Below are positions 1 to 64,000 of a stretch of DNA of 64,000 nt, piece by piece (the first letter of the stretch is position 1; every line of letters begins with the position of its first letter). The stretch comes from Paenibacillus sp. G2S3 (GTDB lineage Bacteria > Bacillota > Bacilli > Paenibacillales > Paenibacillaceae). The notes under the pieces are model-generated. The model worked only from the letters and a program-made list of their open reading frames with translations, had not been told where the DNA came from and ran no database searches. Both the position numbers and the translations under genes were made by a program. The stretch spans positions 6,200,001 through 6,264,000 of the forward strand of contig NZ_CP126095.1 in NCBI RefSeq assembly GCF_030123105.1, read 5' to 3'.

Positions 1-132
1 ACGAAAAATATCAACATGCTTGGGTGCAGAAATACCAACCTTTACTATGTCACCATCCACGCTTAAGATTGTCAGCTCGATCTGATCTTGGATGACAATG
101 GACTCTCCTTTTTTGCGGGAAAGTACGAGCAT
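1..132 (-). CDS. csrA: CsrA carbon storage/translation regulator (C-terminus beyond window)
   Basis: The first 44 codons are visible, beginning [14 protein letters not shown], the invariant start of CsrA; the rest lies outside the window. CsrA is a small RNA-binding dimer that covers Shine-Dalgarno GGA motifs; in Bacillus subtilis its main target is the flagellin (hag) mRNA, and FliW is its protein antagonist. The ATG sits one base past the fliW stop codon, so the two are translationally linked, as expected for the FliW-CsrA-flagellin feedback pair. The frame is open to the window edge. Confidence 0.95.
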
Positions 133-133
133 A

Positions 134-580
134 TCATCCACCATCCTTTCCATCAATAACCGGCTGCTCTTGCAGTAGGCTATGCTTCGTATGATAAGGT
201 GTCTTATGCAGCACGATTTGTTTGCCAGTATGTCCTACAGGATTCAATACAATAGGAGCAAGAAGATTAATCGTGGACTGCTCGGTTTGTTCCTTCAGCG
301 TAATAACACAACGAACGATAACCTCATTGTCTATACCTAGTTCTTCAGCTTCATCATCCGGTAACTCAAACTCATAGGACGGATAAAAAACAAATGGATC
401 ACCTAGCAGAAAAGATAATCCTTTACTTTTAATTGACTGTAGATACCAAAAAGGTGTCTCATCCATCGTGATCAAAGCAAAGTCTGTTTCTTCATCAAAG
501 CCGGGTAATCCTTTGGGGAAATGATACAATTGCTCTTCATCTAATTCCAGTTTGCCCCAAGATAGCGTTTCTATAATCAT
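134..580 (-). CDS. fliW: Flagellar assembly factor FliW
   Basis: 148 residues, normal for FliW. The N-terminus shows the family pattern ([16 protein letters not shown]) and the middle has the acidic [15 protein letters not shown] segment. FliW binds flagellin and, when flagellin is exported, binds CsrA and relieves flagellin translation. I start at the ATG at 580 because GAGGAG lies 8 nt before it; a GTG three codons upstream would overlap that site. csrA follows after one base. Confidence 0.95.
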
Positions 581-649
581 TTTATTCACTCCTCAAAAGT
601 TTCGCAGCGCAAAACTAACCATTAACGAAATCCTAATACATTTTATAAA

Positions 650-692
650 GCACAAAAGCTATAGAGGCGCTTTCTGGCACATCTATAGCTTA
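650..692 (-). terminator. Hairpin after yviE-like gene, possible terminator
   Basis: A 10 bp perfect stem (AAGCTATAGA/TCTATAGCTT on the minus strand) follows the yviE stop codon and is trailed by a broken T-rich stretch. It may be a weak terminator or an mRNA processing/stability hairpin between yviE and fliW. Confidence 0.45.
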
Positions 693-697
693 AAAAG

Positions 698-1264
698 CTA
701 TAATTGAACATTCAATTCTGGTGGAATAAACTGAATCGAAGCGTATTGCTGCATATAAACCTTAAACTTGCCACGGGTATATTCAATCTCCGGATTATGT
801 CTCTCGACCTGAATATCCACTACTGCAGCTCGAAAATGAATTTGTGGGGCTCTCGTTTCAAAGTGAATATCCACATTATCATACGATGCTGGACCACAGG
901 TCTCCGGAAAGGATTGTGGTTCGGTGTCTACTCCGTATACTTCTGCTATCGTATTGCCAGGTCTAAAAAACTGTGCCATCCGATTCCCTTGCTCGACCTT
1001 TCTGGCAATTCCCTGAAGATATAACTGTTGAATACCAGAATAAATCCGTTTGTTCATATCCATCATTTTTCCTCCGTTAAAAGCCTCCCAAACACGGGAC
1101 TGATCAATAGTAAGCTCAGGTCTATTGGATTGAACCGTTAATTCACCCGGAGTGGTCGTTATATTAACCTCAGCTTTAGGCTGAGTGATTGAATATGTGC
1201 CCGGATCAGCATCAATACCAATCACAGCAGGCGTCTGACGGATTTGCAATATCGGCTGAAGCAA
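698..1264 (-). CDS. yviE: YviE-like DUF6470 protein of the flagellar operon
   Basis: 188 residues, no signal peptide or membrane segment. Between flgL and fliW, the position of yviE in B. subtilis; the N-terminal pattern (LQIRQTPAVIGIDADPG) and the central WEAFNGG/GIARKVEQGNRMAQF region fit the DUF6470 family. Function is unknown; conserved linkage suggests a role in late flagellar assembly. The start is TTG at 1264, preceded by GGAGGTG at 7 nt spacing. Confidence 0.8.
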   Translation of the reverse strand: MLQPILQIRQTPAVIGIDADPGTYSITQPKAEVNITTTPGELTVQSNRPELTIDQSRVWEAFNGGKMMDMNKRIYSGIQQLYLQGIARKVEQGNRMAQFFRPGNTIAEVYGVDTEPQSFPETCGPASYDNVDIHFETRAPQIHFRAAVVDIQVERHNPEIEYTRGKFKVYMQQYASIQFIPPELNVQL

Positions 1265-1279
1265 CGGGAACCACCTCCG

Positions 1280-2197
1280 TTATCTTATAAAATCCACGAG
1301 AGTTGTGGAAATAATCTTTGCACCCACAGATAAGGAGGCATTATAGATATTTTCTTGAATCTTCGAATTCATAATCAAACCTTCGTAATCGGCATCTTCT
1401 GTCTTGGCTTGAAGATCCGTTAAGTTTACATTCAAATCACTAAGTCGATCTTGCATCAATTCAACACGATTAGTTTTAGCCCCTATTTCAGAGCGGGCCG
1501 TCAGAATTTTTTCCACCCTTGTATCAATTGAAGCGAGCTGCGCCGATATTCCTGAGGAATCTCCGGACTTCAAAGCACTTGATAATTGATTAATGATCGC
1601 AAACAAATTATCTGCATCGCCGGTATTACCGAATACGTCATTACCAGTTGTACTGATTGGCATACGTACACCTTCACCTACAATAAACTGAATCTGCCCG
1701 TTATCCGTAGTAATCGGCTTAGATACATCATATGTACCATCTGCACCTTTAGAAAAATCATAAGGTTTGCTAGTGTATTGCTCACCATTAAAAATATATT
1801 TCCCGTTCAGTGTACTATTAGCGATATCGACAAGCTGCTCTTTAAGCTGCATCAATTCTTCATTAATACTATCGAGCGCAGATTGTGGATTAGTCCCTGT
1901 CGCAGCCTGTACGGATAGTTCACGAATCTTCTGTACAACATCTCCGGCCTGCCCTAGAACTGTATCATTATAATCCAGCCATGAAAGAGCGCTATCTACA
2001 TTCTTTGTATATTGCTCGTTAGATGAAAGCTCCGCACGATAGCGAAGGGAATACGTAATCCCAACCGGATCATCGGAAGGCTTGTTAATTTTTCGTCCGC
2101 TTGAAAGCTGTAACTGTGTGTCGTTCATCGTACGAGCATTACGGTTTAGGTTAAGCAGAAGCTGTGAATTCATCATGTTAGAGGTTACTCTCAACAT
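1280..2197 (-). CDS. flgL: Flagellar hook-associated protein 3 (HAP3)
   Basis: 305 residues, the usual FlgL size. The N-terminus (MLRVTSNMMNSQLLLNLNRN, SSGRKINKPSDDPVG) and the C-terminal helix are flagellin-type D0/D1 segments. FlgL forms the second junction ring between hook and filament, outside the cell. It follows flgK with 15 bp between and has AAAGGAG upstream of the ATG. Confidence 0.97.
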   Translation of the reverse strand: MLRVTSNMMNSQLLLNLNRNARTMNDTQLQLSSGRKINKPSDDPVGITYSLRYRAELSSNEQYTKNVDSALSWLDYNDTVLGQAGDVVQKIRELSVQAATGTNPQSALDSINEELMQLKEQLVDIANSTLNGKYIFNGEQYTSKPYDFSKGADGTYDVSKPITTDNGQIQFIVGEGVRMPISTTGNDVFGNTGDADNLFAIINQLSSALKSGDSSGISAQLASIDTRVEKILTARSEIGAKTNRVELMQDRLSDLNVNLTDLQAKTEDADYEGLIMNSKIQENIYNASLSVGAKIISTTLVDFIR

Positions 2198-2212
2198 ACG
2201 CTATATCTCCTT

Positions 2213-3796
2213 TTATCTGCCGACTGTGCCGGTGGAATTAATCAATTTGTCGAGCAGTTCATCAAAAGTAGTCATAAAACGCGCAGCAGCACTATAAGCA
2301 TGCTGGAACACGAGCATATTCGACATTTCTTCATCCAGTGAAACACCACTGACTGATTGACGACGGGAGTTAACCTGCTCTACCAGATAATCTGAGTTAT
2401 CAGTTTGACGCGCTGCCTCCTGCGATTGAATACCGAGCTGACCAACCATAGAGCCTAGAAGCCCACCCACAGTATTGCTAACTTTACCGTCTGGCGTAGT
2501 GAATTTACTATCCTTGAGGTTCGTCAATAAAAGAGCCAAGGTGTTATTTCCTTTAACAACCTGCGTTTTACCATCAGCATCAACAGTTGTACGCAGTGAG
2601 GTTGCGAATAAACTTACATCCGCAGCAATTTCCGGATTCAACTTGATCGTTCCAGCATCACCAGAGGTTACAAAGAAATCACGACCAGCGCTTCCATCCA
2701 TCGCATAACCTAACTTGTGAAGTCCGTTCAAGCCTTTGACAATGGTCTTAGCGTCCTCATACATCGTTGCTCCCTTAGGCATTGCTTGACCAGCGGCCAA
2801 AGTAACTACGGTTCCATCCGCTTGCTTAATCTTGGCATCATTAGTTAACACGGTACCTTCAGGAAGATTGGAACCAGCCGGTATTGTAATTTCAACGTCA
2901 CCAGTAGCAATCGTACTAGCCATATCGTTGAGTTGTTTCTTGTAGTCGGTAACATAAGTATTTTTGGAGAAAATCATTCCGTAAGCTTCGCCGCCCTTCA
3001 AAGTGCCAGCGGCATAAGCATTATTAAGAAATGCACTATCTACGTTTGCAGTAACTTCTCCGCCCTCTACCAGTGGCTGTCCACCCAGAGAAACGTTATA
3101 ACCAGCTTCCGTTTCCACAACGGTAATATTAGCAATTTTGGATAGCTTGTCCGCCATCAGATCGCGTTGATCGCGTAAATCATTCGCCTGATCGCCCATA
3201 CCCTCAATCTTATAAATCGATTTATTCAGATCTGCGATAGCGGTCAGGTAGCCCTGAGCCTCTTTTGCTTTAACGTCAATATTAGTAGTTAGATCCCGAT
3301 CAAGATTATCTAATTGCGTGCTCATATAATTCATGGCATCGGTCAAAGATTGTGCAGTTTGCACTACAATCTTACGAGCAGTAGGATCCTCAGGGTTTTT
3401 ACTAAGGTCAGACCATGATTTCCAGAAGTTGTCCAGCACCGTACGAATACCTGTATCCGATGGTTCATTAACAATCGCTTCTAGTTTAGAGAGGGTATCT
3501 GCTTGAAGCTTCCAGTTCCCAAATGCAGAATTCTCACCACGGTACTGATCATCCAGAAACATTTCCCGAATCCGATCGATAGATGAGAATTCCACCCCTG
3601 TGCCCATTTGACCGGGAACGGTAGATTTATTAAATCCGTACGCTTCAATAGGTAAAGCAGCCTTCATATTTACACGTTGACGAGTATAACCCTCGGTATT
3701 CGCATTTGCGATATTGTGTCCAGTCGTATTAAGAGCTGCGGTCTGAGTAAAAAGGCTGCGTCTCGCCGTCTCTATCGAGTGAAATGTGGATGTCAT
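2213..3796 (-). CDS. flgK: Flagellar hook-associated protein 1 (HAP1)
   Basis: 527 residues. The N-terminus carries the rod/hook motif (LNTTGHNIANANTEGYTRQ) and the C-terminus the matching FlgK end (VSGVSLDEEMSNMLVFQHAYSAAARFMTT). FlgK joins the hook to FlgL. It lies between flgN, its chaperone, and flgL, its neighbour in the filament junction. Confidence 0.97.
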   Translation of the reverse strand: MTSTFHSIETARRSLFTQTAALNTTGHNIANANTEGYTRQRVNMKAALPIEAYGFNKSTVPGQMGTGVEFSSIDRIREMFLDDQYRGENSAFGNWKLQADTLSKLEAIVNEPSDTGIRTVLDNFWKSWSDLSKNPEDPTARKIVVQTAQSLTDAMNYMSTQLDNLDRDLTTNIDVKAKEAQGYLTAIADLNKSIYKIEGMGDQANDLRDQRDLMADKLSKIANITVVETEAGYNVSLGGQPLVEGGEVTANVDSAFLNNAYAAGTLKGGEAYGMIFSKNTYVTDYKKQLNDMASTIATGDVEITIPAGSNLPEGTVLTNDAKIKQADGTVVTLAAGQAMPKGATMYEDAKTIVKGLNGLHKLGYAMDGSAGRDFFVTSGDAGTIKLNPEIAADVSLFATSLRTTVDADGKTQVVKGNNTLALLLTNLKDSKFTTPDGKVSNTVGGLLGSMVGQLGIQSQEAARQTDNSDYLVEQVNSRRQSVSGVSLDEEMSNMLVFQHAYSAAARFMTTFDELLDKLINSTGTVGR

Positions 3797-3850
3797 GCTG
3801 CTTACTCCTCCTTATGTTCTGCTCTGAGAGAACACTTCATCAGTACAATT

Positions 3851-4351
3851 CTAGCCTCGTGCATCAAAAATCCCCGACCGATTCACGCCATTGCCTTTGT
3901 CGGACGGACGATGATATGTGATATCCTGATTCGGTCTTCCGACCAGCAGATCCAAAGAATAATCTATAAAAGTAAGCGACTGTTCTATCAGCTTCTGATT
4001 AAGCTCATTTGCTTCTTTCAAGCGGTACAAAGTGCCAGAAAGCTTCTGCTGAATATGCAGCAGTCGTGCCTTGTCTTCAGGGTCAAATATAAGTCTGGAC
4101 AGCTCAGTTAGGTTCAGGTTCAGGTTGGAACGAATACCTACGCCTTGCAAAACGGTATATGCTGCCGCGATTCGCTGTTCCTCGAGCTGTCCAATTAGTT
4201 TCATTAGCTTGGACTCACGGTTCAGGATGTCGATTAATGCATCCACCTTGTTGTCCATAATCGTCTGTTTTTTCTCAGCGGCCAGCTCTAGCATTTGGTT
4301 ATGCACTTCGTCCAGCCGCTCCAATAGTTCTATTAATGTCGTCAATGCCAT
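3851..4351 (-). CDS. flgN: FlgN family flagellar export chaperone
   Basis: About 166 residues, nearly all helical with heptad-like Leu/Glu spacing (LIELLERLDEVHNQMLELAAEKKQ), as in FlgN/YvyG. FlgN holds FlgK and FlgL in the cytoplasm before export. The frame opens with a GTG at 4363 directly after the flgM stop; I prefer the ATG at 4351, which has AGGTG 9 nt upstream. Confidence 0.88.
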   Translation of the reverse strand: MALTTLIELLERLDEVHNQMLELAAEKKQTIMDNKVDALIDILNRESKLMKLIGQLEEQRIAAAYTVLQGVGIRSNLNLNLTELSRLIFDPEDKARLLHIQQKLSGTLYRLKEANELNQKLIEQSLTFIDYSLDLLVGRPNQDITYHRPSDKGNGVNRSGIFDARG

Positions 4352-4363
4352 GGATGGTTTCAC

Positions 4364-4648
4364 CTAATTCTCGGAGGATTGCTTAAAGTAAGGGGCGAGT
4401 TTCTCTGCTAGCTTAGCTGCATCTACTTGATAGGTACCTGCGGAGACCTGTTGCTTCAAACTGTCGATCTTAAGTGCACGTTCAGCATCATTACCAGAAT
4501 TCTGTGCTTGCAAGAGCTGAATTGCTTCATCAGAGATCGAAACCTCATCCTTGCGTGAACTTTTCTTCATTTGTTCCTGCCTTTGCGCATCCGCGCTGCG
4601 TTGATACGGATTAATCGCGTTAATTCGTCCGGTCTCGTTAATTTTCAT
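4364..4648 (-). CDS. flgM: Anti-sigma-28 (sigma-D) factor FlgM
   Basis: 94 residues. FlgM-type N-terminus (MKINETGRINAINPYQ), low-complexity middle and C-terminal sigma-binding helices (VSISDEAIQLL; IDSLKQQVSAGTYQVDAAKLAEKL). FlgM sequesters sigma-D until the hook is finished. AAGGAAGGTG precedes the ATG. It directly abuts flgN and is preceded by a sigma-D promoter, so its own target sigma factor makes it, as in B. subtilis. Confidence 0.95.
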   Translation of the reverse strand: MKINETGRINAINPYQRSADAQRQEQMKKSSRKDEVSISDEAIQLLQAQNSGNDAERALKIDSLKQQVSAGTYQVDAAKLAEKLAPYFKQSSEN

Positions 4649-4670
4649 AACTTCACCTTCCTTCTAATAT

Positions 4671-4704
4671 AAAAAAGCCGATAATCTTTACTAAGTTTAT
4701 CGGC
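4671..4704 (-). terminator. Intrinsic terminator between yvyF and flgM
   Basis: On the minus strand GCCGATAA (4704-4697), a 12-nt loop and TTATCGGC (4684-4677) form a perfect 8 bp stem followed by six T (4676-4671). It should end transcripts arriving from comF-yvyF. Its 5' arm is also the -10 element of the flgM sigma-D promoter. Confidence 0.85.
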
Positions 4705-4724
4705 GTAGACTGAAACATACTTTA
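4697..4724 (-). promoter_or_regulatory. Sigma-D promoter of flgM-flgN-flgK-flgL
   Basis: TAAA (4724-4721), 16 nt, then GCCGATAA (4704-4697) matches the B. subtilis sigma-D consensus TAAA-N15-GCCGATAT with one base changed and one extra spacer base. The position between yvyF and flgM is that of the known B. subtilis sigma-D promoter. Transcription would start near 4690, inside the terminator loop. Confidence 0.85.
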
Positions 4725-4750
4725 TAGCTGCAAACGTTTTTTTGCAGATT

Positions 4751-5161
4751 TTATAGGCCACGCAATTTGTCTATGGCACGATATGCACCGTCTGTTGTCT
4801 TTTTAGTAGTATCCTCAGCAGCACTTTCCTTTGCAGCATTGGTGAGATCCTTCCTGAGCCGAGTACGGCAGGTATCACACATATGCCCATCGCGAATCAG
4901 CGTTCCACACACCTCGCAGGGATACATCATATTAGGAGCATTTGCTATAGATATCCGGCCCTCTCGAATAAAGCGGGTGATCTCCTTAATCGAAATTCCC
5001 GTAGCATCGGACAGCTCTTGAATGTTGGTTCCTTTGTTTTCCCGCAAATAATCTACGCAGATCTCATAATCATGCTCCAGCTCTTTGATGCAGGGCTGGC
5101 ACAACCCCATAAGATTCTTAACAAACAACCGGCCGCACCTTGGACAATTGTCTAGATTCAT
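4751..5161 (-). CDS. yvyF: YvyF-type zinc-ribbon protein of the flagellar operon
   Basis: 136 residues from the ATG at 5161 (MNLDNCPRCGRLFVKN, matching the family start). Two CxxC pairs at the N-terminus (CPRC, CQPC), a helix-turn-helix-like middle (IQELSDATGISIKEITRFIREG) and a second zinc ribbon (CEVC, CDTC). Resembles the YvyF/TIGR03826 family; the DNA-binding look suggests a regulator, but no function is established. An upstream ATG at 5197 is possible, but the family start favours 5161. Confidence 0.85.
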   Translation of the reverse strand: MNLDNCPRCGRLFVKNLMGLCQPCIKELEHDYEICVDYLRENKGTNIQELSDATGISIKEITRFIREGRISIANAPNMMYPCEVCGTLIRDGHMCDTCRTRLRKDLTNAAKESAAEDTTKKTTDGAYRAIDKLRGL

Positions 5162-5329
5162 AACAAGCAGCCGCTCCTCTCCGTACATTCTGTACAACGC
5201 ATAATATCCTTATGCTCCTAGATTACATGATTGCAAAGAATTCGTCTATGGGACGGAAGAAACGCTATTACGGGCATGGATCTCTTCAAAAAGTGAATGG
5301 ACTGTTCACAATCATGCATTTCGCTCTCC

Positions 5330-6148
5330 TTAGGAACGTGCCCAAGTTAGGCTATACAGCTCTACCGCATAACCATAATTTGAACCCATTTGTTGTATGA
5401 TCTCAGCGCACGCACGAATGGTACTGCCCGTTGTATAAATATCATCAACAATAATAATCCGAAGAGGACGAATTAGAGATACCTCACTATTCATCCAATC
5501 CGCAAATTGTGTTGTTACTGCCGGATTCTCCGCAAAAGCGTGCTTCATATCCGCTAGTCGTTCCGCTCGGCTCTTAAAGCTCTGTTTTCCCGTATGATGT
5601 GTGCGGATCAGCAGCGGAAGCTGTGGAATCTTCCTACATCTAGATAGCACATCAGCCAATCTTTCCGCTTGATTAAATCCTCGCTCCATTAGCCGGGAAT
5701 CACTGACAGGCACTGGCACTAACAAATCAGCAGACCAAGAACGATAGATGATGAATGGTTTTCGGGATAAAAGAGCGCTCTGCTTCTCTTTTTTTAGGGT
5801 TAGATAGGCTCTATCCAGCATGAGGCCTAGTAAAGGGGCATACCGTTCATTCCCGCGATATTTATACTGACCCAACCATTCTCGCATAACACTAGTGTAA
5901 GCCACTGCACTTCGATTACAAATAATCGGTGACGGTTCACTACTGCGGGTACAGTCAGGACAGCCCACATGCCGACCACATTTCATGCAACGAGGGGAAC
6001 GTATCCAAGGAATGGATTCTACGCATATTCTGCAAACTCCAGGAAATTGTGAAGATCCAGGATTACGCTTGCCGCAGGTTAAGCATGGAGTTACGGAAGG
6101 GGACAAGAGTGCCCGAGATTTGGTTAACCATGAGAACAGGGAGCTCAT
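5330..6148 (-). CDS. comFC: ComFC, phosphoribosyltransferase-like competence protein
   Basis: 272 residues. An N-terminal zinc ribbon (CLTC, CRIC, CMKC, CPDC) is followed by a phosphoribosyltransferase fold with the PRPP loop IIIVDDIYTTGST near the C-terminus. ComFC acts in DNA uptake during transformation with the ComFA ATPase, probably handling incoming single strands. Its ATG overlaps the comFA stop by 4 nt, so the pair is translationally coupled. comFB, between the two in B. subtilis, is absent. Confidence 0.93.
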   Translation of the reverse strand: MSSLFSWLTKSRALLSPSVTPCLTCGKRNPGSSQFPGVCRICVESIPWIRSPRCMKCGRHVGCPDCTRSSEPSPIICNRSAVAYTSVMREWLGQYKYRGNERYAPLLGLMLDRAYLTLKKEKQSALLSRKPFIIYRSWSADLLVPVPVSDSRLMERGFNQAERLADVLSRCRKIPQLPLLIRTHHTGKQSFKSRAERLADMKHAFAENPAVTTQFADWMNSEVSLIRPLRIIIVDDIYTTGSTIRACAEIIQQMGSNYGYAVELYSLTWARS

Positions 6149-7230
6149 CTCGGCGCCTCCTTGCTAATGTATCCTTTACGGCGAGCGATGATGTTCATAG
6201 TACGGATCTGGGAGATCGCTCCTCGCTGTGATCGGGTCCACTGGGGAGAGGCAAATAGAACACGCCCAGCAGGATCATCCTTAGATCGCCCGGCACGTCC
6301 AGCCATCTGAACCAAGGAGGCTTCGTCAAAAAGATTGCTATCCGCATCCAAAATAAATACATCGCTGCGTGGGACTGTAACTCCTCGTTCCAGAATCGTA
6401 GTCGTTACTAATAGGGAGATAGCCCGGTCGCGAAAAGCAGTTACCTTCTCTGCCCGGAAGGAATCTTTGGAGGAAGTACCCTCGATAACTACGCCTGGAA
6501 AGCTCCGACGAAGCAGAACCAGTAATCCTTCAATATGTGCAATACGCGACACAAAACAAAAGATTTGCGCCTCGCGCTCGAGCGACCTACGAAGCGTATG
6601 TATGAGAGATCTAGGTATATTTCCACGCTTTAGGCATGTTTGAATGGATGTCATGGTCAGATGCTGCGGCACAGGCAAGGGATGACCATGGAAGCGGACA
6701 GGTACTCTTGCATGTGAAAGTCTACCTGAGCGTACCAACCGCTGCATTTCTTGCGGTGGTGTGGCTGATAAGTAGATAAAAGAGCCATCTACCTTACAGG
6801 CTTGCTCTGCGGCATAAGCCAACATAGGATCATTGTGGTAGGGAAATGCGTCCAGCTCGTCAATGATTACGAGATCAAAGCCTCGATGGAAGCGCAGCAG
6901 CTGATGGGTGGTCGCGAGCGTTAAGCGACCACTCACCCAGCGTTCTGCGCTGCCGCCATAAAGCACGGCGAGAGTCTCCGCCGGGAAAGCTTTTGCTAGC
7001 CGCGGAGCGAGCTCGAGTACGACGTCGCGGCGCGGCGTTGCTACGAGCGCCCGCCCACCGGCGGCGAGCACGGCCTCTAGGAGCGGGAAGATCATCTCTG
7101 TCTTCCCGGCTCCCGTTACTGCCCAGAGCAGAAACCGCTCTGGGTATGAATTGGCGGAGCGCTCACGCCGCTCCGCCAGAAAACCCAGCGCAGCGCCAGC
7201 GGCTCCCGCCTGCGCTGGCTTAACCCCCAC
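6145..7230 (-). CDS. comFA: ComFA C-terminal part, helicase/ATPase domain (frame-disrupted)
   Basis: 361 codons carrying the superfamily 2 helicase motifs in order: Walker A AVTGAGKTEM, DEAD-box variant IIDELDAFP, LSATPP, and motif VI QMAGRAGRS. ComFA is the ATPase thought to pull transforming DNA into the cytoplasm. The frame opens just after a stop (TGA at about 7251-7253), and its first codons (GVKPAQAGAAGAALGF) match the WxGxLTPAQ junction that in other ComFA proteins joins the zinc finger to Walker A. It is therefore the continuation of the frame at 7116-8156, displaced by one base near 7217-7228. If the shift is real, the ATPase half may be untranslated or use the internal GTG at 7230. 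Confidence 0.85.
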   Translation of the reverse strand: MGVKPAQAGAAGAALGFLAERRERSANSYPERFLLWAVTGAGKTEMIFPLLEAVLAAGGRALVATPRRDVVLELAPRLAKAFPAETLAVLYGGSAERWVSGRLTLATTHQLLRFHRGFDLVIIDELDAFPYHNDPMLAYAAEQACKVDGSFIYLSATPPQEMQRLVRSGRLSHARVPVRFHGHPLPVPQHLTMTSIQTCLKRGNIPRSLIHTLRRSLEREAQIFCFVSRIAHIEGLLVLLRRSFPGVVIEGTSSKDSFRAEKVTAFRDRAISLLVTTTILERGVTVPRSDVFILDADSNLFDEASLVQMAGRAGRSKDDPAGRVLFASPQWTRSQRGAISQIRTMNIIARRKGYISKEAPR

Positions 7231-8156
7231 CGGCCTGCGGCCGCGGTGGGATCAAGGGCGGCCGTGCATCGCACGGCCGGAAGCGCTGCGCTGCGCAGCA
7301 GCAGCGCGTAAGCCCGGCTGCGCCCAATTGCGAGGCAGGCCTCGCAATAGGCGCAGCCCATAAGGCCGCACGTGGCGCATGCCGTGCGGCCGGTGGGAGC
7401 GCTGCCGCAGCGCAGGCAGCGCGAAACCGCGCGGCGGGCGACAGCGCCGCGCAACAACAAGTGCGGCAGCTTAGCCGCCGCACGCGCCAGAGCGCCAGCA
7501 CCAGCAGGGAGCTGGCGGGCCCTTGCCCCGTGCGCAGCCGGGGCATCACAACCTATGGCGGCTGTCAACTCCAGCCGCCCCTGTAGATACGCCAGTTGTG
7601 CCGCCTGGCGCCAACGACCTGTCAGCTCTGGCAACCTCTCTGCCAGCAGCGTTTCTATTTCCGGCTGCAGTAAAGAGCGGCCGGCCACAGCCCACGATAG
7701 TTGTTCTGCCTCCGATTCCAGTAAAGCATAATCGAGATCATTCCCTCTACTGTAACTTCTGCAATCATTGTTCTTCTTACCCTGTTCTATCATCCAACCT
7801 GATTCATAAGCCCGCCATAGCGACACCCTCTCACTAAGCCACTCTTCCTCGCCTTTTCCTCCTGCTCCCCTCTCCTCCTTCAACTCAGGCTCGAGGACCC
7901 CACTCATATATTGTCTCCACTCTTTAGCCCCCCAGTTCCTCATCCCATCTCTTTGTTTAAAACAATCGCGCAGCTTCACCGCCCACCCCAGCGGCAGCGC
8001 AGGAGATAATAAAACCAGCTTGTCCTCCGTTACTAAGCCTCTACCTTGACTCTCCAGCCCAGCGCCAGACCACCACCATCTATCTACTGTAAGATCTAAA
8101 GAAATCCAAACACTCCAGATCCCCCTACATTCCAAGGCATATACAGCAGCTCGCAT
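7116..8156 (-). CDS. comFA: ComFA N-terminal part with zinc finger (frame-disrupted)
   Basis: Starts at ATG 8156, with AAGGAGG 8 nt upstream; an ATG at 8183 lacks a site. About 200 residues of poorly conserved N-terminus precede a Cys-rich zinc finger (CLRC, CATC, CAYC, C) typical of ComFA. After AALDPTAAAGRWG the reading frame should run into Walker A, but instead ends with about 36 unrelated residues. One extra base at 7217-7228 would give a single protein of about 670 residues. The 3' half is far richer in G+C than its surroundings and Ala-rich. Confidence 0.8.
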   Translation of the reverse strand: MRAAVYALECRGIWSVWISLDLTVDRWWWSGAGLESQGRGLVTEDKLVLLSPALPLGWAVKLRDCFKQRDGMRNWGAKEWRQYMSGVLEPELKEERGAGGKGEEEWLSERVSLWRAYESGWMIEQGKKNNDCRSYSRGNDLDYALLESEAEQLSWAVAGRSLLQPEIETLLAERLPELTGRWRQAAQLAYLQGRLELTAAIGCDAPAAHGARARQLPAGAGALARAAAKLPHLLLRGAVARRAVSRCLRCGSAPTGRTACATCGLMGCAYCEACLAIGRSRAYALLLRSAALPAVRCTAALDPTAAAGRWGLSQRRREPLALRWVFWRSGVSAPPIHTQSGFCSGQ

Positions 8157-8223
8157 AAAATCGGCCTCCTTAAGTCTCACCATTAATCACTCTTGCCCAC
8201 ACCACTTTCCCAGCCTCTAACGC

Positions 8224-8260
8224 AAAAAGCACACTCCTCCATTTCTTGGAGAGTGTGCTT
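8224..8260 (-). terminator. Intrinsic terminator between GT2-like gene and comFA
   Basis: Stem AAGCACACTC/GAGTGTGCTT with a one-base bulge, short loop, then five T on the minus strand. It ends the short gene at 8283-8729 and isolates comFA. Confidence 0.8.
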
Positions 8261-8282
8261 CACCCGTTACTCACATATTCAC

Positions 8283-8729
8283 TTAAGATCTGTCGCGCTT
8301 TGATTCGCATCCCCTACTTCCTGCCATCCCCATAAAAGGCAACGAAACAGACTGCCCTGACAACCGCAAGTCTACCACAATCCCTTGTTGCCCCAACTCT
8401 TCTTCACTCACCTGAAAGGTGTACATAGATGTTGCAAGATCGATAGAGCAGCCACTATCGGCCAGCCTGGAAACAATTCCAAGGGTTCCATCGCTCGAGC
8501 CATCATCCATGAACGTTACTCGAAATCGTTTTCCGGTTAAAAAAGCTTGAAATGTCAGCGCCCGAATGTACCATTCCACAACAGATGCATGATTGCGGGT
8601 AATCAAAATATAATGAATCCATTTCACGGACTGCGGTGTCTGCCGCACCTTCTGCCGATTATGCAGCATATGAATAATCACTGCAGCGGATACATAAACA
8701 GCCGCAATCCATATCAACTGGGCTACCAT
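8283..8729 (-). CDS. Short membrane-anchored protein with GT2-like motif
   Basis: 148 residues. One N-terminal membrane segment (about 3-20) is followed by a cytoplasmic piece containing FMDDGSSDGT, the nucleotide-sugar-binding motif of family 2 glycosyltransferases, with the preceding beta-alpha unit (HYILITRNHASVVEWYIRAL). The rest of a GT-A domain is missing: only about 70 residues follow and no second catalytic Asp is clear, so it is probably not a complete transferase. AGGAGGTG precedes the ATG. It occupies the place between degU and comFA where B. subtilis has yviA (degV). Function unknown. Confidence 0.7.
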   Translation of the reverse strand: MVAQLIWIAAVYVSAAVIIHMLHNRQKVRQTPQSVKWIHYILITRNHASVVEWYIRALTFQAFLTGKRFRVTFMDDGSSDGTLGIVSRLADSGCSIDLATSMYTFQVSEEELGQQGIVVDLRLSGQSVSLPFMGMAGSRGCESKRDRS

Positions 8730-8804
8730 GGAGATGCACCTCCTCTGTATACCAACACTATATGCCGGCTTTAAAAGGTCGGTGACTGCCCAGCGTTCCT
8801 ATCA

Positions 8805-8905
8805 AGCATAAACGCCTTCGGCGTCCTTGTAAGGACGGTAAGCGTTTAAGCGAGAAATATAAGACATAAAGTATGGTGTAAAACTTATACTTTCTTATAT
8901 TTTAA
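8805..8905 (-). repeat. Dispersed two-hairpin repeat, copy A
   Basis: Read on the minus strand: AATATAAGAAAGTATAAG, a loop, then the complementary CATACTTT...CTTATATT, then TCTCG, then a second hairpin with GTCCTTACAAGGAC at its core and AAACGC arms. Copy B (44473-44576) matches it over about 100 bases with roughly one change in eight. Lies downstream of degU, in line with transcription. Confidence 0.8.
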
Positions 8906-8966
8906 AGAAACAAGCTGAGCTCTCCTTGATTTCATTCCTATATGTACCGTAAATCTGTAAAAATTT

Positions 8967-9689
8967 TTATAAAGTAACCCAACCATACTTGATCGAGTTG
9001 ATTACTGCTTGCGTACGATCATCCACTTCCATTTTTTGCAAAATACTGCTAACATGGTTTTTGACCGTTTTTTCACTAATAAATAAATACTCACCGATCA
9101 TTTTGTTACTCTTACCTTCCGCCATTAGCCGTAGTACTTCTGCTTCACGACGTGTTAGAGGATTGTTATCACCAGCTACAAATTTAACACCAGCTTCTTT
9201 CACTACTGTATCCGCAGCTACTCCAGTCTCATTAAGATAAGTCATACGCCGCAATTGATTGATTAGCTTTCCGGTAACCTTTGGATGGATAAATGCGTGT
9301 CCCTCACAGACCGAACGGATCGCATTAATAAGAGATTCAGCCTCCATATCCTTCAATAAATAACCATTGGCACCCTTACGAAGGGTTTCAAACACATAAC
9401 TCTCATCATCATGAATCGATAAAATAATAACCTTAACCTCCGGGAACATTTCCCGCAGCTTTTGAGTGGCCTCCACGCCATTCTCAATAGGCATATTAAT
9501 ATCCATAAGTACGATGTCTGGCTTAGTTCCGTTACAGAACTCTAATACTTGGATACCGTCACCACATTCACCGATGACTTCGATATCCTCCTCCATATTC
9601 AAAATACGTTTCAGCCCTTCACGAAAAAGCTGATGATCATCCGCCAAAAGAACTTTAATGGGCGTTTTAGTAGAGTTTAAGTTCTCCAT
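8967..9689 (-). CDS. degU: Response regulator DegU
   Basis: 240 residues. Receiver domain with phosphate acceptor Asp in VLMDINMP, acidic pocket (LLADDH), switch Ser (IILSIHDD) and Lys (YLLKD), followed by a LuxR-type HTH (LTRREAEVLRLMAEGKSN). DegU governs exoenzymes, competence, motility and biofilm genes. Start is the ATG at 9689 with AAGGAG 7 nt upstream. It lies 4 bp after degS, as a DegS-DegU pair. Confidence 0.95.
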   Translation of the reverse strand: MENLNSTKTPIKVLLADDHQLFREGLKRILNMEEDIEVIGECGDGIQVLEFCNGTKPDIVLMDINMPIENGVEATQKLREMFPEVKVIILSIHDDESYVFETLRKGANGYLLKDMEAESLINAIRSVCEGHAFIHPKVTGKLINQLRRMTYLNETGVAADTVVKEAGVKFVAGDNNPLTRREAEVLRLMAEGKSNKMIGEYLFISEKTVKNHVSSILQKMEVDDRTQAVINSIKYGWVTL

Positions 9690-9693
9690 CACA

Positions 9694-10854
9694 TTACTCC
9701 TTCCCTTTCTCCACGTTCGTCGGAATGTGGATCACGATTGTTGTCCCCTGATTCTCGGCTGAAATGATTTCCATTCTACCTTCAAGCAGCTCTACACGTT
9801 CCCGCATACCTACTAGCCCGAAGCTTTCACGATTGCCCTGCGGATTCTTTAATTTTTGCACATTAAAACCTAATCCATTATCCTTAATCACAATCTTAAT
9901 TAACTGCGCTTGGTAAGTAATCTCTACCAATACGAAACTCGGGTAGGCATGTTTAGCTGCATTAGACAGAGCTTCCTGGACAAGTCGGTATACCGCTGCC
10001 TCCATAGCCGAAGATAGTCGATGTTCCTGACCTCTGGTTTCCAAGGTCGTCCTCAGCTTCGTCTTCTCCTCAAAATCATGCACATATTTCCGCAAAGTCG
10101 GAATTAATCCCAAATCATCGAGAGCCATCGGTCGTAAATTAAAGATGACCTTACGCATTTCTTCCAGGCTGTATCGAACCTGCCCTTTCAAATCTACTAC
10201 TTCGTCCTGCACCAACCCAAATTCCTGCTTTACCAGCATTCTTTCTACAATTTCCGTCCTAAGGACTAGATTCGCCAGCATTTGAGCAGGACCATCATGA
10301 ATTTCCCGGGCAATTCTCTTCCGTTCTTCTTCTTGAGCCAGGATTATTTTGAGTCCTATCATCTGTCTGTTCTTCGCAGATTCGACAATTCTCGTCACTT
10401 GACCTAGTTCTCCCGACAAATATTCGAGCACTACGCTCATTTGCGAACCAATTGACTCTGCACGCTCTACAGAATTTTCGACACTACGTACTCGCATTTG
10501 TAATTCATCACGTCTTGATCGAAGATAGACCTCTCTCTCACGCGTCATCATGAGTTCGAGCTGTAGCTCCGTAGCCTTCTCATAGGCAATACGGATATCC
10601 TTCTCCGAGTAGCGGACAAAGTCCCGGCTGACCTCTGTCAGCCGGATTCTGGAGCGGTGATACTGCAGCTCCAGCTTGTCTACTTTTTTCAATGTCTCAT
10701 CCGTTTCGTCCATGACCCGCTGCAGTTCTTTGTTGAGTGCAGCAAGTTCATCACGCGCAACCTGCAATATTTCAAAAATCTGATACTTGCTGCTCTCCAT
10801 CACGTCGATGGTATTTTTAATCACGCGATCAATCGCATCGGTTTGAAATTCCAC
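9694..10854 (-). CDS. degS: Sensor histidine kinase DegS
   Basis: 386 residues, cytoplasmic, no membrane segment. Long N-terminal coiled coil (DegS sensor), HisKA_3 domain with the phosphorylated His in EERKRIAREIHDGPAQ, and a C-terminal ATPase domain (EALSNAAKHA; DNGLGFN; GLVGMRERV). Starts with GTG, AAGGGG 9 nt upstream. Autophosphorylates and passes phosphate to DegU. Confidence 0.95.
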   Translation of the reverse strand: MEFQTDAIDRVIKNTIDVMESSKYQIFEILQVARDELAALNKELQRVMDETDETLKKVDKLELQYHRSRIRLTEVSRDFVRYSEKDIRIAYEKATELQLELMMTREREVYLRSRRDELQMRVRSVENSVERAESIGSQMSVVLEYLSGELGQVTRIVESAKNRQMIGLKIILAQEEERKRIAREIHDGPAQMLANLVLRTEIVERMLVKQEFGLVQDEVVDLKGQVRYSLEEMRKVIFNLRPMALDDLGLIPTLRKYVHDFEEKTKLRTTLETRGQEHRLSSAMEAAVYRLVQEALSNAAKHAYPSFVLVEITYQAQLIKIVIKDNGLGFNVQKLKNPQGNRESFGLVGMRERVELLEGRMEIISAENQGTTIVIHIPTNVEKGKE

Positions 10855-10911
10855 GGATGCTTGCCCCTTTTCTATCGAATCATTTTAAAGGTTTTCCTTT
10901 ATATTAACATA

Positions 10912-13644
10912 TCACGATTCGATAGTTACGGTCTTCGTTTTCTGTTCCCATTTTACAGTTAATCCTAGCTGTTCAGAAACTAGTCTTAACGGTACTAAAG
11001 TCCTACCTTGCAAAATAATAGGTGCTACTTCAGCACTCTGACGTTTACCGTTCAGCAGATATTCTTTTTTATTTACGGTAAGATCCAGTGCCTTGGCTCC
11101 GCGTAATACCATGATCTTCTTATTCACCTGATCCCAAGTAGCGCTGCCTCCAAAAGCATCGAGTACATACCGAATTGGCACATAAGTACTGCCGTCTTTT
11201 ACAATTGGAGCTACATCAATAGCTTTCTTATTTCCGTTTACAGTCATTGCCTTCGAGCCAATGCTCATGGAAGCCGTACCTTTCGGTAAGCCTGCATCAC
11301 TAGAAAGCGATGGCATTGTAAACTTGATATTATCAACGGCAACTGTACCCGTCTTCGCACGTTCATCTTGGCCTTCCTCTACGTTGACTACATAGAGTCT
11401 CTTCAGCGTAGCTGGGAATTTGATGCCTGAGCCTGACAAATCAATGTTAATGTTCTTCCAGCCGTTCCAATCGATAATCTTAGCAAGATCCACATAAGCT
11501 GTAGCTCCACTGTTGTCTACAAATTCAGCACGCAACCAGTTCAAGCTCATATCGCCCATCACATCAACCGACATCGAAGTTGCAAGCGCTGGAACTGTTT
11601 TTCCGCTTGTACCATTAAGCTGAGCATAAGCATACATTTTTCCGCTTCCTGCCGTCATATCATAACTGAGTGACAGCACCTTGGAGCCTACTCTTTCAGC
11701 CGTTCCATCCACTATTGTCGCAGTACCTTGTACCGCTGGAACATTGGTAGTAAAGTCGATTGGATAGCTTACCTTCTCGAAATCTTCCCATGTTGTAGCT
11801 GCTGCAGTCGATAATACAACCACTGCACTAAATCCATCATAACGAGCAATAGCGTAACCTGTAGTAACCCCTGCATCCACAGCGTTTACAGTAAGCCTGC
11901 CATCTTTCACAGCTCCCTTAAAGCCTACAAACTCCCACTTCAGGGCTGAATCCGGAACATTAATAGTTGCTCCACTCTTCGTAGCTGCCGTAACAGGGAC
12001 GGACACAGTCGTTCCGACTGTCAGCGGCGCTGTAGCTGTACCTACACTCATACTGGATAGATCTTCTCCACCCAGAACTGTAACGGTTGTAGAGGCGCTT
12101 GCCACGCCGCTTTTAGCAGTCAAAGTGACAGTACCTGGCTTCACTGCCGTTACTTCTCCTGCACTTACCGTTGCGCTTCCGCCGCTTGATACCCAAGTAG
12201 GATTACCTGCTGCTACATCAATAGGGTTATAGTAAGTGTCATAGCCTTTTAAAGAATACGTTGCCTTTTGTCCAACCAGCAGTGCGGAACTTCCGCTTAT
12301 TTTAATTCCTTTCACTTGACCTTGAGGTGCGCTGGTGTAGACACCAAGCCCGTTAACGATGCTGCGTTGCTCTGTGCCATACTCTGTATTAAAAGTGAGT
12401 GTAGTCGAGGTTTCCCCAAGAGGACGGTCTACCATCGTTGTAGAGCCACCTCCATCGAGATTAAGACCTTTCCAGACTCCAATATTCGTCATAAATGATT
12501 GCAATTCGGTCAGAGACATCCCTGAACTATTGCCATTTTTCTCAGCAGCTATGATATATACATAACGTCCATCCTGAGAATATCCTAAAGCCGTACGTGC
12601 ACGATAACCCCCAATACTACTAGTTGAACGCGAGAATGTTGCTGCTTTTCCGTTATTTACTAGAATCGTATGTCCACCGATCATCGTTTGCAGATTTGCA
12701 GGATCAAGCGATTGCTGTGTAGTCTTGGATTTCAGGGAATACACACTTGTTACAGGTTGTCCTACCGTCAAATGGGCAGTAACATATCGTGCGGCTAAGC
12801 CATGTGCCCGCAAAATATAAGCTCCCTTTGGAACCGCCATAGAAAGTGCAGCATTTTCTGAGATTTGAGTAACTACACCATTCTCAACAAGTACCTCTGT
12901 TGGAGTGGTAGAGCTATTTTTAGGACGGTCGAGTGCAGTCCATACATCTGTGTAGATATACATAGCATTAGCATGGCTATATGTAGAGCTTCCGCCTTCA
13001 GGACTATAAGCACCTTTATTGATACCGGAGATCTCAAACTGTGCGCCATCTGGTGCGGTTACCATCCCCTCGAAGCTGTACTCGTCAATAATAGGTTTGC
13101 GATCTTTTGTCACTGCAAAGGCATACATTCCATCCAATTGTGAAGGAGTAGACACCATGACTCCACCTGACACTTGACCACCGATCGGAGCACCCTCACC
13201 GCCTGTATTAAAATAATCGCCATTTACAGCAGCTACGGCTCCAGTTTCTTTAGCCATGCCACCAGTACTTTGCCGTGTAGTCAGGTTTCCACCTTTACCG
13301 GTCATCACATCTAAAGAAACATATGGATTGTTAAGATCTACTCGAATGACATCTGCAAGCCCAGAAGCACTCGCCCCAGAACGTGTAGTAGTATATTTAT
13401 ATTTCATCATAATGGCGCCCGAAGTAATCACTTCTTCTCCCAGCTTACTTACTTTAAAAGGAGCTGTGGCTGCAGCTGCGATTGGTGCAGACCCCTGACC
13501 AAACAGCATCATACCTTCACTGCCGATTACCGGCATAATCCATAACACACCAGCCAATGAAGCAGCAATCCACTTTTTAGTGGAAGATGATCTTATTCCC
13601 CGTACAACCTCGTTACTCTTCTTCTCCATGAAAACTTCATTCAT
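10912..13644 (-). CDS. Secreted phosphodiester glycosidase-family protein with Big and copper-amine-oxidase-N-like domains
   Basis: 910 residues. Basic N-terminus, membrane-spanning signal segment (about 28-60, ending IAAAA). Residues about 75-430 fit the phosphodiester glycosidase (NAGPA-like) family: VAAVNGDYFN, RTALGYSQDGR and LNLDGGGSTTM. Then a bacterial Ig-like (Big-2) domain (about 460-530), a carbohydrate-binding-like stretch (about 640-780), and a C-terminal repeat typical of copper amine oxidase N-domains (VNGNKKAIDVAPIVKDGSTYVPIR; LVPLRLVSEQLGLTVKWE). Probably acts on wall or exopolysaccharide in the envelope; the substrate is unknown. Monocistronic by its surroundings. Confidence 0.85.
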   Translation of the reverse strand: MNEVFMEKKSNEVVRGIRSSSTKKWIAASLAGVLWIMPVIGSEGMMLFGQGSAPIAAAATAPFKVSKLGEEVITSGAIMMKYKYTTTRSGASASGLADVIRVDLNNPYVSLDVMTGKGGNLTTRQSTGGMAKETGAVAAVNGDYFNTGGEGAPIGGQVSGGVMVSTPSQLDGMYAFAVTKDRKPIIDEYSFEGMVTAPDGAQFEISGINKGAYSPEGGSSTYSHANAMYIYTDVWTALDRPKNSSTTPTEVLVENGVVTQISENAALSMAVPKGAYILRAHGLAARYVTAHLTVGQPVTSVYSLKSKTTQQSLDPANLQTMIGGHTILVNNGKAATFSRSTSSIGGYRARTALGYSQDGRYVYIIAAEKNGNSSGMSLTELQSFMTNIGVWKGLNLDGGGSTTMVDRPLGETSTTLTFNTEYGTEQRSIVNGLGVYTSAPQGQVKGIKISGSSALLVGQKATYSLKGYDTYYNPIDVAAGNPTWVSSGGSATVSAGEVTAVKPGTVTLTAKSGVASASTTVTVLGGEDLSSMSVGTATAPLTVGTTVSVPVTAATKSGATINVPDSALKWEFVGFKGAVKDGRLTVNAVDAGVTTGYAIARYDGFSAVVVLSTAAATTWEDFEKVSYPIDFTTNVPAVQGTATIVDGTAERVGSKVLSLSYDMTAGSGKMYAYAQLNGTSGKTVPALATSMSVDVMGDMSLNWLRAEFVDNSGATAYVDLAKIIDWNGWKNINIDLSGSGIKFPATLKRLYVVNVEEGQDERAKTGTVAVDNIKFTMPSLSSDAGLPKGTASMSIGSKAMTVNGNKKAIDVAPIVKDGSTYVPIRYVLDAFGGSATWDQVNKKIMVLRGAKALDLTVNKKEYLLNGKRQSAEVAPIILQGRTLVPLRLVSEQLGLTVKWEQKTKTVTIES

Positions 13645-13812
13645 TTCAACGTAACTCTCCCATCTCTTTTGTACTCTTTAAGTCCATATCAAAGTCTGGA
13701 AACTGGTTCCTATTTTTCTAGTACTCTTTTAATAGACTGAAAATAAGCCAAAAAGTTGCGAAATTGAGAGATTTCAAGCTTTATAGAGTCAAAACTGTCA
13801 TCATTAGACGAC

Positions 13813-13842
13813 AAAAAAAAGCCCGACATAATTGCCGGGCTT
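13813..13842 (-). terminator. Intrinsic terminator of the 1346-residue SLH protein gene
   Basis: Stem AGCCCG/CGGGCT with ten-base loop and a tract of eight T on the minus strand, 30 bp after the stop codon at 13874. Confidence 0.9.
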
Positions 13843-13873
13843 TACCAATTGTTTGGTTATTTAGAAGAGTTGT

Positions 13874-16800
13874 TTACAAGTAATCAGCCTGTTTCAGCAT
13901 CCGTTGTAACATCACGGCAGCTTGAGCTCGGGTGGCATTGCCTTGGGGCCCAAATTCACTTACTGTCATACCTAAAATAATCCCTGATTGCACTGCCTTT
14001 GCGACGAACTCCGCGCTTTGATTCTGAATCTTTGCCTTATCCTTGAATTTCGCAAGTGTTGAGGCAGAAGTACCGCTTAGTGTAATAGGATGATTGGTAT
14101 ATTCCATCGCACGGATCATCATGATCGCCATCTGCTCGCGTGTTATATTATCATTCGGACGGAAGGTACCATCCGTATTCCCTGTAATAATTCCCGCCTT
14201 AGCCGCTGCACCAATGTAATCTCCAGTTTGTGTGGAAGGCTGCACATCCCGGAAGCGTTGTGCGGTCTCACGATCTCCTAGCAAACCTAGACCTCGACTG
14301 AGCATAATAGCAAACTCAGCACGGGTAATTTTTTTCTCCGGATTAAACGCACTACCGTAGCTGCTATCAATAATATTCTTTGCGTTAAGCTCAGCTACGA
14401 TCGCATTACTCCAATGCTTACCCATATCCGTAAAAGCCCGGGTGGACAAGAAAGTCCCTAATATCTGATTGCCTGTGGTACGAGCACGAATAACTGTATA
14501 GTTGCCAACCGTACTGATTTTTGTAGGGAGATAAGCTGCATCGTAATAGGAAAGGTCTAATCTGGCCGCAGAAGTCTGCGCACTATTTAATGAAGAAGTA
14601 GTACGCACGGTGTATTCTCCTGGTACAGTGAGTGCCTTGGCATTCGAATAATTACCGCTAACGATCGCCGTCACCCTAACATCCATAAGACTAGTAATAG
14701 CTCGCATACCCATTGTTTGCAGCTTTTGCTCAAAAGGTGTAAATGTACCTGCTGGAACTTTATCCAAGCGGAACACGAGCGAAATATTTTTACTGTCCGA
14801 AATCAGGCTGCTCGCGAGCCCATTCATATCAATATCATCGAGCCCTACGCTAAATAGATTATCTCCATGACGAATCATGAATTTAGTATTTTTATTTCGG
14901 TTCACTGCGTCTAGTAATGGTTTTAGCGGAACAGTCACAAAAGCTGCTTGCTCCGTGGAAGGAACCTCAAATGCCAATATATCATTATTCATCTTATACA
15001 GATATTCATAACTGGCAGCTATTCGATCTGCGTTTAAAGTATATCTTTTTACAGATTGATTATATACAGAACGGTCATCCACAATTTGCGAGGAATCGCT
15101 CTTTAATAGTGCATACTCTTTTCCAAACTCACTCGTTGCAAGTGCTCCTAGATAGGATGGACGATTTCCAGATCCAGTGGTCACGCCGGTTAGATTCTGA
15201 ACTGATAACGCTGCAAATGAGGATAGTGTATTCCCACTCAAATCCTTAATCGTACCGGTACCAGACATATAGGACAAGTCCACTGTTTGACCTGTCTTTA
15301 CAATCGAGGATAACGTTATTTTCAGAATATTGCCTGAGATAGAGTAAGATTGCACTCCCAAGCTGCTTCCATCTGCTCTAACTCCAAACTGATTCGCGTA
15401 GAGGGAACCGGATGCCTGCATATTCCTTGCAAAAGTAACTGTTAGCTCGTCACCTGAAACGGTCGCTGAATTAATCTCTGGTATAGTAGTGCCGCTGTTT
15501 TCTGAGATGGATACAGGCTGTAGGTTAATATACGCTGCCCGATTCCCATTCAAATCACTTATCCCGGCAGAACCCGGCACATAAGATATAGTCACATTCT
15601 GATTCACCGCGAGCGCTGTCTGAAGCGTTAAAGTGACCTGAGTGCCGCTGACCGATACATTAGTCACATAATTAGGCGTGCTGCCCACTAACACAGAGAA
15701 TTGACTATTCAGTGGGAGATTGGTTGTAGACAAGCCTTCATTATAATTCAGAATGATTTTAGTCCCGCCTCCGGTTGCACTTTGAAACACTGGCGCAATC
15801 GTATCGTTACTGTTACGGATATTGAAATCAGTAAAGTCCGCAATATTTTGTCCATAAGAATTCAGCAAAGGATACGAACCTGCATAGTAGGACACCCGAA
15901 CGTTCTGTCCATTCGATGCTTCACTGCCCAATGTTAAATATACTGTATTGCCACTGGAAGTGATCGAGTTGACCCCAAGTGAGCTTCCATCTGCTGTCAC
16001 TAGGAACTGGTTATGAGCGTAATAAGAAACCGGCTTTAGTGTATCGTTAAAATTTAATACTACGGATCTTCCCGTGATTCTCCCATCTTTAGGTGTCGGC
16101 ATGGAGGACTCGATGGAGTTCGTGATCTGTTTAGAGCTAAAAGTGCTTGCTGCATTTCCGCTTGGATCCTGAATTGTCCGCAGTCCGCCATTATAGCTGA
16201 CCTTCACAATCTGCCCAACAGCTACTCCTGTACTCAGCACCAGATAAGCGCTGTCTCCCTGAATATAAACACTTTCAATCGCTCGATTCTCGTCGTTCAC
16301 CGTAACTCCAAAGCTTGAGATCAACAGCGCTATGGACGAATTGAGAGACTCATTATATTTCAGACGAATCGTTCGGTTATTCTCAAGCTGTGCTGATGTG
16401 AGCTGTGGAGCTGTTTTGTCCAGAGACAAGGTCTTGAAGCTCCATGAATTTTTGCCACTTAACCCGTCATATAGAACGTTGGCATCACTTGCATCTACAA
16501 AAGCCCCTTTGGCGATGTCAATGTAATACGTTGAATCACTATCTAACGCTACGGAAGGTGTGATTATATATTCTTTAGCTGTAGTGGTACTCCGAGTAAC
16601 GTTAACCGGCACCTGAGATCCTCCACTTTTATATAGAGCCACACCATTGGCCACTGCACTGTTGTAATTGACATCCCGATTAAAAGCGATCGAAAAGGAT
16701 CTGTTGTTAGCTATAGATTCACTTCGATCAGATGGATTCAAAGCACTTACGCCAAGTCCAGTCAAAGATACTGTTGTGAAGGTCCAAGTGTACGGGCCCG

Positions 16801-17914
16801 AGGCAGGAAATACATTTCCATCTTGATCATAAAAAGCACCCTGGGGGATCGTAACTGTATATTGTGTGCCGTTTAGCAGAGGTGAGACTGATGATGCTGG
16901 ATTCAATGTTATGGTTCTGCTGCTTCCTCCAGTAACGGCTGGGGAGTTCACATTAAGCCATCTTGTTCTAGCATCGTTAGCTGCCCCTGGAGACACCGTA
17001 ATTACACCTGATGCAGGCATCATAGGACGGTCAAAAGTGAGCTGTAGCGCTCCTGTGGTAGATATACCGCCTGCACCGTTAGCCGGGGACGGAGTCATTG
17101 GAATTTCAGCTACACCTTTTGTAGAGAAACTCCATACATTGCCGCTAGAAATACCAGAGAACGTTCTATTATCAACATCCTTAAAAGCGTAGGCATCAAT
17201 AAGGACATAGTAATTCCCTCCGGCCGCCAATGCTTTCTCCAGCGTTAATTTAACTGTAGTAGAGTTAGCATCAGTTTGAACGTTAACTCTAGTGTCATCA
17301 TCCTTTATTCTGAACTCTTGCACTGTTGTATTATCTGCTGAGGACAGGATTCGGATAGAGCCCCCACCTTTTAACAGCTGCTTATTTAGTGTCAGACTAA
17401 GTTCCTTTAAACTGCCGGCATCCACTCTTGCATTACTAGCCGGTGAAAAGTTACCTGCCGTGATAGCCGTATTACTCTCTGGAGCGGTGGTAAATGCCCA
17501 TGAAGTAAGTCCTGATTCATTACCCTCATTATCTTTGAACAATCCTTTGGGAATTGTGACCGTGTATGCCTTATTCGGAGTGAATTGTTGGTTTGGCCCT
17601 AACTTAAGCTCGTAATCTTTTGAACTACCAATTAAACCATAACTACCAATAGGAATCGTCACAAAAGGTGTACTATCACCCTGACCCGTGATGGTAATTT
17701 CTCCAGCCTGCGGGTTTACTTGACGATCAAAGCTTAGTTTAAGAGATGACCCGATATTTACATAGGTTGCTCCAGGTGCTGGCGACACACTAATGCCAAA
17801 TTCCGCTGCAGCATGTACTGCCGGTATTCCAATTCCGATAGAAGGATACCCTGCTCCAAGTACCAGTTCTCCTGCTAGAAAAAGTGCCGTCCATATTGAA
17901 ATTTTTCTTTTCAT
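13874..17914 (-). CDS. Large SLH surface protein with SbsA Ig-like and SwmB-type repeats
   Basis: 1346 residues from the ATG at 17914 (AGGAG 11 nt upstream; the frame opens earlier at a TTG). Signal peptide MKRKISIWTALFLAGELVLG to AVHAAA. Four SbsA-type Ig-like repeats (each with PAxGA..., YTVTIPKGxFxD, WxFTT) to about residue 500, then about four SwmB-like repeats (VYLTLGS, GQxVxxSY, IxDxxGN) to about 910, an unrecognised domain, and three C-terminal SLH modules (ITRAEFA, ITREQMA, ATRAQAA) from about 1160. SLH domains bind pyruvylated secondary wall polymer. Probably an S-layer-associated surface protein; catalytic function is not apparent. Confidence 0.88.
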   Translation of the reverse strand: MKRKISIWTALFLAGELVLGAGYPSIGIGIPAVHAAAEFGISVSPAPGATYVNIGSSLKLSFDRQVNPQAGEITITGQGDSTPFVTIPIGSYGLIGSSKDYELKLGPNQQFTPNKAYTVTIPKGLFKDNEGNESGLTSWAFTTAPESNTAITAGNFSPASNARVDAGSLKELSLTLNKQLLKGGGSIRILSSADNTTVQEFRIKDDDTRVNVQTDANSTTVKLTLEKALAAGGNYYVLIDAYAFKDVDNRTFSGISSGNVWSFSTKGVAEIPMTPSPANGAGGISTTGALQLTFDRPMMPASGVITVSPGAANDARTRWLNVNSPAVTGGSSRTITLNPASSVSPLLNGTQYTVTIPQGAFYDQDGNVFPASGPYTWTFTTVSLTGLGVSALNPSDRSESIANNRSFSIAFNRDVNYNSAVANGVALYKSGGSQVPVNVTRSTTTAKEYIITPSVALDSDSTYYIDIAKGAFVDASDANVLYDGLSGKNSWSFKTLSLDKTAPQLTSAQLENNRTIRLKYNESLNSSIALLISSFGVTVNDENRAIESVYIQGDSAYLVLSTGVAVGQIVKVSYNGGLRTIQDPSGNAASTFSSKQITNSIESSMPTPKDGRITGRSVVLNFNDTLKPVSYYAHNQFLVTADGSSLGVNSITSSGNTVYLTLGSEASNGQNVRVSYYAGSYPLLNSYGQNIADFTDFNIRNSNDTIAPVFQSATGGGTKIILNYNEGLSTTNLPLNSQFSVLVGSTPNYVTNVSVSGTQVTLTLQTALAVNQNVTISYVPGSAGISDLNGNRAAYINLQPVSISENSGTTIPEINSATVSGDELTVTFARNMQASGSLYANQFGVRADGSSLGVQSYSISGNILKITLSSIVKTGQTVDLSYMSGTGTIKDLSGNTLSSFAALSVQNLTGVTTGSGNRPSYLGALATSEFGKEYALLKSDSSQIVDDRSVYNQSVKRYTLNADRIAASYEYLYKMNNDILAFEVPSTEQAAFVTVPLKPLLDAVNRNKNTKFMIRHGDNLFSVGLDDIDMNGLASSLISDSKNISLVFRLDKVPAGTFTPFEQKLQTMGMRAITSLMDVRVTAIVSGNYSNAKALTVPGEYTVRTTSSLNSAQTSAARLDLSYYDAAYLPTKISTVGNYTVIRARTTGNQILGTFLSTRAFTDMGKHWSNAIVAELNAKNIIDSSYGSAFNPEKKITRAEFAIMLSRGLGLLGDRETAQRFRDVQPSTQTGDYIGAAAKAGIITGNTDGTFRPNDNITREQMAIMMIRAMEYTNHPITLSGTSASTLAKFKDKAKIQNQSAEFVAKAVQSGIILGMTVSEFGPQGNATRAQAAVMLQRMLKQADYL

Positions 17915-18044
17915 GCCGTGATAGACTCCTCTCAAACCATACTAACGTCTTTATGTATATTCTTATATTTCGGTTAAAGGGCTTACAAAGTTTAGTAGTC
18001 TACTTCTCTATGATTAGAATCAGTCCTATTTCTGTCCGTTACAT

Positions 18045-18088
18045 AAAAATAGCCCGCAAAGCTGACACTAAGTGCCAACTTGCGGGCT
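18045..18088 (-). terminator. Intrinsic terminator of metK
   Basis: AGCCCGCAA/TTGCGGGCT stem with a 20-base loop, then ATTTTTA on the minus strand, 28 bp after the metK stop. Confidence 0.85.
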
Positions 18089-18115
18089 TAACGTATTATA
18101 AGAACATATAATTAA

Positions 18116-19318
18116 CTACAATCCTGCCTGACCTCTGAGTAATTCCGCTTTATCTACGCGTTCCCAAGGAAGATCAACATCAGTCCGTCCAAAATGGCCG
18201 TATGCTGCAGTCTGTCTATAGATCGGTTTACGCAAATCAAGCATGGAGATAATACCCGCAGGGCGAAGATCAAAGTTGTTGCTGATCAGTTGAACCATCT
18301 TTTCCTCACTGATCTTGCCTGTTCCGTATGTATCCACATTAATCGAGACAGGAGTAGCTACACCGATGGCATAAGCAAGCTGAATCTCACATTTATCAGC
18401 TAGACCTGCAGCTACAAGATTCTTCGCTACATAACGAGCTGCATAAGCTGCAGAACGGTCCACTTTAGTTGGATCCTTACCAGAGAATGCACCGCCGCCA
18501 TGACGAGCATATCCGCCATACGTATCAACGATAATCTTTCGTCCAGTCAGACCGGCATCCCCTTGAGGGCCACCAATCACAAATCGTCCTGTTGGATTAA
18601 TAAAATACTTAGTTTCAGCATCGAGCAGTTCTGCAGGAACAACCGGCATAATTACATGCTCTTTAATATCAGCCTGAATTTGTTCAAGAGAAATTTCTTC
18701 CGCATGCTGTGTAGATACTACAATAGCGTCTACGCGTACAGGCTTCTCATCTTGATATTCGATCGTAACTTGTGTCTTCCCGTCGGGACGCAAATATTCC
18801 AAAGTTCCGTTCTTACGAACTTCAGATAGGCGACGAGCAATACGGTGAGATAAAGCGATCGGTAGTGGCATTAGTTCTGGTGTCTCATTCGTAGCAAAAC
18901 CGAACATTAAGCCTTGATCACCCGCACCAATATTTGCTGTTTCTTCAGCCAATTGTGCTGGATCACGGTGCTCGAGAGCAGAATTTACGCCTTGCGCAAT
19001 ATCAGCTGACTGCTCATTAAGTGAGCTCAAAACTGCACAAGTATTATAATCAAAACCATATTTTGCACGAGTGTAGCCAATTTCTTTAATGGTATTGCGT
19101 ACGATGGCAGGAATATCTACATACTCAGATTTGGTACTGATTTCCCCGATCACCAAAACAAGACCAGTTGCTACTGCTACTTCGCAGGCTACACGTGCAT
19201 TTGGATCATTAGCTAAAAATGCATCCAATACCGCATCGGAAATCTGGTCACAGATTTTATCCGGATGCCCCTCCGTCACGGACTCGGAAGTAAACAAATG
19301 ACGCCCTTTGATAGACAA
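18116..19318 (-). CDS. metK: S-adenosylmethionine synthetase
   Basis: 400 residues, the usual length. Signature motifs: [21 protein letters not shown] (ATP-binding), [31 protein letters not shown] and [19 protein letters not shown]. Makes SAM from methionine and ATP in the cytosol. I start at TTG 19318: AGGGAGG lies 9 nt upstream and [13 protein letters not shown] aligns with B. subtilis MetK; the TTG at 19327 touches the binding site. Single gene with its own promoter about 200 nt upstream. Confidence 0.97.
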
Positions 19319-19526
19319 GTATAACAACCTCCCTTATGGTTAGTCTGACACTGTATAAGGAGTTCCTTAATAATCACAGGCCAAATTAATAAAAAACTAT
19401 AAAACAAAGAAACTCAGGAGCCTGTTCTTTTAATGAAGGATGATTGCAGTATTTCATGTTTATATTCACTAAACTCTTCAAAAAAATGAACCTTTCCCAT
19501 ATGGAAAAGGTCTAAGGCTTTCCTCA
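19319..19526 (-). promoter_or_regulatory. Long metK leader with early terminator-like hairpin
   Basis: About 200 nt of untranslated leader. Near its start a 9 bp stem (ACCTTTTCC/GGGAAAGGT, 4-base loop, about 19485-19505) is followed by TCA and seven T, like an attenuator. Further on, ACAGGC and GCCTGT can pair over a 39-base loop, and TAAGGA/TCCTTA forms a small hairpin before the ribosome site. I cannot find the S-box core sequences expected for a SAM riboswitch. Confidence 0.5.
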
Positions 19527-19532
19527 AAAGTC

Positions 19533-19561
19533 ATATTATCTTATTTGGGAGGTGGTGTCAA
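19533..19561 (-). promoter_or_regulatory. Sigma-A promoter of metK
   Basis: TTGACA (19561-19556), 17 nt, TAATAT (19538-19533) on the minus strand; near-perfect sigma-A elements. Start would be about 19526. Confidence 0.85.
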
Positions 19562-19660
19562 TTACTCCGAAGCCCCTCCATCACAGTATAAATATTGATT
19601 CCACGGTATTAATTAGAAATATCAGATAGGATTAATAAGAATTCCTTCACCCTGATATTA

Positions 19661-19927
19661 TTAAAGAAGAGACTGTTCTGCTTGTTTAATGAGTCTCTTC
19701 GTGATTTCTCCGCCAACAGAGCCATTATCTCTTGAACTAAGATGTCCAAGATACTGGCTACGGCCAGAACCACTACCTCCGGTTGCTCCTAATTCAGAAG
19801 CAAACTCTGTGTCTGCTCCGCCTCCATAATGCGCTCCATATAAACCAAATTCAGCTGCAATTTCATATTGCATTTGCTTCAGCATTGCCCGACTTTCCGG
19901 TACCACTGTACGATTGTTACGTGCCAT
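19661..19927 (-). CDS. Alpha/beta-type small acid-soluble spore protein
   Basis: 88 residues from ATG 19927, with AGGAGG 9 nt upstream. Contains the two SASP signatures: a first segment (MLKQMQYEIAAEFGL) with the Glu-Phe-Gly cleavage region recognised by the Gpr protease, and a second (GSVGGEITKRLIKQAEQSL). It coats and protects spore DNA and supplies amino acids on germination. The central stretch (GGGADTEFASELGATGGSGSGRSQYLGHLSSRDN) is longer than usual. Confidence 0.95.
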   Translation of the reverse strand: MARNNRTVVPESRAMLKQMQYEIAAEFGLYGAHYGGGADTEFASELGATGGSGSGRSQYLGHLSSRDNGSVGGEITKRLIKQAEQSLL

Positions 19928-19950
19928 GTTACAGCACCTCCTGTGAATTT

Positions 19951-19985
19951 GTAAGATTACAGGAATATTGTGCGTCCAACAGCTA
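19951..19985 (-). promoter_or_regulatory. Possible sigma-G promoter of the SASP gene
   Basis: GATTG, 18 nt, CACAATA lies 25-55 nt upstream of the SASP start and resembles the forespore sigma-G pattern GMATR-N18-CATWMTA with one mismatch in each box. Supported mainly by the known sigma-G control of this family. Confidence 0.4.
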
Positions 19986-20080
19986 CTCTTCAATCGCGCC
20001 AATGATTTGTAACTTTGGAAATCAGTTTGAAGGTATGATTAAGTACTTTTACGGGCATTATGAATATATATAATTACAAA

Positions 20081-20617
20081 TTATTTTAGTGTATATCCGC
20101 CACGAACCATGACAACAAGGCCAAGGGTTTGTCCTGTTTGCACAGTAATCCCACGACCATCACGAGGGAAAGATAATAAATGGTTAGTCGGCGCAGCTAC
20201 TCCATTGGCAAGATCCTTACCATCCGTTAAATCAGCAACACCATTTGCATCTTGAGAGTAGATAATCGCTTTACCCGCACGAACGATAAATTCTGCACCC
20301 GCGGAAGCAATTAAAGTTTGTCCTGGTTTTACATCGACAATTACGGATTCATTACTGCTAGTAGTCGGGTTTGTTGTAGCTGTTGGAGCTGAGCTTGGGC
20401 TCGGTGTAGCTGTAGCTACTGGAGCTGTAACTGTACCACCTGTAAGTGCTTTCTGAATTTGCTGATCTACATAGCTTTTGGTAACCACTGGATCATCTGC
20501 TGTGCCAGGCTGTGAACCCACACTTGCACCTTCAGCAGTAACATTCAACAGTGATCCAGCCCATACACCACCAGCCAGTAATACAGCAGCTGTTGTTACT
20601 TTCCATACCGATTTCAA
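20081..20617 (-). CDS. Secreted protein of unknown function
   Basis: 178 residues; TTG start at 20617 with GAGGAGG 7 nt before it. Signal peptide (MKSVWKVTTAAVLLAGGVWAGSL...), a short conserved-looking segment (PGTADDPVVTKSYVDQQIQKAL), a Pro/Thr/Ser-rich linker (about 68-90) and a C-terminal beta-rich domain (VDVKPGQTLIASAGAEFIVRAG ... RGITVQTGQTLGLVVMVRGGYT). I do not recognise the family by function. It directly follows the main SLH gene but is separated by a terminator. Confidence 0.8.
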   Translation of the reverse strand: MKSVWKVTTAAVLLAGGVWAGSLLNVTAEGASVGSQPGTADDPVVTKSYVDQQIQKALTGGTVTAPVATATPSPSSAPTATTNPTTSSNESVIVDVKPGQTLIASAGAEFIVRAGKAIIYSQDANGVADLTDGKDLANGVAAPTNHLLSFPRDGRGITVQTGQTLGLVVMVRGGYTLK

Positions 20618-20651
20618 TGAAGTTCCTCCTCATATGGGGGTAAATGCCTAT

Positions 20652-20684
20652 AAAAAAAGAATAGCCTCCGAAGAGGCTATTCTT
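20652..20684 (-). terminator. Intrinsic terminator of the N-terminal-SLH surface protein gene
   Basis: Perfect stem AGAATAGCCTC/GAGGCTATTCT with a TTCG loop and seven T on the minus strand. Confidence 0.93.
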
Positions 20685-20702
20685 GCTTCGTAAGGAAGCT
20701 AA

Positions 20703-23390
20703 TTATCTTACAGTGATTGAAGTGTCTTTAACAACAACGTTCAAATCTCCATCAGTGAAGTCAGCAGCATCGCTCACTTTAACAACTAGAGAATCAACAG
20801 TGTTCAGATCAGTAATGGCAGTGCCATCAGCAAGACCAGTGATTACCAAATGCAATTTACCAGCATCGGTAGCTGTACCTGGTTCTACTGTGAAGGTAGC
20901 AGCTTGTGCTGATTTACCATCTACACCAATAGATACTACGAAGTCAGCTGCAGATACTTTAGCATCAAACTTAATATCGTTAGTGAACTTCAGAGTCAGA
21001 TAATTAGCTTTAACCGAGTTAATAACTGCTTCAGTCAACTTAGGAGCTGTTGTGTTCTTAAGTTTTGCAGTTGCAGAAGCTGCAGTAGTTGTATCCAATC
21101 CATTTCCTGCGGCATCAGAGATACCAACAACTTCAAACTTGTAATCTTTAGTTGTTGTAATTCCGCTTAGTGGAATAAATACATTTACAACAGCAGTGGC
21201 TGGTTTAGTAGCAGAATCATTAGCTCCGATTGAAGCTACAACAGGATAAGATCCTGAAGGTAGAGCAACACCATTCAGAACATAGCTGCTAACATCGCGA
21301 AGCGAAGCTACATTCAAACCAACGTTATCTTTAGCAGTTACTGTGAACTGATGATAACCAGGTTGTGAGGACGTTGTTTCATAGACTACAGAAGTAACAG
21401 TAGGTCTCTTGTCATCGTTAGTAGTGAGTTTTTCAGCTGTAAGAGCAACTGTTGCTGCTTCGGAGGAGTTAGGTGCTTTCGCTTTATCCTTCACCAATCC
21501 AGCTGTAATACGAACAGTGTAGTCACCGCTCAAAGTAGTTGCGGTCTTAACTGTCACTTTTGCACCTTTTACAGTCATATTAGCTTGGTTAATTGAATTA
21601 CCAACAACAGCACCTGTGGATTCATCAATAACGCTAATTGATCCAGTCGCAAGAACAACATCTTCGCTGAATGTAAGCACAATACCGGTAGAACCGTAAG
21701 TAGCAGATACTACAGTTGGAGCAGTTGTATCTTTAACCAGAGTAACCGCTTGAGTCACAGCGGATCCAAGTGTATTGCCCAGTGTATCACGAACAGCTGC
21801 TTGGAATTGCAATGTACCAGTGAAAGTTCCGGATGATGGGAACGAGAAGTTACTAGGTACTTGCAGTTTAACTGTATCGCTCTCGGTGTCAGTTGTAACA
21901 ACGCTCATGTTACCAACCTTGTCACCGTCAGCTCTCAGCAAGGAAACATTTCCTTTGAAAGATGCAATGTTAACTTTTTTGTTGAATTTAACATTTACAT
22001 ATTGATCGCTTTCTGGAGTAACGCTAACGATCGTCGGAGCAGCTGTATCAGCAACTACAGTTACACTTGTTTTAAGTGTGCTTGCAACGTTGCCAGCAAA
22101 GTCAGTAACCTTATTGAATGCTACATCATTAACTGAACCACTTTTCAGTGCAGTAGTTGTAGTCAACTTGAATGTATCAGCAGATTCTCTTGTTACTGTT
22201 GCAAAAACACCGTTAACAGTAGCAGTAAAACCGTATTGTTTTACAGGCTCACTGAATTGTACGAATACTTCTTTAGTAGATTCTTTAGCTACGGAATTAA
22301 TAGCCTTAACTGTAGGAGCTACTGTATCAGCAACTGTCAACAGATTAGTGTAAGCAGCAACTTTAGTTCCAGCAGCTGTCAGAACGCTGTCACTTACTAC
22401 TACAGTGTATTGTCCTTTCAAGTAGTCAGTTTCAACTTTATTGAAAGTGATTGTAAGCTCAGTACCAGCTTCATTCAAGCTTGCACTTGAACCAGCAACA
22501 GTTACAGCAGTTCCATTAACAGGAACAACTTTAACAGCGTCAGCGATCAATTTTCCATCTTCAATTAAAGAATCAGCACTAATTGCACGGTTGAATTTAA
22601 CAACCAGTTGTTTAGCGTTTGGAGCTTCTACGGACAGAACCTTAGGAGCTGCCAAAGTTACTTTAGTAGTGTAGTCATGATTATTGTGTTTGAAGGAAAT
22701 TGAAGTTTCAACGCCTTCTACAAGTGCAGTAGTCAAAGTTACAGTAGTAGTAGTTTTGTCAGAGAAAGTTACAACTACGCTAGTTGGGCTTACTGCTTCA
22801 GCAGAAGCTACAGTAGGAGCTGCTTTCAATTGATCAACTGCATAAGCAGTTTCAACTACCAAAGAACGGCTAGCGTTAGCTTTGAAGTTAGTGTCTTTAG
22901 CAATCAGACCAGCATCGATTACTGCTTGAGCATAACCTTTAGCCCATGCAGATGCACTGTTGTCAGATGTTGCTGGAGTTTCAAGTTTCAAAGCGCGGAA
23001 CAATACAGCCGCTACTTCTTCAACTGTTACTTTACCGTTGTAGTCGAAGATACCTTTAACAGTATCTTTACCTTGCATCAAGTTAGCTGCAGTAACAGCT
23101 TCGATGTAAGGAACTGCCCAGTTACTAGCGTTGTAACCTTTGTCTTTGTAAGACAATTTGTTAGTTACTTCAGTAAGATCGAACAATTTAGTAACGATCT
23201 TCGCGAATTCAGCGCGAGTAAGATCTTTTTCAAGGTGAGCTTTACCATCAGGGTACCCATTGAGAATACCTTTTGCTGCCAAAGCGTCAAATTTTTGTTG
23301 CGGAGTTGCTGCTGCGTCACCAAACGCTACAGAGGCAAACATTGAGAATGCCATTGCTGTAGATAATGCTACGGATAAAATTTTCTTCAT
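20703..23390 (-). CDS. S-layer protein with N-terminal SLH domains and SbsA-type Ig repeats
   Basis: 895 residues from ATG 23390 (AAGGAGGAG upstream). Signal peptide MKKILSVALSTAMAFSMFASVAFG. Three SLH modules at about 30-205, the first with LTRAEFAKIV, the others degenerate (VTVEEVAAVL; SRSLVVETAY). The rest is Thr/Val/Ala-rich, with many Ig-like units recurring about every 100 residues (VVTFSDKTT; VKFNRAISADS; VQFSEPVKQ; VKFNKKV; VLTFSEDV). Composition and layout are typical of a main S-layer protein. Strong site, own promoter and own terminator suggest high expression. Confidence 0.85.
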   Translation of the reverse strand: MKKILSVALSTAMAFSMFASVAFGDAAATPQQKFDALAAKGILNGYPDGKAHLEKDLTRAEFAKIVTKLFDLTEVTNKLSYKDKGYNASNWAVPYIEAVTAANLMQGKDTVKGIFDYNGKVTVEEVAAVLFRALKLETPATSDNSASAWAKGYAQAVIDAGLIAKDTNFKANASRSLVVETAYAVDQLKAAPTVASAEAVSPTSVVVTFSDKTTTTVTLTTALVEGVETSISFKHNNHDYTTKVTLAAPKVLSVEAPNAKQLVVKFNRAISADSLIEDGKLIADAVKVVPVNGTAVTVAGSSASLNEAGTELTITFNKVETDYLKGQYTVVVSDSVLTAAGTKVAAYTNLLTVADTVAPTVKAINSVAKESTKEVFVQFSEPVKQYGFTATVNGVFATVTRESADTFKLTTTTALKSGSVNDVAFNKVTDFAGNVASTLKTSVTVVADTAAPTIVSVTPESDQYVNVKFNKKVNIASFKGNVSLLRADGDKVGNMSVVTTDTESDTVKLQVPSNFSFPSSGTFTGTLQFQAAVRDTLGNTLGSAVTQAVTLVKDTTAPTVVSATYGSTGIVLTFSEDVVLATGSISVIDESTGAVVGNSINQANMTVKGAKVTVKTATTLSGDYTVRITAGLVKDKAKAPNSSEAATVALTAEKLTTNDDKRPTVTSVVYETTSSQPGYHQFTVTAKDNVGLNVASLRDVSSYVLNGVALPSGSYPVVASIGANDSATKPATAVVNVFIPLSGITTTKDYKFEVVGISDAAGNGLDTTTAASATAKLKNTTAPKLTEAVINSVKANYLTLKFTNDIKFDAKVSAADFVVSIGVDGKSAQAATFTVEPGTATDAGKLHLVITGLADGTAITDLNTVDSLVVKVSDAADFTDGDLNVVVKDTSITVR

Positions 23391-23588
23391 AACCTTTTTT
23401 TCTCCTCCTTGGACGTTCATAAACTGAGATTTTTCTTTAGTTGAGTAGCTCGTGTCACTCATTAGCCGATGCACCCCCTTTCCAGAGTTGAGCAAATTAA
23501 GTATAAATAATGTCTGTGACGGGTATCACAGAAACTTGTAAACAATGATCAGGACATGACAATACTAGATTCCTAATTATACCTAAGT

Positions 23589-23617
23589 ATTATACAATGT
23601 GCCTCAAGTCACGTAAA
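23589..23617 (-). promoter_or_regulatory. Probable sigma-A promoter of the S-layer gene
   Basis: TTTACG, 17 nt, TATAAT on the minus strand, about 200 nt upstream of the S-layer ATG. A second TATAAT begins 16 nt further on without a good -35. Confidence 0.6.
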
Positions 23618-24168
23618 GCTAATTTTTCCATTTTGTTAAATTCGCTTTACCACCGGTTAATTTCAACTGCCTGTGTAAATGACTCTACACCTTAAACGCA
23701 GAAGATTTGGAAAAGTTGCGGTTTCTCAAAAAAATTCTTTTCTTTTTTTGTTTCCCGGTACAATCCCAATAGAAGATACATATGTATGTTCTACTAACTA
23801 TTGTTAATCTTGGGTTGCCACGGAAAATAGTATACCATAGTCGTTTTCTAAACGTCATTATGCAATATTTACTAAGTATCATTAACACTAGTGCCATTTA
23901 TTTAAACATTCCTACAAAATTTGAGTATAAAGGGGCGGAAAGACCTGATTTCTCACATTCATCGTAGGCTGTTTATATGGCGGCTCCCCTTCTGAGCTTC
24001 AGCTCTTAAAGCTATAACCTAAAAACCTTCGCTTATAGGTTCGAACAAACATATTCTTTCTTGGTTCGCCTCCTGGTTCATTGCTTTGATGATTCGTAAG
24101 CTGAAGGCTACTACTTACCGTCACCATTCGGAGATCCGCTCTATAGATAGCATCATGCTGAACAAAAC

Positions 24169-24192
24169 AAAAAAGCGCCGTTGCCGGCGCTT
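24169..24192 (-). terminator. Intrinsic terminator of the 113-residue helical protein gene
   Basis: AAGCGCCG/CGGCGCTT stem with a short loop and TTTTTT on the minus strand, 20 bp past the stop at 24212. Confidence 0.92.
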
Positions 24193-24211
24193 GCTTCTAT
24201 TACAGTATGTT

Positions 24212-24553
24212 CTAACGAATCTTCATAGATAACTGGATCAATTCCTGACGCTTTTCAGGACTTGAGTTTACATTGTCATACATTGCATCAATAGCTGCGC
24301 GATTCTCGCGGTAGCTCTTTTCATGCTTAATTGTAGTATGAGACCATTCAATCAGAGCGTTCTCAGCAACGACAAGCTCATTGTAAGAATCATGGAATCC
24401 TGTAGCCTGCACAAGCTCCTCCATAACCTCCTGTGTAATCTCCTGTAGTGCCCGCTTAGCCGCAATTTCCTTTTCTAACACTTTTGCTCTATTCTCAAAC
24501 ATATTCTTGGCTTTCATGTAATCCAACTGTGCTTTTGCTAAAATCGGTTTCAT
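24212..24553 (-). CDS. Small helical protein of unknown function
   Basis: 113 residues, almost entirely charged amphipathic helix (MKPILAKAQLDYMKAKNMFENR; LEKEIAAKRALQEITQEVMEEL), no signal peptide, membrane segment or cysteine. Preceded by GAAAGGTG and followed by a good terminator, so probably a real monocistronic gene. I do not recognise the family. Confidence 0.7.
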   Translation of the reverse strand: MKPILAKAQLDYMKAKNMFENRAKVLEKEIAAKRALQEITQEVMEELVQATGFHDSYNELVVAENALIEWSHTTIKHEKSYRENRAAIDAMYDNVNSSPEKRQELIQLSMKIR

Positions 24554-24655
24554 GGTTGGCTTTCACCTTTCAGAAAATAATATTTTCTACGTTATTGTAT
24601 CGTAAATCTAAGAAGAATACAAAATATATGTCTTTGGTAATTGCTCTCATTACAT

Positions 24656-24694
24656 TAAAACACCGGTCTGCGAATATTTTTTCGCAGGCCGGTG
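24656..24694 (-). terminator. Terminator of the 1318-residue SLH protein gene
   Basis: Stem CACCGGnCTGCGA/TCGCAGnCCGGTG with a short A/T loop, then TTTTAAT on the minus strand. The opposite flank also carries a T run, so it may work in both directions. Confidence 0.85.
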
Positions 24695-24709
24695 AACATT
24701 TTTTTTGCT

Positions 24710-27700
24710 TTAGTTAAAGTTCTTCGGGAAGATGCTTGTACTCTTTTGCAAGAGTGCAACTGTAATCTTTCCAGCTTCCGCTCTAGTCAATTTACCCTTT
24801 GGATTAAAGTTATATACGGGTTTCTTCTGTCCTGTAACCGTCACGGCGCTTCCTTCCATAATCTTAGCTTTGGACACAGCTTCAATGGCAGGGCGTGAAT
24901 AGAAATCCATATTACTCGTATCAACAAACGATTTACTTAAGGTTGCCAAGAGTTTACTGTCATTCAAAGACATCTTCAGCTTCAGCGCCCTAGCGATCAT
25001 TACCGCCGCTTGTTCACGTGTTAAAGCTTGGTCAGGTCCAAAGAAGCCGTCACTTAGTCCTGTAACAATACCCGCCCTAGCAGCAGTCTCAATATGTTTG
25101 AAATCCCAGGTAGCCGAAACCGCTTGTGGCACAATATCGAAGAATGTTTGCTTATTGGCATCATAGTTTAAAGGAATACTCAGAGATTTCACTAGTAATG
25201 TAGCGAATTCTCCACGTGTTGTTAAATCATCTGCGCCGAATGCATCTGCACGAAGATTAGTCATGAACCCTTTAGAATACAATCCATTCATAATATTTCT
25301 ACCCCATGGGTGATTCGTAATATCAACAAAACCACGACGTAGCTTCATAACAGTGTAGTAACCAAACTCATCAAATGGAACTGTGATGGTGTGCTTCTTC
25401 GTATCTACTTCTCCACCTATATTTTCCCATTTCCCAGCATCGGTATAGCGGAATACTGTTATTGTCGACCCCACTTCATCCACAATGCTGGAGTTAAAAG
25501 TAAGCGTCAATTCACCGCGTTGGGAAGGTACAATTTTACGAGTTTGACTGTACTGCGTAAAATACCCCGTCTTCCCGCTAGCGTCCACAAAATGCGGAGT
25601 AACGCCATTGGTTTCAATATTAACACCGTCTTCTCCTAAACCACCACTGAGCCAGTAGATATCGGATACTCTTGAAAAATTATTTGTAGAGACGGTTGAT
25701 GTGAAGCGCAAAGCGAGATCCTGCGGGATCACAAGTTGGCCTCCTCCGCCTTCTGTTCTGTCATCGCTACCAGTGACGTTAATAATATTCCCGTAATCAT
25801 TTTTACGTTCAACGACTCCATCAGCAGGATCCGCAATACCAAACAATAATTTTGTATTAGGATAATATTTCGCAGCACCAGAGCTAGTAAATCCCTTCAT
25901 AATTGTTCCTTTAGGGAAATTCAATTCTAGAGCTTTATTGAAAACACTATACTTCGTAGCTACCTTCTCAGCCATATACTGCGTGTCGATCTGTACAGCA
26001 CTGGCATAATAGACATCTATAGTATCACTAATTGTAGAGTTAGCACGAACGATTTGAATCTTAATTGGCGTGGATTTGTCTGCCTTCAAACCTACATAAT
26101 CATAGGTAAAACGATCTTGATTCGGAAAATCCGTACGTTTTTTGGCTTCATCTTTACCAATTATTACTTTGGTCGCGCCTTCTGCCTCAATATCAAAACG
26201 AACAAAGTTCTTATTAACAACAATTTGTTTACCTACCGTTGGTACAGGTGAGAGGAGACGATATGGAGCCACTTCACGTACTACCTCAAGACGCTGTGTA
26301 GTTCTTGCCCCTGTCTTATTAATAAGCTCAAGTGTATATACTTGACTTCCTGGAGCATCAAATTTAATGTCACGTAATCGTAAGATAAAATTCTTAGCGC
26401 TTCCGATGTACTCATAGTACAGGCCATTTGCAGCCAACTCGTTAGGATAACGTTTTGGACCAATAGGACCTTCAGGATTGTCTGTTAGGAGCTTATCTTG
26501 TCCTGTTGAAGTAAATACCAGAGTTGAACCCTGATATAGATTTAACGTCGAGGCTCCGCTTCCTTGTAGCACCAAGTCAAATTTATCTTTGCTTGTTGTA
26601 TATTTTTCGTCCTTATAAATAATTTCAGATGGCAGTGCAAGAATTGCATTACGCTCTACTTCATTAGTAAGAGTTGTTGACGTAAAAGGTAGACGATTAT
26701 CTCCTACGGTTGGGTGGAACTGCTTCAACCCAGATATATTGGTATCAATGATGTAGAGTTTCAGTTCTTTTTTAATAATCCGCTGATTTCCTGTACTATC
26801 TTTAGAGACACCTGTAAACACGATTTTATTCTCACCGTACACCAAGGGACCCGACTGGCTAATTCCTAAGTTAAAATTGAAGGTCGTCTTGTCAGTAGTT
26901 GAACCATCCTTCACTACACCAAGTGCAAATTTATTCACAATAACTGTACCCGCTGAATTCTTGGTATCAGGTAATTGATTACTATCAATACCATTAATCT
27001 GTACTTGTGCACTCTCGATATTCTCAAATCCGATATATTCACCATTAACATTTAGAGTTCTATCAATACTTGAATCGAATTCATAGGTTTGTCCGTCCTG
27101 TAGATTGCTTACGTAAATATAGTTTTTAGATACATATGAAATATCAGCATTATAATAAGACTCTGATCCTGTGTATCGGAACTGTACTTTCTGTTGACCA
27201 TTCGAGAAACCCGTAATTTTATAAACGTATTCGTTTGTACCGGTAACCGCCTCAGAAACATGAGATATACTTAACGGTTTATTACTCAAAGGTAAATAGT
27301 TAGCAGTTAACACAGCTGATGTTGATTTATTTGTTTTTGCCAAAATATAAAAGGTGTCACTCTCCAACTGTTGACCATTTAGAGGCAGTTTTGAGATGTT
27401 TGTAAGAGCTCCTGAGCCTGTATATCCAGGAAGATAGTACATTTCTGTTATAACAGTCTCATCTTTCAAAAATTTATAAGAATAGATATGAGAACTACTG
27501 TGGGTGCCATAATCAACGGACAGCTTAAAGTCATTTACACCTGGGAGAATATCTAGATTTGTGTTAGTCGTAAATTTAACCAATTTGTAAGTTGGAGTAA
27601 CGCCATCAGGACCAGGAATAGTTAACTCCTCTTCCACGCTTTTTATCGTAACAACTTTTTCAGTACTGGTAGTACCTTTATTAAGAGTTAGTACAGCACT

Positions 27701-28666
27701 TGTTTTGAATGGAGCTACGTTGTAAGGCACCAATATTTGTCCTGTAAAACCTGCAACACTAGGTGTCAGGTCAGCAGTTAATGTCGGTACTTTGTCATTT
27801 AGAATATTATAGTCGACTGAATTATGATTAATGTTCAAAGAAGCAAACGGTTGATCCTTATCAAAGAAATAAACCGATCTGTCAATGGTTATTGAATCCG
27901 AAGCATTTTGAATTACGATTTTAAGAGTACTTAATCCCGGATTCAAATTCAAAGCAGGTGTAAAAAATGTTCCGTCTTCCAATAAGGAGGTTTGCAGAGC
28001 TGTTCCGCCATTCACGGAGACACTAACTTTCGTTGCATTCGCTACTTTACCTTGGAGAGTAATTGTAGATACTGGGACAACTACCTGTGTTCCTTCGTTC
28101 AAATTCAGTGCAGCAGGTCCACCCAATACTTTTAATTCTGTTACGTAAGGCACTTGATCATATAGCACATAGAAGGATTCTGAACGTTGAAGATTACCTT
28201 GCATACCAGAGAAAGTAATCTTATTAAAGCCTGTATACAAAACAAGACCAGACGCTACGAAGCGATTGTCCGGACTATTGTTATCTGTTGTAACTGTTCC
28301 CGTAGTCAAGCGCGTCGAATCCGTTACCCATTTTTGAGTTGAGCTATCCTGAGTCAGCTGCTCAACAGTAACCTTCATTGTAGATGAAGTTACCTGTGAG
28401 TAAGTTCCTGTAATTGAAAAGGTAGGATTGCTTATTTTGTAAACACTAGAACGACTAATTAGCCCCTCTGGATTTGGAGTACCTGATGTTGGCACAACAT
28501 CCTGCTTCAACAAAACGGTATTACGTAATGTGAGATCATCCGGACTGAAGAAAGTCGTAGAGCTCGTGGTAGCCGCTGCCGCTATCGGCGTGTATTTACC
28601 TGGGAACATAGAAACGATCAAAGCCGCCAGCATCAGCCAAACGAACGGTCTCTTAAAGCGTTGCAT
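24710..28666 (-). CDS. Large SLH-domain surface protein
   Basis: 1318 residues; ATG with AAGGAG upstream. Signal peptide (MQRFKRPFVWLMLAALIVSM to IAAAA). A very long beta-rich ectodomain of Ig-like units without catalytic motifs I recognise (to about 1110), then three SLH modules at the C-terminus (DLTTRGEFATLLV; LTREQAAVMIARAL; KLTRAEAGKITVAL). Probably wall-anchored to the pyruvylated polymer made by the next genes. Together with the proteins at 13874 and 20703 it forms a cluster of three SLH proteins within 15 kb. Confidence 0.88.
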   Translation of the reverse strand: MQRFKRPFVWLMLAALIVSMFPGKYTPIAAAATTSSTTFFSPDDLTLRNTVLLKQDVVPTSGTPNPEGLISRSSVYKISNPTFSITGTYSQVTSSTMKVTVEQLTQDSSTQKWVTDSTRLTTGTVTTDNNSPDNRFVASGLVLYTGFNKITFSGMQGNLQRSESFYVLYDQVPYVTELKVLGGPAALNLNEGTQVVVPVSTITLQGKVANATKVSVSVNGGTALQTSLLEDGTFFTPALNLNPGLSTLKIVIQNASDSITIDRSVYFFDKDQPFASLNINHNSVDYNILNDKVPTLTADLTPSVAGFTGQILVPYNVAPFKTSAVLTLNKGTTSTEKVVTIKSVEEELTIPGPDGVTPTYKLVKFTTNTNLDILPGVNDFKLSVDYGTHSSSHIYSYKFLKDETVITEMYYLPGYTGSGALTNISKLPLNGQQLESDTFYILAKTNKSTSAVLTANYLPLSNKPLSISHVSEAVTGTNEYVYKITGFSNGQQKVQFRYTGSESYYNADISYVSKNYIYVSNLQDGQTYEFDSSIDRTLNVNGEYIGFENIESAQVQINGIDSNQLPDTKNSAGTVIVNKFALGVVKDGSTTDKTTFNFNLGISQSGPLVYGENKIVFTGVSKDSTGNQRIIKKELKLYIIDTNISGLKQFHPTVGDNRLPFTSTTLTNEVERNAILALPSEIIYKDEKYTTSKDKFDLVLQGSGASTLNLYQGSTLVFTSTGQDKLLTDNPEGPIGPKRYPNELAANGLYYEYIGSAKNFILRLRDIKFDAPGSQVYTLELINKTGARTTQRLEVVREVAPYRLLSPVPTVGKQIVVNKNFVRFDIEAEGATKVIIGKDEAKKRTDFPNQDRFTYDYVGLKADKSTPIKIQIVRANSTISDTIDVYYASAVQIDTQYMAEKVATKYSVFNKALELNFPKGTIMKGFTSSGAAKYYPNTKLLFGIADPADGVVERKNDYGNIINVTGSDDRTEGGGGQLVIPQDLALRFTSTVSTNNFSRVSDIYWLSGGLGEDGVNIETNGVTPHFVDASGKTGYFTQYSQTRKIVPSQRGELTLTFNSSIVDEVGSTITVFRYTDAGKWENIGGEVDTKKHTITVPFDEFGYYTVMKLRRGFVDITNHPWGRNIMNGLYSKGFMTNLRADAFGADDLTTRGEFATLLVKSLSIPLNYDANKQTFFDIVPQAVSATWDFKHIETAARAGIVTGLSDGFFGPDQALTREQAAVMIARALKLKMSLNDSKLLATLSKSFVDTSNMDFYSRPAIEAVSKAKIMEGSAVTVTGQKKPVYNFNPKGKLTRAEAGKITVALLQKSTSIFPKNFN

Positions 28667-28757
28667 GTGTTATATCTCTCCTTTGAGTATAAGTTCTCGT
28701 AAACCTTCACTTTGTTCTTTATCGGTCATAAGAAGCAATATTTTTAGGGAAAATAAC

Positions 28758-28787
28758 AAAAAACTCATCCGAAATCGGATGAGTTTT
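28758..28787 (-). terminator. Intrinsic terminator of tagO
   Basis: AAAACTCATCCGA/TCGGATGAGTTTT hairpin followed by TT and A/T-rich sequence on the minus strand, about 40 bp after the tagO stop. Confidence 0.9.
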
Positions 28788-28825
28788 GTTAGTTATAGAA
28801 AATTTTAGGATAATTGCTAAGTTGC

Positions 28826-29953
28826 TTAGGACTTAGAGCCTCTTTCCGGATCAGCCTTCATACGCATTCTTAAAAAGAAATTAATTACTGGACGTTTAGT
28901 CTTACCGATCAAACCAGTGATTTCAGCACCGATTTGCAGGAAGAAGAGCATGATACAGATGACCACGAACGTAACCCAGTTCGCTTCATAAAGAGCTGCG
29001 GATGATTGAATGACAGCTAGAATACCGAAAAACGCAGCAATACCATAAATAATGAGTACAGTCTGGCGGTGGCTAAAGCCAAGCTCACGTAGACAGTGAT
29101 GCAAGTGACCTTTATCTGGTGCGAAGATTGGTTTCTTCTGCAGCTTACGACGCACGATCGCAAAGAACGTGTCCGACAAAGGTACACCGATAATAAGCAA
29201 AGGTGTAATAAACGAAACCACTGCAATCTGTTTAAATCCTAGCAAAGCAAGTAATGCCAAGCAAAAGCCTAAGAACAGCGAACCCGTATCTCCCATGAAA
29301 ATCTTAGCAGGATGGAAATTAAAGAACAGGAATCCGATGATGCTACCCAGAAGCAACAGACACAGCATTGCCACCATGGTGTTTCCCATCACGAAAGCCA
29401 TTGCCGCAATCGTAGCAATTGCAATTCCTGATACACCAGCCGCAAGCCCGTCCAGCCCGTCGATCAGATTAACAGCATTGGTGACACCGACAATCCAGAA
29501 AATCGTTAGCGGGATAGCAATCCAGCTCTCCAGTGAGGAATACGTATTGTTAAATGGAATATTCACAAAATCTACAGTAATACCAAAGCCGAAAACAACG
29601 ATACAGGCTGCGATAATTTGGCCCAGTAGCTTCACTTTTGCTGATAATTCGAATCGGTCATCGAGTGCCCCGATAAGTACAATCAGTCCGCCACCACACA
29701 GCAGCGCTTTGATGAAGTTGACCTCCCGCGGAGTGAACTCGTATGGAATAATCGGCAATACGGCAAGCAGGCCTAACACAAACGCTAGAAAAATAGCTAA
29801 TCCGCCAAGGCGGGGCATAATTTTCGTGTGCACTTTACGAGCATTCGGCACATCTGTCGCACCAATCTTGATGGCGAATTTCTTCACCAAAGGTGTGAGG
29901 CCAAGTGCGAGTCCCATGCATACGATAAATCCAGCGATGTATATGATTAACAT
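28826..29953 (-). CDS. tagO: Undecaprenyl-phosphate GlcNAc-1-phosphate transferase (TagO/WecA)
   Basis: 375 residues, polytopic with about 10-11 membrane segments. Family motifs: PRLGG near residue 50, NLIDGLDGLAAG, FMGDTGSLFLG and the His-rich PDKGHLHHCL loop. Transfers GlcNAc-1-phosphate from UDP-GlcNAc to undecaprenyl phosphate, starting wall teichoic acid or secondary wall polymer synthesis. Follows tagA and csaB, and probably supplies the lipid carrier for the SLH-binding polymer. Confidence 0.95.
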   Translation of the reverse strand: MLIIYIAGFIVCMGLALGLTPLVKKFAIKIGATDVPNARKVHTKIMPRLGGLAIFLAFVLGLLAVLPIIPYEFTPREVNFIKALLCGGGLIVLIGALDDRFELSAKVKLLGQIIAACIVVFGFGITVDFVNIPFNNTYSSLESWIAIPLTIFWIVGVTNAVNLIDGLDGLAAGVSGIAIATIAAMAFVMGNTMVAMLCLLLLGSIIGFLFFNFHPAKIFMGDTGSLFLGFCLALLALLGFKQIAVVSFITPLLIIGVPLSDTFFAIVRRKLQKKPIFAPDKGHLHHCLRELGFSHRQTVLIIYGIAAFFGILAVIQSSAALYEANWVTFVVICIMLFFLQIGAEITGLIGKTKRPVINFFLRMRMKADPERGSKS

Positions 29954-30069
29954 TTGATCAGTCGACCCCCATTTCTCTACCGCATTGAATTATACGCTGT
30001 TACAAAAACAAATTCCAATCCTTTATTTAGGCTATTTATCTCATTTTCTAGGTGAATATCGGCATTTTG

Positions 30070-30825
30070 CTAGACTTTTGTTACTTTATCTTTCTCACGC
30101 ACCACTTTTAATGCGAATTTCGGCAGTGCAAGCATCCGTTTGTACCGTGTTGGTTCTTTTAGGAGACGGTACAACCATTCTATTCTCATTTTTTGGAAGG
30201 CTTTTGGTGCTCTTTTGCTCTTTCCAGAAATCACGTCAAAGCTGCCGCCGACCCCCATCATGATCGGAACACCCAGTTTGGATTTATATTTAGCAATCCA
30301 TGGTTCCTGACTATCTGCACCTCTGGCAACAAATAATAAGTCAGGATTAGCCTTAACAATTCCAGCAACAATTTCTTCATCTGCATCCGGACCAAAATAA
30401 CCGTCGCGATATCCTGCAATGATAACACCCGGATATTGCAATTGTAACCTTTCAGCGGTTTCCCGAATCACTTCAGGCGTAGAACCTAGGAGATATACCT
30501 TCCAACTATATCTTTCACCCTGCCGCATCAATTCATGTAACAGATCATAACCTGCTACCCGTTCTGATACCGGCTCATTACAATAATTAGCAGCCCATAC
30601 AACGCCTGTCCCATCGGGGACAACCAATTCAGCCGATTTCATAATATCCATATAAGCCGGATCTTCCAGCGCAGCCATAACCATAATTGGATTAGCTGTA
30701 ATCACTTGATGCGGGATACGGGTATGAACAGCCTCCGTCAAATAGGCAACGGTTGCTGCCATATCAACTTTCGAGACTTTGATCCCAAAAATAGGAACTG
30801 TAGGTACCACGCTTTCTGCTTTCAC
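30070..30825 (-). CDS. tagA: WecG/TagA/CpsF glycosyltransferase (N-acetylmannosaminyltransferase)
   Basis: 251 residues; GTG start with AAAGGATG upstream. Motifs of the TagA family: TANPIMVMAA, VVPDGTGVVWAA, LLGSTPEV, YRDGYFG, RGADSQEPWIAKY and VGGSFDVISGKSKRAPKAFQ. Adds ManNAc to lipid-linked GlcNAc, giving the GlcNAc-ManNAc disaccharide on which CsaB could place pyruvate. It follows csaB by 6 bp and precedes tagO. Confidence 0.95.
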   Translation of the reverse strand: MKAESVVPTVPIFGIKVSKVDMAATVAYLTEAVHTRIPHQVITANPIMVMAALEDPAYMDIMKSAELVVPDGTGVVWAANYCNEPVSERVAGYDLLHELMRQGERYSWKVYLLGSTPEVIRETAERLQLQYPGVIIAGYRDGYFGPDADEEIVAGIVKANPDLLFVARGADSQEPWIAKYKSKLGVPIMMGVGGSFDVISGKSKRAPKAFQKMRIEWLYRLLKEPTRYKRMLALPKFALKVVREKDKVTKV

Positions 30826-30831
30826 GTAAGA

Positions 30832-31959
30832 TCATCCTTTATGGTGAAAATATTCTACAATTTGCCGAGCTGGTGCCTCTGCTTCTTGAATCAACTTGGA
30901 AATGACATCTGCCCGTGCTGCTCTCCATTCCTGCCCGGTGTTCAAAAGATGAACAATCTCGGCAGCGACATGTTCAGCATCAAGTGTGTCTGTTGCTCCA
31001 ACAGGATGGCACTGTACTCTGTCTAGAAAATGATCGATCTTCGGATCATAAGAAATACCAATCAGTGGAACACGTCTTCCAGCCGCGTAGATCAAGCTAT
31101 GAAGTCGCATACCAATCAGAACATCGCATTGTCCCACTTCCCGTAGCATCTGCTGCGGGTGAATAGCATCCTCACAAATACTGACCTGTCCACCATGCTC
31201 GTTTATACTTCCCTTCAGCTTATCCATCAGATAACGTGAAGCCTCATTGTCCGAAGGGGTGTGAAAAGGGAGAAATCGCAAATGTAACGGAGCCTCGCGG
31301 TTGGCCTTAATCAATCCTTGAGCAAGAGAATCCAACTCCTTGCGATCTTGCTCCCAATAACGTACCGATATCCCGATCACCGGAAGCGATTCTGATGATT
31401 GTGTAGCAACATCCGCGTCCTCCGGCAAAGACAAGCCCATTACCGGATCGGGAACAACTTCTACGTTCTTCTGTTCTAGTCCCATAGATAGAAGAAGCTC
31501 GCGGGATTGTTCATCCCGCACAGATATATAAGTACATTTACGAAACACGGATTTGATTAAAGGGTGAAACAGTTTACGATTCACTGGCCCGATACCTTGA
31601 GCATAGATAAAGGTTGGTCTACCCATCCACTGCGCAAGCTTGATAATACCTAAATAGTAAGGAATACTCTTGCTACCTGTTACATCCTGCAGCAAGCTCC
31701 CCCCACCGCTGATCAGACCAGCGCTCTCATAAATCGCTTGACGGACTTCAACAAGCTTCATCCGGTGCACGGATTTCACTCCGTATGTGGCGCTGGTCCA
31801 CTCAGGATCAATGGATAACACGATAGGCTCAATGGATATACCTAATGCTTGAGACTGTTTCTGCAGTGCAATTAGAATAGACTGCAATACCGCCTCATCT
31901 CCACTGTTACGGAAACCATAGTAACCAGAGATAACTATCTTTTTAGGAGTGGCGACCAT
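30832..31959 (-). CDS. csaB: Polysaccharide pyruvyl transferase CsaB
   Basis: 375 residues from ATG 31959 (GAAGGGTG upstream), overlapping the end of the DUF5693 gene. Motifs IVISGYYGFRNSGDEAVL, SGGGSLLQDVTG, YAQGIGPV, SVRDEQSRELL and GMRLHSLIYA place it in the pyruvyltransferase family. CsaB adds 4,6-pyruvate ketal to beta-ManNAc of the secondary wall polymer; SLH domains bind that group. Adjacent tagA/tagO and the three SLH genes upstream make the role convincing. Confidence 0.93.
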   Translation of the reverse strand: MVATPKKIVISGYYGFRNSGDEAVLQSILIALQKQSQALGISIEPIVLSIDPEWTSATYGVKSVHRMKLVEVRQAIYESAGLISGGGSLLQDVTGSKSIPYYLGIIKLAQWMGRPTFIYAQGIGPVNRKLFHPLIKSVFRKCTYISVRDEQSRELLLSMGLEQKNVEVVPDPVMGLSLPEDADVATQSSESLPVIGISVRYWEQDRKELDSLAQGLIKANREAPLHLRFLPFHTPSDNEASRYLMDKLKGSINEHGGQVSICEDAIHPQQMLREVGQCDVLIGMRLHSLIYAAGRRVPLIGISYDPKIDHFLDRVQCHPVGATDTLDAEHVAAEIVHLLNTGQEWRAARADVISKLIQEAEAPARQIVEYFHHKG

Positions 31960-33971
31960 CGTTTCCAACACCCTTCTGCAATCTGCCATACGATTACGGC
32001 AATTACACCAATGATCAATCCAAGTCCAAGACCGAGCAATCCACGAACCAGCGAGATTAGAACAGGTGAATGAATATGTGCAAAGGTATCCACCATGGAG
32101 AGCTGACCAATTACGGCAATGATCATGATAAACGCTGCATTCCGATATCTAAAGGCCAGGAATGCACCAAGAATTAATAACGGATGTGCGAGCAAAAACT
32201 CTTTATTACGCGGCCGGACACCAACCGTATTCTCTAGGAATGTACGGAAGGCCATTTCCAGAGGTGTTACGTTACCGCTATTTCCAGTACGGCTTAAATA
32301 ATACATACCTACGACCCCAAGAACCATAGCGGCAAGAACCATAGCTAATGTGATTGGTGTACGCAGCAGCTTACCTGTCTTGTTAAAGACAAACTCTCCA
32401 CGATAGAGGAGTACATAAAGCGCTACAAGGCCGATAGGCGCCATATGGAGTAGACTGACACCACGGAACTGGTCCAGCACTAGACTGTAGGTTATGTTGT
32501 TGAGCAGTGCGATTACGAATGGCACAGCGCTCAAAGAAATTAATGAAGTCTTCAAATAAAGCACCAGACTATGCGTGAACCGACGTTTCGGGCTCATAGC
32601 CTTATAGGTAAGGGAATTGCTCCGTAGAGGAGGTCCCATTTCATTGACCTTACGAATGGCAAGTACAACCGCAAGGGTCGGTGCACTTATCGCAGCCGCA
32701 AGCGCCAGCGCCTGCTCAAACAGCTCTGGTTTCAAGACCAACAGGCCTGCACTTCCCAGTAATCCTAGCACCCATGCAGGGATCGTAAGCCATGGAATAA
32801 AGTAAGAAATTAGCAGCGCTACTAAAGAAACTGCACCAACTACCGCTACTAGCTTGAAATAACGCTGATAAGACGAATCTACAACCTCAAATGCCGTAGC
32901 TTGTCCTAACTTAAACCCATTGTCTTTGATCTGCTCAACGGCACCGCCAGGATCACTCAGACTCGTGATAAGGTTGTCCAGCGTATCTGTAATCTGTGCC
33001 TTCGCTGTATTCCGTGAAGGAATCGTATTTAAATAAATCATGCGAATGTTGCGATCCTTTGTCGCCAAAGCGAAACGATCCGAAATCACTTTTGGATCTA
33101 GGGCAGAATCTCCTTCGCTAAGGGAATATAACCGTGTTACGTTATAGTCCAGCAAATAGGCGAGCTTGTTAAAGCCTTTCTGCTGTTTCTTAATATTTTC
33201 AATCGCTGCAATTCCGATTCCACGTTCCTTAAGGAGATTAGCAAAGTCAGTGATACTAGCCGTATCGGCATCATCATTAAACCCTTTAACGGACTCTCCC
33301 TCGAATAGGATTCGTTTTACACCCAATTCTTCATACCGATCTAACAGCTTCTTAACTGTCGCTTTATTATAAGTCAAAGAATCCACAAGACGCGGTACAA
33401 TGGTAAATCCTTTGTCATGCAGCATCTCCAGTGTAAATGGATCTGGCTGAAGTGGCTTCAATGTAGCATCTTCTATTGGAGTCTCAATAATAAGACCTTG
33501 TTGTCCACGGAAACTCCATTCCTTTGAAGTGATCCCAAGATTACCGAATGCCTCTTTAATAACAGGCGCTAAGGCCTCGTAGTAATCAGGATTAGTAAAA
33601 AGAACATAAGTATAGTTCTCATTCTCCGGAATGATAGTATTCGTAAAATTAGCTATATCAGCCGCACCCCACATCATAAGGCGACGCGCCTTACGATAAT
33701 CTTCCAGCGTGCTTTCATAAATCGCCATGCTCTGAACACCAGCATCTTTTAAGCGGTCTAACTGTTCGGAAATATAATTCTGCGGGTTTGCGCGATAGCT
33801 AGCGACTTCAACTAGATCACGATAATCAAATACAAATTCCACTGTCTTAGAAGACTTCTCCGTCTGTAGACGGTCATAGACAACAGGCAGGGCAGCTAAA
33901 ACGCCAACCACAACTATGATCCACAGCCACTTTCGGGAAGAAATATTCCAACGTTGCCATTTTTGCTGCAC
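31935..33971 (-). CDS. DUF5693 polytopic membrane protein
   Basis: About 678 residues from GTG 33971 (GAGGAGGT 7 nt upstream). One N-terminal membrane segment, an extracellular domain of about 330 residues (contains DRLKDAGVQSMAIYESTLEDY, FTIVPRLVDS), then about 8 membrane helices. Family known as DUF5693, commonly next to csaB; function not established. The overlap with csaB suggests it serves the same polymer pathway, perhaps in export or modification. Confidence 0.8.
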   Translation of the reverse strand: MQQKWQRWNISSRKWLWIIVVVGVLAALPVVYDRLQTEKSSKTVEFVFDYRDLVEVASYRANPQNYISEQLDRLKDAGVQSMAIYESTLEDYRKARRLMMWGAADIANFTNTIIPENENYTYVLFTNPDYYEALAPVIKEAFGNLGITSKEWSFRGQQGLIIETPIEDATLKPLQPDPFTLEMLHDKGFTIVPRLVDSLTYNKATVKKLLDRYEELGVKRILFEGESVKGFNDDADTASITDFANLLKERGIGIAAIENIKKQQKGFNKLAYLLDYNVTRLYSLSEGDSALDPKVISDRFALATKDRNIRMIYLNTIPSRNTAKAQITDTLDNLITSLSDPGGAVEQIKDNGFKLGQATAFEVVDSSYQRYFKLVAVVGAVSLVALLISYFIPWLTIPAWVLGLLGSAGLLVLKPELFEQALALAAAISAPTLAVVLAIRKVNEMGPPLRSNSLTYKAMSPKRRFTHSLVLYLKTSLISLSAVPFVIALLNNITYSLVLDQFRGVSLLHMAPIGLVALYVLLYRGEFVFNKTGKLLRTPITLAMVLAAMVLGVVGMYYLSRTGNSGNVTPLEMAFRTFLENTVGVRPRNKEFLLAHPLLILGAFLAFRYRNAAFIMIIAVIGQLSMVDTFAHIHSPVLISLVRGLLGLGLGLIIGVIAVIVWQIAEGCWKRWSPLLKR

Positions 33972-34013
33972 CAAAAGTACCTCCTCTTTCACTTTAAAAC
34001 TCTTTTTTACAAA

Positions 34014-34108
34014 AGTAGAAACGGATCGTCATCCTTTAGAGACGGTACCCGTTTCTACGTTAAAAATATAATTCCAAAATATAGAATGCGATCTATATTC
34101 TTATTTTA
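34014..34108 (-). repeat. Dispersed two-hairpin repeat, copy F
   Basis: Starts at the pgcA stop codon. Minus strand: AATAAGAATATAG, short loop, CTATATT..., AATTATATT, then GTAGAAACGG and CCGTTTCTAC arms enclosing GTC/GAC. Same architecture as copies A-E, sequence diverged. It could serve as the pgcA 3' end. Confidence 0.6.
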
Positions 34109-35827
34109 TTGTTCCCCGTCAACGCGGGCCATAACCTGCTTGGATAGTGTAGCTACCTTGTCCTTAGCATTCTGCAAGGATTCACCCACAACCGCAAAAT
34201 AAACTTTAATCTTTGGTTCAGTACCGGAAGGACGCAGGCAGAACCATGATCCGTCAGCCAGCAAATATTTCAATACATTTTCCTTCGGCAGACCATTCAA
34301 GCCTAGCGAATAATCCAGCACCTCTGTAACGGCAGATCCCGCAATTTCTTGTGGTGCATTCGTGCGCCAATCATTCATGATGCCTTGAATTTGCGCAACG
34401 CCATCCTTGCCCTTCAATGTACGGGACTCCAGGCTTTCCAAGAAGTATCCGAACTGCTCATACAATTCCTGAAGAACATCATATAATGTTTTGCCTTGAG
34501 CTTTGTAATAAGCACCTGCTTCGGCGATCAACATAGCCGCAAGAACGGCGTCCTTATCACGGGCATAGTTACCTGCAAGATAACCATAGCTTTCTTCATA
34601 ACCGAAAAGATATGTGTAATCTCCGGATTGTTCGAATTGAGTCATTTTTTCCCCAATATATTTGAAGCCCGTTAGCGTATTAAATACAGTTGCACCATAA
34701 TGAGAGGCTACAGCAGCCCCCATCTCGCTTGTCACGATAGTCTTCACAACTGCACCATTGCTTGGCAACTTACCTTGTTCCTGTAAACGGCTCAAGTAGT
34801 AATGAATCATCAAAGCTCCGGATTGATTGCCCGATAAAACAACAAATTTACCTTCATTGTCACGAACCACTGCACCCATACGGTCTGCATCAGGATCTGT
34901 GCCAATCAAGAGGTCTGCATTCAACTCTTCGCCCAGCTTCATAGCCAGTGTAAAGGCTTCGCGCTCCTCTGGGTTTGGCGATTTTACAGTAGAAAATTCG
35001 GAATCTGGTTGCTCTTGCTCAGGTACAACATGCACCTGTGTGAACCCAATTTTTTCAAGCACGCGACGAACCGGCAGGTTACCTGTACCATGTAGCGGGG
35101 TGTATACGATTTTGAAGTCTTTTCCAAGCGTGGAGGCAATCTCTTCACTTGCAAGACTAACCGCAGCAACAGTATCAGTAAACGCTTCGTCATCCTTCTC
35201 ACCGAGCCAGTGCAGCAGACCTTGACGCTCCGCTTCTTCTTGGGAAATCCGTTTCACACCATCAAAAGTGTCAACCCCTAATATGTAAGAAATGACCTTT
35301 TCGGCTTCGTCAGGGACAAGCTGTCCACCTTCAGAATTATAAACTTTATAACCATTATATTCAGGCGGATTATGGCTTGCAGTAATAACAATACCACCCG
35401 TTGCCTTCAAATGCCGTACACTGAAGGACAGTTGTGGGGTTGAACGCAGAGAAGTGAATAAATGAGCCTCAATGCCATTAGCAGCCAATACAAGAGCAGC
35501 CTCAAGTGTGAATTCAGGCGAGAAACGACGGGAGTCATGAGCGATAACAACAGAAGGTCTTCCCTCTCCAGTATGCTTTTCCAGAATATATTTAGCGAAA
35601 CCTTGTGTAGCCCTACCTACCGTATAACGATTGATACGATTACTACCTGCGCCAATCACACCACGTAGACCACCTGTACCGAATTCTAGATCTCTATAAA
35701 ATCGTTCCTCGAGCTCCTGTGGCTCGTTCTCCAGAGCGCGCAGCTCAGCCTTCGTAGACTCATCAACGGAGGCGTTCTCCAGCCAGCGTGATAAGGTTTC
35801 TGCCGCTTTTGGGCTTAATTGAGTCAT
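34106..35827 (-). CDS. pgcA: Phospho-sugar mutase (alpha-phosphoglucomutase PgcA type)
   Basis: 573 residues from ATG 35827 (AAGGAG 9 nt upstream). Active-site Ser in ITASHNPPEYNGYKVY, metal loop GTDPDADRMG, sugar-binding loop GYEESYGY and phosphate loop RPSGTEPKIKVY. Interconverts glucose-6-P and glucose-1-P (possibly mannose phosphates too), feeding UDP-glucose for wall and exopolysaccharide. Follows fabZ by about 50 bp. Confidence 0.95.
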   Translation of the reverse strand: MTQLSPKAAETLSRWLENASVDESTKAELRALENEPQELEERFYRDLEFGTGGLRGVIGAGSNRINRYTVGRATQGFAKYILEKHTGEGRPSVVIAHDSRRFSPEFTLEAALVLAANGIEAHLFTSLRSTPQLSFSVRHLKATGGIVITASHNPPEYNGYKVYNSEGGQLVPDEAEKVISYILGVDTFDGVKRISQEEAERQGLLHWLGEKDDEAFTDTVAAVSLASEEIASTLGKDFKIVYTPLHGTGNLPVRRVLEKIGFTQVHVVPEQEQPDSEFSTVKSPNPEEREAFTLAMKLGEELNADLLIGTDPDADRMGAVVRDNEGKFVVLSGNQSGALMIHYYLSRLQEQGKLPSNGAVVKTIVTSEMGAAVASHYGATVFNTLTGFKYIGEKMTQFEQSGDYTYLFGYEESYGYLAGNYARDKDAVLAAMLIAEAGAYYKAQGKTLYDVLQELYEQFGYFLESLESRTLKGKDGVAQIQGIMNDWRTNAPQEIAGSAVTEVLDYSLGLNGLPKENVLKYLLADGSWFCLRPSGTEPKIKVYFAVVGESLQNAKDKVATLSKQVMARVDGEQ

Positions 35828-35876
35828 TAAGAATCTCTCCTTCTCCATGTATAATATATAATTTTGAAAATTAATA

Positions 35877-36299
35877 TTAGCTCAGCGCAAACATAATTTC
35901 CCCGGAGGCAACAACTTTCCCCTCAACCGACGCAGTAGCTTGTCCTTTTCCAATACTGCCCTTAAGACGAGTAATCTCCACTTCAAGAGTGAGCGTATCT
36001 CCCGGTACGACTTGACCACGGAAACGGAATCCATCGAGCCCAGCTAAAAAGCCAATTCGACCGCGATTCGCTTCTACCCCCAGAATAGCAACCGCACCTA
36101 CTTGTGCAAGAGCTTCTGTAATCAGTACGCCCGGCATTACCGGATAACCTGGAAAATGGCCTGCGAAGAAAGGTTCATTGATCGTTACATTTTTGACGCC
36201 TACAGCTCTTTTACCCATTTCGATCTCGGTGATTTTGTCCACCAGCAGAAATGGAGGCCGATGGGGAATAATTTCTTGAATTTGGTTGATATCCAGCAT
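35877..36299 (-). CDS. fabZ: 3-hydroxyacyl-ACP dehydratase FabZ
   Basis: 140 residues, complete. [13 protein letters not shown], catalytic His in [16 protein letters not shown] and catalytic Glu in [10 protein letters not shown]. Dehydrates beta-hydroxyacyl-ACP in fatty acid elongation. AAAGGAG precedes the ATG. fabZ follows flhP as in the B. subtilis mbl-flhO-flhP-fabZ order, but here has its own long leader and promoter. Confidence 0.97.
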
Positions 36300-36483
36300 T
36301 ATAACAAAACTCCTTTCGGATGTTACTTCATTTATTCTTCGCCGAACTGCATAAATTTAGGCAACTTCGGTAAAAACTATATTTATCCTTCACCACCTGC
36401 AGAAGTGGAGGTTGAGATAAGGGGCTTTCTCCACCCGATGCGATAGCATGGCGGAGAGGGCCCTTTTTGCTGCCCGAGGCCCC
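36300..36483 (-). promoter_or_regulatory. Structured GC-rich leader of fabZ
   Basis: Three hairpins on the minus strand: a branched GC-rich one at about 36421-36465 (GGGC...CTCCGCCATGC-TATC-GCATCGGGTGGAG...GCCCC), one with CCACTTCTGCAGGTGG at about 36392-36412, and CCGAA..TGC/GCA..TTCGG at about 36341-36370 shortly before the ribosome site. TATAAT at 36489-36494 is a likely -10 for it. No class I know. Confidence 0.5.
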
Positions 36484-36507
36484 CCACCATTATACATTTA
36501 TCCGTAT

Positions 36508-36541
36508 AAAAAAGAAAACTCCCTTATCCAAGAAGGGAGTC
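36508..36541 (-). terminator. Intrinsic terminator after epuA-like gene
   Basis: ACTCCCTT/AAGGGAGT stem, then TTTTCTTTTTT on the minus strand. Ends the spoIIID-mbl-flhO-flhP-epuA unit before fabZ. Confidence 0.9.
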
Positions 36542-36555
36542 ATTATCATCTTAAA

Positions 36556-36804
36556 TTATGGAGCAAAAACCAAATCATATACATGTCTCCATGTGCTCCA
36601 TTGTAGAACATCGCTAAACTCTTTTTTGCCAAGGACAACGTAACCGACGACCAGCCCGCCTCCAAGTGCAGCTACTAGAAGCAAAGGAATAAGAATCCAC
36701 TGGATGAGTGTCCATTTTGAAACTCCGTCCCGCTTCTTCTCTTTCTTGTCTTCTTTCTTGTCTTCTGGTTTGTCTTCCGACTTCACCTTTTTCTGACGTT
36801 CCAT
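36556..36804 (-). CDS. EpuA-like small membrane protein (DNA-directed RNA polymerase subunit beta family)
   Basis: 82 residues: a highly charged Lys/Asp/Glu N-terminal tail (about 1-28), one membrane helix (WILIPLLLVAALGGGLVVGYVVL) and a short outer tail ending STWRHVYDLVFAP. This fits the EpuA family, whose annotation as an RNA polymerase beta subunit is a naming artefact. Follows flhP by 10 bp. Role unknown. Confidence 0.8.
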   Translation of the reverse strand: MERQKKVKSEDKPEDKKEDKKEKKRDGVSKWTLIQWILIPLLLVAALGGGLVVGYVVLGKKEFSDVLQWSTWRHVYDLVFAP

Positions 36805-36814
36805 TCCTTCACCT

Positions 36815-37636
36815 CTACCCGCGCATGTTATTGGCCAGACCTAGCATCTGATCACTGGAAGAAAGCGCCCGAGCTGCGAGTTGATACGTACGTTGAATCT
36901 GCATCATTTCTGTCATTTCTGTGGTCATATCGACATTTGACTGCTCCAGCCACCCTGAGCGTACTCCAATTCCAGAAGCCTCACCTGCCGCTCTTTGTAC
37001 AAAAGCCTGCCGTGCTGTAACGCCATCGGAAAGCATATAGAAATTCCCGTCCACTGCTTTTAAAGCATTCTGTGTCTTAGGTTCTACAATCATTATAGTA
37101 CCCGCTACCCGAACAGGTCCATTCTCTGTCTGTTTCGTTAATACACGACCAGATTCGTCGATAGCTGCGTTCACGCCCACAGGGACTGTTAAAGGATTAC
37201 CTGCTGTATTCAGCACCGGATTCCCCGTATTATCTACAAGGACCATCTTCGTTACATCGGTAGTGTCCGGCGTAAAGTGAAAGTCACCTTGTCTAGTATA
37301 AGCTGTAGTTCCATTGACCTGAACACCAAACAGGCCATTCCCCTGAAGCGCCAAATCGGTTGGATTACCCGTTTCTTTAAGGGGGCCTTCTTCCCAATTG
37401 GTCGTAATCGAAGGCACATAAGTCCCAAAACCGATATTAAAGCCTAGAGGTGTAGCGCGGCCCGGCTGATCATAGTCATCCGATTGCTGCTGTACACGGG
37501 TCAGCACATCCTCAAAGGAGCCTTGCTTGCTCTTATAACCATTTGTATCCATATTAGCTAGATTATCCGCTATAATATCAAGCCGCTGCTGAAGGCTGGA
37601 CATGGAGACTGCTGCACTAATCGTTGAGTTGTTCAT
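36815..37636 (-). CDS. flhP: Flagellar hook-basal body protein FlhP
   Basis: 273 residues of the FlgG/FlgF rod-hook family: N-terminal LQQRLDIIADNLANMDTNGYK, central VQVNGTTAYTRQGDFHFTPD, C-terminal GWLEQSNVDMTTEMTEMMQIQRTYQLAARAL. Position after mbl and flhO matches flhP of B. subtilis, a distal-rod protein. TAGGAGG before the ATG. Confidence 0.93.
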   Translation of the reverse strand: MNNSTISAAVSMSSLQQRLDIIADNLANMDTNGYKSKQGSFEDVLTRVQQQSDDYDQPGRATPLGFNIGFGTYVPSITTNWEEGPLKETGNPTDLALQGNGLFGVQVNGTTAYTRQGDFHFTPDTTDVTKMVLVDNTGNPVLNTAGNPLTVPVGVNAAIDESGRVLTKQTENGPVRVAGTIMIVEPKTQNALKAVDGNFYMLSDGVTARQAFVQRAAGEASGIGVRSGWLEQSNVDMTTEMTEMMQIQRTYQLAARALSSSDQMLGLANNMRG

Positions 37637-37685
37637 AGATCAAACCTCCTATAAGCTTTACCTGTAAAAATTTCATAAGCAGCGC

Positions 37686-38564
37686 TTATACCCTGCCGAC
37701 TTCAGTTACAGCCTTCTGCAAGCTGCTATCATAGTATTGGACGATCTTTTGGTTCGCTTCATACGCCCGGTATGCGGCATTCAAATCTACAGTTACCTGA
37801 GTAGGGTCAACATTGGAGCCCTCCAAGTATCCTTGACGCACCTGCAAGATATCAGTTGCATTGGAGTAACGAATGCCCGCCGCCGCTACATCATCAGCGT
37901 GAAACACACCTTTACCGTCACGCACAAGCTCCTGCGGCTTTGTAACTACACTCACACCAATCTTGGTCCCTGTCGGAAGTCCTGTTTCTGGATTTAGTAC
38001 ATTCCCCTGCCCGTCCACTTTAAGGGTGTCCTGATTTCCTGTCAAGACAAGAGGCTTACCAGTGGAATCAAGAACCTTAAAGCCTCCACTGCTCAACACT
38101 TCTCCCGTAGCCGCATTTACTGTGAAGCTTCCATTTCGGGTAAATAAGTTGTTGCCCTCCGCATCCTGAACGGTAAAGAAAGCTTGTGGACGGTAAGTAA
38201 CCTCACCATCAGCACTCACATATTTCCCCGAACCATCAAAAGCTATATTCTGACCCGTCACAAGGTCGGCGACTTGCAAATCTGTAGATAAAGCAAAATC
38301 CATAGACTTGCCGCTCTCCCTTAAATCACCCTGCAAATATTGGGATATCGACTCTTCTGCAAAAACCCCTGTGTTAAGGCGCCCCACCGGCGTGGTATTG
38401 CCATTGCTCATAGCCGAGATCAAGACATCTGGAAAAGCATGATTCACACTATCAACCTGCTTATATCCCGTTGTATTTAAGTTAGCGATGTTCTGTGTTG
38501 CCGTATCGTGTCTACGTTGCTGCGCAACCATACCTGCAGCGGCCGTATATAATCCTCTTATCAT
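37686..38564 (-). CDS. flhO: Flagellar hook-basal body protein FlhO
   Basis: 292 residues. MIRGLYTAAAGMVAQQRRHDTATQNIANLNTTGYKQ at the start and YLEGSNVDPTQVTVDLNAAYRAYEANQKIVQYYDSSL at the end are rod/hook family termini. Partner of FlhP in the distal rod. It directly follows mbl. Confidence 0.93.
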   Translation of the reverse strand: MIRGLYTAAAGMVAQQRRHDTATQNIANLNTTGYKQVDSVNHAFPDVLISAMSNGNTTPVGRLNTGVFAEESISQYLQGDLRESGKSMDFALSTDLQVADLVTGQNIAFDGSGKYVSADGEVTYRPQAFFTVQDAEGNNLFTRNGSFTVNAATGEVLSSGGFKVLDSTGKPLVLTGNQDTLKVDGQGNVLNPETGLPTGTKIGVSVVTKPQELVRDGKGVFHADDVAAAGIRYSNATDILQVRQGYLEGSNVDPTQVTVDLNAAYRAYEANQKIVQYYDSSLQKAVTEVGRV

Positions 38565-38611
38565 GAAGGTAGTCTCCTTCCGAATCTAATGCTACCTTTT
38601 ATATCGGCTGC

Positions 38612-39610
38612 TTAGAACTTTTTCTTAACGACCTTGTCCAAATTGTCCAGCATAATTCCTGTTCCTTTTACCACACAGTGCATAGGGTCTTCCGCTACCC
38701 AGACAGGTACATGTAATTCTTCTGAGAGCAGCTCGTCCAATCCATTAAGCAAAGCACCTCCACCAGTGAGAACAACACCCCTGTCAATAATGTCCGCAGA
38801 CAATTCTGGTGGTGTACGCTCCAGCACCGATTTAGCCGCAGCCACAATGGAAGAAACCGGATCCCATAATGCTTCCTTTACCTCGCCAGCTGTAATAGTG
38901 AGCGTCTGGGGAAGTCCGCTTACCATGTCCCGGCCACGAATATCCATTTCGGACTTCATCAAACCAGGTCGAACCGTACCAATAGTAACCTTAATATCCT
39001 CTGCTGTCCGTTCACCGATCAACAATTTATATTTTTGTTTAATATATCTTAAAATGGCCTCATCGAACTTGTCTCCCGCGACTTTAATCGAAGAAGCGGT
39101 AACGACGTCGCCCATAGAAAGTACGGCTACATCCGTCGTTCCGCCACCGATATCGACGACCATGTTCCCACTTGGCTGATAAATGTCCATTCCCGCTCCA
39201 ATCGCAGCGGCCTTTGGCTCTTCTTCCATAAATACTTCCTTAGCCCCGCTACGTTCTGCCGCTTCCCGAATGGACTTCTGTTCCACAGATGTAATATTTG
39301 TAGGGGCGCATATCAGAATGCGAGGCCGTGAGTACCACGTACGACCGCCAACACGATCGATAAAATACTTCAGCATCATTTCTGTGATTTCAAAATCTGC
39401 AATAACACCATCCCGTAAAGGACGGATAGTTGTTATATTTCCAGGTGTACGTCCAACCATGCGACGTGCCTGTTCTCCCACCGCAAGGACTCTCTTCGTA
39501 TCACTTTCAAGTGTGACCACGGAAGGTTCATCCAGAACGACTCCCCTTCCCTTAACATGTATGAGCACATTGGCCGTGCCGAGGTCGATTCCGATATCCT
39601 TGCTAAACAT
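38612..39610 (-). CDS. mbl: MreB-like cell shape protein Mbl
   Basis: 332 residues, actin fold. Phosphate loops GIDLGTANVLIHVKGRG and VVDIGGGTTDVAV, adenosine motif GVVLTGGGALLNGL. Organises cylindrical wall synthesis. Assigned mbl rather than mreB from the spoIIID-mbl-flhO-flhP gene order. Confidence 0.95.
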   Translation of the reverse strand: MFSKDIGIDLGTANVLIHVKGRGVVLDEPSVVTLESDTKRVLAVGEQARRMVGRTPGNITTIRPLRDGVIADFEITEMMLKYFIDRVGGRTWYSRPRILICAPTNITSVEQKSIREAAERSGAKEVFMEEEPKAAAIGAGMDIYQPSGNMVVDIGGGTTDVAVLSMGDVVTASSIKVAGDKFDEAILRYIKQKYKLLIGERTAEDIKVTIGTVRPGLMKSEMDIRGRDMVSGLPQTLTITAGEVKEALWDPVSSIVAAAKSVLERTPPELSADIIDRGVVLTGGGALLNGLDELLSEELHVPVWVAEDPMHCVVKGTGIMLDNLDKVVKKKF

Positions 39611-39739
39611 AATGAAAGAGCCCCCAAAGTGTTATTTTAATTGAAAAAACAGCAGTTAGTACTAAATTTAAAAATAACATACTTTAGGGGAAGTACACAA
39701 TGTTTTAAAGCTGAATATTTCCTTAAATTTCCGAAAATC

Positions 39740-40027
39740 TCATGGCTTTGATGCTACAGCAACCTCACGTTTTTTCCCCGTCGTTTTTTTATATTTAATT
39801 TTTGTGGCTTCTCCCCCCCGAAGATGTCGGATGGATTTGTGATATTCAAGAATGTGCTTCACCTGATCGGCCAGATCAGGGTTGATCTCTGGCAGACGCT
39901 CCGTCAAGTCTTTGTGCACCGTGCTCTTTGAAACGCCAAATTCCTTGGCTATGGTCCGGACCGTATGCCTGGTTTCCACGATGCAGCGTCCGATTTTGAT
40001 CGTACGTTCCTTGATGTAATCGTGCAC
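39740..40027 (-). CDS. spoIIID: Sporulation transcription factor SpoIIID
   Basis: 95 residues from GTG 40027 (HDYIKERTIKIG), the position of the B. subtilis start; GGAGG lies 7 nt upstream. HTH VRTIAKEFGVSKSTVHKDL followed by the basic C-terminal region that contacts DNA (HKSIRHLRGGEATKIKYKK). Regulates mother-cell genes between sigma-E and sigma-K. Confidence 0.97.
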   Translation of the reverse strand: MHDYIKERTIKIGRCIVETRHTVRTIAKEFGVSKSTVHKDLTERLPEINPDLADQVKHILEYHKSIRHLRGGEATKIKYKKTTGKKREVAVASKP

Positions 40028-40060
40028 GCTCCCGCCTCCCAACTGTGGATAGTTTGGTAC

Positions 40061-40088
40061 ATTATATGAGGGGCGGGCTTATATATTC
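40061..40088 (-). promoter_or_regulatory. Sigma-E promoter of spoIIID
   Basis: GAATATA, 13 nt, CATATAAT on the minus strand, 34 nt upstream of the GTG start; the -10 differs by one base from the sigma-E CATACAAT. B. subtilis spoIIID is sigma-E dependent. Confidence 0.65.
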
Positions 40089-40165
40089 GCGCTTTCAAGA
40101 CATGACAAGCCTGGAAGGGCTCATTTTATTTAATGGACAACCCAAGAAGCCTTGTTATTAGCAAG

Positions 40166-40255
40166 ACGGAACGTCGTTGGTTCATCAAAGACAATAACCG
40201 TTTTTCATAGAAAAATAAGGCTCTTTATAAGCATGCTGCTTACGAAGAGCCTTTT
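40166..40255 (-). repeat. Dispersed two-hairpin repeat, copy G (also terminator-like)
   Basis: Minus strand: AAGGCTCTT/AAGAGCCTT long hairpin with inner GTAAGC/GCTTAT, then ATTTTTCTATGAAAAACGG and GTTATTGTC...GACGTT. The layout and the bridging ATTTTTCTATGAAAAACGG parallel ATTTCTACGAGAAACGG of copy D. Its first hairpin with trailing T-rich sequence probably ends spoIIQ transcription. Confidence 0.55.
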
Positions 40256-40300
40256 TCACAAAAAAAAACAGGAGGCATTAGCCCCCTGCAGTAGATATTC

Positions 40301-41035
40301 TTATCGCCCTGGCAGTAACTCTGATGGATTAACTACTTTGCCATCCTTATACACTTCAAAGTGTACATGATTGCCAAGGTCCTTCTCGATTTCACTGCGA
40401 CCTGCGATTGCAAGCGTATCTCCTTGCTTCACAACATCGCCTTTTTTAACTTTCGCGTCGCCAAGACTTTGGTACACGGTCTTCATGTTACCTTGATGGG
40501 TAATCTCAATGACCTTACCTAACACTGCAACATCTTCCACTCTAGTGACTTCACCGCTAAGCGCTGCTTTGACGTCGAACGTATTGTTATCTTCACGGGC
40601 AAGGTCGATACCGACATTAGGAATAAATTTGTCGTTATACTGCACCATTGCGGCAACGTGATTGTCTTCTGTACCATTCTCGTCATAATACGGTTTGACC
40701 ACTTCTACTTCACCTGGATTAGCTACTGGCCAAACCAAGCTTTCCGCTGAAGCAAGAACTTCAAGGGCATCTGGATTACTGTTTGCAGTACCAGCTTCGT
40801 TAGTCGAAGCTCCTACTTGCTGTGATGTGGCGGCGGTGTCCAGCGGTTTTTGGCCGGCATCCTGATAGACCCACACCAAAGTTAGTATAATTGCCGCTGC
40901 CGCCGTGTAGACTGCTGGGAACACCCAACGTTTAGATAACATCTTGCTCCATGAAGAAGGTTTAGCACCTGAATCTCCCTGCGATTTTTTGAGAGATTCA
41001 TCATGGTTTGTTTTGTTTTTGTCTTGTTCATTCAT
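40301..41035 (-). CDS. spoIIQ: SpoIIQ-like membrane-anchored M23 family protein
   Basis: 244 residues: Lys-rich cytoplasmic tail, one membrane segment (WVFPAVYTAAAAIILTLVWVY), linker, and an M23 (LytM) domain from about 135. The last motif HVHFE is intact but the first zinc ligand is Asn (NVGIDLA where active enzymes have HxGxD), so it is probably inactive, as in B. subtilis SpoIIQ. It bridges forespore to mother-cell SpoIIIAH during engulfment. Position next to spoIID supports the name. Confidence 0.88.
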   Translation of the reverse strand: MNEQDKNKTNHDESLKKSQGDSGAKPSSWSKMLSKRWVFPAVYTAAAAIILTLVWVYQDAGQKPLDTAATSQQVGASTNEAGTANSNPDALEVLASAESLVWPVANPGEVEVVKPYYDENGTEDNHVAAMVQYNDKFIPNVGIDLAREDNNTFDVKAALSGEVTRVEDVAVLGKVIEITHQGNMKTVYQSLGDAKVKKGDVVKQGDTLAIAGRSEIEKDLGNHVHFEVYKDGKVVNPSELLPGR

Positions 41036-41056
41036 ATGGCTATCACCTCAGTAACC

Positions 41057-41084
41057 AGTGTTACCGGGCTTCTATCTTTTATAC
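41057..41084 (-). promoter_or_regulatory. Possible sigma-F promoter of spoIIQ
   Basis: GTATA, 14 nt, GGTAACACT on the minus strand. The -10 fully fits GGNNANANT; the spacer is a base or two short of usual. spoIIQ is forespore sigma-F dependent in B. subtilis. Confidence 0.5.
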
Positions 41085-41096
41085 GTATCTTTCAAG

Positions 41097-42248
41097 TTAT
41101 TTTTTCAGAAGAGTTGAGATTTGCGTAAAAGAGATACCACTGTAATAGTGTTTGAGAATTTGAGTAGCCGTTCCGCCTTCCTTCGCCATCCCATTCGCCC
41201 CCCACTGACTCATTCCAACACCATGCCCATTTCCGAAGGTAGTTATATAGATTTTATTCCCTTTTCGCCCCCAACTGAATTGGCTGGAACGTAACCCTAG
41301 CTTCTCTCGCACTTCTCTTCCAGTAAAAATAGTACCTCCAATAGAGATTTCCTTAACCCGATGTCCAGTGGTGAGAGACAACACTTCTACCGGCAATTCA
41401 GAGGAAGTAGATATGTTCTTTGTCATGCCTGATTGGGTCGTATCTTTTGAAGCAGGGATTACTCTGTCGTTTAGCCCAAGTCTAGTAAGTATTTCCGAGA
41501 TGGTGAATGTAGAGGTCACCGCATAGTTTGGGGTAATCTCTTTCTCCCAAGGACTAGTTACACTGCGCAGATAGGGAATCGCTGCATTCCAGTATTCTTC
41601 CGAGTTCTCAGTATATCCTCCACTGGAGGCGAAAAAGGAGGCCGTAATCGGCTGCCCTTTATAGGTCATAATGACACCGCGCGTCTCAAGGACCGCGCGC
41701 TGAAGCTTTGCGAGGTCGGCGCTTCTTCCGCCGAGCTTCCATTTCCGTTCCAGCGTGTCCTTAGATACGTAAGCCTGATGGCTTACCGTATCTGTTACAT
41801 CCGCCCCCGGAACGGGGACGCCGCTTCTGTCGCCAGCCAGCAGGCGGCGCAGGATAAAGGTGCGGGCCGCTACGGCCTGCGCTTTGAGCGCTTCAAGCTC
41901 AAAGCTGGCCGGCATCTCGGCCGCAAGCACGCCGCTGACGTATTCCTCCAGCGGCAACGTCTCTATTTGTCCGCTACGCGACAAATAGACGGAGACCTTC
42001 GGCTGCGGCGCTTCCTGCGCAGCCGCCTCCGGCCCCGCCGGTGCGGCCGGTGAGGCCGTGACCGCCGGCAAGGCCGGAGGCACCGGTTGTCCCCGGTGCA
42101 GCGGGACAACCGCCAGTGGAATCAGCAGCGCCGCCAGGATAGGCGCTGCGATCCAGGCGACGGGGCCGAGTCGCCTGAGCCGGGGAGCAAGGGAACGCGA
42201 GTGCCAGCGCGTTGACTTGTTACGTCGCAAGTAGCGGAAATCTTTCAT
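41097..42248 (-). CDS. spoIID: Stage II sporulation protein D (peptidoglycan lytic transglycosylase)
   Basis: 383 residues. N-terminal membrane segment (about 30-50), an Ala/Pro-rich linker encoded by G+C-rich DNA, then the SpoIID domain with catalytic Glu in VLAAEMPASFELEALKAQAVAART and the HGVGMSQWGANGMA motif. Cleaves septal peptidoglycan in engulfment with SpoIIM and SpoIIP. GGAAGGAG precedes the ATG. Lies between murA and spoIIQ as in B. subtilis. Confidence 0.95.
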   Translation of the reverse strand: MKDFRYLRRNKSTRWHSRSLAPRLRRLGPVAWIAAPILAALLIPLAVVPLHRGQPVPPALPAVTASPAAPAGPEAAAQEAPQPKVSVYLSRSGQIETLPLEEYVSGVLAAEMPASFELEALKAQAVAARTFILRRLLAGDRSGVPVPGADVTDTVSHQAYVSKDTLERKWKLGGRSADLAKLQRAVLETRGVIMTYKGQPITASFFASSGGYTENSEEYWNAAIPYLRSVTSPWEKEITPNYAVTSTFTISEILTRLGLNDRVIPASKDTTQSGMTKNISTSSELPVEVLSLTTGHRVKEISIGGTIFTGREVREKLGLRSSQFSWGRKGNKIYITTFGNGHGVGMSQWGANGMAKEGGTATQILKHYYSGISFTQISTLLKK

Positions 42249-42429
42249 CTCTATGGCTCCTTCCGTAAGTCACTGTTGATTCTTATAGATATGAATTTAC
42301 AGCAACTACTAGAACAATATTTGAGAGAAAGAGAGTGGCTTTCTCGTATCTATCACTATGCTCCGCGTTAAAGAATTACAAACGAAAAAAATCCCCATTA
42401 GTTGAGGATTCAAATTTCTTTCTTATCAT

Positions 42430-42465
42430 AAAAAAAGAACAAGCCGCATCACTGCAGCCTGTTCT
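42430..42465 (-). terminator. Intrinsic terminator of murA
   Basis: AGAACAGGC/GCTTGTTCT stem, then TTTTTTT on the minus strand, 17 bp after the murA stop. Confidence 0.9.
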
Positions 42466-42481
42466 CACCTAATGACTAATA

Positions 42482-43858
42482 TTATACCCAAGTTGCTTGA
42501 ACCTGAAAGCGAGGCTTAACCTCTTCGCTTTTATGAGATTCACTCTTGGCTACTTCTGGTTTAAGAGTTTCATCCTTCACCGTTTGTGCGGCTGTGTCTT
42601 CCATAGAAATGCGCCAAATTTCCGCACCTAGTCCGGACAGCTTCTCAGCCAAATGTACATATCCGCGATCGATATGATGAGTTCCGCTTACCTCAGTAGT
42701 GCCTTCAGCAACAAGACCTGCCAAAATAAGCGCAGCTCCCGCACGTAGATCCGTAGCACAAACCTTGGCTCCGACCAATTGCGCATTACCTGTAACGATG
42801 GCTGAGCGTCCTTCGATCTTAATCTCAGCATTCATGTTGTGGAATTCATCCACATGCATGAATCGGTTCTCGAATACAGTTTCCGTAACGACACTAGTTC
42901 CTTCAGAGCGCAGCAATAATGCCATCATTTGTGACTGCATATCCGTTGGAAAGCCTGGATACGGCAAAGTCTTCAAATCAACAGCTTTAAGAGGTTTGTC
43001 ACTGATTACACGAATCCCGTTCTCATCAGGAATAATGGTCACGCCCATCTCTTCCATCTTTGCAATAACAGGACCCAAGTGATCAGCGATTGCGCCTTCC
43101 ACATAAACATCGCCACCTGTAATTGCTGCGGCAGCCATATAGGTGCCTGCTTCGATACGGTCAGGTATTACATGATGTTTAACGCCATGCAGACGTTCAA
43201 CGCCTTCAATACGGATAACACCTGTTCCCGCACCGCGCACGATTCCACCCATACCGTTCAAATAATTGGCCAGGTCGACAATTTCAGGCTCCTTAGCCGC
43301 ATTCTCAATCACGGTCACGCCTTCGGCGAGTGCCGCTGCCATCATTATATTTTCGGTCGCACCCACGCTAGCTACATCCAAATACACTTTGGCTCCGCGC
43401 AGGCGACCGTTACTTTTCGCTTCAATGTAGCCCTGGCCGAGACTAATCTCCGCACCAAGCGCTTCAAATCCTTTCAAATGCTGATCAATCGGTCGTGTGC
43501 CAATGGCGCAGCCGCCAGGCAAAGAAATTCTTGTGTGGCCAAGCCGAGATAACAGGGGGCCCATGACTAAAAAAGATGCCCGCATTTTTCGAACCCATTC
43601 ATAAGGTGCTTCGCAGGAAGTGATGTTTGTAGCATCCACCTGGATAATATCGTTTTGATATGTAACACCTGCACCCAAAGATTCCAACATTTTTGAGATC
43701 GTCATTACATCATCAAGCGGAGGTGCGTCCACAATGACGCTTACTCCTTCTTCTGCCAATAGAGAGGCGGCTATGATCGGTAATACGGAATTTTTTGCGC
43801 CGCTAACTTTCACGCTCCCGGTCAATCTGTTGCCACCGCGGACGATAAATTTGCTCAT
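42482..43858 (-). CDS. murA: UDP-N-acetylglucosamine 1-carboxyvinyltransferase
   Basis: 458 residues from ATG 43858 (GGAGGG 9 nt upstream). Catalytic Cys in [17 protein letters not shown]-terminal [16 protein letters not shown]. Transfers enolpyruvate from PEP to UDP-GlcNAc, first committed step of peptidoglycan; target of fosfomycin. A charged tail of about 40 residues ([20 protein letters not shown]) extends past the usual end. Confidence 0.96.
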
Positions 43859-44058
43859 TTTCGGTTTCCCTCCGCGTCCATTATTTCTTAAATTATTTTT
43901 TAGATTAAAAGTAATTGCAAAAAAATTCGCATACTCCATCAATACGCCCATTCAGCCGGGCATGTTCCTTAAAGTTCAGTGTTGACATAATAAAACCTTA
44001 TTATTCGACACTTTTTGACCACTGCGACCTATGACACTTATAACCAAACTACATATTC

Positions 44059-44316
44059 CTAAAACATATAGCGGATCATCCCACTCCAGCTAAGGTAATC
44101 CAGAAAGAATCCTGCAACAAAATGACCAAGTACAATGGCTAGAAGTAAGTGCAGTAGCCTTCCTTGAGGACTCTTGGGATATCTTATGACCAAATCCAGC
44201 TTAAGGTTCTGCAATGCCCACCAAGATAATACAACACTGAGCAAAGAAACAATCATTGAGATCATGCTGCTGGTTCCAGCTGCACTAGACCAGCCATTGG
44301 ACAAAATATCCTCCAT
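44059..44316 (-). CDS. ywzB: DUF1146 (YwzB-like) small membrane protein
   Basis: 85 residues with two membrane segments and a central WALQNLKLDLVIRYPKSPQGRLLHLLLAI motif typical of DUF1146. GGAGGG before ATG. Between atpC and murA as in B. subtilis; ywmB, also there, is absent. Function unknown. Confidence 0.85.
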   Translation of the reverse strand: MEDILSNGWSSAAGTSSMISMIVSLLSVVLSWWALQNLKLDLVIRYPKSPQGRLLHLLLAIVLGHFVAGFFLDYLSWSGMIRYMF

Positions 44317-44472
44317 GCTAACCCTCCGTGTTCGTATTACTCGGAAATCGACTCTTATATCATACTTGTGCAGGGCAAAAGAATCCAGTACTTTTACAAA
44401 TTTTTAAACAATTCAACGCCAATATCCAAAAAAATGAAGAAATCTTAACCTTTAATACATAGATTACTATAA

Positions 44473-44576
44473 CAAGCTTAAACGCCTTCAGCGGCGTTCT
44501 TATAAGGACGGCAAGTGTTTATGCGAGAAATATAAGACAGAAAGTATTGTGTAAAACTTATACTCTCTTATATTTA
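44473..44576 (-). repeat. Dispersed two-hairpin repeat, copy B
   Basis: Closest relative of copy A: AATATAAGAGAGTATAAG..., loop TTTTACACAA, TACTTTCTGTCTTATATT, TCTCGC, then a second hairpin around GTCCTTATAAGAAC with AAACnC arms. Begins where the atpC terminator ends and runs in the direction of transcription. Confidence 0.8.
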
Positions 44577-44609
44577 AAAAAAAGCAGTCAAGCTTAGAGC
44601 TTGACCGCT
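44576..44609 (-). terminator. Intrinsic terminator of the atp operon
   Basis: AGCGGTCAAGCT/AGCTTGACTGCT stem with TTTTTTTT on the minus strand, directly after the atpC stop at 44616. Confidence 0.92.
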
Positions 44610-44615
44610 AATATG

Positions 44616-45032
44616 CTACTGTTGTCCTTTACCAGTGGACACTTTAATCCGTGTAACAGCGCGTTGCAGCGCCAACTCCGCACGGCGGTGATCGATATCA
44701 TCTTGTTTGCTACGAGTCTGGAGACGGCGCTGAGCCCGTTCTCTAGCAGCTTCGGCGCGCTCAACATCAATATCTGTTGGCAGCTCGGCACTTTCTGCCA
44801 GCACTGTTACTTTGTCCTTATGCACTTCAACGAACCCGCCATGAACGGCGATGGAGATCGTAACACCGTCCGATTTGACGGATAACGGAGCAACCTGAAG
44901 TGGAGTCACAAGCGGAATGTGTCCAGGCAAAATACCCAACTCGCCTTCGACTCCCCGTACTGTCAAGCTATTCACTTGTTTAGAATAGACGAGATGCTCC
45001 GGCGTGACAATTTCCAACAAAAAGGTATTCAC
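44616..45032 (-). CDS. atpC: F1 ATP synthase epsilon subunit
   Basis: 138 residues. N-terminal beta barrel (LLEIVTPEHLVYSKQVNSLTVRG, ELGILPGHIPLVTPL, GFVEV) and C-terminal helical hairpin (ERAEAARERAQRRL; RRAELALQRAVTRI). Couples rotation and restrains ATP hydrolysis. I start at GTG 45032, since AAGGAGG lies 7 nt before it; the ATG two codons upstream is too near. Confidence 0.95.
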   Translation of the reverse strand: MNTFLLEIVTPEHLVYSKQVNSLTVRGVEGELGILPGHIPLVTPLQVAPLSVKSDGVTISIAVHGGFVEVHKDKVTVLAESAELPTDIDVERAEAARERAQRRLQTRSKQDDIDHRRAELALQRAVTRIKVSTGKGQQ

Positions 45033-45042
45033 TTCCATTCCT

Positions 45043-45072
45043 CCTTAAAGCTTTACATAGTAAAGCTCACAT
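45043..45072 (-). repeat. RBS-adjacent AGCTTT hairpin before atpC
   Basis: Minus strand AGCTTTACTATGTAAAGCTTTAAGGAGG: an 8 bp dyad ending at the ribosome binding site. The same pattern AGCTTTGAC...GTCAAAGCTTTAAGGTGG precedes atpG. Confidence 0.7.
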
Positions 45073-45094
45073 CGAAAACATCCTTAGCTCAGTG

Positions 45095-46519
<1,425 letters not shown>

Positions 46520-46524
46520 TTACA

Positions 46525-46630
46525 TCAAGAAGAAACGACGTTGTCGTCATATAAAGATGACAACCGTTTCTCGTAGAAATATAAGCATTTTGTATAGGGT
46601 ATAACCTATACTTTCTTATATTTTAAGAAG
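46525..46630 (-). repeat. Dispersed two-hairpin repeat, copy D, between atpG and atpD
   Basis: Minus strand: AATATAAGAAAGTATAGG, loop, CCTATACAAAATGCTTATATT, TCTACG, then AGAAACG-GTTGTC ... GACAAC-GTCGTTTCT. First hairpin is close in sequence to copies A-C; second hairpin is a different, compensating sequence. Confidence 0.75.
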
Positions 46631-46761
46631 AACTGCAGTGCCGTTCTTAAGGAGCCATACTCCAGAAGTGGGCGATACTATGTATCGCTCCATGCGGCAC
46701 TGTTTCTCGTAAAATACAAGGCAAGTCAAGCGCGCTGCTTAACTGTTCTTGTATTTTTAAG
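46627..46761 (-). repeat. Dispersed two-hairpin repeat, copy E, between atpG and atpD
   Basis: Directly upstream of copy D. It begins at the atpG stop: AAAATACAAG...CTTGTATTTT hairpin with inner GC arms, TACGAGAAA bridge as in copy D, then CAGTGCCG/CGGCACTG enclosing GCGATAC/GTATCGC. Same plan, largely different bases. Confidence 0.65.
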
Positions 46762-47626
46762 ACTGAGCGTTCGCTCCGGCCACGATCTCGGTAATTTCCT
46801 GCGTAATTGCCGCCTGACGGGCACGGTTGTACGTAAGGGTAAGTTCTCCGATCATTTTCGACGCGTTCTTTGTTGCACTGCCCATCGCTGTCATTTTCGC
46901 ACCCAGCTCACTGGCCTTGCCATCCAGAATTGCGCTATAAATCAAAGTTTCGGCGTATTTCGGAAGTAGTACTTCGAGTACGCCTTCTGGTGAAGGTTCA
47001 TATTCGTAATTTGCGGTCGCTTCATGATGCTCATGATTTCCTACGCCTTCCATAGGCAACAGTCGATCAACGGTTGGGATCTGGGTAATCGCATTGACGA
47101 ATTGGTTGTAACAAACGTACAACTCATCATACGTACCATCTACAAACTGTTGTACTGCCGAATTAGCAATAGACTTGATGTCCGCAAATTTCGGCGCATC
47201 CGACAGCTCAGTAACTTCCTGTACAATCGGATATTCACGGCGGCGTAAGAAGTCACGGCCTTTACGACCGATAACGAACAAGGCGTACTCATCTTTGGAT
47301 TTATGGCGCTCCGCGATGAGCATCGTCACCTTACGTAAAATATTAGCGTTGTATCCTCCCGCAAGCCCTCTATCAGAGGTCACGATAAGATAACCAGTTT
47401 TTTTCACAGGGCGACTGACCAGCATGGGATGCTGAACGCCTTCTGTACCCGCAGCAATGCTCGATACAACCTCTTTCAGCTTCTCAGCATAAGGACGGGC
47501 GGCAATTGCCTTCTCCTGGGCTTTTCTGAGCTTGGAGGCGGCTACCATTTCCATCGCTTTTGTGATCTGTCTTGTGTTTTGAACACTCTTAATTTGACGT
47601 TTAATATCACGCATGCTTCTTGCCAT
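46757..47626 (-). CDS. atpG: F1 ATP synthase gamma subunit
   Basis: 289 residues. MRDIKRQIKSVQNTRQITKAMEMVAASKLRKAQ and C-terminal NRARQAAITQEITEIVAGANA form the central coiled-coil shaft. AAGGTGG before the ATG. Followed by an unusual 255 bp gap containing repeats E and D. Confidence 0.97.
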   Translation of the reverse strand: MARSMRDIKRQIKSVQNTRQITKAMEMVAASKLRKAQEKAIAARPYAEKLKEVVSSIAAGTEGVQHPMLVSRPVKKTGYLIVTSDRGLAGGYNANILRKVTMLIAERHKSKDEYALFVIGRKGRDFLRRREYPIVQEVTELSDAPKFADIKSIANSAVQQFVDGTYDELYVCYNQFVNAITQIPTVDRLLPMEGVGNHEHHEATANYEYEPSPEGVLEVLLPKYAETLIYSAILDGKASELGAKMTAMGSATKNASKMIGELTLTYNRARQAAITQEITEIVAGANAQS

Positions 47627-47637
47627 GATTTCACCAC

Positions 47638-47765
47638 CTTAAAGCTTTGACGAAGTCAAAGCTAACTTCGTAAGCATCTTCTTAGCTTTGACGAATTCAA
47701 AGCTTACTTTATAAGTAATAGCCTGAGCTTCGGCAGAGCCAAAGCTCACTTAGTAAGATTCGTTT
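47638..47765 (-). repeat. Three tandem palindromic units between atpA and atpG
   Basis: Three imperfect units of about 40 bases, each TTACnAAGTnAGCTTTGnnTTCGTCAAAGCT-like, read on the minus strand; arms AGCTTTGAC/GTCAAAGCT in the last, AGCTTTGA/TCAAAGCT in the middle, GAGCTTTGGC/GCCGAAGCTC in the first. The last ends in TTAAGGTGG, the atpG ribosome site. Confidence 0.75.
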
Positions 47766-47779
47766 AGGTACGATCTATA

Positions 47780-49850
<2,071 letters not shown>

Positions 49851-49854
<4 letters not shown>

Positions 49855-50339
49855 GATCGGCCTCCTACCTCATTGAGGTATTGGTTCACAAGCTGCTCCT
49901 GCTCACTGCTAGCACTAACTTCTTTCTTAAGAAGTTTAGAAGCAATACGAACAGATGCCGTTCCAATTTCGCTGCGCAACTCTTCCACTGCTTTATTCTT
50001 CTCGTTCTCGATATCGCGCACGGCCTCTTCTTTGACGCGTGCAGCTTCAACTTTAGCTTGCGCCAAAGCTTGTTCTACCTGTTGATTACTAGTAATTTGT
50101 GATTGTTGAATAATCTGTTGAGCTTCCTGGCGTGCACTGTTCAGCGCCTGCTTCTGCTCTTCCACATACGCGACCGCTTGCTCTCTAGTCTTCGCAGCTT
50201 CATCCATTTGCTGCATTACCAGCTCACGGCGTTTCTCCATAACTGCGAACAGTTTGCTGAACGCATACTTACTGAGCAAGAAATATAGAATCCCAAAGGC
50301 TACAATTGAAAATACGATGTTTGTCCAAACAATTTCCAC
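49851..50339 (-). CDS. atpF: Fo ATP synthase subunit b
   Basis: 162 residues: N-terminal membrane helix (VWTNIVFSIVAFGILYFLLSKY) and a long Glu/Gln/Ala-rich coiled coil, ending VNQYLNEVGGRS. Peripheral stalk. GTG start at 50339 (AAGGGAG before it) rather than GTG 50348, which overlaps the site. Confidence 0.95.
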
Positions 50340-50436
50340 TGAGGTCACTCCCTTCCGTTACCGCGTCATGCGGACGTATACAAAAGTAAGGCGCGGATGG
50401 CATCGGCCGTCCCCGCCAAACCGTAAATACGGTTTA

Positions 50437-50676
<240 letters not shown>

Positions 50677-50753
50677 TCATAATGTGTTTAATGATATAAG
50701 ATATCTCCCGCGAAAGAAAATCAGACAATATCCGTTCTCTTCGCAGCAGTTCA

Positions 50754-51521
50754 TTAATGTGCTTCTTCTTCGTGAATCGTCATCTGTGCGATATAAACCA
50801 TCGTCAGAATCGTAAAGATAAACGCCTGTAGTGCCCCGACGAAAATACTGAAGCCTTGCCATACAGCCAGGAACGGAATACTGAGAATCCCCAGTTTCAA
50901 AATGACTGTAATCAGTACTTCTCCGGCGAAAATGTTAGCAAATAGACGAATAGCCAGCGCTACTGGTTTTGCCAAGTTCTCGATAATGTTCAGTGGCAAA
51001 AAGATTGGAAACGGCTCAATATAGTGTTTGAAATAATGCTTGCCGTTGAGCTTAATGCCCAAGAAGTTCATCAGTATAAACACAATAATTGCCAATCCTG
51101 CAGTGATATTAATGTCAGCAGTCGGCGACTTGTACCATAAGATCTCAACATGATCACCATGCGCCAAGTTCCTGGTTGCTTCAATCACATGGCCAAACAC
51201 GGTTACAGGTCCATGTGCTTCAGTTACAACTGAGAAAGGCAATCCAAGAAGGTTGGAAACAAAGATAAACAGAATCAACGTTAGCCCCAAAGATATGTAA
51301 GGTTTTCCTTTCTTCAGGTCCATGGCACTGCTTATGACACCCTCTACAAATTCTACAACCCATTCCATAAAATTCTGAAGCTTAGATGGATTCTCAACCG
51401 AAAGCTTACGAACCGACAGCATCACCAGTACAAATACTACTGTACAACTGATCAGAAGCATCAATACGGCTGATATATCTATCGGTATTCCCCCGACAAA
51501 GATTTTCGGCATCTCATGCAT
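50754..51521 (-). CDS. atpB: Fo ATP synthase subunit a
   Basis: 255 residues, 5-6 membrane helices. Essential Arg in LAIRLFANIFAGEVL, with the GALQAFIFTILTMVYI last helix. Forms the proton half-channels against the c ring. Confidence 0.96.
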   Translation of the reverse strand: MHEMPKIFVGGIPIDISAVLMLLISCTVVFVLVMLSVRKLSVENPSKLQNFMEWVVEFVEGVISSAMDLKKGKPYISLGLTLILFIFVSNLLGLPFSVVTEAHGPVTVFGHVIEATRNLAHGDHVEILWYKSPTADINITAGLAIIVFILMNFLGIKLNGKHYFKHYIEPFPIFLPLNIIENLAKPVALAIRLFANIFAGEVLITVILKLGILSIPFLAVWQGFSIFVGALQAFIFTILTMVYIAQMTIHEEEAH

Positions 51522-51550
51522 AGTATCATCCCCCTTTCTCTTTAATCTGG

Positions 51551-51928
51551 TTAAAGTTTGTTCTTCACACTCAGATATATCCCCGCAGGAATGGCGAGAA
51601 GCTGAGGAATGAATACGCCCGCAACAGTTGCTACCAGGGAGAAATGCTCAATCTTGACCGCGAACATGGTGACCAAAATTGCGAAGCTAATCCGTGTAAC
51701 AAAACCGAGGCTGAAGGCATTCCCTTCGTTGCTCGCAATCGACTGCGTTACCCGTCGAACCTTGACGGCCAGATAACGAAAGTTTACCAATCCCGCCACC
51801 AGACCCAGAGTCATGCCCAGCGTAAAATCCCTAGTCTCATGATGAAGCGCCCAGCCCATTAAGAGTCCTGCCATAAGGACGAGCGTAACTCTAGTGACGG
51901 TATTGATCATGGGAGTCATATTATCCAT
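51551..51928 (-). CDS. atpI: ATP synthase subunit I
   Basis: 125 residues with four membrane segments, AtpI-type. Thought to help assemble the c ring. Overlaps atpZ by 8 nt. Confidence 0.85.
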   Translation of the reverse strand: MDNMTPMINTVTRVTLVLMAGLLMGWALHHETRDFTLGMTLGLVAGLVNFRYLAVKVRRVTQSIASNEGNAFSLGFVTRISFAILVTMFAVKIEHFSLVATVAGVFIPQLLAIPAGIYLSVKNKL

Positions 51929-52154
51929 TCTGCTCCCCCAAAAATTTTTTAATTAACAGGACGACGTTCACAATTCCCAGAATCATTCCGGTTATAGTGC
52001 CAATAGCGAGCCAATATTTCGGCCCCTCCATCAGGTCTTTCAGCCACCTTGCCGCAAAAAAACCAATAACAATGTAAGCGGCGAGTATAGTGCCTGCACT
52101 TCCAATGATAAGCGCGGTCTGTAACAAGCTGTCCCTGCTATTCTGTTCTTTCAT
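51921..52154 (-). CDS. atpZ: AtpZ/AtpI family protein
   Basis: 77 residues, two membrane segments (AGTILAAYIVIGFFAARWL; WLAIGTITGMILGIVNVVLLIKKF), the pattern of AtpZ. First gene of the atp operon; family implicated in ATP synthase assembly or magnesium supply. AtpZ and subunit I together are common in Bacillales. Confidence 0.82.
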   Translation of the reverse strand: MKEQNSRDSLLQTALIIGSAGTILAAYIVIGFFAARWLKDLMEGPKYWLAIGTITGMILGIVNVVLLIKKFLGEQNG

Positions 52155-52171
52155 GGCTACAATCCCAACTA

Positions 52172-52201
52172 ATTTTACTGAATTTCTGGAGTCTTTGTCA
52201 A
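52172..52201 (-). promoter_or_regulatory. Sigma-A promoter of the atp operon
   Basis: TTGACA, 18 nt, TAAAAT on the minus strand, 18 nt before the atpZ ATG, giving a very short leader. Confidence 0.8.
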
Positions 52202-52331
52202 TTCATTGAACATTGCCCAAAAACCCTTGAAAACATGAAAATAATCACAGCAAAATGTTCCAAAACCATATAAACCGTACAGTTTCACTGTATGTTGATT
52301 TTAATCAGCTCAGATATTACTTTAAATGAAA

Positions 52332-53492
52332 TTATTTATTTTTTGTGAACATTCTGTGAAACTCTTCAGGACGCTCCTTATTTACACCAAAATGGTGCAA
52401 AATCGCATTGACAATTCGTTGGGAGGCTTTGCCATCTCCGTACGGGTTGGCGGCCCGACTCATCGACTGATAGAGCTCATTATCAGTCAAAAGAGCATGT
52501 GTCCGTTCATACACCTTCTCCTCGTCCGTGCCCACAAGCTCTAACGTTCCAGCGTCTATCCCTTCAGGACGCTCCGTCGTATCACGAAGCACAAGTACAG
52601 GTACTCCGTATGAAGGAGCTTCCTCTTGTAAACCACCAGAATCGGTCAATATCAAGTGGGTATGCGGATAAAAATTATGCAAATCCACGACATCCAGCGG
52701 ATCAATCAGCTTAATTCTTGGATGTCCACCCAAAATTTCATGTGCAGGTTCCTTAACGGCAGGACTCGGATGCACAGGATAAACAATGGCTACATCTTCG
52801 AATTCATCAGCGATTCTTTTGACAGCTCGGAAGATATTCCGATGCGGTTCACCTTGCGATTCTCTACGGTGAGCAGTCATCAAAATAAGTTTTTTTCCTG
52901 AAGCAAAATCCAAAACAGGATGCCGGTAATCAGGCTGTACGGTATATTGAAACACATCGGTTACAGTGTTGCCTGTGATATAAATACTTGATTCTTTTTT
53001 GTTCTCATGTCTCAGATTACTAGCCGACCAATCGGTTGGAGCGAAATGCAGGTCTGCTAATACACCTGTAAGCTGACGGTTCATTTCTTCAGGATACGGA
53101 GACAATTTGTTCCATGTCCGAAGTCCTGCTTCTACGTGCCCAACCTGAATTTGCTGCAGGAAAGAGGCGTAGCTTGCAAGGAACGTCGTTAATGTGTCTC
53201 CGTGCACCAATACGAGATCAGGTTTAACCTCTCTGAGTACAGGTTCCAAGCCCTCAAGCACTCGGATAGTAATCTCATTAAGCGTCTGACGGTCCTTCAT
53301 CACATCCAGATCGTAATCAGGAGTGATATTGAACACTTCCAACACTTGATCGAGCAACTCCCTGTGCTGTGCTGTTACACATACAATTGACTCGATGTGC
53401 TCAGGATGCTTCTTCAGTTCAAGAACTAGAGGAGCCATCTTGATCGCCTCGGGGCGCACTCCGAAAATAGTCATCACTTTAATTTTGGACAT
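52332..53492 (-). CDS. wecB: UDP-N-acetylglucosamine 2-epimerase (non-hydrolysing)
   Basis: 386 residues. FGVRPEAIKMAPLVLEL, VHGDTLT, VGHVEAGLRT, TGNTVTDV, LTDSGGLQEEAPSYGVPVLVLRDTTERPE. Makes UDP-ManNAc, the donor used by TagA, linking this gene to the wall polymer genes at 28.8-34 kb (mnaA in B. subtilis). Confidence 0.96.
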   Translation of the reverse strand: MSKIKVMTIFGVRPEAIKMAPLVLELKKHPEHIESIVCVTAQHRELLDQVLEVFNITPDYDLDVMKDRQTLNEITIRVLEGLEPVLREVKPDLVLVHGDTLTTFLASYASFLQQIQVGHVEAGLRTWNKLSPYPEEMNRQLTGVLADLHFAPTDWSASNLRHENKKESSIYITGNTVTDVFQYTVQPDYRHPVLDFASGKKLILMTAHRRESQGEPHRNIFRAVKRIADEFEDVAIVYPVHPSPAVKEPAHEILGGHPRIKLIDPLDVVDLHNFYPHTHLILTDSGGLQEEAPSYGVPVLVLRDTTERPEGIDAGTLELVGTDEEKVYERTHALLTDNELYQSMSRAANPYGDGKASQRIVNAILHHFGVNKERPEEFHRMFTKNK

Positions 53493-53551
53493 AACCCCTA
53501 CCCTCTCATCAAAAAATCAAAAATTTCGTATTCCCAATCACGAATTACTAA

Positions 53552-54181
53552 CTACTTAGTTCCGTACAAACGGTCTCCAGCATCACCAAGTCCCGGAACG
53601 ATATATCCATGTTCATTTAAATGATCATCAAGCGCAGCTACGTAAATATCTACATCTGGATGAGCTTCTTGAACTGCAGCAACACCCTCTGGAGCCGCAA
53701 TCAGGTTCATCATTTTAATTTGAGTACAGCCACGCTTCTTCAGCGAGGTAATAGCAGCAATCGCGGATCCCCCTGTTGCTAGCATTGGATCAATTACGAT
53801 CAACTCACGTTCCTGTACATCTGTAGGAAGCTTGATGTAATACTCAACCGGTTGAAGCGTCTCCGGATCACGGAACAAGCCGACATGTCCTACTTTAGCA
53901 GCAGGGAGAAGCTTCAGGACGCCCTCAAGCATACCTAGACCTGCACGAAGAATAGGGATTAGCCCGAGCATTCTTCCTGAAATCACTTTACTTTCCGTTT
54001 CAGTGACCGGTGTTTGTACCGTAATAGTCTCTAGAGGAATATCACGTGTAATCTCATAAGCCATCAATGTGGCAACTTCGTCAACATGTTCTCTGAAATC
54101 CTTCGTGTTTGTTCTTACATCGCGAATAAATGTTAGTTTGTGTTGAATTAAAGGATGATCGCAAATCACCAATTTTCCCAT
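53552..54181 (-). CDS. upp: Uracil phosphoribosyltransferase
   Basis: 209 residues. [26 protein letters not shown] loop [14 protein letters not shown]-terminal [14 protein letters not shown]. Salvages uracil to UMP. CGGAGGGACAGG precedes ATG. Between glyA and wecB as in Bacillus. Confidence 0.97.
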
Positions 54182-54260
54182 TTCCTGTCCCTCCGGTAAT
54201 TGTAAGTCTTGTCTATAACCTTAGAAAGCGCTTTTGCTTCTCTATGGCTAAATCCTGTCT

Positions 54261-54289
54261 ATTATAGCATTCCCATCGCCGCATTTCAC
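54261..54289 (-). promoter_or_regulatory. Likely sigma-A promoter of upp
   Basis: GTGAAA, 17 nt, TATAAT on the minus strand, 80 nt upstream of the upp ATG. Confidence 0.6.
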
Positions 54290-54378
54290 CTAGAAAGGAA
54301 CTTGTATTCACATTGACCCCATTCTGCTTAATTTCCTTTGTTTAGAACGGTAATGATTGGAAAATTAAGTGCCCAACT

Positions 54379-54402
54379 AGGTTTAAAACCTAAATTAGGT
54401 TG
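54379..54402. promoter_or_regulatory. Two overlapping operator-like dyads
   Basis: TAGGTTT-A-AAACCTA (54379-54393) and AACCTAA-A-TTAGGTT (54388-54402) are each perfect 7 bp dyads sharing AACCTA. One-base centres make RNA hairpins unlikely and protein binding to DNA more plausible. About 90 bp upstream of the upp promoter; the protein is unknown. Confidence 0.5.
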
Positions 54403-54531
54403 TGCAAGTTTACATATTTCATACTATTCACATTTCTTTCACTATTTTTTATGAAAATTACATGAACTTTCATGGTTTTTTTCACTCTTTTCCATCAATT
54501 ACTTCATGTGATTTTGTGAACAATAAACAAC

Positions 54532-54576
54532 AAAAAAAAACCTCCACCAAACCTGAAATCATGGCTTGGTGGAGGT
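54532..54576 (-). terminator. Intrinsic terminator of glyA
   Basis: ACCTCCACCAA/TTGGTGGAGGT stem, then nine T on the minus strand, 28 bp after the glyA stop. Confidence 0.95.
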
Positions 54577-54603
54577 AAGCTCATTAATGAATATGAATAA
54601 TAT

Positions 54604-55851
54604 TTAGTATTTCAGTTCTGGATAAAGTGGGTACTGGTCCGTCAAATCAGCAACTTGACGAGCTGCCTCAGCCAATTTCGCTTCATCTTTCGGATTCTTC
54701 AGAACATTAGCTATAATGCGGCCAATAGCTACCATTGCTTGCTCGTCCATACCACGTGAAGTAACTGCAGGTGTACCAATACGAATACCACTTGTTACGA
54801 AAGGACTTGTAGGGTCAAACGGAATTGCGTTTTTATTCACGGTGATTCCGATGGAATCTAGTACTTTTTCCGCATCTTTTCCGGTAATGTTCAGGTTACG
54901 CGTATCAAGCAGCATCAAGTGGTTATCTGTACCACCAGATACAATGTTAACCCCTTCGCTGATCAGTGTTTCCGCGAGAACATGTGCATTCTTCACTACA
55001 TTCTCAGCATAAGTCTTAAAAGATGGCTGTAAAGCTTCGCCAAATGCAACAGCTTTAGAAGCAATTACATGCATCAGTGGTCCGCCTTGGGAACCAGGGA
55101 ATACAGCTTTATCGATAGCAGCAGCCCAAGGCTGTCTGCACATAATCATACCTCCGCGAGGACCGCGTAAAGTCTTATGTGTAGTAGTTGTAACAAAATG
55201 AGCATGAGGAACTGGGCTCGGATGAAGGCCAGCAGCAACAAGACCTGCGATATGGGCCATATCTACCATAAACAACGCGCCGACATCATTGGCGATAGCA
55301 CCAAGTTTTTCGAAATCAATAATACGTGGGTACGCACTTGCACCAGCAACAATCAACTTAGGACGGTGCTTGAAGGCTGCTTTGCGCACTTCATCATAAT
55401 CAATAAGGAAAGTATCTTCTTGCACACCGTAAGCAACGAAGTTATACAGCAAACCAGAAGCATTAACTGGGCTACCGTGTGTTAAATGACCACCATGCGC
55501 CAAGTTCATGCCAAGAACAGTGTCGCCTGGGTTAAGTGCAGCCAGATATACCGCCATATTCGCTTGGGCTCCGGAGTGAGGCTGTACGTTGACATGTTCA
55601 GCACCGAACAATTCTTTTGCACGATCGCGAGCCAGATTCTCAACGATATCTACATCTTCACAACCACCATAATAACGTTTACCTGGATAGCCTTCTGCAT
55701 ATTTGTTCGTAAGCACCGAGCCCATGGCTTCCATTACAGCTTCGCTAACGATATTCTCTGAGGCAATAAGCTCAATGTTGGCACGCTGACGTTTCAGTTC
55801 CAAATCCATCGCTTCCAGTACTGCCGGGTCACTCTTACGTAATTGTTCCAT
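54604..55851 (-). CDS. glyA: Serine hydroxymethyltransferase
   Basis: 415 residues from ATG 55851 (AGGAGG upstream), the usual length. PLP lysine in [16 protein letters not shown]-terminal [29 protein letters not shown]. Converts serine and THF to glycine and 5,10-methylene-THF. It sits after ywlG in an operon headed by a ZTP riboswitch, which fits its part in one-carbon supply. Confidence 0.97.
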
Positions 55852-55892
55852 GTTCTTATTTCCTCCTAGTGTGTGTAGATATGTTGTATTTA

Positions 55893-55965
55893 AGTAGAAA
55901 CGATTTGCCCGCCACGAAGAGGCATCAGACCTACGTTTCTGCAAAAAATATAAAACGAAGTTCAT
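55893..55965 (-). repeat. Dispersed repeat, copy H (second hairpin only), between ywlG and glyA
   Basis: Minus strand: TTTATATTTTTTGC bridge, then AGAAACG...CGTTTCT arms around a GATGCC/GGCGGGC-type inner stem. It resembles the distal hairpin of copies D and F and begins right after the ywlG stop. Confidence 0.45.
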
Positions 55966-56549
55966 CAATCACAAATCTGTGAACCACTTTGCTCTGGAGC
56001 ACTGTATACTGCACGTTCACCGCCAATAAGCGGAGGTCTGGTCCACGCTGCGTTCACCCTTGCTGCTCCAATGTACCGTAAGGTCGGCCGAAAAGGAACA
56101 GCCACCCGGCGCAAATGCATCCCGATAAGGGTCTCACCAATGTCTAAACCAGCATGTGCTTCTATCATTTCCGCCAGAACAGGATCTTTCATAGAGCGAT
56201 AGGCAGCCGCAGCCATCGAACCTCCAGCCCCTGGGATGGGTACAGCTGAAATTTCATTTAACCTAAGCGACTCTAGCAAAGAGCGTTCCATTACAAGTGC
56301 ACGATTTAAATGCTCGCAACACTGATAAACGAGTTGAAACCCTTTCTCCGCAGCGACCAAGCGAGCCCCTTCGAGCAATTGCTGTGCAACTTCAAGCGCA
56401 CCACCGGTCCCAATCCGGACACCAGCAACCTCACTTGTGCTAACTCCAACGACAACAATTTTACCAGACCCAAGGTTACCAGCTTCCGCCAACTCCCTTA
56501 ACACAGTGACAGTGGCTTCAGTTAAAGATAACTCCACAACTTTGTCCAT
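55965..56549 (-). CDS. ywlG: YwlG family protein (DUF436, TIGR01440)
   Basis: 194 residues from ATG 56549 (AGGAGG 7 nt upstream). Family motifs: [75 protein letters not shown]. Function unknown. Here it lies between a ZTP riboswitch and glyA, which ties it to folate or purine one-carbon metabolism by inference. Confidence 0.92.
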
Positions 56550-56586
56550 CACCCTACCTCCTCAAGCTTCAAACAAGCTTCTTTCA

Positions 56587-56678
56587 AACATACACGCCTT
56601 CCGCGTCCTTAAAAGGATGATAAGCGTATATGCGATAAATATAAGGAAGTTAAAGTACTAAACTTTCTTATATTTTAA
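56587..56678 (-). repeat. Dispersed two-hairpin repeat, copy C, in the ywlG leader
   Basis: Minus strand: AATATAAGAAAGTTTAGTACTTTAACTTCCTTATATT, TATCGC, then a hairpin around ATCCTTTTAAGGA with ACGC arms. Sits between the riboswitch terminator and the ywlG start. Confidence 0.75.
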
Positions 56679-56680
56679 AC

Positions 56681-56720
56681 AAAAAAGAGCAGTCCGCAGG
56701 TAGCTGCGGATTTGCTCTTT
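56681..56720 (-). terminator. Terminator of the ZTP riboswitch expression platform
   Basis: AAAAGAGCA-TCCGCAG/CTGCGGA-TGCTCTTTT stem, CTAC loop, followed by T6. Begins one base after the aptamer's 3' end, so ligand binding can influence its folding. Confidence 0.85.
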
Positions 56721-56805
56721 TGCCCAGGCGACCGGCCGTTTATTCCGATGCTCCATCGTGGTTTGATCCACATTTGTCGCCAGTTACATCGGAACCGATT
56801 AGTTG
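56721..56805 (-). ncRNA. ZTP (pfl) riboswitch aptamer upstream of ywlG-glyA
   Basis: Minus-strand features of the ZTP class: CCGATG pairing with CATCGG (P1), GTAACTGGCGAC, hairpin GTGG/CCAC followed by GGAGC, and the 3' GGTCGCCTGGGCA in which GTCGCC can pair with GGCGAC as the pseudoknot. ZTP riboswitches sense ZTP/AICAR, which accumulates when 10-formyl-THF is short, and turn on one-carbon genes; glyA is a known target. Confidence 0.88.
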
Positions 56806-56812
56806 TACTTTC

Positions 56813-56841
56813 ATCTTAAAGCAAAGCCGACTGAAAATCAA
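56813..56841 (-). promoter_or_regulatory. Sigma-A promoter of the ZTP riboswitch-ywlG-glyA unit
   Basis: TTGATT, 17 nt, TAAGAT on the minus strand, just after the ywlE stop; the transcript would begin at the aptamer's 5' edge. Confidence 0.65.
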
Positions 56842-56845
56842 CCAT

Positions 56846-57433
56846 TTACAAATGGCGTAAGGATTCCAGTTTATCTAATAAGCTAAACAACGCGGTACGA
56901 ATCTCAGCTGCAGTAAGCTCATAATCTTCACGCGTACCCCCGAATGGATCGGAAATATCAAAGCTTGGGATACGCTGGCGGATTTCAATCATTCGCTGTA
57001 GATCCGTTGCGTTCGGTTCACCACCTAGAGCAATGCTTAACTCAGCATCTGCGTAAAGGCTGTCCAATTCTTTAATATCCTCAGTCACAGCATCTTCGTT
57101 ATGCACATATTCCTTCAATGTATATGTTTTCGTTACGGCATCCGGAAAATACTGCAGCAAATGCTGCTTATGTCCACTGGTCAAGGTCAGTACAAGATCG
57201 GCCCAAGCAACCAATTGCCCCGTTAATTGTGACGACTCCAAATGATCATCAATGCCTTCTTCCTGCAAAATAGCCGCAGCATGTCTCGATATAGAAGTAC
57301 CAGAAATGGCAGATACGCCTGCAGACCGCACTTCCAGGTCGATTCCACGTTCCTTTGAGAGCTTTCGTAAAAGCCCCTCAGCCATAGGACTACGGCATGT
57401 ATTACCGGTGCAGACGAATAAAATATGCAGCAT
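56846..57433 (-). CDS. ywlE: YwlE-like low-molecular-weight phosphatase (protein arginine phosphatase type)
   Basis: 195 residues. P-loop VCTGNTCRSPMAEG, with the Thr that in YwlE favours phosphoarginine, and C-terminal acid motif DISDPFGG. YwlE removes phosphoarginine marks placed by McsB. The protein is about 45 residues longer than B. subtilis YwlE owing to a central insertion (about 105-145, TLKEYVHNEDAVTEDIKELD...). rpiB (ywlF), next to it in B. subtilis, is missing. Confidence 0.9.
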   Translation of the reverse strand: MLHILFVCTGNTCRSPMAEGLLRKLSKERGIDLEVRSAGVSAISGTSISRHAAAILQEEGIDDHLESSQLTGQLVAWADLVLTLTSGHKQHLLQYFPDAVTKTYTLKEYVHNEDAVTEDIKELDSLYADAELSIALGGEPNATDLQRMIEIRQRIPSFDISDPFGGTREDYELTAAEIRTALFSLLDKLESLRHL

Positions 57434-57480
57434 GCTTTTGCACCCCCATGAAATTAAAATATTGTAATGCCGTTATTGTA

Positions 57481-58053
57481 TCAAAAGATGAATAGCAAGC
57501 CAAACCCCAATAAAATAGCTCCGCCCAGCGCTTCCCCATATTCCCCAAGTCCACGACTGACATGCCGCCCAAGCAGCAGACCGATAATCGACATCAGACC
57601 TCCACAAACACCAAAAGCTAGTATGGTCAGAAGCACACCATTCACAAACATCCCTAGGGATACCCCAACGGAAAAAGAATCCACACTTACACTGAGTGAA
57701 AGAAGCAGCATTCCCCATAAGGTTCGGTGATTCATAGCTCGTGTACCTACCACTTCCGGACGAAAGGAGTTATACACCATATGTCCACCTAACAGCACAA
57801 GAAGCCCTCCGGCGGCATAAGTCGTTACTTGACCTAGCAAATGTCCGACATAACTTCCCGTTAATAAACCTAGTAGAGGCATCAGCATATGAAAAAAAGC
57901 AATGAGCACACTCATTTGCAGAACATGCAATAGACGAATCCCCTTCATCCCGATGCCTACACCGAGCGAAAAAGCATCCATCCCTAATGCAATCGCCATT
58001 ATAGCGATAGTAACTGTCTGCCCCCAACCGGCATATATATCTCCTATGCCCAT
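57481..58053 (-). CDS. mntP: Putative manganese efflux pump MntP
   Basis: 190 residues from ATG 58053 (GGGGGG upstream; a further ATG at 58116 has no site), six membrane segments. Signature AIALGMDAFSLGVGIGMKG and its internal repeat LSLSVSVDSFSVGVSLGM, with paired Asp residues for metal. Exports Mn(II). Confidence 0.92.
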   Translation of the reverse strand: MGIGDIYAGWGQTVTIAIMAIALGMDAFSLGVGIGMKGIRLLHVLQMSVLIAFFHMLMPLLGLLTGSYVGHLLGQVTTYAAGGLLVLLGGHMVYNSFRPEVVGTRAMNHRTLWGMLLLSLSVSVDSFSVGVSLGMFVNGVLLTILAFGVCGGLMSIIGLLLGRHVSRGLGEYGEALGGAILLGFGLLFIF

Positions 58054-58179
58054 GCTTAACCCCCCAAGTCCGAAATATCTTGTACAACAACGATATGCGG
58101 ACAAGGGGGTAATCATGACTTCATAGAAGATTTCAATTTGAAGAACCGGTGTAAAAGCTGTAAAGAAGGGGTGCCGTGG

Positions 58180-59415
58180 CTATCCGGCGTCAATGACGGA
58201 ACCACCGGCGGCCTTCATAAGCCGGTTCATAATAGCAGCGCCGAGGCCCGTATACGGACAAGCCTCGGCCAAGATGTAAGTCGCTCCCGCTTCATCGAAG
58301 CGCCGCAGCGCGGCATATAGGGAGCGTGCTCCTTCCTCCGGCGAGGATAACGAGCCGAGGGAGAGAACACAGGCGGCTGGAACGGCGGGATAGAGGACCC
58401 TATGCTCCTCGAAGAGGAGCAAGCCCGTCACTTCGCCGCTCAGCTGCGCTGCCTGAAGTAGACCTGCGGCTTCTTCCGCCACTCGTTGCGGGGAAGAGCC
58501 GCGTACTACACCAAGCCAGCCGCGCGGCGCGTAGTGCGTGTACTTCATGCCCGGCGCGCGCGGCGCTGAGCTGTCAGCTTCTGCACCGTGAAGTTCCCTA
58601 GTTGCAGGAGCTTCTAGAGCTTCTGCTGCTGCAGAAGTTCCAAATTCTTTAACTGCAGCTGGCTCAGCAGCAACGGCTCCCTCCCCCACTACAGCAGCCA
58701 ACTGTTCTGAAGTAATTCCGCCGGGGCGCAGCACGGCAACCATTCCATCCGGCTGCACCTGCACTACGGTTGACTCCAGTCCAACTCCGGCGGCGCCGCC
58801 ATCAAGAACACCGCCAATGTATCCGGCCAAATCCTCCATCACATGCGAAGCTAAGGTCGGACTCGGACGACCCGAACGGTTAGCACTAGGTGCCGCAACG
58901 GGGCAGCCCGCTGCACTGATCAGCGCCAAAGCTACCGGATGATCAGGCATACGTACACCTACCGTGTCCAGACCTGCCGTCACAGAAGGCGACAAAACAC
59001 CCTCACGAACAGGAAGCACAACTGTCAGCGGTCCAGGCCAATAAGCTTCCATCAATGCCGCAGCCGAAGGGTGAACTTCTGTAACCAGCTCGTCTAAAGC
59101 ACCTGGATCGGCAATATGCACGATTAGGGGATTGTCAGACGGTCGCCCTTTTGCCGCAAAAACAGCCTCAACCGCTGCTGTATTCCGTGCATCCGCCCCA
59201 AGCCCGTAGACCGTTTCAGTTGGAAAAGCGACCGTTCCACCTTCACGAAGCATGGTTGCCGCCTCTACTATGGCCAACTTATTCTCTTCACTTGGCTGAA
59301 GTACATCGGAAGCAGAAGCTGTATCTTCCAGCAAATCCAGTTCCCAATATACAGTCTCATTCTTATTTCCACTCCGCCGCTGAACGGCGAATAAAGGGTC
59401 GTGTGGTTCATTCAT
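58180..59415 (-). CDS. ywlC: L-threonylcarbamoyladenylate synthase (TsaC/Sua5, YwlC)
   Basis: About 411 residues if it starts at ATG 59415; the frame is open to a TTG at 59514 and no candidate has a good ribosome site. YrdC domain: AFPTETVYGLGADARNT, KGRPSDNPLIVHIADP, APSANRSGRPSPT. C-terminal Sua5 domain begins after APGMKYTHYAPRGWL. Makes threonylcarbamoyl-AMP for tRNA t6A. The segment between the domains is Ala/Glu-rich and longer than usual, encoded by G+C-rich DNA. Confidence 0.92.
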   Translation of the reverse strand: MNEPHDPLFAVQRRSGNKNETVYWELDLLEDTASASDVLQPSEENKLAIVEAATMLREGGTVAFPTETVYGLGADARNTAAVEAVFAAKGRPSDNPLIVHIADPGALDELVTEVHPSAAALMEAYWPGPLTVVLPVREGVLSPSVTAGLDTVGVRMPDHPVALALISAAGCPVAAPSANRSGRPSPTLASHVMEDLAGYIGGVLDGGAAGVGLESTVVQVQPDGMVAVLRPGGITSEQLAAVVGEGAVAAEPAAVKEFGTSAAAEALEAPATRELHGAEADSSAPRAPGMKYTHYAPRGWLGVVRGSSPQRVAEEAAGLLQAAQLSGEVTGLLLFEEHRVLYPAVPAACVLSLGSLSSPEEGARSLYAALRRFDEAGATYILAEACPYTGLGAAIMNRLMKAAGGSVIDAG

Positions 59416-59622
59416 TCTCATCACAGGCTTTCTACAGGATATATATTGAACAATAGCTTTTCTTGCAATCTTAGGATAAATACTCTGGAGGTTCATTAAC
59501 TCTGATCTTACCAAAAAGCGGCCCCAATGAAGGCGCCGCAGTCGATCTGCTTATGAAATAGTAACATATCTAGGTTCAAAACTATAGACCATTTCCACAA
59601 AACCAAAGGGCTAGCATCAGCA

Positions 59623-60378
59623 TTACGACCATAATCCGCTAATCCAGTTCCAAAGGTTTTGCAGCAGTTCCCAAACGAAGAACCGCACCTCTGGTTCTGC
59701 GGAATCCGCTGCCGCAACATCCCCTGCCGAAGAATCTGCTTGTACAGCTGTTCCTACTGCTGGTTGCGCCTTAACTCCGCTGTCTGCCCCGGCAGCCGAG
59801 ACGGTCTTCGCCCCTTTATTAGCAGCAGGCGCTGCTGCATCTCCGGAGCCCGCATCGATAAAGCACAGCGGCGGAAATAGTACACACCACCAGTTCTGAC
59901 CCTTTCCTTCACCCAGTGTTACCCGTACAGCCTCGTATTCTCCTGCCGGATAGACTGTTCCACCGTATAATTTGGTCGGAAAAGGAACCACTCCGAGCTC
60001 CACTTTATAGGAGTATTGAATGCCACGTTTCTCTAGCTCCGATCCAACCAGTGCATTAAGCTCTGGGAGATGGGTTCTAATTAAAGCACGTGCCTGCTCT
60101 AAGCTCTGCGGGTCCTCAAGTGCAGTTACCCACTGGTTCATTTGCTCCACGATGGAATCGCGGATTTGCCGCTTCACTAGTTGATCTTGCGTCCCGTCCG
60201 AATTCGCCAAAATACGCAGCCGGATAGAATCCTGTGGAATCGTTACTTCGGCTACTGCTGCATCGGTTTTTTGACCTTCCCAGGCCATGATAACAATCAT
60301 AAAAAAACAAATTAAAATGGCAGTATACTTAAAAGTTACACGTAAGGAATCTCTTTTATCCATATGATTATCGTTCAT
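59623..60378 (-). CDS. spoIIR: Stage II sporulation protein R
   Basis: 251 residues from ATG 60378 (AGGAGAGGGG 9 nt upstream). Membrane/signal segment (YTAILICFFMIVIMAW), then the SpoIIR domain (IRLRILANSDGTQDQLVKRQIRDSIVEQMN; YPAGEYEAVRVTLGEGKGQNWWCVLFPPLCF). Secreted by the forespore to trigger pro-sigma-E processing by SpoIIGA. The Ala/Gly-rich tail before VRFFVWELLQNLWNW is longer than in B. subtilis. Confidence 0.95.
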   Translation of the reverse strand: MNDNHMDKRDSLRVTFKYTAILICFFMIVIMAWEGQKTDAAVAEVTIPQDSIRLRILANSDGTQDQLVKRQIRDSIVEQMNQWVTALEDPQSLEQARALIRTHLPELNALVGSELEKRGIQYSYKVELGVVPFPTKLYGGTVYPAGEYEAVRVTLGEGKGQNWWCVLFPPLCFIDAGSGDAAAPAANKGAKTVSAAGADSGVKAQPAVGTAVQADSSAGDVAAADSAEPEVRFFVWELLQNLWNWISGLWS

Positions 60379-60415
60379 TTGTCGCAGCCCCTCTCCTCTT
60401 AACACTCATGCTAGT

Positions 60416-60424
60416 AGTATGTCC
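60416..60424 (-). promoter_or_regulatory. Possible sigma-F -10 element of spoIIR
   Basis: GGACATACT fully fits GGNNANANT and lies 38 nt before the spoIIR ATG, but no good -35 is spaced correctly. spoIIR is sigma-F dependent in B. subtilis. Confidence 0.3.
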
Positions 60425-60461
60425 AGAGATGAGAGACTGCAAACCTATGAATCTATTAAAT

Positions 60462-61646
60462 CTATAACTTCACAGCAAGCGCCTTAGGCAACTGCAAATC
60501 ATCCTCAACATCCCGCCCATAAAGATGTACACTCATCACAATCCCCATACAGGCCATATTGATTAAAAGTGAAGTACCTCCATAACTGATGAACGGAAGT
60601 GTAATTCCCGTAAGCGGCATTAGGCCGATAAAGGCTCCAATATTCTCTAAGATCTGATATAGCAGCATAGCCGTAATTCCAATAATTAAAAACGGACCAC
60701 TGCGCTCCCTACTCTCTAGAGCAATCAGTATCATCCGATGGAGCAAAATAAAGAAAAGCAACAGCAGCAGCGCTGAACCTACGAACCCAAACTCCTCCGC
60801 AATCTGTACGAATATGGCATCCGAATAGGTATACGGAACACGGTTACTCTGCACAGAGCTTCCTTGCAAATACCCTTCGCCGCTCATCCCTCCGGAGGCA
60901 ATAGCCACTTTAGCATTTTTCGTGTGATAGCTTGCATCATCTGACGCCAAATCAGGTACGAGCCAAGGATCAAAACGATCCACTAAATGTTTCCTGCCAA
61001 GGGTCTCTTCAAAAAAATATACCGCATCATCATGATAGTGAATATAGCTCAGAATTCCGGCAAGACCCAATCCACCAACTATTAATAACCCGATGAGTGC
61101 ATGTGAAATTTTGATATTCCCGATCCATAGAAGACCGATCAAGATAACGATGTAACTCAGTGCATTCCCCAGGTCATTCTGTACAATCACTATAGCAAAA
61201 GGGAGCAACGTAAGAAGCGCCAGCGGGACGACTCCCTTCCAGAAGGTTAGCGTAGCTCCTTGTTTACGGACCAGAATAGAGGCCAATAAAAGGATCAATA
61301 TCAACTTAAAAAGCTCCGCAGGTTGAAAGCTAAGCCCACCTATTTCTAGCCCCAACTGCGCACCATTCTTTACTTTACCAAAAAAACTAACCGATACTAA
61401 CAGACCTATGCCAAAGATATAAATATAAAGAGCATATTTAACAAATATCCTATAGTCCACAAAGGTGAGCACAAAGAAAGCTACAAATCCTACAATATAA
61501 TATTTAAGCATTTGTAAATGGAAACCATCTAGTTTCTGAACTAATCTACCATTAGTCACGCTGTATATCGAAAAAACACTAGTGACCATCAGCAAAACTA
61601 GAACAATAAGAATCACGCTATCGATTTTCTTGAGCTTTTCAAGCAT
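60462..61646 (-). CDS. FtsW/RodA/SpoVE family protein, downstream paralogue
   Basis: 394 residues from ATG 61646 (AAGGGG 7 nt before it), about 10 membrane helices. SEDS motifs FQPAELFKLILIL, VQNDLGNALSYIVI, GGMSGEGYLQGSSVQ and PLTGITLPFISYGGTS. SEDS proteins polymerise glycan strands with a class B penicillin-binding protein. Nearly a duplicate of the next gene and exactly equal in length. No division or sporulation partner is adjacent, so the specific role is open. Confidence 0.92.
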   Translation of the reverse strand: MLEKLKKIDSVILIVLVLLMVTSVFSIYSVTNGRLVQKLDGFHLQMLKYYIVGFVAFFVLTFVDYRIFVKYALYIYIFGIGLLVSVSFFGKVKNGAQLGLEIGGLSFQPAELFKLILILLLASILVRKQGATLTFWKGVVPLALLTLLPFAIVIVQNDLGNALSYIVILIGLLWIGNIKISHALIGLLIVGGLGLAGILSYIHYHDDAVYFFEETLGRKHLVDRFDPWLVPDLASDDASYHTKNAKVAIASGGMSGEGYLQGSSVQSNRVPYTYSDAIFVQIAEEFGFVGSALLLLLFFILLHRMILIALESRERSGPFLIIGITAMLLYQILENIGAFIGLMPLTGITLPFISYGGTSLLINMACMGIVMSVHLYGRDVEDDLQLPKALAVKL

Positions 61647-61709
61647 ACGCAAACCCCTTACTCTGTTAAGGTTCCAACCGCCCTCATCCGAGGACAGTCG
61701 CTCCTTTCT

Positions 61710-61739
61710 ATTGTAGAGCATTCGAGGTTATAATTCCAA
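61710..61739 (-). promoter_or_regulatory. Possible promoter of the downstream rodA-like gene
   Basis: TTGGAA, 18 nt, TACAAT on the minus strand. The -10 context (CTACAATAGAA) resembles that of the upstream paralogue. Confidence 0.45.
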
Positions 61740-61809
61740 ATATATGTAATGTATCCGTATTAAGAGACACATCTTCGAGATCTAAAGATGGACATCCTCT
61801 TAAAAAATA

Positions 61810-61853
61810 AAAAAACCGTCAGTTCCTATCCATAAAGGATGAGGTTCTGACGA
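61810..61853 (-). terminator. Terminator between the two rodA-like genes
   Basis: CGTCAGAACCT/AGGAACTGACG stem followed by T7 on the minus strand, 20 bp after the upstream paralogue's stop. Confidence 0.88.
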
Positions 61854-61872
61854 TTTTATTGTGATGACGTGA

Positions 61873-63057
61873 TTATACCTGCTTGGCGGCTGCATAAGGA
61901 GTAGGCTTAGGCAAATCTTCCTCTACATCTTGACCATGCAGACGCACACTCATTACCAGCCCAATGCTGGCCATGTTAATAAGCAGGGATGTACCCCCAA
62001 AGCTGATGAAAGGTAACGTGATACCTGTCAAAGGCATCAAACCAATAAACGCGCCGATATTCTCAAAAATCTGATACAGCATCATCGCGACAATGCCGAC
62101 GATCAGAAACGGACCTGCTCGATCTCTAGATTCCAATGCAATCAGAATCATTCGGTGAATCAGGATAAAATACAGTAGCAGTACAAATGCGGAACCTACG
62201 AATCCAAATTCCTCGGCAATCTGCACAAAAATAGAGTCTGAATACGTATAAGGCACTCGATCCGTCTGAACAGAACTACCGTTCATATAGCCCTCGCCAC
62301 TCATCCCACCTGAGGCAATCGCGAGCTTGGCGTTTTTAGTGTGATAAAGAGCTTTCGCTGTTGCTTTGTCCGGCACAAGCCAAGGATCGAAACGTTCGAT
62401 CCAGTGTGAGCGGCCAATATCATTAAGGAACGTTTTAATTTCATCATGATAATGGATATAGCTCATAATTCCGGCAATTGCAGAGCTTGCTACAATTACA
62501 AGCCCGATTAATGCGTGAGTGTACTTAATGTTGCCGATCCATAACAGACCCGCAAGAATCACAATGTAAGACAAAGCGTTCCCAAGGTCATTCTGTGTAA
62601 GGACAATAAGAAACGGAAATAAGGTCAAGAGACCGAGCGGCACAACATCCCGCCAAAACAAGAGTTTACTCTTATTCTTACGAACAAGCATCGCGGCCAG
62701 AAATAGAATCAATATTAGCTTGAATAGCTCGGCAGGCTGAAGGCTTAGTCCTCCAGGGAGAGACAGCCAGCCTTGGGCATTATTTTTGGTCTCGCCCAAA
62801 AAGCTGACGAGAACCAGGATACCTATCCCAAATAGATAAATATATAGCGCGTATTTCACTAAAATTCTGTAATCCAAAAAGGTCATTCCAATAAAAGCAA
62901 TAAAGCCAATTGCATAATACATCATCATACGGATATGATGTCCGTCCAGCTTTTCTCTTCCATGAGTCACACTATATATGGCGAAGATGCTGACAGTCAT
63001 GAGTAATAACAGAACGACTACGATAGCACCGTCAATTTTTTTAATCTTCTGAAGCAC
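61873..63057 (-). CDS. FtsW/RodA/SpoVE family protein, upstream paralogue
   Basis: 394 residues from GTG 63057 (AGGGAGG 6 nt upstream). Same SEDS motifs as its neighbour: LQPAELFKLILILFLA, TQNDLGNALSYIVILAGLLWIGNIK, ASGGMSGEGYMNGSSVQTDRVPYTYSDSIFVQIAEEFGFVG, PLTGITLPFISFGGTS. Between prmC and spoIIR, where B. subtilis has no such gene. Own promoter and terminator. Confidence 0.92.
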   Translation of the reverse strand: MLQKIKKIDGAIVVVLLLLMTVSIFAIYSVTHGREKLDGHHIRMMMYYAIGFIAFIGMTFLDYRILVKYALYIYLFGIGILVLVSFLGETKNNAQGWLSLPGGLSLQPAELFKLILILFLAAMLVRKNKSKLLFWRDVVPLGLLTLFPFLIVLTQNDLGNALSYIVILAGLLWIGNIKYTHALIGLVIVASSAIAGIMSYIHYHDEIKTFLNDIGRSHWIERFDPWLVPDKATAKALYHTKNAKLAIASGGMSGEGYMNGSSVQTDRVPYTYSDSIFVQIAEEFGFVGSAFVLLLYFILIHRMILIALESRDRAGPFLIVGIVAMMLYQIFENIGAFIGLMPLTGITLPFISFGGTSLLINMASIGLVMSVRLHGQDVEEDLPKPTPYAAAKQV

Positions 63058-63123
63058 GTTCTGCCTCCCTACTCTAAATCTGGGCTTTCTTTTATGGTTC
63101 ACCAAGAAGTCCGGTTAAATTCT

Positions 63124-63153
63124 ATTGTAAAGGAAGTCGGGTTGAAAATACAA
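63124..63153 (-). promoter_or_regulatory. Possible promoter of the upstream rodA-like gene
   Basis: TTGTAT, 18 nt, TACAAT on the minus strand, between prmC and the gene. Confidence 0.45.
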
Positions 63154-63197
63154 TTTCACTCTCCGAGCAACAGGAGTTCCCTGCATAGAATGCAGTA

Positions 63198-64000
63198 TTA
63201 TCGCGCTATACCTAGCACATGACGCGGAATTCCAGCCAGATCATTAATGGTGATGATCTCTTTCCAATGGCCCGCCGCTTCAAGTAGCGCGGCCACTTGC
63301 TCGGCTTGTCCGAAGCCGAGTTCAAAGCCAATCAGGCGCGGCGGTGCGGGAAGCAGCGCGAGCTGATCCATCATGCGGCGGTACGGGTCCAGCCCATCCG
63401 CCCCACCATCCAGCGCAGTGCGCGGCTCATGGTCGCGCACCTCACGCTGTAGCCCGGCGATATCCTCGCCGGGGATGTACGGCGGGTTGGAGACGAGAAT
63501 ATCCGTCTCCATTCCCGCGAACGGCTCGAGCAGATCGCCGAGCCGAAAATCCACAGCTGTGCCATTGCGCAAGGCATTGCGCTCGGCCACAGCCAAGGCC
63601 GCCGGCGAAATGTCGCCGGCGCAGACCCGCCACGCCGGCGCTTCCGCCGCCAGCGTGACGGAGATCGCTCCGCTGCCGGCGCCGATGTCGACGGCGGTCA
63701 GCGGCCGTACGGCGCGTCCACTTTCCGCGCCGCCCGCACGATCTTGCGCTGCTGCTAACGAAGCAGCGCCTTCTTCCTGCGCCGCTTCACTCGGCGCAAC
63801 CGTGCCGTCCGGCCATAGCTCCGCGCCGTACCGTAAAATCGCCTCGACGAGCAGCTCCGTCTCCGGTCGTGGAATAAGCACATCAGGCGTCACTTCAAAG
63901 GGACGCCCATAGAATTCTTGCTCGCCGATGATATATTGCACCGGCTCACCCTTACTCCGGCGGGTAACCCCCGCCTCCCACGATTCCTTGATCGCAGCTG
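63198..64000 (-). CDS. prmC: Release factor glutamine methyltransferase PrmC (N-terminus beyond window)
   Basis: 267 codons visible, open to the window edge; the edge residues (KESWEAGVTRRSKGEPVQYIIG) continue the known N-terminal domain, so the ATG-like positions inside are not starts. Motifs EFYGRPFEVTPDVLIPRPETELLVE, DIGAGSGAISVTLA and NPPYIP. Methylates Gln of the GGQ motif in release factors. An Ala/Glu-rich insertion (about 30 residues) follows the first strand region, in G+C-rich DNA. Confidence 0.95.
   Translation of the reverse strand, partial: AAIKESWEAGVTRRSKGEPVQYIIGEQEFYGRPFEVTPDVLIPRPETELLVEAILRYGAELWPDGTVAPSEAAQEEGAASLAAAQDRAGGAESGRAVRPLTAVDIGAGSGAISVTLAAEAPAWRVCAGDISPAALAVAERNALRNGTAVDFRLGDLLEPFAGMETDILVSNPPYIPGEDIAGLQREVRDHEPRTALDGGADGLDPYRRMMDQLALLPAPPRLIGFELGFGQAEQVAALLEAAGHWKEIITINDLAGIPRHVLGIAR

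Follow-up and report, generated by a model that had tools for sequence, protein, structure and literature searches.

Intrinsic (Rho-independent) terminators placed between operons consist of a GC-containing stem followed by a T run, and hairpins whose formation depends on where the RNA starts are also known. In Escherichia coli pyrC, a leader hairpin depends on the start site; a single promoter offers adjacent starts, and the choice among them affects translation. Part of flgM expression in E. coli comes from read-through out of flgA, and in the flgA–flgM gap of strain MG1655 (L321) the octamer GCCGATAA serves as a sigma-28-type -10 box just before flgM, as at the locus described here, but no right arm and no T run were seen there. 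For Bacillus subtilis, a comF-yvyF-flgM operon is listed (PMC8849057), and read-through along these genes is cited as reaching flgM (Liu and Zuber 1998, as cited in PMC4793158).

Here, we examined the gap between a yvyF-like gene and flgM in a 64,000-nt stretch of the genome of Paenibacillus sp. G2S3 (the window). The gene order and the presence of a sigma-D promoter before flgM are the same as in B. subtilis; however, the Bacillus loci that we read carry GTCGATAA or GACGATAA and no T-run terminator, and read-through, which reaches flgM in B. subtilis, should not do so here. As in other inter-operon terminators, a GC-containing stem and a T run stand at the end of the comF-yvyF unit, but here the sigma-D -10 box forms the left arm of the stem; with the start predicted inside the loop, RNA from the element's own promoter should escape. 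As in pyrC, hairpin formation would depend on where the RNA starts, whereas the choice here would be between transcripts of two origins and would act on termination. Terminators before promoters and start-site-dependent hairpins are already known. Among the open-licence papers listed, no title or beginning of an abstract described a -10 box as a terminator arm at flgM.

Anatomy of the element and its gene neighbourhood

The element lies on the minus strand between the yvyF-like gene and flgM, and consists of the following parts.

4724–4721, minus: TAAA, -35 box of the sigma-D promoter (read directly from the sequence)
4720–4705, minus: 16-nt spacer between the -35 and -10 boxes (sequence)
4704–4697, minus: -10 box GCCGATAA, which is also the complete left (5') terminator arm, complementary to 4684–4677 (sequence; covariation in 73 sequences)
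4696–4685, minus: 12-nt loop ACTTAGTAAAGA, containing the predicted start A4689 (RNAfold; conserved T/A)
4695–4693 with 4688–4686, minus: CTT paired with AAG, inner 3-bp stem inside the loop (RNAfold)
4684–4677, minus: right (3') arm TTATCGGC of the terminator stem (sequence; covariation)
4676–4671, minus: T6 run (TTTTTT) of the intrinsic terminator (sequence)
4665–4656, minus: Shine-Dalgarno-like AGAAGGAAGG of flgM (sequence)

The promoter fits the sigma-D (sigma-28) consensus TAAA-N13-16-GCCGATAW exactly, with a spacer of 16 nt; this is the consensus given for B. subtilis SigD (PMC3865298). An earlier note on this DNA had described the TAAA box, the 16-nt spacing, the -10 box, the 8-bp arm, and the T6 run, and direct reading confirmed each of them together with its coordinates. 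The inner CTT/AAG pairs, which are separated from the 8-bp arm by an A.A mismatch, were absent from that note. The complete hairpin (8 bp + 3 bp) has a predicted energy of -11.5 kcal/mol, and in the read-through RNA its end pairs form with probabilities of 0.97 and 0.93 (RNAfold). A stable stem is followed immediately by a T run, as in an intrinsic terminator. The whole yvyF–flgM gap was not unusually stable (folding z -1.68 and -1.86). A known Rfam element was ruled out at the locus, as no covariance model of a leader or riboswitch family matched within 4300–5300 at E-values up to 1. Immediately ahead of the -35 box, where yvyF ends, lies a second, imperfect palindrome, CTGCAAAAAAACGTTTGCAG (4728–4747, minus); many congeners have it too, with both of its sides altered in part.

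The neighbouring genes, all on the minus strand, are listed in the order of transcription.

5330–6148, minus: comFC-like gene upstream of yvyF (zinc ribbon and phosphoribosyltransferase, both below the Pfam cut-off; name putative)
4751–5197, minus: yvyF-like zinc-ribbon gene (ORF; weak Pfam PF18912 match below the cut-off; named by position)
4364–4648, minus: flgM, anti-sigma-D factor, 94 aa, ATG at 4648 (Pfam PF04316, E 1.3e-12)
3851–4363, minus: flgN, GTG start in the ORF list (Pfam PF05130, E 3.2e-25)
2213–3796, minus: flgK, hook-associated protein (Pfam PF22638, E 1.1e-46; PF06429, E 1.9e-11)
1280–2197, minus: flgL, hook-associated protein (Flagellin_N, E 3.9e-28; Flagellin_C just under the cut-off; named by position)

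The stop codon of the yvyF-like gene, the presumed source of read-through, ends 46 nt before the left arm. Of the 235 relatives, 220 have a CxxC-CxxC motif upstream of flgM in a forward frame and none has it in a reverse frame, counted as a motif match and not as an open-frame match.

Conservation of the overlap among relatives

A FlgM match was obtained for 99 of 100 genomes at genus level, for all 245 drawn from the family, for 58 of 60 at the level of the order, and for 116 of 161 at that of the class; the sets share members, and the window's own genome is counted in them. From them, we read 235 flgM loci. Other congeneric genomes supplied 97 of 98 (L029, truncated by the end of its contig, was left out), the rest of the family supplied 49 of 213, the order outside the family 39 of 39, and other orders 50 of 103. 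Under a strict criterion, a locus had to reach an arm score of at least 6.5 of 8, with wobbles given half weight, and to carry 4 or more T among the 8 positions that follow the arm.

The earlier note had left undecided whether other species share the overlap. The hairpin was present in all 97 congeneric loci, 95 of which passed the strict criterion; both exceptions still have the hairpin, one with a weak T run (L022) and the other at approximately 531 nt upstream of the FlgM match (L037). Across the class as sampled, the criterion was passed by 174 of 235 loci, 38 of 76 genera, and 14 of 36 families, including one locus with a doubtful promoter that was counted as positive (L215, family f38). 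A fold-based look revealed a hairpin with a T-rich tail in families f22 (L254), f30 (L189), and f46 (L255 and L213) as well. When one locus was taken per genus, an arm score of at least 7 was reached in 36.3 of 66 genera, and in 34.1 together with at least 4 T; shuffling the downstream DNA lowered the former value to 0.75, and exchanging partners between genera lowered it to 20.2. This genus test used the 223 loci with a promoter call inside the stretch searched, and the other 12 of 235, which were dropped there, were counted as failing in the strict count.

The spacing between the -35 and -10 boxes in the 174 strict loci was 16 nt in 157, 15 nt in 16, and 14 nt in 1. Over the five positions that directly follow the arm, T had a frequency of 0.81–0.91; this was measured on 57 unique variants from a set chosen for at least 4 T of 8. 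In one congener (L038), two tandem promoter-hairpin copies precede flgM, approximately 210 nt upstream of the FlgM match. Long stretches between the element and flgM were seen in L035, L037, L059, L123, L126, and L186, with the -10 box at 315 to approximately 531 nt from the FlgM match.

Covariation of the -10 box and the right arm

Lineages differ in their -10 octamer, and changes in it are accompanied by changes in the right arm. The pairs of -10 box and right arm found in nature include GCCGATTA with TAGTCGGC, GCCGATGA with TCATCGGT, GCCGATAT with ATGTCGGT, GCCGATAC with GTATCGGT, ACCGATAA with TTATCGGT, and TCCGATAA with TTATCGGA; these octamers also have less perfect right-arm partners in other genera. 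Among the 73 sequences of set A2, 94.0% of cells were paired, a percentage that is inflated by the choice of the sequences for an arm score of at least 6 (at least 6.5 together with at least 4 T in set A3). When the partner was slid by 1–3 columns, pairing fell to 20–48%. The earlier note had suggested aligning the yvyF–flgM gap and looking for paired changes, and such changes, keeping both the promoter and the stem, were found: there were 41 double-changed cells against 4.3 ± 2.1 in 500 shuffles, none of which was as high, these counts being conditional on the arm-selected sets and their units being sequences rather than independent events. The covariation score was likewise higher than in any of the 500 shuffles (0.264 against 0.135 ± 0.011). 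The number of pairs altered in both arms (3 against 2.0 ± 0.6, reached by 88 of 500 shuffles) and the number of further pair types (11 against 9.1 ± 1.2, reached by 56 of 500) were not clearly above the shuffles. Wobbles were tolerated, the first pair being G-C in 26, G-U in 22, and A-U in 18 sequences and the sixth U-A in 55 and U-G in 13. The stem of the terminator is thus kept by compensatory changes.

Predicted position of the start and geometry of the loop

Among 100 unique variants, 89% have T at position +7 after the -10 box and 94% have A at +8. Because these two bases are conserved, we placed the sigma-D start at about +8 (A4689 here), and the composition of the sequences thus points to a start within the loop. 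The distance from the -10 box to the right arm was 11–18 nt in all 174 strict loci, although 4–23 nt had been searched, and the predicted start, 8 nt after the -10 box, lay within the loop in 174 of 174. With a loop of 11–18 nt in every case, the right arm begins downstream of the predicted start every time. An RNA begun at this position would lack the entire left arm.

Chance expectation and confinement to flgM

To estimate how often such an overlap arises by chance, the -10 box was kept fixed, the 48 nt downstream were shuffled 200,000 times, and a complement was sought 4–23 nt away. A perfect 8-nt complement appeared in 15 of the 200,000 shuffles, and one with 5 or more T among the 6 following positions in 1 of 200,000. 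These shuffles rule out a chance origin of the hairpin overlap.

The whole genome contains 20 sites of the form TAAA-N14-16-SCCGATAW, most of which are attributable to chance because a reversed control pattern gives 17. The flgM site had an arm score of 8 of 8; the other 19 scored 3 to 6, and none had more than 3 T in the next 8 positions. Flagellin (hag) genes were found in 30 of the 31 congeneric genomes searched. All 30 upstream regions had a called sigma-D promoter, and an arm score of at least 7 was reached in 0 of 30 (highest, 6.5). The hag promoters and the other 19 genomic promoter-like sites rule out the hairpin as a general property of sigma-D promoters. At locus L290, the sigma-D-like promoters of a putative flagellin gene (GTCGATAT, 3254, minus) and a putative flaG-like gene (ACCGATAT, 1677, minus) are also without a hairpin.

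A covariance model of the composite element (R1), which was built from the flgM loci and could miss looser relatives of the design, gave a strong match (E < 1e-6) in 59 of 61 congeneric genomes, the window's own included, and all 59 matches were located 120–498 nt upstream of the FlgM match. The two remaining genomes were one cut at flgM (G014) and one without a FlgM match (G089). The next-best matches in the genus had E-values of 0.003 or worse. Across the class, at least one match with an E-value up to 0.1 was obtained in 55 of 121 genomes, and many of these matches were weak and not at flgM. Use of the element at other genes was rejected for four of the stronger matches away from flgM (L357, L358, L359, and L361), which look like ordinary terminators. 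Among the strong R1 matches in the genus and the promoters compared, the element is confined to flgM.

Proposed mechanism and alternative explanations

The most probable reading, which we hold with considerable confidence, is that a sigma-D promoter nested in an intrinsic terminator filters transcripts by their origin. A polymerase arriving from comF-yvyF would copy both arms, the stem closed by the -10 sequence would fold in the RNA, and the read-through RNA would stop in the T run before flgM. A polymerase carrying sigma-D would instead start at about A4689 in the loop, and its RNA, without the left arm, would continue into flgM-flgN-flgK-flgL. Production of FlgM, the inhibitor of sigma-D, would then have to await active sigma-D, giving negative feedback, and upstream read-through would contribute none. 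A plausible reason for the element is to keep synthesis of the anti-sigma factor dependent on sigma-D itself.

The core of the earlier note's proposal, namely that read-through stops while sigma-D transcripts escape, is supported by arms that covary with the -10 box and tolerate wobbles, by the TA in the loop, by an arm that always stands 11–18 nt from the -10 box (174 strict loci), and by hag promoters without an arm (0 of 30). Its wording that expression is "strictly sigma-D dependent" was too strong, as terminators leak and other promoters are possible. In Paenibacillus polymyxa, one table lists higher YvyF and FlgM in swarming cells (log2 5.65 and 5.3; p 0.08 and 0.15) and a second YvyF entry that is unchanged (PMC6878767); these protein levels neither show nor exclude read-through.

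The same molecular outcome would be expected if an ordinary yvyF terminator and an ordinary flgM promoter shared letters to save space in a short gap, without having been selected as a filter of origin. The gap is indeed short in many congeners, where the -10 box lies 155–158 nt before the FlgM match. However, the overlap has been kept where there is room for both, with the -10 box at 385, 387, and 399 nt (L059, L123, and L035) or about 531 nt (L037), it has been kept through compensatory changes over many families, and the loop always lies around the predicted start; we therefore regard simple sharing of letters as unlikely. The overlap itself is not required to block read-through, as a terminator upstream of the promoter would do the same and, unlike the element, would protect the promoter; the element gives its promoter no protection from being run over because the polymerase crosses the promoter before stopping.

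Two further explanations place the function of the repeat in the DNA. The dyad forms an imperfect 28-bp palindrome over the -10 region, and its loop CTTAGTAAAG is strongly conserved within the genus, as might be expected of an operator bound by a dimeric regulator with no RNA hairpin involved; yet the arm spacing varies from 11 to 18 nt, G-U pairs are tolerated, the loop differs in other genera, and the T run stands on one side only, with A before the left arm at 0.30–0.51, which makes an operator very improbable. Still less probable is a cruciform or melting aid that helps sigma-D to open the promoter: the repeat is centred near the predicted start site, but 30 of 30 congeneric hag promoters do without it and the T run would be left unexplained. 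The nested promoter-terminator thus remains the preferred reading.

If this reading is correct, the element offers a protein-free means of placing a gene downstream of other genes under the control of one sigma factor, and the filter is located at the anti-sigma factor of that same sigma factor, where read-through would be harmful. It would also turn the oddity of B. subtilis, in which competence read-through lowers motility, into a testable evolutionary contrast, and provide a compact and portable design for insulated alternative-sigma promoters. By analogy with the recycling of polymerase after termination described for E. coli in single-molecule assays (PMC6978380), a polymerase stopped at the element, which would be sitting on the sigma-D promoter, could be recycled there.

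Lineages without the overlap

The strict criterion was failed by 61 of 235 loci. The earlier note had regarded relatives that keep the promoter and not the right arm as evidence against its proposal. Such relatives do occur, in a minority comprising genera g9 and g2, parts of g8 and g5 (all of the same family), Bacillus, and several families of the order and class. This minority shows lineage-specific absence and is no argument against the element where it is present. The upstream zinc-ribbon motif was found in 57 of the 61 failing loci too; the presence of the motif therefore does not explain which lineages keep the element.

A separate terminator upstream of the flgM promoter was found in L154, L155, L223, and L246, which belong to g9 and two other lineages. 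Such a terminator was present in 4 of 49 loci without the overlap against 1 of 174 with it, and counted by genus the excess was not significant (3 of 33 without against 1 of 38 with; p 0.33). The 29 Bacillus loci and one Metabacillus locus (B. subtilis itself was not included) carry the promoter GTCGATAA or GACGATAA, and their arm scores range from 4 to 6. When the 250 nt preceding flgM were scanned for terminators, none was found in any of the 30.

It is conceivable, although we hold this only tentatively, that the nested promoter-terminator is a general and old device of the class that passes only messages made with its own sigma factor, and that its putative loss in Bacillus enabled the link by which ComK-driven competence read-through reaches FlgM.

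The Bacillus gap has a feature of its own (L257–L284 and L286; about 3415–3503). The motif GATTCC is located at the yvyF stop codon in 27 of 29 loci, with GATTTCC in the other two (L271 and L282), and GGAATC adjoins the flgM ribosome site in 29 of 29. One Metabacillus gap was without the outer helix of GATTCC and GGAATC (z +1.36), which was predicted in all six Bacillus gaps folded (z -0.89 to -3.10). Sigma-D RNA would be without the left half of this modelled helix, which might cover the ribosome site and may be a translational counterpart of the terminator.
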